A stretch of DNA of 27,711 nt from a virus. The stretch covers positions 1 to 27,711 of IMG/VR virus record IMGVR_UViG_3300012984_000030. One strand, given 5' to 3'. The notes under the pieces were generated by a model. That model had not been told where the DNA came from and did no database searches. It was given only the letters and a program-made list of their open reading frames with translations. Positions 1-27,711 of this stretch are shown here, piece after piece; positions within the stretch are counted from its first letter, which is position 1; each line of letters begins with the position of its first letter. Both the position numbers and the translations under genes were made by a program.

Positions 1-255
1 AGAGTAGACGTAACACCTATAAGTGGTCGAGGTAAGACTACTATAAATCCTTTCAGTGGAATGATAGCTTTAGCGGGAGGCGGGACGGTTATAACAGACG
101 GAGGGTATGGTAAAAATACGGCTACATTTGATACTGATCAAAATATTATGATAGCAAATGTTTTGAGTAATTTACCTTCTCCTGTCGTGTCATGGAAAGA
201 ATTCACAGAGCTTGATACTAGAGTAAAGACTAAACAAACAATAACTAGCCGATGA
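1..255 (+). CDS. C-terminal part of an unrecognised protein, cut by the window edge
   Basis: The reading frame is open from base 1 and ends at TGA 253-255, so this is the last 84 residues of a longer protein. I do not recognise the family. The visible part is rich in Gly and Thr with a G-x-G-K-T-T stretch near the start. That stretch is not in a convincing Walker A context, and the part ends in a polar tail. The next gene begins within its stop codon (ATGA at 252-255), so both are probably in one transcription unit. By position upstream of the head protease it could belong to packaging or head morphogenesis, but nothing in the sequence proves that. An internal ATG at 61 is probably not the true start, because the frame stays open upstream of it. 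Confidence 0.6.
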   Translation, partial: RVDVTPISGRGKTTINPFSGMIALAGGGTVITDGGYGKNTATFDTDQNIMIANVLSNLPSPVVSWKEFTELDTRVKTKQTITSR

Positions 256-452
256 GCGAATTTCAAAAGAAATATAACCTCAATGAAATTCAAATGAAAG
301 CCCTTATTAAGGATGGTTGGTTAAGCTGTTCTATTCCGCGTTATGAGGAAATAATAATTCATTATCGATCAAGTCAATCCATGCAGAACACTGCTGACCA
401 ATTCGGTATTTCTAAGTCAGAAGTCTATCATATAATCCAGCGCTTCAAATAG
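252..452 (+). CDS. small helix-turn-helix protein
   Basis: This 66-residue protein has a C-terminal segment of about residues 43-65 that reads as a helix-turn-helix: a first helix containing N-T-A-D-Q-F, the turn G-I-S, then a recognition helix starting K-S-E-V-Y. This matches sigma-70 region 4 or Hin-type HTH units in spacing. It overlaps the preceding gene by ATGA and is followed at once by a hairpin terminator, so it is the last gene of its operon. Its job is unknown. A DNA-binding role such as a small terminase-type subunit or a regulator is possible, but the protein is shorter than typical small terminases. Confidence 0.6.
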   Translation: MSEFQKKYNLNEIQMKALIKDGWLSCSIPRYEEIIIHYRSSQSMQNTADQFGISKSEVYHIIQRFK

Positions 453-478
453 CGTTCAATTCTTTTTGAACGTTTTTT
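453..478 (+). terminator. rho-independent terminator after the HTH gene
   Basis: A perfect 7-bp stem is formed by CGTTCAA at 453-459 and TTGAACG at 466-472. It has a 6-base loop and is followed by six T residues at 473-478. It starts directly after the stop codon of the HTH gene and separates it from the head protease gene. Confidence 0.75.
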
Positions 479-506
479 AAATTCTTGCTTCGCAATTTTA
501 CATGCG

Positions 507-1697
507 ATGACAGGACATATCTTTTTAGATGGTGAAATAGGGGATAAAATAACTATTGATTCCGTTAGATCAGACATTGCCAATTATCCTCAAGCAACCG
601 ATTGGCAAATACATATCGATTCTCCTGGTGGAGATGTTGATACCGGTTACGCCATAGGTGCAATCATCAGTAATTTAAAAAATACTACTGCAAACATAGG
701 GGCCTTATGCGCTTCTATTGTCACCTACTGCGCTCACTGTTGTGATCATATCGTAATGGGGCCTGCTGGCAGCTTTATGATTCATTTGCCTACTGGAACT
801 GTCAACGGGAATGCTAACGATTTAAGACGCGGAGCCGATCGACTCGACCGCATTAAAAATGAACTGGCAGCACGTTACATGAAGAGAGTAGCAAAAAAAG
901 GCATCACAGTCGAACAAGTGCATGGAATGCTTGACAAAGAAACCGATATGAGTCCTAGCGAAGCGTTAGCGATGGGCTTCGTAGATGATGTGCGGGAAAA
1001 GTTAAAAGCCGTTGCCAAATTCGATACCAAAAAATTTATTATGGAAGACAATAAAACTATCACAAAAGAAGAAGCCAAAGGACTTTTCGAAGCGCTTGGA
1101 AACAAGATCGACAAACTTTTTAAGGCTTCTATTAAAGCACAAAACTTAGATCTTCAATTAGCGGATGGAACTCCTATAGTTTCTGACGCTGCCGATCCTT
1201 CTGGCATTATGGGTTCAAATGTAACCGATGCGCAAGGTCAGCCGCTTGCAGATGGTGAATATGAAACCCAAGACGGATTTCAAATGGAAGTTGCAGGAGG
1301 TATAGTAACAGCTTATGATCCACTTATGAACGATAAAACAAAACCTGCGGCTCCGGCTGCACCGGATATGCAAAAACAAATGGCAGACATGCAAGCTGCT
1401 ATTAACGAAATCAAATCTCAATTAGGTGCTGCTAAAAACGAAACAAAGCAAGCTATCGAAGCTAAATCGAAAATTGAAGCTGAAGCAAAAGCAACAGTGG
1501 AAGGATTCAAGGCCTTGAAAGATGAGCTTGAAGAACTTAAAACCAGAACTTTTGGGGATACTTCACAGATACAAAAGGATACGAAGTTTAAGGCAGACAA
1601 AAACCAAAGACCAGCAGATGATATGATGCTTGCCCAGATGGGAGGCGATCTTGGAAATGCTTGGTTAACATCAAGAACATTTCCACAAAATAATTAA
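507..1697 (+). CDS. ClpP-like head maturation protease with C-terminal scaffold-like region
   Basis: The protein has 396 residues. Residues 1-165 have the ClpP/crotonase-like fold of phage prohead proteases (S14/S49-type). The motif D-S-P-G-G-D-V is at 38-44, the likely nucleophile Ser70 sits in C-A-S-I, and the likely base His93 sits in M-I-H-L-P. A typical S-P-S-E-A-L-A-M-G-F-V-D-D ending follows. Residues 190-265 form a Gly/Asp-rich linker. About 285-350 is Ala/Glu/Lys-rich and strongly predicted coiled coil, as expected for a scaffold. Such proteins drive procapsid assembly and then cleave the scaffold and capsid. The capsid gene begins 8 bases downstream, which supports the role. I see no separate scaffold gene. 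The ATG at 507 is preferred because the nearby ATG at 502 is out of frame. Confidence 0.88.
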   Translation: MTGHIFLDGEIGDKITIDSVRSDIANYPQATDWQIHIDSPGGDVDTGYAIGAIISNLKNTTANIGALCASIVTYCAHCCDHIVMGPAGSFMIHLPTGTVNGNANDLRRGADRLDRIKNELAARYMKRVAKKGITVEQVHGMLDKETDMSPSEALAMGFVDDVREKLKAVAKFDTKKFIMEDNKTITKEEAKGLFEALGNKIDKLFKASIKAQNLDLQLADGTPIVSDAADPSGIMGSNVTDAQGQPLADGEYETQDGFQMEVAGGIVTAYDPLMNDKTKPAAPAAPDMQKQMADMQAAINEIKSQLGAAKNETKQAIEAKSKIEAEAKATVEGFKALKDELEELKTRTFGDTSQIQKDTKFKADKNQRPADDMMLAQMGGDLGNAWLTSRTFPQNN

Positions 1698-1705
1698 CCT
1701 AAACA

Positions 1706-2860
1706 ATGGAAAAAGTAATTAACAAATTTCAAAACGCCAGTTCTTACACTTATAGTCCTGGCTATACATTCCCCGGTAATCTTCCGCTAGAACTATTCAG
1801 GAAAAACACTATCGGGACACCTCCATTAAGTGATATGTTCACTTTAAGACAGGGTATTCGTACGGATGAATGGCTTGTATTGGTAGGTAACTTGGAGAAA
1901 ATCCTTAAAGCTACGACTGGTTGTAGCCCTACTTATTCAACAGCCGGTACTTTTTCAGACAGAAAAATTACGGTAGGTAAATTCGAGGCTAACCTTCAAT
2001 GGTGTAAGTCTGACTTCATCGCAACTGCCTCGGCTTTGACTAACGATCCAAACTTTGTGAAGAACGGATTGGATGGTTATAATGCTAGTGCGGCTGTACG
2101 TGACGTGTGGATGAGCGAAATGATTGACGCAATACGTAGGGATATTTGGAGAATCCTTCTTTTCGGAAATACAAACGCTGCAAGCGCTGATTATAACGTA
2201 ATCAATGGCTTGTTTGTTAAGATGTATGATGCCTTCGCTTCTTATTGCGTTAAGAGAATTGGTAATGACCTTCCTAATACCACAGCAGCAGTATTGAATG
2301 CAGATCAGGCTTTAAATGCATTGAAGGCTTGCCATACCGGTGCGCACCCTACTCTTAAGCAACTTGATATTACTCAGAAAGTATTTTGGGTAACCGGTTC
2401 GATGTATGAGAACTTACTTGCTTCTTATGAAAGCAAAACCCCTGGCGCTATCCAATTGCAATTCGATTTGCAAGTAGGAAAAGGTGCTGGTGCTTTGGGT
2501 GGTAAGTTTAGTAGCGCTGATTCATTAGGATTGGCAGGAACGAGTTCAGATTCAACACCTGCATCTTACAATGTACCTGTACTTTACTACAGAGGCATTC
2601 CAGTAGTTCCGCTTTACATAGCTGATAACTACTTGGCAGATGCTAATAACCCATGGAATGGTTCACTGGCTAACTTCGTAATCTATACGACTACAGGAAC
2701 TAGCAAATTCGCCAACCTAGTGGTAGGTACTGAAAGCTCTAGCGATCTTGATAGAATTGATATGTTCTACGATCAGAGAACTAAGACCACTTTCGCGCAA
2801 CATGAAAGCCGGTTCGGTACGAACTTCATACAGTGTGATCTTACTTGTTTCTACGATTAA
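1706..2860 (+). CDS. major capsid protein (probable)
   Basis: This 384-residue soluble protein has no signal peptide or membrane segment. It sits 8 bases after the protease-scaffold gene, where phage capsid genes usually lie. Length and composition (balanced, Gly/Ala/Thr/Asn-rich, few Cys) fit an HK97-fold capsid subunit. A long middle section at about residues 120-160 holds a D-V-W-M-S-E-M-I-D-A-I-R-R-D-I-W segment that looks like the spine helix. No clearly proteolysed delta domain precedes the fold, so scaffolding is probably supplied by the upstream protein. The identity is inferred from context and general family look, because I cannot name a specific capsid subfamily. Confidence 0.8.
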   Translation: MEKVINKFQNASSYTYSPGYTFPGNLPLELFRKNTIGTPPLSDMFTLRQGIRTDEWLVLVGNLEKILKATTGCSPTYSTAGTFSDRKITVGKFEANLQWCKSDFIATASALTNDPNFVKNGLDGYNASAAVRDVWMSEMIDAIRRDIWRILLFGNTNAASADYNVINGLFVKMYDAFASYCVKRIGNDLPNTTAAVLNADQALNALKACHTGAHPTLKQLDITQKVFWVTGSMYENLLASYESKTPGAIQLQFDLQVGKGAGALGGKFSSADSLGLAGTSSDSTPASYNVPVLYYRGIPVVPLYIADNYLADANNPWNGSLANFVIYTTTGTSKFANLVVGTESSSDLDRIDMFYDQRTKTTFAQHESRFGTNFIQCDLTCFYD

Positions 2861-2869
2861 AATAAATAT

Positions 2870-3442
2870 ATGGCTTGTACCATAACGACAGGAATAAATA
2901 TTTCGTGTTCTGATTTAAAGCGTGCAGGCGGTATTAACAAACGCCTGTGGCTTTTTAATATCGATGACCTTGCGACAGCTATTGTAGCAACCCAGACGGG
3001 GTATATTACTAACATTCCGCTTACTACTTATCGAACGCTTTACAAGATAGAGGCAGCAAAGTTTGCTCATTCTTACGAAGTAAACGAGCAGATAACAGAA
3101 TCCGGTAATGTTCAGTGGGAGCATAAGTTAATGCTGAAAGTCTTTAATACAGATCCTACCGAAGATGCTACTTTAGAAACATTTGCTATCGGAGAGTTCG
3201 GAGCTATTATTCAAACTAATAACCTTGAATTTTTGATCTTGGGCGCTCAGAATGGCATGAGTTCTACCGAGGCAAAGCTTAAATCAGGCAAGAAACCTGG
3301 GGATGATTCAACTACTGAAATAACCCTTACAGGAATCGAACAAACCATTTATAAGCGACTTTTGAGACAAGGGTCAGTAGCAAGCGATCCTACGGCTATA
3401 GCGGCTACATTGGCTTATTTGAACGCTTCTAGCGCGAATTAA
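2870..3442 (+). CDS. virion structural protein, possibly tail tube or head decoration
   Basis: The protein has 190 residues and follows the capsid gene by 9 bases. The sequence is beta-rich: alternating hydrophobic and polar strands in about residues 25-150, with a central segment on the pattern S-Y-E-V-N-E-Q-I-T-E-S-G. No signal peptide is seen. An acidic and Gly-rich loop lies near 135-150, and the C-terminus is Ala-rich. Proteins of this size and composition at this position in Bacteroidota phages are often tail-tube-like or decoration proteins, but I see no diagnostic motif. A strong terminator follows, so it closes the protease-capsid operon and is likely made in large amounts together with the capsid. 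Confidence 0.6.
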   Translation: MACTITTGINISCSDLKRAGGINKRLWLFNIDDLATAIVATQTGYITNIPLTTYRTLYKIEAAKFAHSYEVNEQITESGNVQWEHKLMLKVFNTDPTEDATLETFAIGEFGAIIQTNNLEFLILGAQNGMSSTEAKLKSGKKPGDDSTTEITLTGIEQTIYKRLLRQGSVASDPTAIAATLAYLNASSAN

Positions 3443-3463
3443 TATTTTCTTTTCCATTTTGAA

Positions 3464-3493
3464 AGGCTCTGAATAAAAATCAGGGCTTTTTTT
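3464..3493 (+). terminator. rho-independent terminator closing the capsid operon
   Basis: A 9-bp stem is formed by AGGCTCTGA (3464-3472) and TCAGGGCTT (3480-3488), with two G-T wobbles and a 7-base A/T loop. A T-rich tract running to about 3498 follows. It lies 22 bases after the stop codon of the last capsid-module gene. Confidence 0.85.
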
Positions 3494-3525
3494 ATTTTTG
3501 CAGTTTTTTAATTTTAAAAATCGTT

Positions 3526-3533
3526 TATATTTG
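3526..3533 (+). promoter_or_regulatory. possible Bacteroidota-type -7 element
   Basis: TATATTTG matches the consensus TAnnTTTG exactly and lies between the capsid terminator and the first gene of the modification island, where a new promoter is expected. The only upstream TTTG (3497-3500) is 25 bases away instead of about 19-21, so the -33 half is weak. If the element is real, transcription would begin near 3540. That would exclude the first GTG at 3533 as the start of the next gene. Confidence 0.35.
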
Positions 3534-3715
3534 TGTCGGTGACACGCACAGAGCTACGGGATAAGATGTTAATTTCTGGGGAGCTTGAACGGCTTAAAAA
3601 AACACCTTTATGGGAGCAAGCCTTCGAACTTTACAAGCAGGATACAAGGGATTTTGAAGTATCATTCGGTTGCGGTAATTGTTTCCATAAAGTGAAATCA
3701 TGGCTGACAAAGTAG
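3533..3715 (+). CDS. small CGNC-motif phage protein of unknown function
   Basis: This protein has up to 60 residues and no assigned function. It is highly charged, with an aromatic P-L-W-E-Q-A-F-E-L-Y-K helix in the middle and a C-terminal C-G-N-C-F pair (residues 47-50). The Cys pair could bind metal or form a disulfide. The frame opens with GTG at 3533. Alternative starts are GTG 3539 and ATG 3566, and the promoter-like element just upstream favours one of the later ones. The 3' end overlaps the next gene by 16 bases. Small proteins with this kind of Cys pair and W-L ending recur in Bacteroidota phages, in my recollection, without a known role. Confidence 0.55.
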   Translation: MSVTRTELRDKMLISGELERLKKTPLWEQAFELYKQDTRDFEVSFGCGNCFHKVKSWLTK

Positions 3716-4368
3716 AGCTTCATCAAATCTATTATGAAGAAAATCAAAAAATTCATCTATTCCCATTTGCCACTCCTTACTATAACACAACTCTTACTCC
3801 ATTTTTTGAGAATACTATCATAGTAGATAAAGTTTTGACTACCGATGCTGATAAAATTGCAGTTTGTTCATGGTCTTTAAAGCACAAAATGAGTATGAGA
3901 ATACCTCCAAGGCGTGAATTGACCGAAGAAGTACTACAGGAGGACTTTGATGTAATGAGTTTTAGCAAAAATGCACCTGATCACGACATGCTTGGATCTT
4001 TAGACGTGTGGCATTTCGGTTCTTCACTTGTTTTGAGGTTAATTTTTGACCGGCTTGGCTTAAAAATGCCTAAAAAACCAAAATTTCCAATATATCAGAA
4101 CGCTTTTTGTGCCAAAACAGAGATTTACAAGCAATACGTTACTGATTTTTTGATTCCAGCCATGAATTTAATGACCAATGATGAAGAAATTAAGAATTTG
4201 TGTTGGAAAGACTCAGGATATACGCGAACAATCCTGAATGTGCCGGTGAATATTGAAAGGGTGAAGAATTTTTTGGGTACTGACTACGTGCCTCTTCATC
4301 CTTTTCTTCTCGAGAGATGTTTTTCGTTGTGGATAGATGATAAAGGCTACGATGTGATTTACTTATGA
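3700..4368 (+). CDS. glycosyltransferase-like protein (first gene of the modification island)
   Basis: The protein has 222 residues and no signal peptide or membrane segment. The N-terminal third holds a hydrophobic strand, then D-K-I-A-V-C-S-W-S-L. About residues 75-90 carry a D-F-D-V-M-S-F pattern that could serve as the metal-binding acidic motif. About residues 135-160 hold Y-Q-N-A-F-C-A-K-T-E-I-Y-K-Q-Y, which resembles the acceptor-side motif of small capsule-type glycosyltransferases such as DUF4422 proteins. I could not place it in a named family with certainty. It overlaps the preceding small gene by 16 bases and the next by ATGA. Its neighbours are sugar enzymes, which supports the call by context. 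Confidence 0.45.
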   Translation: MADKVELHQIYYEENQKIHLFPFATPYYNTTLTPFFENTIIVDKVLTTDADKIAVCSWSLKHKMSMRIPPRRELTEEVLQEDFDVMSFSKNAPDHDMLGSLDVWHFGSSLVLRLIFDRLGLKMPKKPKFPIYQNAFCAKTEIYKQYVTDFLIPAMNLMTNDEEIKNLCWKDSGYTRTILNVPVNIERVKNFLGTDYVPLHPFLLERCFSLWIDDKGYDVIYL

Positions 4369-4619
4369 GTAAAATAGCTGATGAATTGTTAACTGACATT
4401 AAATCTAATCCTGATTCATGGAGAAATTATAAAGGATATGGAATTCAGAAAGATTCAATTATAATTTGTGGTTACGGAAATTCAGCTTTACTATCAATTA
4501 TTGATATTGAGATAAATGGTAATGATATTCCAGCTTTAGAATATATGGATAAATATCGATTAGAAAAAGCAATAACAAATTGGTATAGAATAGTCGGGTT
4601 AAAAACTTTGAGTAAATGA
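4365..4619 (+). CDS. small protein of unknown function in the modification island
   Basis: This 84-residue protein starts and ends with 4-base ATGA overlaps with its neighbours, which is good evidence that it is translated. It is soluble, with an N-terminal amphipathic helix, a central hydrophobic beta-like stretch (I-I-I-C-G-Y-G and L-L-S-I-I-D-I) and a charged C-terminal helix. No motif identifies it. The embedding between two glycosyltransferase-type genes suggests an accessory role there, but this is inference only. Confidence 0.55.
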   Translation: MSKIADELLTDIKSNPDSWRNYKGYGIQKDSIIICGYGNSALLSIIDIEINGNDIPALEYMDKYRLEKAITNWYRIVGLKTLSK

Positions 4620-5311
4620 TTTCAATCCTACATCCATCCCGAAGCCGTCCACAAAGAGCCTATGAAACAGCACGGAAGTGGCTTGATAATGCTGGAGCTG
4701 ATTGTGAATATATTTTAAGTATTGACATTGATGATAATTGCAATGCCTATGATAATTTATTTAATCATAGATTATGTTCATCAACTATTAGAACAAAACA
4801 AAAAAATCGTTCAGCAATTGATGCCATAAATCATGCAGCTAAAATTTCAACTGGCGATATACTTTTAGTTCTTTCAGATGACTTTGATTGCCCTCCTTTG
4901 TGGGGCAAAAAGATTTTAGACGTAGTTCACGGAAAGACAGATTGGATATTAAAAACACCAGATGGAATACAGGGCTGGATTATCACAATGCCTATCATGG
5001 ATCGTGTCTATTATAATCGATTTGGCTATATCTATTTTCCTGACTACTTGCATATGTTTTGCGATACTGAACTTTCCTGCGTTGCCGATCTTACCGGAAG
5101 AAAAATTGAAGCTAATATTCAATTCGTTCATAACCACTATTCGACAGGGAAAGGCGAGAAAGATGCCATCAGCGAACGAGCTGATAAAACATGGGCACAG
5201 GGGGAAAAACTTTTCTTACAACGGTATAAGGAAAATTTTGGATTAGTTAATCCTCCTGGACGAATAACAAATCAGAATTACTTAAACTGGATAAATCAAA
5301 AGTTAAAATAA
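4616..5311 (+). CDS. GT-A type glycosyltransferase
   Basis: The protein has 231 residues. The N-terminus (I-S-I-L-H-P-S-R-S-R-P) is the nucleotide-sugar-binding opening seen in family-2-like enzymes. Residues 82-91, L-L-V-L-S-D-D-F-D, form the metal-binding acidic motif after a hydrophobic strand. I-D-A-I-N-H-A-A at 68-75 is the helix that usually precedes it. A possible acceptor-side motif with W-I-I-T-M-P-I follows. It probably moves a sugar from a nucleotide donor onto a phage virion protein or a host surface glycan, in the cytoplasm. The start overlaps the upstream stop by ATGA, and the next ATG follows the stop without a gap. It is shorter than typical family-2 enzymes and lacks membrane segments. 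Confidence 0.75.
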   Translation: MISILHPSRSRPQRAYETARKWLDNAGADCEYILSIDIDDNCNAYDNLFNHRLCSSTIRTKQKNRSAIDAINHAAKISTGDILLVLSDDFDCPPLWGKKILDVVHGKTDWILKTPDGIQGWIITMPIMDRVYYNRFGYIYFPDYLHMFCDTELSCVADLTGRKIEANIQFVHNHYSTGKGEKDAISERADKTWAQGEKLFLQRYKENFGLVNPPGRITNQNYLNWINQKLK

Positions 5312-5521
5312 ATGAAAACATTAATTAGTGGTTATTTATTATTGTCATTTATAACATTACAGCCATTGATAGGATATTATGTTTTTAAATGGCTATTAGT
5401 ACCTGTTAATGTTCAGATATCAATGGTCATAGTTTGGGTATTCACTGGTGGCTTTCAATATTTTGTTGCATGCTCGTTAGTTGTTGAGGGCTATAAAAAT
5501 CAAGGAATTGAAATAGGATGA
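5312..5521 (+). CDS. small two-helix membrane protein
   Basis: The protein has 69 residues. Two hydrophobic segments, about 5-30 and 35-57, are separated by a short P-V-N turn. The tail is charged. The start follows the previous stop codon directly, and its own stop overlaps the next ATG (ATGA at 5518-5521). Function is unknown. It may anchor or assist the neighbouring sugar enzymes at the inner membrane, or be an unrelated small gene. Upstream A-rich DNA is typical of starts here, with no Shine-Dalgarno motif. Confidence 0.55.
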   Translation: MKTLISGYLLLSFITLQPLIGYYVFKWLLVPVNVQISMVIVWVFTGGFQYFVACSLVVEGYKNQGIEIG

Positions 5522-6129
5522 TATATCTTTCAATCTGCATACCATACCTTCAAGAATCAAAGAGCATTGCTCACTTTGCAAATATTAAGTCATTACTTGC
5601 ACCGCAATTAACTGATGAAGTCGAGATAGTATCAGACGATAGAGGCCGACATATTCCAACGGGGACGAAAAGAACAGATATGTATGCAAAAGCGAATGGA
5701 CTTTATGTATGTTCAGTCGATTGTGATGATTGGGTATCACATGATTATGTGAGTGAGATTTTAATGGCTATTAAAAATAATATGCCAGACGTTGTAACCT
5801 TTGATGGCATCTATACTGAAAATGGACGAAATCATGTCGATTGGTCTATAAAATTAGGAGAGAAATACGAGGCCAGACATGATGCAGCTAACGGAGGGAA
5901 ATATATGTTCTTTCGTTTCCCTAATCACTTAACAGCGATGAAGAAAGAACTAGCTACAAGGTTCCCATTCCCTCCAAAGTGGCAAGGAGAGGATTTCGAT
6001 TGGTGTAAGATGATTAATGATGCAAGGCAAATTAATGGGATATGGCAATCAGGGCCTAATTGTATTTTAAAGACAGAAATTCATATTTATAAGCAGCTTT
6101 ACCATTACATTTATTTGACCGCAAAATGA
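5518..6129 (+). CDS. family-2-like glycosyltransferase
   Basis: The protein has 203 residues. The start Y-L-S-I-C-I-P-Y is the classical first strand of GT2 enzymes. E-I-V-S-D-D-R-G at 36-43 binds the nucleotide. V-D-C-D-D-W at 67-72 is the DXD-type metal site, preceded by the helix with K-A-N-G-L-Y. A later G-E-D-F-D-W matches the catalytic-base region (ED motif). It is a minimal GT-A enzyme without a membrane anchor. Both ends overlap neighbours by ATGA (5518 and 6126), so it is translated within the island operon. The acceptor cannot be deduced. Confidence 0.85.
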   Translation: MIYLSICIPYLQESKSIAHFANIKSLLAPQLTDEVEIVSDDRGRHIPTGTKRTDMYAKANGLYVCSVDCDDWVSHDYVSEILMAIKNNMPDVVTFDGIYTENGRNHVDWSIKLGEKYEARHDAANGGKYMFFRFPNHLTAMKKELATRFPFPPKWQGEDFDWCKMINDARQINGIWQSGPNCILKTEIHIYKQLYHYIYLTAK

Positions 6130-6251
6130 TTATACCAATATGGCTTTTTATAGTAATGATTTGTTGTACAATTTTCACAATTTATTGTATAACACAAGCT
6201 ATAAAAGAAATAATTCAAGAAGAGCAAAATGATTCAAATCCCAACAGTTAA
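6126..6251 (+). CDS. 41-residue single-pass membrane microprotein
   Basis: This small gene begins in an ATGA overlap with the preceding glycosyltransferase. It ends 23 bases inside the next gene, in another frame. The protein is M-I-I-P-I-W-L-F followed by a hydrophobic segment (about residues 3-24) and a charged tail with K-E-I-I-Q-E-E. Without it there would be a 99-base gap between tightly packed genes, which supports its reality. No function is known. The topology fits a small membrane-associated regulator or anchor. Confidence 0.5.
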   Translation: MIIPIWLFIVMICCTIFTIYCITQAIKEIIQEEQNDSNPNS

Positions 6252-6861
6252 AAATATTTCACTTCGAATAGAACCAAACTATTCATCATGGCAGACGATT
6301 GAATTAAGCTATGCTTTTACAAAGGATGCAATAGATAGAGGCATTGAAGGAGATGTTGTTGAATGTGGTGTAGCTTGTGGTAATAACTTTGCTGCGATGT
6401 GTTTAGCCGGAAGACATGGAATAGGATTTGATTCTTTCGAGGGTATCCCTTGGGCTACTGATGAGGACGATTGCCAACCAGGATTTGAAGGAGGAAAGAC
6501 CGCTAACACCGGTCTTAGTTCATCGGGTGTAACGGTTCATTCATTAGAAGACACGACTTCAAACATGAAACGTTGGGGGATAACAGATTATGAATTTGTG
6601 AAAGGATGGTTTCAGCATACGATAAAAAAGAAAGCTCGGAAGATTAAAAAGATTTCGGTTCTTAGATTGGACGGTGATCTTTATGAGTCTACACTTATTC
6701 CTCTTCAATATCTTTATCCTAAACTTTCCAAAGGAGGCATTTTAATCATTGATGATTGGAATCTGAAAGGATGTCAGCAGGCTTTTTTTAAATATTTCTT
6801 AGAACATAAGCAACCAACAAAAGTTTTCGAGTATGGTAATCCAGTATACTTTCAAAAATGA
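6229..6861 (+). CDS. TylF/macrocin-type O-methyltransferase
   Basis: The protein has 210 residues. The SAM-binding loop V-V-E-C-G-V-A-C-G is at 43-51, followed by G-F-D-S-F-E-G at 66-72. The metal-binding acidic residues are in L-R-L-D-G-D-L-Y-E-S-T (145-155) and I-I-D-D-W (173-177). This set is characteristic of the TylF family (PF05711), which methylates hydroxyls of sugars in glycosides, with Mg2+. In this island it probably methylates a sugar placed by the neighbouring glycosyltransferases. The length is close to the family norm. It ends with an ATGA overlap to the next gene. Its start lies inside the 3' end of the membrane microgene. Confidence 0.88.
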   Translation: MIQIPTVKNISLRIEPNYSSWQTIELSYAFTKDAIDRGIEGDVVECGVACGNNFAAMCLAGRHGIGFDSFEGIPWATDEDDCQPGFEGGKTANTGLSSSGVTVHSLEDTTSNMKRWGITDYEFVKGWFQHTIKKKARKIKKISVLRLDGDLYESTLIPLQYLYPKLSKGGILIIDDWNLKGCQQAFFKYFLEHKQPTKVFEYGNPVYFQK

Positions 6862-7064
6862 TAATCAAGCCATTCATAAATATTCAAGTAGCAGACCGTC
6901 TTATTTCTTATCGTCATGAAGAAGATGGAATAGTTATGCGATCACGGGTTAAAGGAGAGTTAAGTAAAATAATAGCAAAGTTTAAACGATCAGGGAATTT
7001 TAGATCAACACGAACATATGGGAATAACCAGCAAATCAATTTCAATTCTGAAGCCACTTATTGA
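6858..7064 (+). CDS. short basic protein of unknown function
   Basis: This 68-residue reading frame starts in an ATGA overlap with the TylF gene but runs 47 bases into the following methyltransferase gene. It is basic and hydrophilic, with many Arg/Lys residues in the C-terminal half, and has no recognised motif. The start junction argues for translation. The long overlap argues that either this protein is expendable or the downstream start is later than 7018. I keep it at moderate confidence. Confidence 0.4.
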   Translation: MIIKPFINIQVADRLISYRHEEDGIVMRSRVKGELSKIIAKFKRSGNFRSTRTYGNNQQINFNSEATY

Positions 7065-7665
7065 AAAATATTCCCCTAAGTCTGTAATAGACTTAGGCGC
7101 TCAAAATATTTATTGTGATAGACCAATGCGTGATGATCCATTTTTAGAATCTAAGAAGTGGATAGAACGACTTGGCATTGAAGGACTTTATCATCCAACA
7201 ACAGGAGAGTCTTATAAATATCCTTTCGCCTCTAAACTTTGGGAACGATGTGGGATACAATACGCTTGCATAGATCTTAATGAACAGAATAATGCTATAG
7301 CGTGGGACTTATCTGAATCATTAAGGACAACACAAGAATTTGATTTCGTTATGGACTACGGAACAAGCGAACATGTAAAAGATTATTACCAATGCTGCCA
7401 AAATATTCATGATCTATGCAAGATAGGAGGAATTATAATTAGAGAGAATCCCAAGAATGGAAATTGGCCGGGACATTGTTACCACTACTTAGATGAGAAC
7501 TTTTATAGCGAATTAGCTCAAGTAGCAGGATATAATATTATTACATTAGAATCATGGCCAGCAATGGGTAATACTACAGATGGATGGAATGTAATTTGTG
7601 TTATGCAGAAGATTTCAGACACATTCCCCAAAAGAAAAGACTTTCCTAAAACTTATACTAAATGA
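7018..7665 (+). CDS. class I SAM-dependent methyltransferase-like protein
   Basis: The protein has 215 residues. S-V-I-D-L-G-A-Q-N at 22-30 is motif I of Rossmann methyltransferases. An acidic residue in A-C-I-D-L-N at about 83-88 follows as motif II. F-D-F-V-M-D-Y-G-T-S-E-H-V at 108-120 resembles the post-II region of the methyltransferase type-11 group. G-G-I-I-I-R-E-N-P completes the fold, and an N-W-P-G-H motif is next to it. The substrate is unknown, but the island context suggests a glycan or nucleotide sugar. It ends in an ATGA overlap with the next gene. Start at 7018 is the first ATG in frame. Confidence 0.7.
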   Translation: MGITSKSISILKPLIEKYSPKSVIDLGAQNIYCDRPMRDDPFLESKKWIERLGIEGLYHPTTGESYKYPFASKLWERCGIQYACIDLNEQNNAIAWDLSESLRTTQEFDFVMDYGTSEHVKDYYQCCQNIHDLCKIGGIIIRENPKNGNWPGHCYHYLDENFYSELAQVAGYNIITLESWPAMGNTTDGWNVICVMQKISDTFPKRKDFPKTYTK

Positions 7666-8342
7666 ATACAGTAGTATCGTATGCTGATGAAGTAGGCACT
7701 TACGCCCAGAAAATGAAACGATTGGAGCAGTCTTTAAAAGATACAAACTTTAACGGTTCGTTTGTAGGATTTAATTCTATTGAAATTTTAGGATGTAATC
7801 CACATAAAAAAATACCTTATCAATTCAAACCTTATGCGATCAAGAAAGCTTCGGAACATTCGGATCTTGTGTTATGGTGCGATAGTGTCGTTTATGCAAA
7901 GCATAATATACAGTCTATTTTTGATCATATTTCTACTCACGGTTATCTTTTCTTTGATAACATCGGCTTTAGTTTGGGTGATTTCACGAACGATAAAACG
8001 CTTGATCACTTTGGTATTTCGAGAGAAGAAGCTTGGAATATTCCCATGATCATGGCTTGCGTAATGGGATTTGACTTTAAGAATGATATAGTAAAAGAAT
8101 TGTTCAAAGAATATTTAGACCTATCTGAAACTCTTTATAAAGGCGAATGGGACAATAGAACTTTATCAGAAAGTAAAGATGCCAGGGTAAGAGGACATAG
8201 ACATGATCAAAGCGTAATGAGTGCTTTGATTTGGAAGTATGGATTGAAAATTACGAAGGCTCAGGATACTTTTTTTGCGTATGAAGAACATAGGAAAGTA
8301 ATGCCGATAGCTTCAACTGTTTGTTTATTCAGTGCCGGTTAA
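7662..8342 (+). CDS. putative glycosyltransferase-like protein
   Basis: The protein has 226 residues. K-P-Y-A-I-K-K-A at 56-63, then L-V-L-W-C-D-S-V-V-Y at 69-78, resembles small sugar transferases where a strand ending in D-S/D-A precedes the active site. H-D-Q-S-V-M-S-A-L-I near residue 186 matches the H-D-Q motif common in GT8-like and related families. No membrane segment or signal is present. It joins the upstream methyltransferase by ATGA. It is followed by 12 A-rich bases and then the FkbM gene. The assignment is at fold level only, and the specificity cannot be read. Confidence 0.55.
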   Translation: MNTVVSYADEVGTYAQKMKRLEQSLKDTNFNGSFVGFNSIEILGCNPHKKIPYQFKPYAIKKASEHSDLVLWCDSVVYAKHNIQSIFDHISTHGYLFFDNIGFSLGDFTNDKTLDHFGISREEAWNIPMIMACVMGFDFKNDIVKELFKEYLDLSETLYKGEWDNRTLSESKDARVRGHRHDQSVMSALIWKYGLKITKAQDTFFAYEEHRKVMPIASTVCLFSAG

Positions 8343-8354
8343 AATAAAAAAAAT

Positions 8355-8975
8355 ATGTATAGCCAGAACGAAGAAGAAAAGCATATCCTAAATTACTTTA
8401 ATGGTAAACAAAGCAATAGTGCTTATTTCAATTTCTTGGATGTTGGGGCCAATGATGGCGTTACGCTTTCAAATACAAGATCTTTATTTGATACTGGAAG
8501 ATGGAATGGAGTTTTAGTAGAACCTTCACCTTCAGCATTTCAAAAGCTAAAAGAAAATTATCGCGCGATGGCAGGAATGTATCTTTACAACTTTGCTTTA
8601 GGAACTCATAACGGTGAAATTGATTTTTATGACTCTGGAACACATTTGAATAAAGGCGATATCGGATTACTATCAACGGCCAGTGAAGAAGATTATAACA
8701 AGTGGCGCGGAGTTACTGAATTTAATAAGATCAAGGTAAAAGTATTTAGATATAAGACTTTTTTAAATCGTCTTAAATTAAAGAAGTTCGATTTTATTTC
8801 TTGCGATGCGGAAGGGTTGGATTTGGATATTTTAAGACAAATTGATCTACGCGAAACATCTTGTGTTTGTGTAGAATGGAACAGTAAACAGGATTTAAAA
8901 ACAGAGTTTGATAAGCTAATGATCGGATTTAAAATAATCTATACATCAAATGAAAACCTTATTTACGCACGTTAA
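8355..8975 (+). CDS. FkbM-family methyltransferase
   Basis: The protein has 206 residues. F-L-D-V-G-A-N-D-G at 27-35 and V-L-V-E-P-S-P at 53-59 are the SAM-binding signature of the FkbM family (PF05050). The later F-D-F-I-S-C-D-A-E-G-L-D at about 149-160 is the family's conserved D-x-E-G motif. Such enzymes methylate hydroxyls of sugars or polyketides. This is the third methyltransferase of the island, so the glycan made here may be heavily O-methylated. The 3' end overlaps the next small Cys-rich gene by 26 bases. Confidence 0.9.
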   Translation: MYSQNEEEKHILNYFNGKQSNSAYFNFLDVGANDGVTLSNTRSLFDTGRWNGVLVEPSPSAFQKLKENYRAMAGMYLYNFALGTHNGEIDFYDSGTHLNKGDIGLLSTASEEDYNKWRGVTEFNKIKVKVFRYKTFLNRLKLKKFDFISCDAEGLDLDILRQIDLRETSCVCVEWNSKQDLKTEFDKLMIGFKIIYTSNENLIYAR

Positions 8976-9225
8976 ATCAATCATTACCGGATGGTGGCGG
9001 TTTTTATTTCGTAAAAAATCACCAAGGGCTAAAGATAGACTTACTATGTGTTCAATGTGTGAACTAAGGAAAGGTAGATTTTGCGGGGTTTGTTGGTGCG
9101 AATTGGATGCTTTAGCCGAATTAGATCCTGAAGAATTAGGGGTTTGTAAACATCCTGACGGATCTCAGTGGACAATAATTGACAAGTTCCATAACTATTT
9201 AAAAAATCAAAACGGCCTATCCTGA
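8950..9225 (+). CDS. small zinc-binding Cys-rich protein (DUF6171-like)
   Basis: The protein has 91 residues. After a basic N-terminus with an aromatic stretch (W-W-R-F-L-F), a metal site is formed by Cys34 and Cys37 (C-S-M-C), Cys45, Cys48 and Cys50 (C-G-V-C-W-C), and Cys66 (C-K-H-P), ending in Q-W. This C-x2-C, C-x2-C-x-C, C-x-P, W order resembles small rubredoxin-like proteins that I know as DUF6171, from memory. The function is unknown. The start overlaps FkbM by 26 bases. The stop codon lies in the loop of the terminator hairpin that closes the island segment. Confidence 0.6.
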   Translation: MKTLFTHVKSIITGWWRFLFRKKSPRAKDRLTMCSMCELRKGRFCGVCWCELDALAELDPEELGVCKHPDGSQWTIIDKFHNYLKNQNGLS

Positions 9226-9240
9226 ACAGATAAGCCGTTT
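9211..9240 (+). terminator. terminator-like hairpin enclosing a stop codon
   Basis: AACGGC (9211-9216) pairs with GCCGTT (9234-9239), and TATC (9218-9221) pairs with GATA (9229-9232), with one mismatch between. The loop contains the TGA (9223-9225) of the Cys-rich gene. The following T-run is short (TTT), and a second small hairpin, CCTAAA-GCT-TTTAGG, follows at 9241-9255. Termination is plausible but not as clear as at 3464. Confidence 0.5.
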
Positions 9241-9279
9241 CCTAAAGCTTTTAGGCATCCCACTACGGAAGCGCAGTAC

Positions 9280-9305
9280 AAATTTAAAAAGGAAATTTTA
9301 AATTT
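9280..9305. repeat. perfect AT inverted repeat before the last glycosyltransferase
   Basis: AAATTTAAAA (9280-9289) and TTTTAAATTT (9296-9305) are perfect inverted repeats with a 6-base centre (AGGAAA). They end 7 bases before the ATG at 9313. They may form a leader hairpin or an operator for this gene, or simply be AT-rich DNA. The region 9226-9312 otherwise holds no gene. Confidence 0.5.
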
Positions 9306-9312
9306 ACAAAAT

Positions 9313-10104
9313 ATGAAGTTATGCGCGGTGTATTGCGTATGGGATGATTGGGAATTATTTGTTAAGTCTCATCTTCATTTGTATACCAATAAATTGGTTG
9401 ATGGGATCATTCTAATAGCCTCTGAGACTTCAAATTTTGGCGAAAAATCACCTATTTATTATATGCTTTCTTTAATAGGAGATGCATTTAAATTTGAGCC
9501 TGATTTAAATTTACAACCAGTAGAAAATGAACGTGCAAAGAGAAATTTTGGACTTGATAAAGCCCGTGAATTAGGCTATACTCATTTCATAATGATGGAC
9601 GCAGACGAGTTTTATGAACCTGAGCCATTTTTAAAAGATAAACAACGATTTATAGATAATCCAGACTTAGCCGGTCTTGTTTGCGGCCTTAAATGTTACT
9701 TTAAATTACCAACTATTTCAGTTTCAGATAAAACTTTAGTTCCTTTTATTCATAAAATTACTCCTGATCTTCGTTTCACGTGGAACCCAAACTATCCTTT
9801 CGCTTTCGAAGGCATTAAAAGAGAAATACGAATCGATCCGACACGCCAAATGAATATAAATTCAGGTGTTGAATGGTCAAATATTGTAATGCATCATTAC
9901 TCTTGGATAAGAAAAGATGTAAGAAAGAAGATAAGAAACTCCACAGCCAGACAGAATATTGAAAGGTCGACGATCGTGCAAGATTATTTGAACGCGAAGC
10001 CAGGATATTATTGCGAATTTTACAAACAAACGCTCGAAGCGTGCGATAATCTGTTCAATATCCCTGATATTATAGATGAAAACATTACAAGTATTCAAGA
10101 ATAG
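9313..10104 (+). CDS. family-2/92-like glycosyltransferase
   Basis: The protein has 263 residues. The N-terminus, C-A-V-Y-C-V-W-D-D-W-E, is an opening strand of GT-A enzymes that act on glycans (like GT92/GT2). A-R-E-L-G-Y-T-H-F-I-M-M-D-A-D-E-F-Y at 84-101 carries the DxDE metal motif (Asp96, Asp98, Glu99), one of the clearest signatures in the window. The rest has several H-H-Y-S-W-I-like aromatic motifs. No membrane segment is present. It ends 29 bases inside the portal gene, so it is co-transcribed with the head genes. This is physical evidence that the sugar island and virion genes are expressed together. Confidence 0.82.
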   Translation: MKLCAVYCVWDDWELFVKSHLHLYTNKLVDGIILIASETSNFGEKSPIYYMLSLIGDAFKFEPDLNLQPVENERAKRNFGLDKARELGYTHFIMMDADEFYEPEPFLKDKQRFIDNPDLAGLVCGLKCYFKLPTISVSDKTLVPFIHKITPDLRFTWNPNYPFAFEGIKREIRIDPTRQMNINSGVEWSNIVMHHYSWIRKDVRKKIRNSTARQNIERSTIVQDYLNAKPGYYCEFYKQTLEACDNLFNIPDIIDENITSIQE

Positions 10105-11773
10105 TACCTTATCCGAGGTCAAGGGATTAAGAAGACAAGAGGCCACACCAGCACAGAAAGATTTAGCAAAAGATATTATTCGTTATGGCGAAAATGACAA
10201 CTTCCCATTAAGACTCGCAAGGTTAATACAGCAAAGCCCAACGGCTTCGTCTTGTATAGATACTAAGATAGACTTTATTCAAGGCGGGGGATTCTCAGAT
10301 GATGCTTTAAAATCGCTTCCAATAGGTTCAAACGGGCTTAAATTTAATGATCTGCATGCACACTGTTCAGATTCTTACGGAACTTTTGAAGGGTTCGCTT
10401 ATCAAATACTTTGGAATTTAAAAGGCAACATAACAGAGATAAGAACTGTTCCATTCGAGTACTGTAGACTTGGAATCCCAGATAAGAATGGAAACATTAA
10501 CAAAATACACGTAAATCCTTATTACGGAACAGGTGAATATAATATTCGTTATACAAAAGAATATGATGTTTACAATCCTAAGCTAGTTGCAAGACAACAA
10601 GAAGAACAAGGAACTAAATACAAAGGTCAAATTTATTGGTTCGGAACAACTGGGCCAATGTCTCGCTTTTATCCTGTTCCTAAATTTTATTCTTGTCACT
10701 CATGGATGGCAATAGATGAAGCAATTGGAGGATTTCATGAACATAATATAGAAAACGGATTCTTTCAGTCTGTCCTTTTCAGAATGATAGGCGATCCTAT
10801 GCAGCCTTCAGAACATCCAGATGATATGGTTTGGAATGCTACCTCAAATCAATATGAGCCTAATCCGAAGCTTACCCAGGCTTACCGGTTAAATATTGAA
10901 ATGCAGAAGTTTTCAGGTTGGGACAAGGCTGGTAACGTCATGGTGCAATGGGGAGCTTCGAAAGAAGAACTTCCTGATATTGTAGACTTCCCTTCTACAA
11001 CTAACGCAGAGCTATTTAAAACGCTTTCTGATTTAACGACTGAGAATATAGCACGTGGAACTAAAGTGCCTGCTATACTCGCTAATATTCAATCGGGGGC
11101 ATCTTTGGGAGGTGATGGTAATAATATTCGTGCTTCAGTTAAATTAATGCAGCAAAGAGTTGTTAAAATTCATTCATTACTTATTCCTATCTATCAAGAA
11201 TTACTAAGTCATCTTGAAAAACCATATACAGCACCGATAAACATTCTTCATTACAATCCATTTCCCGAGGCAGATTATAAATCAGTAGATGTTAATATTT
11301 GGAATGCGCTTACAATGCCTGAAAAACGTAATTGGATCAAGAAAAATACTAATTATGATATTTTAGATGAAAATCCAGATATAATAATGCCGGATCATCC
11401 ACCTATTCCTGTTTCGAAACCAGTTGTACAATCGACCCAACCAGCCACGGCAATACAGAATAAATTTGAAGGCATATTTTTTAAAGATTACCCACAATCA
11501 GCGAAAGATTCAGCTACAAAAGCTTTAAACTTTAAAAATTCTACTAATTCTAGTTGTGGCGGTAAGGCAGGATGGCAAATGTGTGAAGATATTATAGGAG
11601 GTAGGCCAATTTCTTACCGTGAGATACGTAGGATTTACAATTATTTGAAGAAAAATCGCAATTTTGCAAATAATGTATTCAGCGATTCATGTGAAGCGGT
11701 GCTTTTTTCGGCTTGGGGCGGTGTTTCAATGTTTGATTGGTGTGAATCAAAAATAAATTCTATCAATGAGTAA
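10076..11773 (+). CDS. portal protein (probable)
   Basis: The protein has 565 residues. The opening I-I-R-Y-G-E-N-D-N-F-P-L-R-L is typical of portal proteins of Bacteroidota phages, as I recall it. The central part (about residues 130-420) alternates strands and long helices, ending in a stretch around A-R-G-T-K-V-P-A-I-L-A that resembles the portal clip/wing helices, and then M-Q-Q-R-V-V-K-I-H-S-L-L-I-P-I-Y. Portals form the dodecameric DNA channel at the capsid vertex. The last ~120 residues (from about 445) are extra: a linker, then a compact Cys-containing domain with S-C-G-G and M-C-E-D. That tail has no assigned role. It overlaps upstream and downstream genes. Confidence 0.75.
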   Translation: MKTLQVFKNSTLSEVKGLRRQEATPAQKDLAKDIIRYGENDNFPLRLARLIQQSPTASSCIDTKIDFIQGGGFSDDALKSLPIGSNGLKFNDLHAHCSDSYGTFEGFAYQILWNLKGNITEIRTVPFEYCRLGIPDKNGNINKIHVNPYYGTGEYNIRYTKEYDVYNPKLVARQQEEQGTKYKGQIYWFGTTGPMSRFYPVPKFYSCHSWMAIDEAIGGFHEHNIENGFFQSVLFRMIGDPMQPSEHPDDMVWNATSNQYEPNPKLTQAYRLNIEMQKFSGWDKAGNVMVQWGASKEELPDIVDFPSTTNAELFKTLSDLTTENIARGTKVPAILANIQSGASLGGDGNNIRASVKLMQQRVVKIHSLLIPIYQELLSHLEKPYTAPINILHYNPFPEADYKSVDVNIWNALTMPEKRNWIKKNTNYDILDENPDIIMPDHPPIPVSKPVVQSTQPATAIQNKFEGIFFKDYPQSAKDSATKALNFKNSTNSSCGGKAGWQMCEDIIGGRPISYREIRRIYNYLKKNRNFANNVFSDSCEAVLFSAWGGVSMFDWCESKINSINE

Positions 11774-12320
11774 TTTAATTTCACCGGCTTACATAAAAAA
11801 GATTACTGGTATCGCTGATATTGTGGACGATGTTGAATTAGAGATACCACTTCAAAGGGCACAAGATAGATTAGCTGTTTTGATAGGGCAATCTTTCTTT
11901 GACCAACTTTCAACACAAGCAAATACAGCCCCGCAAACATTTTCTAATGATAATCAGACTTTCTTTGATCCTTATGTTAAAGAATATTTAGCCTGGCAGA
12001 CGTATGAAGTCTATTTTCCTAAATCTAATACTTATCAAACAAGATCAGGACAAAGAGTTTTTAAAGAAGAAAATTCTGATCCAGCTTCAGATAAAGCATT
12101 AGGAGAACAGCTTAGATTAATACGTGAAGATGTTAAATTAAAGAAAGAAAAATTAGTTAATTTTCTCAGAACTCAGCAAAGAATAACGCCTACTAAATAT
12201 CCTTTGTTCACTAATTCGATTTGTGGAATTACCGGAACAGGATTCGGAATTTCCGCGATAAGTAAGATCGATGATGTGATGATAAAGATTCAAAACTCTA
12301 CAGTTAATCAAGAACCGTAA
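11766..12320 (+). CDS. head-tail adaptor-like protein (DUF6712-like)
   Basis: The protein has 184 residues and follows the portal by an 8-base overlap. It is mainly helical: an N-terminal helix, L-E-I-P-L-Q-R-A-Q-D-R-L, then I-G-Q-S-F-F-D-Q-L, then K-E-Y-L-A-W-Q-T-Y-E-V-Y, then a long charged helix. This pattern fits the small helical connector proteins that bind under the portal. The position directly after the portal supports this. I recall the DUF6712 family as Bacteroidota phage proteins of this kind, but cannot confirm it here. The C-terminal ~40 residues are less ordered and Gly/Ile-rich. Confidence 0.6.
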   Translation: MSNLISPAYIKKITGIADIVDDVELEIPLQRAQDRLAVLIGQSFFDQLSTQANTAPQTFSNDNQTFFDPYVKEYLAWQTYEVYFPKSNTYQTRSGQRVFKEENSDPASDKALGEQLRLIREDVKLKKEKLVNFLRTQQRITPTKYPLFTNSICGITGTGFGISAISKIDDVMIKIQNSTVNQEP

Positions 12321-12673
12321 TGGATCAGATAAAGGGATTTGTAGCAGATAATCAAGAAATTATTCTTCAGAATAATAAAGCCGTTGTAAATCTTACATTA
12401 GCTGTTTTTTATGATGATAACGGAGATGATGTAATTTTTGATTTCCCCGGATATATATCTGCTTATATGAGAGTATACGATACTTTACGAAGAACTAGAT
12501 TAATAAAAAATTTTACTTCACAGATAACAAGGAATTCAAATGTTTTGATATTTAATTGTTCAGTTTCGGATATGACTTTTGATGATGCCGGTAGATATTA
12601 TTTCGAAATTGGATATGTAAATTCAGGATATGATATTTCAATTCGTTATGGACAATTAACTATAATACCATGA
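12320..12673 (+). CDS. beta-sandwich (Ig-like) structural protein
   Basis: The protein has 117 residues. Alternating strands and the segment M-T-F-D-D-A-G-R-Y-Y-F-E-I-G-Y resemble the D-x-G-x-Y-x-F 'tyrosine corner' of Ig-like and baseplate BppU-like domains. The start shares one base with the preceding stop (TAATG), and the end overlaps the next gene by ATGA. It is probably a virion protein between connector and fibre genes, perhaps a tail or baseplate component. No enzymatic motif is seen. Confidence 0.55.
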   Translation: MDQIKGFVADNQEIILQNNKAVVNLTLAVFYDDNGDDVIFDFPGYISAYMRVYDTLRRTRLIKNFTSQITRNSNVLIFNCSVSDMTFDDAGRYYFEIGYVNSGYDISIRYGQLTIIP

Positions 12674-12978
12674 CAACACAATTAAAAACAATTTTAACAA
12701 ATGTATTTTTAACTAGTGGTTCAAATTCATCAGGGACTATAATTTATTGTGGAGATTGGGATTTATCTCTAGATGTAGTTCCACAGACAGGAGGAACAGG
12801 AGCAGCAGGCGCAATAGGTAAGGGGAATTTATTTTACGTTGATATTGGCGCGGTGAATCTAACTGGCCCTGATGGAGGAAGAATTTTAACCGGATATATT
12901 GCTATTGCTAGAATAGATGTACCTGGAATAAATTTAGCGGATAGAACAAAATGGATTTTAATAACTTCAATAGTATGA
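12670..12978 (+). CDS. small Gly-rich virion-associated protein
   Basis: The protein has 102 residues. It has a short hydrophobic N-terminal part, then a Gly/Ala/Thr-rich loop (T-G-G-T-G-A-A-G-A-I-G-K-G) near residues 41-53, then strands. The Gly-rich tract resembles the collagen-like or fibre-start segments of tail proteins, though it has no G-X-Y periodicity. It is linked by ATGA to genes on both sides and sits before the long fibre, so a fibre attachment or baseplate role is likely but not shown. Confidence 0.5.
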   Translation: MTTQLKTILTNVFLTSGSNSSGTIIYCGDWDLSLDVVPQTGGTGAAGAIGKGNLFYVDIGAVNLTGPDGGRILTGYIAIARIDVPGINLADRTKWILITSIV

Positions 12979-15890
12979 AAAGAATATTTTTATTTTTAAT
13001 GCTAATGCCTTTTTTGGCGATAGGTCAAAAAACAGTCATCCAATTACAGACTCAAAATAATAGCCAGATAAAAAACATGGGAACGTCTCAATTAAGATCG
13101 TTCAAAATGTATGATAGTCTTATTCAGAGTACTCCTAATTTATTAGGTTCTTATGCTAACCCAAGCTGGATAACATCATTAGCAAATACAAAAATTACAG
13201 GTCTTGGCTCACTAGCTACTTTAAATGCTATCAACCCAACTGCAAATATTACTGGATGGCCAGCTAATTCATCAGGAGCACTGACAAATAATGGATCAGG
13301 TGTATTGTCATGGGTTAATTATGTTACATCTGCATCGCCACCAACCACAGGCGCATTCTTTTTGCGCGGTAACGGTTCTGGAGGATTTACAAATTTAGTT
13401 TCACCCTCAGATGGCCAGTTAATTAGAAAAGTTGCTGGCCCCGATTATGACAATAGTGGGATTAGTTCGGATGGGACAACTGCTACTTTCGGAGCAGTTC
13501 CAAATTTACCTTCTCAAACAACTAATAAGTTTTTTGCTTCTCCAAACGGAAGTTCTGGAGTGCCTTCATTTAGGGCAATCGTTGCTGCGGATATCCCTAC
13601 ATTAAATCAAAATACTAGCGGCAGTGCTGCAACTTTATCTCCGGGTAGAAATATAAACGGCGTTTTGTTTGATGGATCTGGAAATATTTCGGTCAATCTT
13701 AACAATGCTTTATCTGTAGATAATAGTTCGCTTCAACTAAACTCAGGCACAACTTTCGATGGAAGTGCAGTGAGGACGATATCTGTTAAGGCTGGAGGTG
13801 TTACAAATGCAATGCTTGCCGGTTCAATATCCGATGGAAATCTGGCTACATCTTACATAAAGGCAGATGGCACTCGCGCATTCACCGGCGATCAATCGCT
13901 TGGTGGTTTTAAAGTAACTAATGTAAAAGAGCTTGATATTACCGGAACGGCAGGTGCAGGATTTGTAAATTTAATTTCTCAGAGTTCCAATCCTTCACAA
14001 CCTTCTGGTTCGGTTTCAATATTTTCTAACAGTGGTAATCATCTTTCGTGGATGACTCCTTCCGATGCGTTCTCAAGGACTTTATCAGCGGGAACACTTA
14101 CTGCAAATAGAACCTACACTCTTCGCGATTTTAGCGGATCATTTTTAATTGACAATGGAACTAATACGTTAAGCGGAGCAACAACAATCACAAGCAATGC
14201 AGGTAATGGTCTTTTGTTCAACGGAACATGGACCGCGAGTGCCAACAATCAATATGGGATTAAGATCGATCAAACAATTACAAGCAGAGTTAATTCTGGT
14301 GATGCAGTGGTTGGTAATTATTTCAATACGACTTTCAACATCAATTCAACGTCGATTGACGCTGCAGGCGCAGTGTTCGATTATAATCCTATTCAACAAG
14401 GTGGAATAACTGCTACCAACAATACTACTAATGGTAATACGTGTGCAGGCATGACCATTACTACTTATACTGGTGTAGCACCAGCATCAACCACTGGAAG
14501 TGGTACCGGTGCGCTGTTTACCGTGATAGTGAATAGTGCAACCACGTTCACATCTATAACTGTTACAACTCCGGGTAGTGGCTATAAAGTAGGAGATCAA
14601 ATTACTTTCAATGGTAGTCAGTTTGGCTCTGGTAGTGGATCAAATATTCTAGTGATCACCGGCGTTTCAGGACAAACACTTGGCACTAAAGCTTCTGTAC
14701 TTAGGTTGATTAATAGATCACCATCATCATTCGGAGGAAGCACTTGGAACTATATTAATTTTGAAGAGGGCACAGGTGAAGTAATTGGATCAATACGCGC
14801 ACATGGCGGAGCAGGTGGAAGATCTATTGCTTTATTTGCCGGAACAGGAAGCACAGTATTCTCAACTGATGGGGCAACGTTAACTATACCTATTAATGTT
14901 AGCATGACCTCTACGGCATCATTAGGTAGTGTGTCTACAACTTCTGGAACTTTTACTTCATTCGTAACCTCCAGTGCAGTATCTACAGGAAGCGGATCAA
15001 CATTTGATAATACTAATTCTGCTTTTCATCATTCAGGCAATAAATCTGGATCACTTGTAGTTAATAACTCTGTTTTTGGTTCTTTCACCGCCAAGCCTAC
15101 AATAAGTACAGGTTTGGTAAATACTCTAGGTGCAATTACTGGCGGGTCAGGATACACCAACGGGACTTATAATTCAGTGGCTTCAACGGGGGGAACGGGA
15201 AGTGGTCTTAATATTAATGTTACTGTCTCAGGCGGAGCTGTAACTGCTGTAACTGTTTCCTCAAGGGGAACCGGATACGCGGTTGGTGATGTCATTAGCG
15301 CACCTGCTGCTAGTATAGGTGGAACAGGTTCCGGTTTCAGTGTTCCAGTTTCAACAATTGATTTTTCTGAAGTATTAGTTGCAGGTTACACCTATGTTCC
15401 GTCACAAAGTGGAGCTTCATCGGCTAACTCTTTTTATGGATTCTATGGCAAACCTACTTATAATCTAACCGGTGCATTTACAGGTAAAATTGCAGGAATA
15501 TGGTGGGACCCTACAGTTACATCAAACACTGGAACGTCTTATAGTTTTGTAGCAACACAAGCATCTACACTGGGAGGTACAGGAACTTCATCTCCATTAT
15601 CAAGCTGGGATGTAAACGGTAGTGAAGGGAATGCAATTGCAACAAGTACAGGTAATCTAACTCTAGACGCTACCAATTACACGGTAATAATTACATCGGG
15701 TACCGGAACGTATACCTTGCCAGCCGCATCCGGTGCAACAAGAAGAATTTATGTATTCGTCAATCAAACCGGATCAGGCAGAACAATTTCAACATATAAA
15801 GATAAAACTGGAAGCTCAGCTACAACTATAGCTGCTAACTCTTCCCTGGTAATTCAAAGCGATGGTTCTAACTGGTATCAAACAAACTAA
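12975..15890 (+). CDS. long tail-fibre-like protein with a Sec signal peptide
   Basis: The protein has 971 residues. Start at ATG 12975 is chosen over ATG 12951 because it overlaps the previous stop (ATGA) and gives a clean signal peptide: M-K-R, a hydrophobic core with F-L-F-L-M-L-M-P-F-L, then A-I-G-Q (residues 15-18). The body is Ser/Thr/Gly/Asn-rich beta structure typical of fibres, with many T-x-T-x-x-T-L motifs. About residues 500-570 and 720-795 contain similar G-S-G-Y/V-G-D-x-I units (finding given separately). The final 80 residues resemble receptor-binding C-terminal beta domains: Y-T-L-P-A-A-S-G-A near 915 and S-D-G-S-N-W-Y at the end. It may bind the host or be displayed on its surface. 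I see no DGR. Confidence 0.8.
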   Translation: MKRIFLFLMLMPFLAIGQKTVIQLQTQNNSQIKNMGTSQLRSFKMYDSLIQSTPNLLGSYANPSWITSLANTKITGLGSLATLNAINPTANITGWPANSSGALTNNGSGVLSWVNYVTSASPPTTGAFFLRGNGSGGFTNLVSPSDGQLIRKVAGPDYDNSGISSDGTTATFGAVPNLPSQTTNKFFASPNGSSGVPSFRAIVAADIPTLNQNTSGSAATLSPGRNINGVLFDGSGNISVNLNNALSVDNSSLQLNSGTTFDGSAVRTISVKAGGVTNAMLAGSISDGNLATSYIKADGTRAFTGDQSLGGFKVTNVKELDITGTAGAGFVNLISQSSNPSQPSGSVSIFSNSGNHLSWMTPSDAFSRTLSAGTLTANRTYTLRDFSGSFLIDNGTNTLSGATTITSNAGNGLLFNGTWTASANNQYGIKIDQTITSRVNSGDAVVGNYFNTTFNINSTSIDAAGAVFDYNPIQQGGITATNNTTNGNTCAGMTITTYTGVAPASTTGSGTGALFTVIVNSATTFTSITVTTPGSGYKVGDQITFNGSQFGSGSGSNILVITGVSGQTLGTKASVLRLINRSPSSFGGSTWNYINFEEGTGEVIGSIRAHGGAGGRSIALFAGTGSTVFSTDGATLTIPINVSMTSTASLGSVSTTSGTFTSFVTSSAVSTGSGSTFDNTNSAFHHSGNKSGSLVVNNSVFGSFTAKPTISTGLVNTLGAITGGSGYTNGTYNSVASTGGTGSGLNINVTVSGGAVTAVTVSSRGTGYAVGDVISAPAASIGGTGSGFSVPVSTIDFSEVLVAGYTYVPSQSGASSANSFYGFYGKPTYNLTGAFTGKIAGIWWDPTVTSNTGTSYSFVATQASTLGGTGTSSPLSSWDVNGSEGNAIATSTGNLTLDATNYTVIITSGTGTYTLPAASGATRRIYVFVNQTGSGRTISTYKDKTGSSATTIAANSSLVIQSDGSNWYQTN

Positions 15891-15895
15891 ATCCT

Positions 15896-16450
15896 ATGAA
15901 AAAAATAATTTTTGCCCTACTCTTAATTTGCTCATTCGCGAAAGCACAAGACTCCACTCCTATCGTTGTTAATCTTCCTGATAATCCAAGACTACAATGG
16001 GGTGGACTGGCGGTAAAACAAAAGGCTGTTGTACTTGATTGGAGGCCTGTGCTTAATGGCACCAAAGAATTTTACATTAAAGTAAAAATTCAAAACTGGT
16101 CAACGAGCGGAGGAACTTATGGAAGTTTAATCACCTCATTAATTACAGCTGACGGAACATTGTCAGCTGATCAGCAAACACGGCTTTTGATCCAATACGG
16201 TGATTGGTATTTCGAACATCAGTCAACAGGAGTATGGTGCGACAATACCACGGGCGCAATAACTACACAGTTTCAACAAGATGGTGTGACTCCTACTGTT
16301 AATGCTGTACCTGAAGAGGCTTACTGGCAACAATTCAAACTTAACCAAGTATCAGGAATGGGGTCACTTACAACCCAGGGAGCTTTTGATTCTGAGTACA
16401 AAATTATACAGGCAGTTATTGCCCAAATGACAACACGTAAAAACTGGTAA
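15896..16450 (+). CDS. secreted or virion-associated protein with Sec signal peptide
   Basis: The protein has 184 residues. M-K-K, then the core I-I-F-A-L-L-L-I-C-S-F-A and A-K-A-Q (residues 15-18) make a good signal peptide, with cleavage after A17 or Q18. The mature part is beta-rich and Trp-rich, with several W-containing segments such as Y-G-D-W-Y-F-E-H and E-A-Y-W-Q-Q-F. It begins 5 bases after the fibre gene stop, so it is probably cotranscribed with it. It may be a fibre chaperone, tip protein or exported adhesin. No similarity to a named family was recognised. Confidence 0.6.
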   Translation: MKKIIFALLLICSFAKAQDSTPIVVNLPDNPRLQWGGLAVKQKAVVLDWRPVLNGTKEFYIKVKIQNWSTSGGTYGSLITSLITADGTLSADQQTRLLIQYGDWYFEHQSTGVWCDNTTGAITTQFQQDGVTPTVNAVPEEAYWQQFKLNQVSGMGSLTTQGAFDSEYKIIQAVIAQMTTRKNW

Positions 16451-16457
16451 CCCCTTT

Positions 16458-16745
16458 ATGAAAAAAACAACCTTCCTACTCTTCGCCATTTTGATTGCTG
16501 TTTGTATTGCTAGTAAGTGCAATGCACAGGCAGTTAAACTCGATCAGTCTAAAATGAAGCCAGCACCGGTAACTCCAAATGCAATTCAAGTTGAAAAACT
16601 CAATACTGCTTATAAAGAAGCTGGTGAAATTCAAACCCGTATTAATGAACTCACTGAGTTAATCATCGGCTACAAACTTGATGAAGTAGACTCGCTAAGA
16701 ATAGAGAACGGGCAATTTAAATTCATACTTAAACCCAAAAAATAA
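16458..16745 (+). CDS. small exported protein with signal peptide and coiled coil
   Basis: The protein has 95 residues. An M-K-K-T-T start, a hydrophobic core of about 15 residues (F-L-L-F-A-I-L-I-A-V-C-I-A) and a C-N-A-Q ending near residues 21-24 form a Sec signal. There is a Cys at 21 that could also be read as a lipobox (I-A-S-K-C), but the N-A-Q site after it fits cleavage better. The mature part holds a helix with A-Y-K-E-A-G-E-I-Q-T-R-I-N-E-L-T that is likely coiled coil. Its stop directly adjoins the next ATG. Role unknown, perhaps an outer-spanin-type or fibre accessory. Confidence 0.5.
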   Translation: MKKTTFLLFAILIAVCIASKCNAQAVKLDQSKMKPAPVTPNAIQVEKLNTAYKEAGEIQTRINELTELIIGYKLDEVDSLRIENGQFKFILKPKK

Positions 16746-17096
16746 ATGAACTACTTAATTGCTCTATTTGGATCGTTTGTTTGGAACTATGCTTTGTTCG
16801 TAGTTGCAAAGAACAATTGTGACAACGCTTCACCTCCTGTTGATTTTGAATACAAAAAGTATTTAAAACTGAACTGGGATAATTGGGGGCTTACGCTACT
16901 ATTGGCTTTTCCTGTCGTTTGGTTTCTTCCTGAAATCGCTTCACTCGCCAATGGCCAGCTTTCAAAATTCAATGTTCCTGTAATTCCTGAAAAGCTATTT
17001 GCATTGAGCGCTGGAATATTGAGTGAGCTTCTGATTTTCGGATTACTGAAGCTTGCTGGATTAAAACAGTCTATTGTTCCACCTGTTCACAAATAA
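16746..17096 (+). CDS. small membrane protein in the lysis region, holin candidate
   Basis: The protein has 116 residues. Hydrophobic segments occur at about 3-22, 50-66 and 85-106, separated by a charged loop (V-D-F-E-Y-K-K-Y-L-K-L-N-W-D-N-W). The ATG directly follows the stop of the preceding gene. It lies two genes before the amidase, and holins are often there. Three segments and small size fit a class I holin, but holin sequences are too diverse for recognition by eye. Confidence 0.45.
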   Translation: MNYLIALFGSFVWNYALFVVAKNNCDNASPPVDFEYKKYLKLNWDNWGLTLLLAFPVVWFLPEIASLANGQLSKFNVPVIPEKLFALSAGILSELLIFGLLKLAGLKQSIVPPVHK

Positions 17097-17104
17097 AAAA
17101 TACA

Positions 17105-17302
17105 ATGAGCCAGGTTCAAAAGGATCGATTTGACTTTTGGTTTAAAGTTTTCATCATGGCGGCTATTTCATTCATTGGATGGATAGGAAATAGAACTGCA
17201 AATAAGTTCGATTCTATTGAGCAAACGGTTCAAAGCATCCAGATCACTACCGGTGAAATGAGAACAGACATTGATTGGTTAAAAAGAGAGGCGAAACGAT
17301 GA
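17105..17302 (+). CDS. small single-pass membrane protein, holin-like or accessory lysis protein
   Basis: The protein has 65 residues. One hydrophobic segment is at about 14-28 (F-I-M-A-A-I-S-F-I-G-W-I-G), then comes a polar coiled-coil-like tail (I-E-Q-T-V-Q-S-I-Q-I-T). This layout resembles XhlA/BhlA-type lysis accessory proteins. The gene ends in the ATGA that starts the amidase gene, which ties it to the lysis cassette. Confidence 0.5.
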   Translation: MSQVQKDRFDFWFKVFIMAAISFIGWIGNRTANKFDSIEQTVQSIQITTGEMRTDIDWLKREAKR

Positions 17303-17886
17303 AAACCAAAGGCAAATTTATCGTCTTATCACTGATTGAGTTTGAATCTTGGCTTAATGGCGTGGAGGTTCACCGGGTAATTAAGCTCATTCAAAACCAT
17401 CACACTTATCAACCTGATTATTCTTTATGGAGAAAGCTGCCTGATTATTTCCATTGGCTTGAAAGCATGGAGAACTTTCAAGTGAACATGAACGGATTCG
17501 CGCAGATCGCACAGAACTTCACGAGTTTTCCGGATGGATCTATTGCTGTATGTAGGCCATTGGATAGTGTACCGGCTGGAATTAAAGGAGCGAACCAATT
17601 CGGTATCTGTATTGAGCATTTTGGCAATTTCGATAAAGGAGCGGATGATGTTTCACCCGAACATGAATCCACGATCGTAAAGATGAATGCTTTATTGTGC
17701 AAAAAGTTTAACCTGGCGCCATCCACAGAATCCATCGTTTATCACCACTGGTATGACATCATCACCGGCCAGCGCACGAACGGGACCGGATCGGTTAAGA
17801 CTTGCCCAGGATCTAATTTTTTTGGAGGCAATACGATAGATGCCTGTGAGGCTAATTTCATCCCTAAAGTGAAGAATTTATTATGA
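17299..17886 (+). CDS. N-acetylmuramoyl-L-alanine amidase-like endolysin
   Basis: The protein has 195 residues with the start at ATG 17299, chosen over GTG 17275 because it overlaps the preceding stop by ATGA. The fold is amidase_2/PGRP-like. The N-H-H-T motif at 33-36 carries the first zinc His. Later Y-H-H-W carries the second. T-C-P-G-S-N-F-F-G-G supplies the Cys ligand in the classic K-x-C-P-G context. It probably cleaves the amide bond between muramic acid and the peptide in the periplasm at lysis. There is no signal peptide, so it needs a holin. The next gene begins in its stop (ATGA). Confidence 0.85.
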   Translation: MKTKGKFIVLSLIEFESWLNGVEVHRVIKLIQNHHTYQPDYSLWRKLPDYFHWLESMENFQVNMNGFAQIAQNFTSFPDGSIAVCRPLDSVPAGIKGANQFGICIEHFGNFDKGADDVSPEHESTIVKMNALLCKKFNLAPSTESIVYHHWYDIITGQRTNGTGSVKTCPGSNFFGGNTIDACEANFIPKVKNLL

Positions 17887-18557
17887 ACATAAATATACTT
17901 CTAACTATCGCCAAAAAATTCTTTCCATGGATAAAAGCCAACTACAAGTTAGTTGCTTTTGTAGTGTTGGTCATACTCGTTATCATTCTTTGGTTCAGAG
18001 GAGAGAAAGCAATCCATAGAGCTGAGGAGGCAGAGATTGGCCGGGATGTGGCGATTGAAATGAGTAATAAATCAACCTCTCATTCAGAAAAGTACAAAAA
18101 CAAGCAAGGTGATACGGTTACAGTCACGCAGGTAATTGGGGTTCCGCAAAGCCAAGTGGATGCGTTATTGAAAGCTAATAATCTACAATGGCTTAAAAAG
18201 TTTGAAGGACTTAAAAAGGATGGTAGCAACCTACAGTCGGCTACTTCTTTCGAGACTGACTTTAAAGGTGTGATGGTTCCTGAAACAGTAAAATATCTAC
18301 CATGTAAGGACTCGGTTAAAGCCTTCGCATTCGATCTCCACGATGGATGGAATGATATTCACGCTTTAGTAGTTGATACTCCTAAATTTGAGATAAGAGA
18401 CAAATATTACGCTATCATTGAAATGAAGAGGCCGAAGCATTGGTTTTGGAAATTTCAGTGGAGTAAATGGGAGCCGATCAGCGAACTCACCAACTCAAAT
18501 AAACTCATCAAGATTGATTCTATTTCTGTTCTTGTGGTGAATCACTTTCCGAAGTAG
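17883..18557 (+). CDS. membrane-anchored spanin-like protein
   Basis: The protein has 224 residues. A short N-terminus is followed by one transmembrane segment (about residues 21-42, rich in V/L/I), then a charged helix (E-E-A-E-I-G-R-D-V-A-I-E) and a mixed domain up to the C-terminus. This is the inner-membrane, periplasmic architecture of i-spanins, in the last position of a lysis cassette. It is longer than Rz (about 150), with an extra C-terminal beta domain, so its identity is tentative. Its 3' end overlaps the converging minus-strand gene by 38 bases. Confidence 0.5.
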   Translation: MNINILLTIAKKFFPWIKANYKLVAFVVLVILVIILWFRGEKAIHRAEEAEIGRDVAIEMSNKSTSHSEKYKNKQGDTVTVTQVIGVPQSQVDALLKANNLQWLKKFEGLKKDGSNLQSATSFETDFKGVMVPETVKYLPCKDSVKAFAFDLHDGWNDIHALVVDTPKFEIRDKYYAIIEMKRPKHWFWKFQWSKWEPISELTNSNKLIKIDSISVLVVNHFPK

Positions 18558-19158
18558 GTTCTTCTTCCTTGGGGCTTAATTTACCATCAATAGCATTTCT
18601 TAATTTACTTCTCCACCAGAATTTCCCATTAGGATGTTCAGCGCCAAACCAATATCCATCTAGTTCAGATACACCGAAAAGGAAACTATAAATTTTAGTT
18701 AATTCATTTTGGTCAGCGAATTTGCTTTCGAGTTCTTTAATTTGCTTTTCTTGCTTATAACTCTTTTCTTGATATTGAGCATTTAGTTTACGTTCGTAAT
18801 TGATAATCTCTCTGAGCGATTCTATCTCGCTCTGTGAGTCTTTAGAAACAGATTTATTTGGCAGCACTCTTTCCGCCATGCATTTAGCATAACCGACCAT
18901 TTCACCTTCAAGCCATGCGCCTGACCATGCTTGATTATGTTTAGTATCATCTGGCCTTTTTCTTTTTGACAATTCTAACCAGTTAGGCGTTCCGCATTGT
19001 TTGCATAGTACCCTGCGTTTATGTCCTTTAAATGTTTGCTTACATTCAAAGCAAGTATTGAAGTAATTTCCATTCTCATGCTCAAAATCTTCTGTCCAAT
19101 CTCTATCAGATGGTATCATTAATGGCCCTGTTCCGCATTTGTCCGGTTCTTTCTTCAT
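18520..19158 (-). CDS. zinc-finger and coiled-coil protein of unknown function
   Basis: The protein has 212 residues. A C4 zinc site is made by Cys36 and Cys39 in N-T-C-F-E-C and by Cys52 and Cys55 in R-R-V-L-C-K-Q-C, with the K-G-H-K-R-R tract between them. Residues about 100-160 are a charged coiled coil (S-E-I-E-S-L-R-E-I-I, K-Q-E-K-Q-I-K-E-L-E). A compact region with G-K-F-W-W-R follows, then an acidic tail. The N-terminal finger type is common in small phage proteins of Bacteroidota, from memory. The role could be regulatory or nucleic-acid binding. Its 3' end overlaps the spanin-like gene on the other strand. Confidence 0.6.
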   Translation of the reverse strand: MKKEPDKCGTGPLMIPSDRDWTEDFEHENGNYFNTCFECKQTFKGHKRRVLCKQCGTPNWLELSKRKRPDDTKHNQAWSGAWLEGEMVGYAKCMAERVLPNKSVSKDSQSEIESLREIINYERKLNAQYQEKSYKQEKQIKELESKFADQNELTKIYSFLFGVSELDGYWFGAEHPNGKFWWRSKLRNAIDGKLSPKEEEPTSESDSPQEQK

Positions 19159-19424
19159 AATGGTTTTGTTTCGTTGATTATCTTGCGCACATCGTTCAAA
19201 GTAAAATGCCTAGTATTATCTCCCACCTGATCCGGCACTGATTGTTCAGCGGTATGTATAAGCGCTGCCTTGAAGTCATAGACGCCCTTTCGTTCTCCTT
19301 TTCGCAAAGCATCGGCATATCTTTCGATAATTTCCTTTTTATCTGGTTCAAAGTATGCGTGATAGAGTTCAATCGCATTTTCTAATGCCCAGTCTGGTTT
19401 CTCAGCTTCTTCTTTATTGTTCAT
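19155..19424 (-). CDS. small hypothetical protein
   Basis: The protein has 89 residues from the preferred ATG at 19424. Longer alternatives start at ATG 19460 or GTG 19466. The extra N-terminal residues (R-N-I-N-N-C-K-R) look like translated leader, and GTG 19466 would lie inside the stem of the structured element next door. The product is helical and charged, with W-A-L-E-N-A-I-E-L-Y-H and a C-terminal H-F-T-L-N-D-V-R-K-I-I. No family was recognised. Its stop overlaps the next gene's start by 4 bases (ATGA). Confidence 0.5.
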   Translation of the reverse strand: MNNKEEAEKPDWALENAIELYHAYFEPDKKEIIERYADALRKGERKGVYDFKAALIHTAEQSVPDQVGDNTRHFTLNDVRKIINETKPL

Positions 19425-19463
19425 AGGATTTATTCGTTTACAATTGTTTATGTTTCTCATATT

Positions 19464-19583
19464 CACCCATTAGCAGTAATGCCCTCCCGCCACAATCAGC
19501 CCCGCCCCTCAGAGGACTTCCGCACATGCCATCGCGCTGCGGGTCTGCCCACGCTTCGGTCGGGACACTACTGCTAACAGGTA
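19464..19583 (-). ncRNA. candidate structured RNA or DNA element, GC-rich
   Basis: The intergenic DNA here is strikingly GC-rich compared with the AT-rich window. Its two ends (19464-19484 and 19563-19583) pair over 21 consecutive positions on the minus strand if G-U pairs are allowed. On the plus strand the same positions carry several A-C mismatches. The core GTTAGCAGTA/TACTGCTAA is Watson-Crick. The interior can form a further CCGCA/TGCGG hairpin. All departures being wobble only in the minus-strand sense suggests a minus-strand transcript that is kept structured. I do not recognise a named RNA family. It could also be a repetitive element. Confidence 0.5.
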
Positions 19584-19635
19584 GTTTATGCAAGCCGTGA
19601 GACGCTTTTCATAGCTTCTATTGTGCAACAAAATT

Positions 19636-19851
19636 TTAATTGCCGCCATCGCGCAAGTTATTGAGGTAAATATTTTTCTTTTGGACTTTAGTCATGTTCA
19701 GTAATTGACGGTCACAGTACTCGGAGCAAATATGAAACGTCATATCACCTCTAATATCAAAAGGAAAAATGTGAGTACACCAATTGTCATTCCATGTGTA
19801 TTGCTTTCCGCAAACATCACAACGGTATAAGGTTGATGTCTGTATTAGCAT
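19636..19851 (-). CDS. small zinc-ribbon protein (cassette gene 2)
   Basis: The protein has 71 residues. Cys11 and Cys14 (C-D-V-C-G-K) and the C-terminal pair Cys42 and Cys46 (H-I-C-S-E-Y-C), together with His40, form a likely zinc site. Between them lies an aromatic region (Y-T-W-N-D-N-W). The architecture is a treble-clef-like small protein. Function is unknown. Its stop codon lies within the left inner inverted repeat. It overlaps the upstream gene by 7 bases, so the pair is one unit. Confidence 0.55.
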   Translation of the reverse strand: MLIQTSTLYRCDVCGKQYTWNDNWCTHIFPFDIRGDMTFHICSEYCDRQLLNMTKVQKKNIYLNNLRDGGN

Positions 19852-20099
19852 GGCGTAAACTCTCCGTTAGTTAGCCATCCGTGCCAGCCACATCCGCCTA
19901 AGTTAATATCATGAACTATTGATGGTGTATAGCTCAATGTTTCCTTATCAAACTTATGGTTTCCTGCACTTGCAGACCGTTCACCACAACTAGGGCAAAC
20001 GATTATCAATTGAGAGTGTCCTAACTCTTTATTGAAATAGGACATCGCGTCACCCTTATTGAGTAACAAATCTGAGTCTTCAACTAAATTAAGTTTCAT
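19845..20099 (-). CDS. DUF6527-like small zinc protein (cassette gene 1)
   Basis: The protein has 84 residues. Cys35 and Cys38 (C-P-S-C-G) and a later T-P-S-I block followed by C-G-W-H-G-W-L-T-N-G (Cys70, His73) match the pattern C..C - P-S-I - C.H - x-x-G that I associate with DUF6527, a family common in phages. The function of that family is not known. The start could be Met19. Upstream DNA to 20225 carries the right repeat arms and a palindrome but no gene. Confidence 0.6.
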   Translation of the reverse strand: MKLNLVEDSDLLLNKGDAMSYFNKELGHSQLIIVCPSCGERSASAGNHKFDKETLSYTPSIVHDINLGGCGWHGWLTNGEFTPC

Positions 20100-20190
20100 T
20101 TTTCCCGCCCTTCGGCAATTAAAATTTTGTGATAGTTTTTCTTTTCATAGTATCGTTCGTAGTGCTTTCGGCCTGCATAAACTACTCCAC

Positions 20191-20219
20191 ATTATGAGAC
20201 ATTAAAACGATCTCATAAT
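20191..20219. repeat. palindromic operator-like site or hairpin
   Basis: ATTATGAGA (20191-20199) and TCTCATAAT (20211-20219) are perfect inverted repeats around 11 bases (CATTAAAACGA). No T-run follows on the minus strand, so a terminator for the HNH gene is doubtful. A regulator-binding site is an alternative. It lies in the gap of 126 bases between the DUF6527-like gene and the HNH gene, next to the right outer repeat arm. Confidence 0.5.
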
Positions 20220-20225
20220 ATTCAT

Positions 20226-20600
20226 TTAACACGTTAATTTTTCAAAATAAAATGTCCCGTCAAATGGTTTTATGTCCATCATGCCGAAATCCAAACCAAC
20301 ATTGACAATATAAATTTTAACCAATCGTTGATGCAGGTCTTGCAACAAACGGCGGAACCCTTCAACGTCATTTGATCTTTTGTAGTGATTGCATCTTCTA
20401 CATGCCGGCATAAGGTTTTCAATACAGTCGGTTGTATCGATAACTTTCCCCTCAAAAAGAACCATATTGTTAGTTCGTAAACATTGAGGATTCATGTGAT
20501 CCACTTGCATTTGATTAAATGTTATCTCCTTACCGCAATAGCCACAATGACCATTCATCTTTTTATAAACTTCTTCTCTTTGTTTTTTATTTAAGGCCAT
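20226..20600 (-). CDS. HNH endonuclease
   Basis: The protein has 124 residues. The zinc-bracketed HNH motif is plain: C-G-Y-C-G-K-E (Cys19, Cys22), then V-D-H-M-N-P with His35, then E-N-L-M-P-A-C-R-R-C-N-H with Asn62, Cys67 and Cys70. The rest is a small C-terminal extension, so it is a free-standing nuclease, not a fused domain. Such phage HNH proteins nick or cut DNA in packaging, homing or recombination. Lying in the replication arm rather than next to a terminase, homing or recombination is more likely. The start is ATG 20600. Confidence 0.88.
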   Translation of the reverse strand: MALNKKQREEVYKKMNGHCGYCGKEITFNQMQVDHMNPQCLRTNNMVLFEGKVIDTTDCIENLMPACRRCNHYKRSNDVEGFRRLLQDLHQRLVKIYIVNVGLDFGMMDIKPFDGTFYFEKLTC

Positions 20601-20623
20601 TTAGTTAGCTTCTTAACCTCCAA

Positions 20624-21535
20624 TTACCTTGCCCAATCCTGTTGATATTCCGCTACCTTATCGGCATCTTGTTCAAACCCTGTCCAATCCTTCTTAAAAG
20701 TAAATCTGATGGGATTATTAAAGCCTGTTGGATGGCCGCCACCTTCTGTATTCCTGACCTTACCAATGAACAATTGAGAAACGTATCTTTCAGCCTCATC
20801 CATGTGGTAAAGATTCCTGTGAATTACCCAAACATCGTCCGACTTATTAGGGAACTTGCCACCCCCTTCAACATCACCCATAAGTGGAGGTTTAATTTCT
20901 CCGGTTTGATCCGGCTTAACTCGCTGGGCTTCCGTGACCGTGTGGCAATTTAAAAAGATGCTCTTACCTGTGGTCATTGTATAAATTCGCATATCCTCAA
21001 TAGCCTCGTAGTGATAATTATGACCGTTTACCTTCCCATCAATCTTAAGCGCATTGTAAGGATCGATGAAAATCATGTCCGATTTAAACCCAATGTCGTC
21101 AGCAATTGCGGTTTGCTCCAGCATATCCTTGTAATTAAATTGCTTTGCGTGCCGAATGAATAAAACCCTTTCCCGTAGCCATTTAAAGTATTTTGAATAT
21201 TCATGATTACCCCAAGCGAAAGCGATTAATAGGCGAGCAATTTGGCTTATTCTATTTTCTGCACTGTAAACAATCAATCTCTTTTCATTCAAAAGCTTAC
21301 TTAAAAGATACAAAATCAAAGTCGTTTTACCCACATTCGTATGGCCTATTATTGTCGTTAATTGTCCCTGTTTGTAAGGGCAATGATCGTCCAAAAGCCG
21401 ATGGCCATACTTAGAAATTTGCCATTTAACGCCTGTTAAAATTTCCTTCTCATAAACTTTTGGATCTTCAAAATAGTCCTTACCTGGATTTACATCCGTG
21501 TTAAGCTGTTTTTGTATTTGTTCCTGAAGGGTCAT
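20624..21535 (-). CDS. DnaB-like RecA-fold ATPase (replicative helicase-type)
   Basis: The protein has 303 residues. Walker A is G-H-T-N-V-G-K-T at 64-71. Walker B is M-I-F-I-D at 154-158. Around 180-200 the segment I-F-L-N-C-H-T-V fits the Q/H motif (H3) of the SF4 superfamily, and K-V-R-N-T-E-G-G is near the C-terminal arginine-finger region. The DnaB N-terminal domain is missing, so this is a helicase-core protein like those used by some phages. It could instead be a loader-type ATPase. It unwinds DNA or assists the replisome assembled by the upstream initiator. The gene overlaps the next upstream gene by ATGA. Confidence 0.82.
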   Translation of the reverse strand: MTLQEQIQKQLNTDVNPGKDYFEDPKVYEKEILTGVKWQISKYGHRLLDDHCPYKQGQLTTIIGHTNVGKTTLILYLLSKLLNEKRLIVYSAENRISQIARLLIAFAWGNHEYSKYFKWLRERVLFIRHAKQFNYKDMLEQTAIADDIGFKSDMIFIDPYNALKIDGKVNGHNYHYEAIEDMRIYTMTTGKSIFLNCHTVTEAQRVKPDQTGEIKPPLMGDVEGGGKFPNKSDDVWVIHRNLYHMDEAERYVSQLFIGKVRNTEGGGHPTGFNNPIRFTFKKDWTGFEQDADKVAEYQQDWAR

Positions 21536-21849
21536 CTTGTTTCTAATATTTCAGCAAGTAGTTCTGAATTCCATTTTAGCTGATTCCTGACTTTCGAGCC
21601 TTCCATGAGCGCCTCACAATCTTTACCAACTTCCTTTAACATGTTATGAGTCCAAGTGATTAATGCCTCTGTGGCTTCAATAGAGACCGCTACAGACACG
21701 ATCAGGCTTTTAACCTCCTCTGAGTGCTTACCTTTTGAAAGTTGTTCTATAAGCCTTCTTTGGGCTTTTACCGTTTGCTCAAGGTTTCCAGCCAATGAAG
21801 GAAATTCGATGTTTATGTGATAATATTTTTCAAGTAGGTCTCCGGTCAT
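21532..21849 (-). CDS. small helical protein between initiator and helicase-like genes
   Basis: The protein has 105 residues. It is mostly alpha-helical: L-E-Q-T-V-K-A-Q-R-R-L-I-E-Q-L then a helix around V-S-V-A-V-S-I-E-A-T-E. No zinc or enzymatic motif is present. ATGA overlaps with both neighbours show it is part of the replication operon. By location it may be a helicase-loading partner or adaptor, but nothing in its sequence shows that. Confidence 0.5.
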   Translation of the reverse strand: MTGDLLEKYYHINIEFPSLAGNLEQTVKAQRRLIEQLSKGKHSEEVKSLIVSVAVSIEATEALITWTHNMLKEVGKDCEALMEGSKVRNQLKWNSELLAEILETR

Positions 21850-22484
21850 GCGAATTGTTTTTCAACGAATAAATTGTAATCGTTCCATAAATGCTGAAAA
21901 TCGTTCATTTTCTTTCCTTTCCGAAGCATCAGATATTTTCCCATTAGCTCCTCATGATTAAAAATTGAACCGTTCATTTCAATAAATTCTTTGAGTCCGT
22001 CCACGCCCTGAATTCTGTATTTAGTTGAATGCAATTCTTTTGGGTGAATGATTATGTAATTGTCAGATTTTAATCCGAGTATTTTTGTGCCATTCTTTTC
22101 ATCTTCGTTTCGTTTCCCTTCGTTTCCCTTCGTTTCAGGCCGACCATTGACTGACAAATGACCGTCATCTGACTGACTAATGTCAGGGTATTGACTTTTC
22201 ATTGCTCGCAAACGCTGGCCAAAATTTGGAATATTCAAATAATCCTTTCCTTCAATTGAATATTTTTTGATTATTCCAACCTTAACACATTCAATCAACC
22301 AAGCTCCGATAGACGGGGCTTCACGTAAAGGAAAAAGAGCGGCCTTTAAAAGTTTTTCATTGGCGGTATAATTACCGAAGTCATCAGCCTTCATTATAAG
22401 GCGAGTAAAAAATACTTCCGCTCCTAAAGAAAGTTTATCAATTGCTTCCGATGTAGTCCAATCTCTTAGCACACGATTTGGCAT
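21846..22484 (-). CDS. phage replication initiator (replisome organiser-like)
   Basis: The protein has 212 residues with the start at ATG 22484, which gives M-P-N-R-V-L-R and leaves the U-run of the leader directly upstream. The longer ATG at 22508 would place its start inside the attenuator hairpin. The N-terminal half (residues ~1-90) is typical of phage organiser proteins: W-T-T-S-E-A-I-D-K-L-S, F-F-T-R-L-I-M-K-A-D-D-F-G-N-Y, then a winged-helix-like region ending N-I-P-N-F-G-Q-R. A polar linker (about 97-128) overlaps repeated DNA. The C-terminal half probably contacts the helicase. It is the first gene of the replication operon. Confidence 0.75.
   Translation of the reverse strand: MPNRVLRDWTTSEAIDKLSLGAEVFFTRLIMKADDFGNYTANEKLLKAALFPLREAPSIGAWLIECVKVGIIKKYSIEGKDYLNIPNFGQRLRAMKSQYPDISQSDDGHLSVNGRPETKGNEGKRNEDEKNGTKILGLKSDNYIIIHPKELHSTKYRIQGVDGLKEFIEMNGSIFNHEELMGKYLMLRKGKKMNDFQHLWNDYNLFVEKQFA
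22104..22195. other. candidate origin iterons inside the initiator gene
   Basis: Within the linker-coding part lie two tandem CGTTTCCCTT units (22111-22130) flanked by more CGTTTC. Next to them is a 48-bp cluster of eight TGAC or GTCA motifs (22148-22195), including the palindrome ATGAC-C-GTCAT at 22158-22168 and CTGAC/GTCAG at 22169-22186. Direct repeats in the middle of an initiator gene are how lambda O-type origins are organised. The repeats also encode a low-complexity linker, so they could alternatively be drift. Confidence 0.4.
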
Positions 22485-22562
22485 AAAAAAAATACCCAAC
22501 TCCCACAATGGAGACCCAGTCGAACTTTTAGAAAGCTCTTTTTGGCATTGCAGAAAGTTGGG
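22485..22562 (-). terminator. attenuator-type terminator hairpin before the initiator start codon
   Basis: On the minus strand CCCAACT (22562-22556) pairs with AGTTGGG (22501-22495), and inside it CAATG (22550-22546) pairs with CATTG (22510-22506), with internal loops. Eight T residues (22492-22485) follow, and the ATG begins at 22484 without a gap. The loop includes 22511-22519, which can instead pair upstream with 22584-22592 over 9 bp. Confidence 0.6.
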
Positions 22563-22598
22563 ATGTTTTTAATATTTTCATAACTGAGTCTCTAATAA

Positions 22599-22629
22599 CA
22601 AAAGTAATAATTCTTATCACATCACAAAA
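22599..22629 (-). promoter_or_regulatory. probable Bacteroidota-type promoter for the initiator leader
   Basis: On the minus strand the -33 region TTTTG (22629-22625) is followed after 18 bases by TACTTTTG (22606-22599), an exact TAnnTTTG. Transcription would start close to 22592, giving a leader of about 108 bases before the initiator ATG. The spacer is a little shorter than the usual 19-21. Together with the terminator downstream this supports a separately controlled transcript. Confidence 0.55.
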
Positions 22630-22700
22630 CAAATAGTAGAACTTTTTCTACGTTTTTCATTTCACTAAAAATATCATGCCATAGAAAAGGACAAAATTTT

Positions 22701-22805
22701 TTATGAGCCATAGCCAGAGCCAGAGCCATCGCCAGAGCCAGAGCCATAGCCAGTTGATTTTCTCAATTGCTTTATGCGATTAAAGCCGCTAATTATTTCT
22801 TCCAT
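22701..22805 (-). CDS. 34-residue microprotein with Gly-Ser-Tyr tail
   Basis: The small gene starts at ATG 22805, overlapping the end of the upstream gene by 13 bases. It encodes a short polar helix (M-E-E-I-I-S-G-F-N-R-I-K-Q-L-R) and then a tail of glycine alternating with Ser, Tyr or Asp (G-Y-G-S-G-S-G-D-G-S), ending at TAA 22701. The DNA of the tail is a hexamer-like repeat. Overlap with the upstream gene argues for real translation, while the repeat itself could be drift. The function is unknown. Gly-rich tails of this kind are disordered and may mediate self-association. Confidence 0.4.
   Translation of the reverse strand: MEEIISGFNRIKQLRKSTGYGSGSGDGSGSGYGS
22705..22753. repeat. short tandem repeat of GCCAKA-type hexamers
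   Basis: About eight hexamers of the form GCCAGA, GCCATA or GCCATC run through 22705-22753. In the minus frame each encodes Gly plus Ser, Tyr or Asp. Slippage could change copy number in multiples of two codons without breaking the frame. The rest of the gap from 22485 to 22700 holds the leader and promoter described separately. Confidence 0.8.
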
Positions 22806-23002
22806 ATTGAATCGGTGAAAATGGTAGTTCCAAATATAGCTTCATCTTTCGGCCCCCATATAACTAAACCGAATTGCATAGGAAACTTTAAATAAAATTG
22901 GAACCACTTCGTTCCTATCCTCACATTGTTGGAATCAATTCTTTCATAGAGCACCGGAGGAAGTGACTTCCTTTTAAGGTTAAGAGTTATCGTATTATTC
23001 AT
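22793..23002 (-). CDS. small hypothetical protein
   Basis: The protein has 69 residues from ATG 23002, the start that shares its first base with the stop of the upstream gene (TAATG). A longer start at 23050 would overlap that gene by 49 bases. The product has an N-terminal strand (I-T-L-N-L-K-R-K-S-L-P-P) and a W-F-Q-F-Y-L-K-F aromatic section. No motif was recognised. It overlaps the Gly-tailed microgene at its 3' end. Confidence 0.45.
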   Translation of the reverse strand: MNNTITLNLKRKSLPPVLYERIDSNNVRIGTKWFQFYLKFPMQFGLVIWGPKDEAIFGTTIFTDSIWKK

Positions 23003-23334
23003 TAGTCGCATTTCCTTTCCAAATAAGATGTAATAGTACAGCAAGAACATTTTTCTTTTTGCTTTTGATTACCATGACATTCTTCTGAACATTGCATTTC
23101 ATCAAGTCTGCACGAATAAACTTTTCTTATTTTATAACGTTTTAATTGAATGTCCCAAATAAAATCAGCCATCGAGCTTACCATTAAATCAAATGTTTCT
23201 TTTTTAATATTATCTGCATGGTCATCACCTAACATTGCATGAGAAAGAATTGATCTTAATTCAAAGTCTAATAATTCATCTTGATTTTTTAGGCTTTTAA
23301 GTTCTTTATCAAAAATTTCTTCAAACGGTTTCAT
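23002..23334 (-). CDS. hypothetical protein with a Cys-rich end
   Basis: The protein has 110 residues. The N-terminal two thirds are helical with many acidic residues. The end holds five clustered Cys (C-S-E-E-C, C-S-C-C) plus others, possibly a metal site. A central W-D-I-Q-L-K-R-Y segment suggests a helical fold. No recognised family. It shares one base with the next gene. Upstream, 38 bases separate it from the Dam gene. Confidence 0.45.
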   Translation of the reverse strand: MKPFEEIFDKELKSLKNQDELLDFELRSILSHAMLGDDHADNIKKETFDLMVSSMADFIWDIQLKRYKIRKVYSCRLDEMQCSEECHGNQKQKEKCSCCTITSYLERKCD

Positions 23335-23372
23335 TTTTTAAAGGTTTAAGGTTATGGATTCATTTCGAAGTC

Positions 23373-23879
23373 TCATTGGTTAAATTCTCCTTCCATAGGC
23401 TTGCAAAATGGATGCTTGGCATTTGGATCCAAAACAAATCGAGCAATATGTCTTCCGGTTCCTTTCCCAGGTAATCCATCTTCTATTGAATGCCATCTAA
23501 CATCACCTAAATTTGAAATTTTAGCTCCATTTTCGATCATCATTAATATCCATTTGTCAATAGGATAAACAACAATTACCTTTTTGCCTTCTTTGTAAAG
23601 CGATATAGCCTGTCTCATCCATGCGGTCGGCCCTTTCTTTTTACCATTGTGCATGATGGAGCCAAATGGAGGATTGAAATAGATACATTTTTTGCCCTCA
23701 AATCGATCAGTAAGGCCGTCAAAATCATCTGGCTTGGGATATGGACATCCATCAGCATCGAATTCAAATTCAAGCTGCATCGATTCCATTAGCTTTGGAG
23801 GGGTTAACCAATAATGCTTACCATCTGAACTATTACCTTTATGGAATTTGTTTTCTGAAGGATGTAAATTTTCTGCCAT
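23373..23879 (-). CDS. phage DNA N6-adenine methyltransferase (Dam family)
   Basis: The protein has 168 residues. W-L-T-P-P at 24-28 starts the fold, D-A-D-G follows near 41-44, and N-P-P-F at 69-72 is the catalytic motif of N6-adenine methyltransferases. This arrangement matches the phage Dam family (PF05869). It probably methylates adenines in phage DNA against host restriction or to time packaging and replication. The recognition site cannot be deduced. No nuclease partner is adjacent. The start is ATG 23879, one base after the next upstream gene's stop. Confidence 0.85.
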   Translation of the reverse strand: MAENLHPSENKFHKGNSSDGKHYWLTPPKLMESMQLEFEFDADGCPYPKPDDFDGLTDRFEGKKCIYFNPPFGSIMHNGKKKGPTAWMRQAISLYKEGKKVIVVYPIDKWILMMIENGAKISNLGDVRWHSIEDGLPGKGTGRHIARFVLDPNAKHPFCKPMEGEFNQ

Positions 23880-23880
23880 T

Positions 23881-24066
23881 TTATTTCACAACAATTGAAG
23901 TAATATAAAGTATAGAGAGTGCAAACATAGCACCGATTAAGCAGGTGAAAAGAATAGCCAATAAAGGATCAAAATTTTGCGTTTTATCCCATTGCGAATT
24001 TTTGAACTTCCTTAATCTCTGTTCCTGTTCACGGTATTCTAGGATGGTCTTAAGGTCTGGTTTCAT
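23881..24066 (-). CDS. small membrane protein
   Basis: The protein has 61 residues. A charged N-terminal helix (Y-R-E-Q-E-Q-R-L-R-K-F-K) is followed by one transmembrane segment at about 33-58 (L-A-I-L-F-T-C-L-I-G-A-M-F-A-L-S-I-L-Y-I). Function unknown. It overlaps its upstream neighbour by ATGA (24063-24066), so it is part of the same unit. Confidence 0.5.
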   Translation of the reverse strand: MKPDLKTILEYREQEQRLRKFKNSQWDKTQNFDPLLAILFTCLIGAMFALSILYITSIVVK

Positions 24067-24260
24067 GGTTCAATTATTTGAGCGTTTTCACATCGAATCC
24101 AAGTTAATTGATCAGCGCAATTAACTTCAATACCTATTTCATTTGGTATAGCAAAAAGTTTTTCTTCAAAATCAACTTCAATTAAAGGCCAAGTTTCATT
24201 TTTATAAATTACCTTTTGTTTAGCTCCAAATCTATGCAAATCAAATTCTTGTATTGTCAT
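24063..24260 (-). CDS. small hypothetical protein
   Basis: The protein has 65 residues. It is a compact beta-rich sequence, K-V-I-Y-K-N-E-T-W-P-L-I-E-V-D-F, with two Cys near the end (N-C-A-D and R-C-E-N). It looks like a small SH3-like barrel but no family is recognised. It begins 3 bases after the 30-residue membrane microgene. Confidence 0.5.
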   Translation of the reverse strand: MTIQEFDLHRFGAKQKVIYKNETWPLIEVDFEEKLFAIPNEIGIEVNCADQLTWIRCENAQIIEP

Positions 24261-24263
24261 AAT

Positions 24264-24356
24264 TCACCAGTTTAAATCTTTATCAAAGTCTTTGAAATAA
24301 TAAAATACTAAGCTCATGTAAGCTAAGAATAAAAGCGGAGGAAGGAGAAGTATCAT
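24264..24356 (-). CDS. 30-residue membrane microprotein
   Basis: This frame starts at ATG 24356, overlapping the stop of the upstream gene (ATGA), and ends at TGA 24264-24266, three bases before the next start. The product has a hydrophobic segment of about 19 residues (I-L-L-L-P-P-L-L-F-L-A-Y-M) and a polar end (K-D-F-D-K-D-L-N-W). The exact fit into an otherwise empty gap between two genes supports it. Confidence 0.5.
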   Translation of the reverse strand: MILLLPPLLFLAYMSLVFYYFKDFDKDLNW

Positions 24357-24697
24357 TGATTGATTATTTTAAGCCTAAAAATCTTATCATCAGCCGTGGT
24401 TTTTATTTCGAATTTAGGCAATGACACTTGAAATATAGCCTCTAGCTTCCTCGTTAATACTCTCGCTCTAGTTGTTATGGTGAACCTATCTCCATGCTGT
24501 CTTATTTCAAACCCGTCAGGCAAATCTTTAAAAATGCACCATTCACCTGAATCATCATTAAAGCATATCTTACATGGCGCATTGATTAGTTTGGCTGCCT
24601 GTTTATTAAACCATATCATATTTTCAAGGCAACTCATTACCGGAGCATGTTGTTGCACCCTGATATTTTCGGCAATGTTCTTAGCTGTTATAGTCAT
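24353..24697 (-). CDS. hypothetical protein
   Basis: The protein has 114 residues. It starts with a helix T-A-K-N-I-A-E-N-I-R-V and holds two Cys in P-C-K-I-C-F. About residues 50-100 are strands with R-A-R-V-L-T-R-K-L-E. No recognised family. Both ends overlap neighbours by 4 bases. The overlap with the HTH gene upstream places it in the early operon. Confidence 0.5.
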   Translation of the reverse strand: MTITAKNIAENIRVQQHAPVMSCLENMIWFNKQAAKLINAPCKICFNDDSGEWCIFKDLPDGFEIRQHGDRFTITTRARVLTRKLEAIFQVSLPKFEIKTTADDKIFRLKIINQ

Positions 24698-24894
24698 TTG
24701 AAAAAATAAGTTGCGTACTGTTTCTTAGTCTTTGGATTGTAAACTAACTTTGATTGTATTGGTAGCTTACGTTTCTTTATATCGCTGATTCTTGAGCTTA
24801 AAGCCCAACAACCAAATAATCTAAGTGCTTTCATTGGATCAATTACCCGCCCTGGTGGCTTTAGATAAGCGATTATAGCGTCTACTTGGCTCAT
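24694..24894 (-). CDS. phage helix-turn-helix protein (HTH_39-like)
   Basis: The protein has 66 residues. A I-I-A-Y-L-K opening, then M-K-A-L-R-L-F-G-C-W-A-L-S-S-R-I-S-D-I-K-K-R-K-L with A-L..F-G..L-S-S-R-I as the winged-helix core, and the small beta wing with Y-N-P-K-T-K-K-Q-Y-A at the end, match the pattern of HTH_39 proteins of phages. It probably binds DNA and regulates the early operon. Confidence 0.7.
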   Translation of the reverse strand: MSQVDAIIAYLKPPGRVIDPMKALRLFGCWALSSRISDIKKRKLPIQSKLVYNPKTKKQYATYFFK

Positions 24895-25076
24895 TTGGTA
24901 TTTATTAAATTAAGTTGGGGTCTTCGATAAAATGATTCTACTAGCTTGTTCATCCTTGCTATGTATTCTTCAGAGTATCCTTTTACATTCCAGAATTGAT
25001 TATCAGGATTTAAGTAGAATCCATTCCTAAGATATGGATGCCTTCCATGTTCCGCCGATGAGTTATTGTGTCCCAT
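24891..25076 (-). CDS. small hypothetical protein
   Basis: The protein has 61 residues. It is polar, with an N-terminal H-N-N-S-S-A-E-H-G-R-H segment and a helix ending in L-V-E-S-F-Y-R-R-P. No motif recognised. It is tightly linked by ATGA to the HTH gene downstream, and sits 6 bases after the nuclease-like gene. Confidence 0.45.
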   Translation of the reverse strand: MGHNNSSAEHGRHPYLRNGFYLNPDNQFWNVKGYSEEYIARMNKLVESFYRRPQLNLINTK

Positions 25077-25082
25077 ATTGTT

Positions 25083-25541
25083 TTATTTAATAACTATCCA
25101 TTCAACCCCTGGCGCAATTTGATCTTTTAAAGCCATGCAAAGTTTCCATTTCAATCGCCATACTTCTTGTTCCATCCCTTTTATTTCCACATATTGTTGA
25201 CCCCCATCTTTAAGAGTCACGACAAAATCAATGTAGTAATTACAGATATGAACTCCATTAACCTTTATGTCTATCTTGTGTTGCCGCTTCCACTCTTTAA
25301 CTTCACCAGCTTTGATTCTCCAATCAAGTTGTTTCGCATAATTAGCTTCGAGTTTGGATTGAAACCACATTCCGTTGTAGTCTGTTCTTGTCGATTTAAT
25401 TCTCGGCTCATTTTCAGATTTTGGATTAGTTGGTCTAGCTGAGCCACAGTAAGCACATTTCTCATCTTCTTTATCATTTATTCGTTTGCATGAACAAATC
25501 CACCGTTTTTCTTTTTTGAATTTAGTTTGAAAGAAACTCAT
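25083..25541 (-). CDS. DUF1064-like PD-(D/E)XK nuclease with zinc finger
   Basis: The protein has 152 residues. The N-terminal W-I-C-S-C (Cys16, Cys18) and later C-A-Y-C-G (Cys29, Cys32) form a small RanBP2-like zinc ribbon. About residues 55-150 follow the DUF1064/PF06356 layout: S-K-L-E-A-N-Y-A-K-Q-L, a strand with I-D-F-V-V, then V-E-I-K-G as the D/E-x-K part of the catalytic site. Such proteins are thought to be recombination or repair endonucleases. The substrate is unproven. Its position two genes downstream of RecT suits recombination or repair work. Confidence 0.75.
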   Translation of the reverse strand: MSFFQTKFKKEKRWICSCKRINDKEDEKCAYCGSARPTNPKSENEPRIKSTRTDYNGMWFQSKLEANYAKQLDWRIKAGEVKEWKRQHKIDIKVNGVHICNYYIDFVVTLKDGGQQYVEIKGMEQEVWRLKWKLCMALKDQIAPGVEWIVIK

Positions 25542-25918
25542 GCTTTTAAAGAATTCTCCAATTCGCTTTTATATAGGCTAATGCATGTGCGATAATAGTC
25601 GAGCTGATGTGCAATAGCTGCATTTAACCTATCAGCATATTCATAAGTAGCTAGTTCCATTCCGCATTCACCATCGGCTATTTTAAGAAGCACTGAGGCT
25701 TGATAATCCTTCCCATCTGAAAGTCTTTTGATAGCCGTCATCCGAGCGTTCTGTAAATGCTTTTGTGCTGCTGCCATACATTCAGCACTTAAGCCCATAA
25801 GAGAAGATAATCTTTTGCCTTGCTCTACAACTGACTCAATGTCAAGGCCGGTAATATCTAAATCAACGACCGTTCGAATTGATGCAAGATTAGATTCTAT
25901 ATTATCCTTAGTAGTCAT
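25538..25918 (-). CDS. helical protein in the RecT operon, function unknown
   Basis: The protein has 126 residues. It is almost all alpha-helix, with A-A-A-Q-K-H-L-Q-N-A and heptad-like stretches, and two Cys (one in G-E-C-G-M-E). No known domain was recognised. It is joined to RecT and the nuclease-like gene by ATGA overlaps, so it may act with them in recombination. This is inference from position. Confidence 0.5.
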   Translation of the reverse strand: MTTKDNIESNLASIRTVVDLDITGLDIESVVEQGKRLSSLMGLSAECMAAAQKHLQNARMTAIKRLSDGKDYQASVLLKIADGECGMELATYEYADRLNAAIAHQLDYYRTCISLYKSELENSLKA

Positions 25919-26748
25919 TTTTTGCGTTCGTAAAAATCATCTTTAGCAACTGCATTGCGTATTGCTTCGCCTTGTTCTTGAATAGTATGAGGGGTATTTA
26001 ATCCTTTCCTTATAAGTTTTTCCTCTTCAATTTTCATCCTAATTAAGGCATTAGCCTCTAAAAAGTTTTCTGAATTTTGTTCCTTCGTCCAATTATCCGG
26101 CATTAATTTAGGGTCAATTGAGCCAGTAATTTGTTCGAGGTTGCTAAGTAGAAGTAAGTAGGTTGTTTTGAGTTGGTCGCAATCATAAATAGTTTGAGCT
26201 TGTGTATCAATTACTTCTTCTATTGTTTGCATCCCCATAAGTAAATCAGGACAATGAAGGCGACCAAAGAAAGCAGCCGCGCGATATTTGAACATTTGTT
26301 CAGGCATGGTTTTCCATTTGCTTCCGGGTTTATCAAGCCAACCTTCAGCTTTTACCATTCTCATGGTTATTTTTGTCCCTTCCTTATCTATATTCCCTGA
26401 CTGTTTAAAAGTCTTTGCAGCATAACCATAATCATCACCATCACCTGATTTTTCGAATTGTAGTTCAGAGGCAAAACGTTTTGAATTATTGATAATACCT
26501 ATAACAAATTGGCCGCTCCAACCTGGATTTCCTTTTACGATATAAAGGTTTTGCATTACCATGAGTGGACTTATGTTCATTCGGTTACTCATTTCCATCG
26601 CTATCATTACGTTCTCAACCTTTCCCCGGTAAACTTCAGGGATAAGACTTGATTGAGCTAACATCTTTGCTACACGTTGGGCATGTTCAAAATTCTGCAA
26701 TGAAAATGCGCTTTCATTTATTGGTTTTTCTAATTGATTTGTATCCAT
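25915..26748 (-). CDS. recT: RecT-family single-strand annealing protein
   Basis: The protein has 277 residues. The sequence from about 20 to 170 has the typical RecT signature: A-Q-R-V-A-K-M-L-A-Q-S-S-L-I-P, then E-M-S-N-R-M-N-I-S-P-L-M-V-M-Q-N-L, then G-N-P-G-W-S-G-Q-F, then E-G-W-L-D-K-P-G-S-K-W, then M-F-K-Y-R-A-A-A-F-F. It anneals complementary single strands in phage recombination. No RecE-type exonuclease is visible in the window. The C-terminal ~100 residues are less conserved and charged, and may bind partners. It starts 14 bases after the DUF6745-like gene. Confidence 0.85.
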   Translation of the reverse strand: MDTNQLEKPINESAFSLQNFEHAQRVAKMLAQSSLIPEVYRGKVENVMIAMEMSNRMNISPLMVMQNLYIVKGNPGWSGQFVIGIINNSKRFASELQFEKSGDGDDYGYAAKTFKQSGNIDKEGTKITMRMVKAEGWLDKPGSKWKTMPEQMFKYRAAAFFGRLHCPDLLMGMQTIEEVIDTQAQTIYDCDQLKTTYLLLLSNLEQITGSIDPKLMPDNWTKEQNSENFLEANALIRMKIEEEKLIRKGLNTPHTIQEQGEAIRNAVAKDDFYERKK

Positions 26749-26762
26749 GTTTTGTTATAGGT

Positions 26763-27711
26763 TTAAGACTCTAATACCGGCTTGAATTCTTTTTCTGTCT
26801 TCCCGAATGTATCTGCTTTCGCTTGCCAAACATTTTTACTATTCTGTTTTGGAGGATAGATATTGTAAACTCTTAATGTACTTGGACAAATACATTCTAA
26901 GAATTGAACATGTTTATTCAAAACTGAATCGTGAATTTTAGTTTGATAAAGTCGCATGATATTACCTTGATTATCGGTATCCTCATCTAAAAGATTTAAT
27001 CCATTCCCATCGGTGATAATATCGTAATATCTTTTAGCTCCTAAGATTTCTCTTAGCACTCTTCTTTTTTCAGCATTGGATTCCTTCATTATCAAATCCT
27101 TAGTAATCGAATCTTTATCCATTATCCAATTTTTAGGCACATTAACTCCATTCCAATAAAACAATTCATATCCATCTCTGAAATGAATTGCGCTTTGGTC
27201 TTCTGCATGAAGCTTTCCAAATCTATTACGTTTAATTTTATCAGGCATATTAGAAACTATGCAAAATCCATTTAATTGAATAGTATCGTAAATTCCTGAT
27301 TGAATTAATGATTTGAATTGATTGTATTTTTTATGATTAATTACTCCTATTTGAGTAAAAAAATCAAAAAATGATACCCATCCATAATCTGCAATATTGC
27401 AATATGATCCGAATGATTCGTATTTAATAACGCTAGCCCACACGCTAGCCCTCACGCTAGCCCTCACGCTAGCCCTCACGCTAGCCCCCACGCTAGCCCC
27501 CACGCTATCCCACACGCTATCCCCCACGCTATCCCCCACGCTATCCCACACGCTAGCCCCCACGCTAGCCCTCACGCTAGCCCTCACGCTAGCCCACACG
27601 CTATCCACCACGCTATCCCACACGCTATCCCACACGCTATCCACCACGCTATCCACCACGCTATCCACCACGCTATCCCTCACGCTAGCCCCCACGCTAG
27701 CCCCCACGCTA
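26763..27711 (-). CDS. DUF6745-like protein with tetrapeptide repeat domain, N-terminus beyond the window
   Basis: The visible part has about 315 residues and the frame stays open at the window edge. The GTG-like start within the repeats is not a true start. The N-terminal part holds 23 full tetrapeptides of the form G/R/W/V-A/D-S-V. After a K-Y-E-S-F junction comes a compact domain with L-H-A-E-D-Q-S-A-I-H-F-R-D-G-Y near residue 170 and N-A-E-K-R-R-V-L near 212, which resembles DUF6745 in my memory. The function of that family is unknown. The protein sits at the upstream end of the visible early operon, before recT. The repeats may form a solenoid or coil, and copy number may vary. Confidence 0.65.
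   Translation of the reverse strand, partial: SVGASVGASVRDSVVDSVVDSVVDSVWDSVWDSVVDSVWASVRASVRASVGASVWDSVGDSVGDSVWDSVGASVGASVRASVRASVRASVWASVIKYESFGSYCNIADYGWVSFFDFFTQIGVINHKKYNQFKSLIQSGIYDTIQLNGFCIVSNMPDKIKRNRFGKLHAEDQSAIHFRDGYELFYWNGVNVPKNWIMDKDSITKDLIMKESNAEKRRVLREILGAKRYYDIITDGNGLNLLDEDTDNQGNIMRLYQTKIHDSVLNKHVQFLECICPSTLRVYNIYPPKQNSKNVWQAKADTFGKTEKEFKPVLES
27428..27711. repeat. 12-bp tandem repeat array
   Basis: The unit CACGCTAGCCCC, or variants with CTATCC and last bases CA, CT, AC or CC, repeats about 23-24 times and continues past the window edge. Differences fall almost only in two codons: NGG or GTG for the first residue and GCT or GAT for the second, while AGC and GTG are fixed. 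The reading frame is intact across the array. Confidence 0.9.

Follow-up and report, generated by a model that had tools for sequence, protein, structure and literature searches.

The replication initiator gene in the stretch of viral DNA analysed here (IMG/VR record IMGVR_UViG_3300012984_000030, positions 1 to 27,711, hereafter the window) is preceded by a leader RNA of about 110 nt whose pseudoknot structure we regard as near certain. The leader appears to belong to a class of cis-acting leader RNAs that is widespread in phages of Bacteroidota and seems to be undescribed. We collected 55 distinct phage leaders that share a common plan of promoter, 5' hairpin, second hairpin, U-tract and ATG. 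The leader RNA probably gates the expression of phage replication and DNA-handling genes.

Promoter, gene and fold in the window

A preliminary description had placed a TTTTG-18-TACTTTTG promoter, a terminator-like hairpin with U8 and an ATG without a gap on the minus strand, and these coordinates proved correct (Table 1). Judged from the sequence, the two promoter elements with their 18-nt spacer match the Bacteroidota -33/-7 consensus, and TTG-N17-23-TAnnTTTG likewise occurs in six of ten relatives. In Flavobacterium promoters the G of TAnnTTTG is at -5 (PMC6847099), and the +1 of the window leader would therefore fall at about 22594-22592, which fits the start near 22592 suggested earlier. 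From this predicted +1 the leader runs on the minus strand to the U8 tract, with the ATG at 22484 following directly. A Pfam search with the initiator gene of the window gave no match. Just upstream of the leader promoter, at 22805-22701 on the minus strand, lies a 34-codon ORF, MEEIISGFNRIKQLRKSTGYGSGSGDGSGSGYGS and a stop, with a Gly-Ser/Tyr/Asp repeat.

Table 1. Features of the leader and its gene in the window, with the basis for each.
Feature	Position	Strand	Basis or remark
Promoter -33 element TTTTG	22625..22629	-	sequence
Promoter -7 element TACTTTTG, TAnnTTTG type	22599..22606	-	sequence; consensus PMC6847099
Predicted transcription start	22592..22594	-	G of TAnnTTTG = -5, PMC6847099
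S1 5' strand GAGACTCAGTT	22582..22592	-	5' end of predicted transcript
A-rich linker ATGAAAATATTAAAAACAT	22563..22581	-	relatives have AAAACATT at the equivalent place
P2 (terminator stem) 5' strand	22546..22562	-	folding
P3 hairpin, 22538-22532 with 22528-22522, loop CTA	22522..22538	-	folding
S1 3' strand GACTGGGTCTC, bulge between P3 and P2	22511..22521	-	covariation in relatives
P2 (terminator stem) 3' strand	22495..22510	-	folding
U8 tract adjoining start codon	22485..22492	-	sequence; feature shared by relatives
Replication initiator gene, 212 aa	21846..22484	-	phrog_1408 replication initiation protein, E 2e-12

A helix of 9 bp with one G-U pair, GAGACTCAG (22592-22584) with CTGGGTCTC (22519-22511), had been noted as crossing the terminator stem. 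We recovered it as the core of a longer pairing, S1, of 11 bp with two G-U pairs (22592-22582 with 22521-22511) and a duplex energy of -15.8 kcal/mol. The 3' strand of S1 exactly fills the gap from the end of P3 to the 3' strand of P2, and P2 and P3 fold at -22.5 kcal/mol even with this bulge held unpaired. The helix had been left as either a competitor of the terminator or a pseudoknot; S1 and P2/P3 share no nucleotides and therefore co-form as a pseudoknot, in which S1 occupies the bulge of the terminator hairpin, rather than making a switch of exclusive helices. Folding of the 108-nt leader gave z = -2.8, with 1 of 200 shuffles equally stable, and the combined score of the window leader was reached by 3 of 4,000 dinucleotide shuffles. 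Among 75 promoter-like motifs in the whole window, the structure scan described below found one such structure, namely the leader at 22629-22485. A default terminator scan missed the P2 hairpin because of its long loop.

Within the leader, at 22581-22528 on the minus strand, there is a short ORF, MKILKTSQLSAMPKRAF and a stop, and similar ORFs beginning MKTLK or MKTFK lie in the leaders of L003, L073, L182, L288 and L334. The ATGAAAA start of this short ORF is present in only 8 of the 55 leaders. An attenuator working through a leader peptide of the MKILKTSQLSAMPKRAF kind was rejected, as no short ORF is conserved over the helices and such an ORF is missing from most leaders.

Relatives of the leader and covariation of S1

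Relatives of the initiator in IMG/VR fell into two groups, those with the gene in an operon and those with their own TAnnTTTG-like promoter. Initiator genes inside an operon had no leader directly before them, whereas the own-promoter initiators showed the same architecture with almost no common sequence (L002, L003, L004/L005, L008, L009-L012, L016, L019 and L073). At L061 the architecture was recognised by eye, and at L013 the leader stands at the operon head, one gene upstream of the initiator. A structure scan was assembled from the promoter -7 box, P1 (the 5' hairpin), S1, P2 and a T-rich tail. Over 1.38 Mb of related loci it returned 14 leader matches of at least 52, some of which stem from near-identical relatives; no score exceeded 47 when dinucleotide-shuffled sequence of the same total length was scanned. 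Some matches of 50-54 fell within genes in AT-rich cultured phages, so that the score alone is no proof for a single locus, and a position upstream of a gene together with the A-rich linker is needed. About 20 phage contigs, most covered nearly in full, yielded 16 gene-adjacent matches of at least 50; at least 10 of these precede phrog_1408-type initiators or DUF6291 genes, for which the contigs had been chosen. A second leader of L016 lies before a helicase-methyltransferase gene, and many stronger examples were found with relatives of that gene. One such relative, L154 (IMGVR_UViG_3300049846_000942), has one in-frame TAA in its match, and near the replication genes of L016 a 207-aa ORF (5509-6132) contains many NARVGD-type, hexapeptide-repeat-like repeats.

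Because the bias of gene choice had to be lowered, viral contigs were searched with a pattern that ignores S1, namely TATATTTG, then AAAACATT, then GCCC. This gave 74 stretches. With relaxed settings 61 of them show the fold, some 50 strongly; the remaining matches are mostly chance-like and in coding sequence. In 395 Bacteroidota genomes the pattern was at chance level (3 matches for each of two versions, at or below the reversed control), and initiator homologues in bacterial genomes (L098-L103) have no such leader, on which grounds a host origin was rejected. BLASTN with two leader sequences against phage and plasmid records gave no match, and cultured carriers were reached through protein searches. 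No credible leader was seen in vB_RanS_PJN03 or in the initial 50 kb of either Cellulophaga phi13:2 or phi19:3. Rfam 15 yielded no credible match scoring close to or above the gathering threshold, in five leader-bearing loci none of its families reached E 0.5, and the part of the literature that was searched does not describe the RNA. An HDV-like ribozyme, in which P1 opens at the cleavage site and a P4 / J4-2 catalytic segment separates P1 3' from P2 3', was set aside because most members enclose the 5' strand of S1 in a hairpin loop, type-A leaders have no segment between S1 3' and P2 3', and there was no Rfam match; C4 antisense RNA (RF01695) was rejected on the same five loci and on the window, which has no match to it at the gathering score.

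About half of the 55 leaders came from homology or structure and the others from the pattern blind to S1, and the structure-scan score was a selection criterion for part of the set. Throughout the class, the loop of the 5' hairpin pairs over 6-11 bp, as S1, with a bulge or loop of the second hairpin. In most leaders of initiator relatives the 5' strand of S1 is inside the loop of a short P1 starting at about +1. In the window, where the 5' strand of P1 (22597-22594) would not lie downstream of +1, P1 is probably missing, as it is in a few others; 5 of the 55 leaders keep at most 2 bp of it. The minimal forms (L199, L212 and the first leader of L339) consist of two hairpins with fully complementary loops of 7-8 nt, that is, kissing loops. 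Sequence conservation is limited to a short motif in the linker, AAAACATT, and to part of the S1 positions, and does not extend to all members.

Covariation in related leaders had been proposed as a check on the crossing helix, and compensatory changes were indeed found. In alignment A2, made from 22 type-A leaders by MAFFT on sequence, 94.4% of cells pair. Covariation was 0.383. Shuffles gave 0.163 +/- 0.011, with none of 500 reaching the observed value, and sliding the partners gave no more than 0.064; the slide control is inflated by a structure reading taken mainly from the first row, which does not inflate the compensatory counts. The 8-bp core of S1 (columns 24-31 with 100-107) is unbroken in all 22 leaders, and four of its eight pairs have both sides changed in 8-12 sequences each. 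L292 and L300, 97.2% identical outside S1, carry GTGGAAAC/GTTTCCAC and GTGAGAAC/GTTCTCAC, each complementary, and the same is true of GTCGAAGC/GCTTCGAC and GTAGTATC/GATACTAC in L352 and L315 (93.5% identical outside S1). Chance structure, in whose favour stand the three shuffles that attain the window score, has a practically negligible probability in view of 55 distinct leaders, the pattern test blind to S1 and the covariation, which refutes it for the class.

S1, with an entropy of 0.71, does not stand out clearly from P1 (0.60) or P3 (0.65), and its variability is compatible with neutral compensation as well as with selection for specificity. One S1 word, GCTTCGAC/GTCGAAGC, recurs in unlike leaders (L009, L013, L304, L344, L325, L352, L309 and L367:9082), with the strands sometimes in swapped places. 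Contig L339 has two leaders, at 1793 and 8299, both before NUMOD4/HNH-like genes; their S1 pairs, GGACGAG/CTCGTCC and GCTCGTCC/GGACGAGC, are reciprocal, and mutual pairing in trans would be possible.

Possible modes of action

Over the 55 leaders, positions 1-9 downstream of P2 are 75-85% T, beyond which the sequence is A-rich up to the ATG. TTTT lies within 14 nt of P2 in 52 of the 55, including 27 of the 28 pattern-search leaders, for which there was no selection for T. TTTTT occurs at -25 to -1 before the ATG in 42 of 55 leaders compared with 9.8% of 1,124 other ORFs. With a median P2 stability of -30 kcal/mol, G-C pairs at the base of the hairpin and the U-tract directly after it, the leaders have the makings of an intrinsic terminator. 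The distance from P2 to the ATG varies between 6 and 28 nt (median 12) and the U-tract stays adjoining P2, from which we infer that termination is favoured over a role in translation only. Our preferred reading, held with moderate confidence, is that the leader may be a conditional transcription attenuator of the gene behind it, with the S1 contact modulating it. The attenuator reading of the preliminary description is retained to this extent, given the terminator-like end directly before the initiator and the T-rich sequence after the hairpin; its counter-transcript of the pT181 type is not, as set out below.

Sequence and covariation show that the leader takes up the 5' UTR, beginning near the predicted +1 and ending at the ATG, and that it folds as a pseudoknot in which an early segment (the 5' hairpin loop in most members, the bare 5' end in the window) pairs with an 8-11 nt bulge or loop of P2. 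In the proposed attenuator, P2 and the U-tract would form a conditional intrinsic terminator, and the S1 contact might set the extent or speed of P2 formation or present the fold to a factor. RNA polymerase would either stop before the ATG or read through into the initiator gene; translation of the longer transcripts would then start out from the A-rich sequence preceding the ATG. Against attenuation, it should be considered that a terminator hairpin with a long, structured loop is non-canonical, that the U-tract preceding the ATG could serve translation instead, and that no alternative antiterminator fold is apparent in the leader.

The alternative that survives best, which we nevertheless consider unlikely, is control of translation, with the pseudoknot blocking or timing ribosome binding, or the U-rich stretch aiding it, and no termination. 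The end of P2 at 6-28 nt before the ATG is compatible with this, as is the finding that structure close to the start codon reduces translation in F. johnsoniae (PMC6847099); the U-tract, however, adjoins P2 in nearly all leaders at a variable distance from the ATG, and the stretch adjoining the ATG is free and A-rich. It is quite unlikely that the leader chiefly serves as a stable small RNA of 92-146 nt, with other leaders of matching S1 or host RNAs or proteins as its targets in trans and the gene reached by read-through. The leader's own promoter and terminator-like end would suit such an RNA, as would near-identical leaders that differ in S1 yet stay complementary, S1 differences among leaders of one phage, and the reciprocal pair of L339. 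S1 is, however, paired inside its own RNA and hence hidden, and we keep the trans model at low probability because the entropy of S1 is not clearly above that of P1 and P3. A further idea, which we hold to be improbable, is that the leaders are orthogonal 'address' RNAs: each would have its own S1 code, the terminated leader would act in trans on leaders of the same code, Bacteroidota phages would thereby count genome copies or exclude relatives, and selection would keep changing the code. Were S1 an interchangeable code, it could provide orthogonal RNA regulators for Bacteroidota.

Very improbable is an RNA that shields the 5' end against nuclease attack or that works on RNA polymerase in antitermination, as the put RNA of HK022 does. 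The fold does begin at about +1 and head transcription units, but a U-tract right behind it would not be expected and there is no conserved sequence core except the linker. In pT181-type and related plasmid attenuators a leader structure and terminator stand before the replication initiator, as P2 and U8 do before the initiator start codon here. An attenuator of this type run by a counter-transcript is extremely improbable, however, as a search of ten leaders and their flanks for Bacteroidota-type promoters only (TAnnTTTG with a spaced -33 element) found none opposing, the helices are compatible rather than mutually exclusive, and many carrier genes are not initiators.

Short loop-loop pairings with complementarity kept also control replication in ColE1 (RNAI/RNAII) and through the IncI repZ leader; the ColE1 pairing joins two RNAs and the repZ leader acts on translation, and neither is known to have a terminator adjoining the ATG, unlike the phage leaders here. 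T4 gene 32, with its pseudoknot, and the purine and guanidine-II riboswitches, with their loop-loop contacts, likewise have folds of this kind in the 5' leader. Riboswitches have a sequence-conserved binding core, whereas the phage leaders have only the AAAACATT linker and some S1 positions. The immunity leader of satellite phage P4 (CI RNA, seqA/seqC) has complementary segments in one transcript and acts by premature transcription termination (PMC4825925). It is similar in being a phage leader before replication genes with complementary segments and a terminator-like site; here, in contrast, the complementary segments pair in cis, as a pseudoknot built around a single terminator that immediately precedes the ATG. 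A processed antisense RNA is not known here, there is no Rfam match, and at least one carrier, snusmum9-1, is from a group described as virulent (PMC7077304). STAXI, one of the motifs of Weinberg et al. 2010 (PMC2864571), consists of pseudoknots repeated in tandem and resembles our leaders in lying near genes for DNA-handling proteins; the tandem repeat sets it apart, and no Rfam model was found at E 0.5 on five leader loci.

Carrier genes and cultured phages

The initiators behind the leaders belong to several families (phrog_1408, Lin1244_N/phrog_2562 and phrog_428/DnaD-like). Other genes in this place encode DUF6291 proteins, probable initiators by their position, primase, SNF2 and DEAD helicases, N6/N4 DNA methyltransferases, NUMOD4-HNH, GIY-YIG and PDDEXK nucleases, KilA-N proteins and orphans of 64-71 aa. 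Since the leader precedes a replication-starting gene in unrelated phages, it may be a shared switch timing DNA synthesis. Identical or near-identical leader cores stand before different genes (L284/L341 versus L324/L343; L300 versus L305/L318), so leader and gene would be exchangeable as modules. The leader stands at the start of a transcription unit even where it is separated from the initiator by another gene (L013, FCV-1). The class adds a covariation-supported structured RNA, outside Rfam, to Bacteroidota phages, in which little is known of gene control.

Cultured phages carry two or three copies, which makes the mechanism directly testable. Flavobacterium phage FCV-1 (KY979235.1) has two leaders. 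The one at 35864 precedes a 69-aa gene, behind which lies an initiator-like gene (phrog_270, DnaD-like), and the one at 40353 precedes an HNH gene; the first is shared by about 70 records of Flavobacterium phages. In another Flavobacterium phage, vB_FspS_snusmum9-1 (MN812237.1), there are three leaders, at 9082, 13023 and 14058, with different S1. The leader at 13023, before a NUMOD4 endonuclease gene, scores only 47 and has the linker motif. The leader at 14058 is 70.7% identical to the FCV-1 leader, and their S1 differ at four of eight positions, all compensated (GTGGAACG/CGTTCCAC against GTAGAGAG/CTCTCTAC). The words hairpin, terminator, promoter and RNA are all absent from the paper describing the snusmum9-1 group (PMC7077304). 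In the deposited MN812237.1 record (L367), the CDS gp041 overlaps promoter and leader at 14006-14101 and is probably a spurious annotation, and the annotated start of gp032 (9166) seems to lie within a leader.
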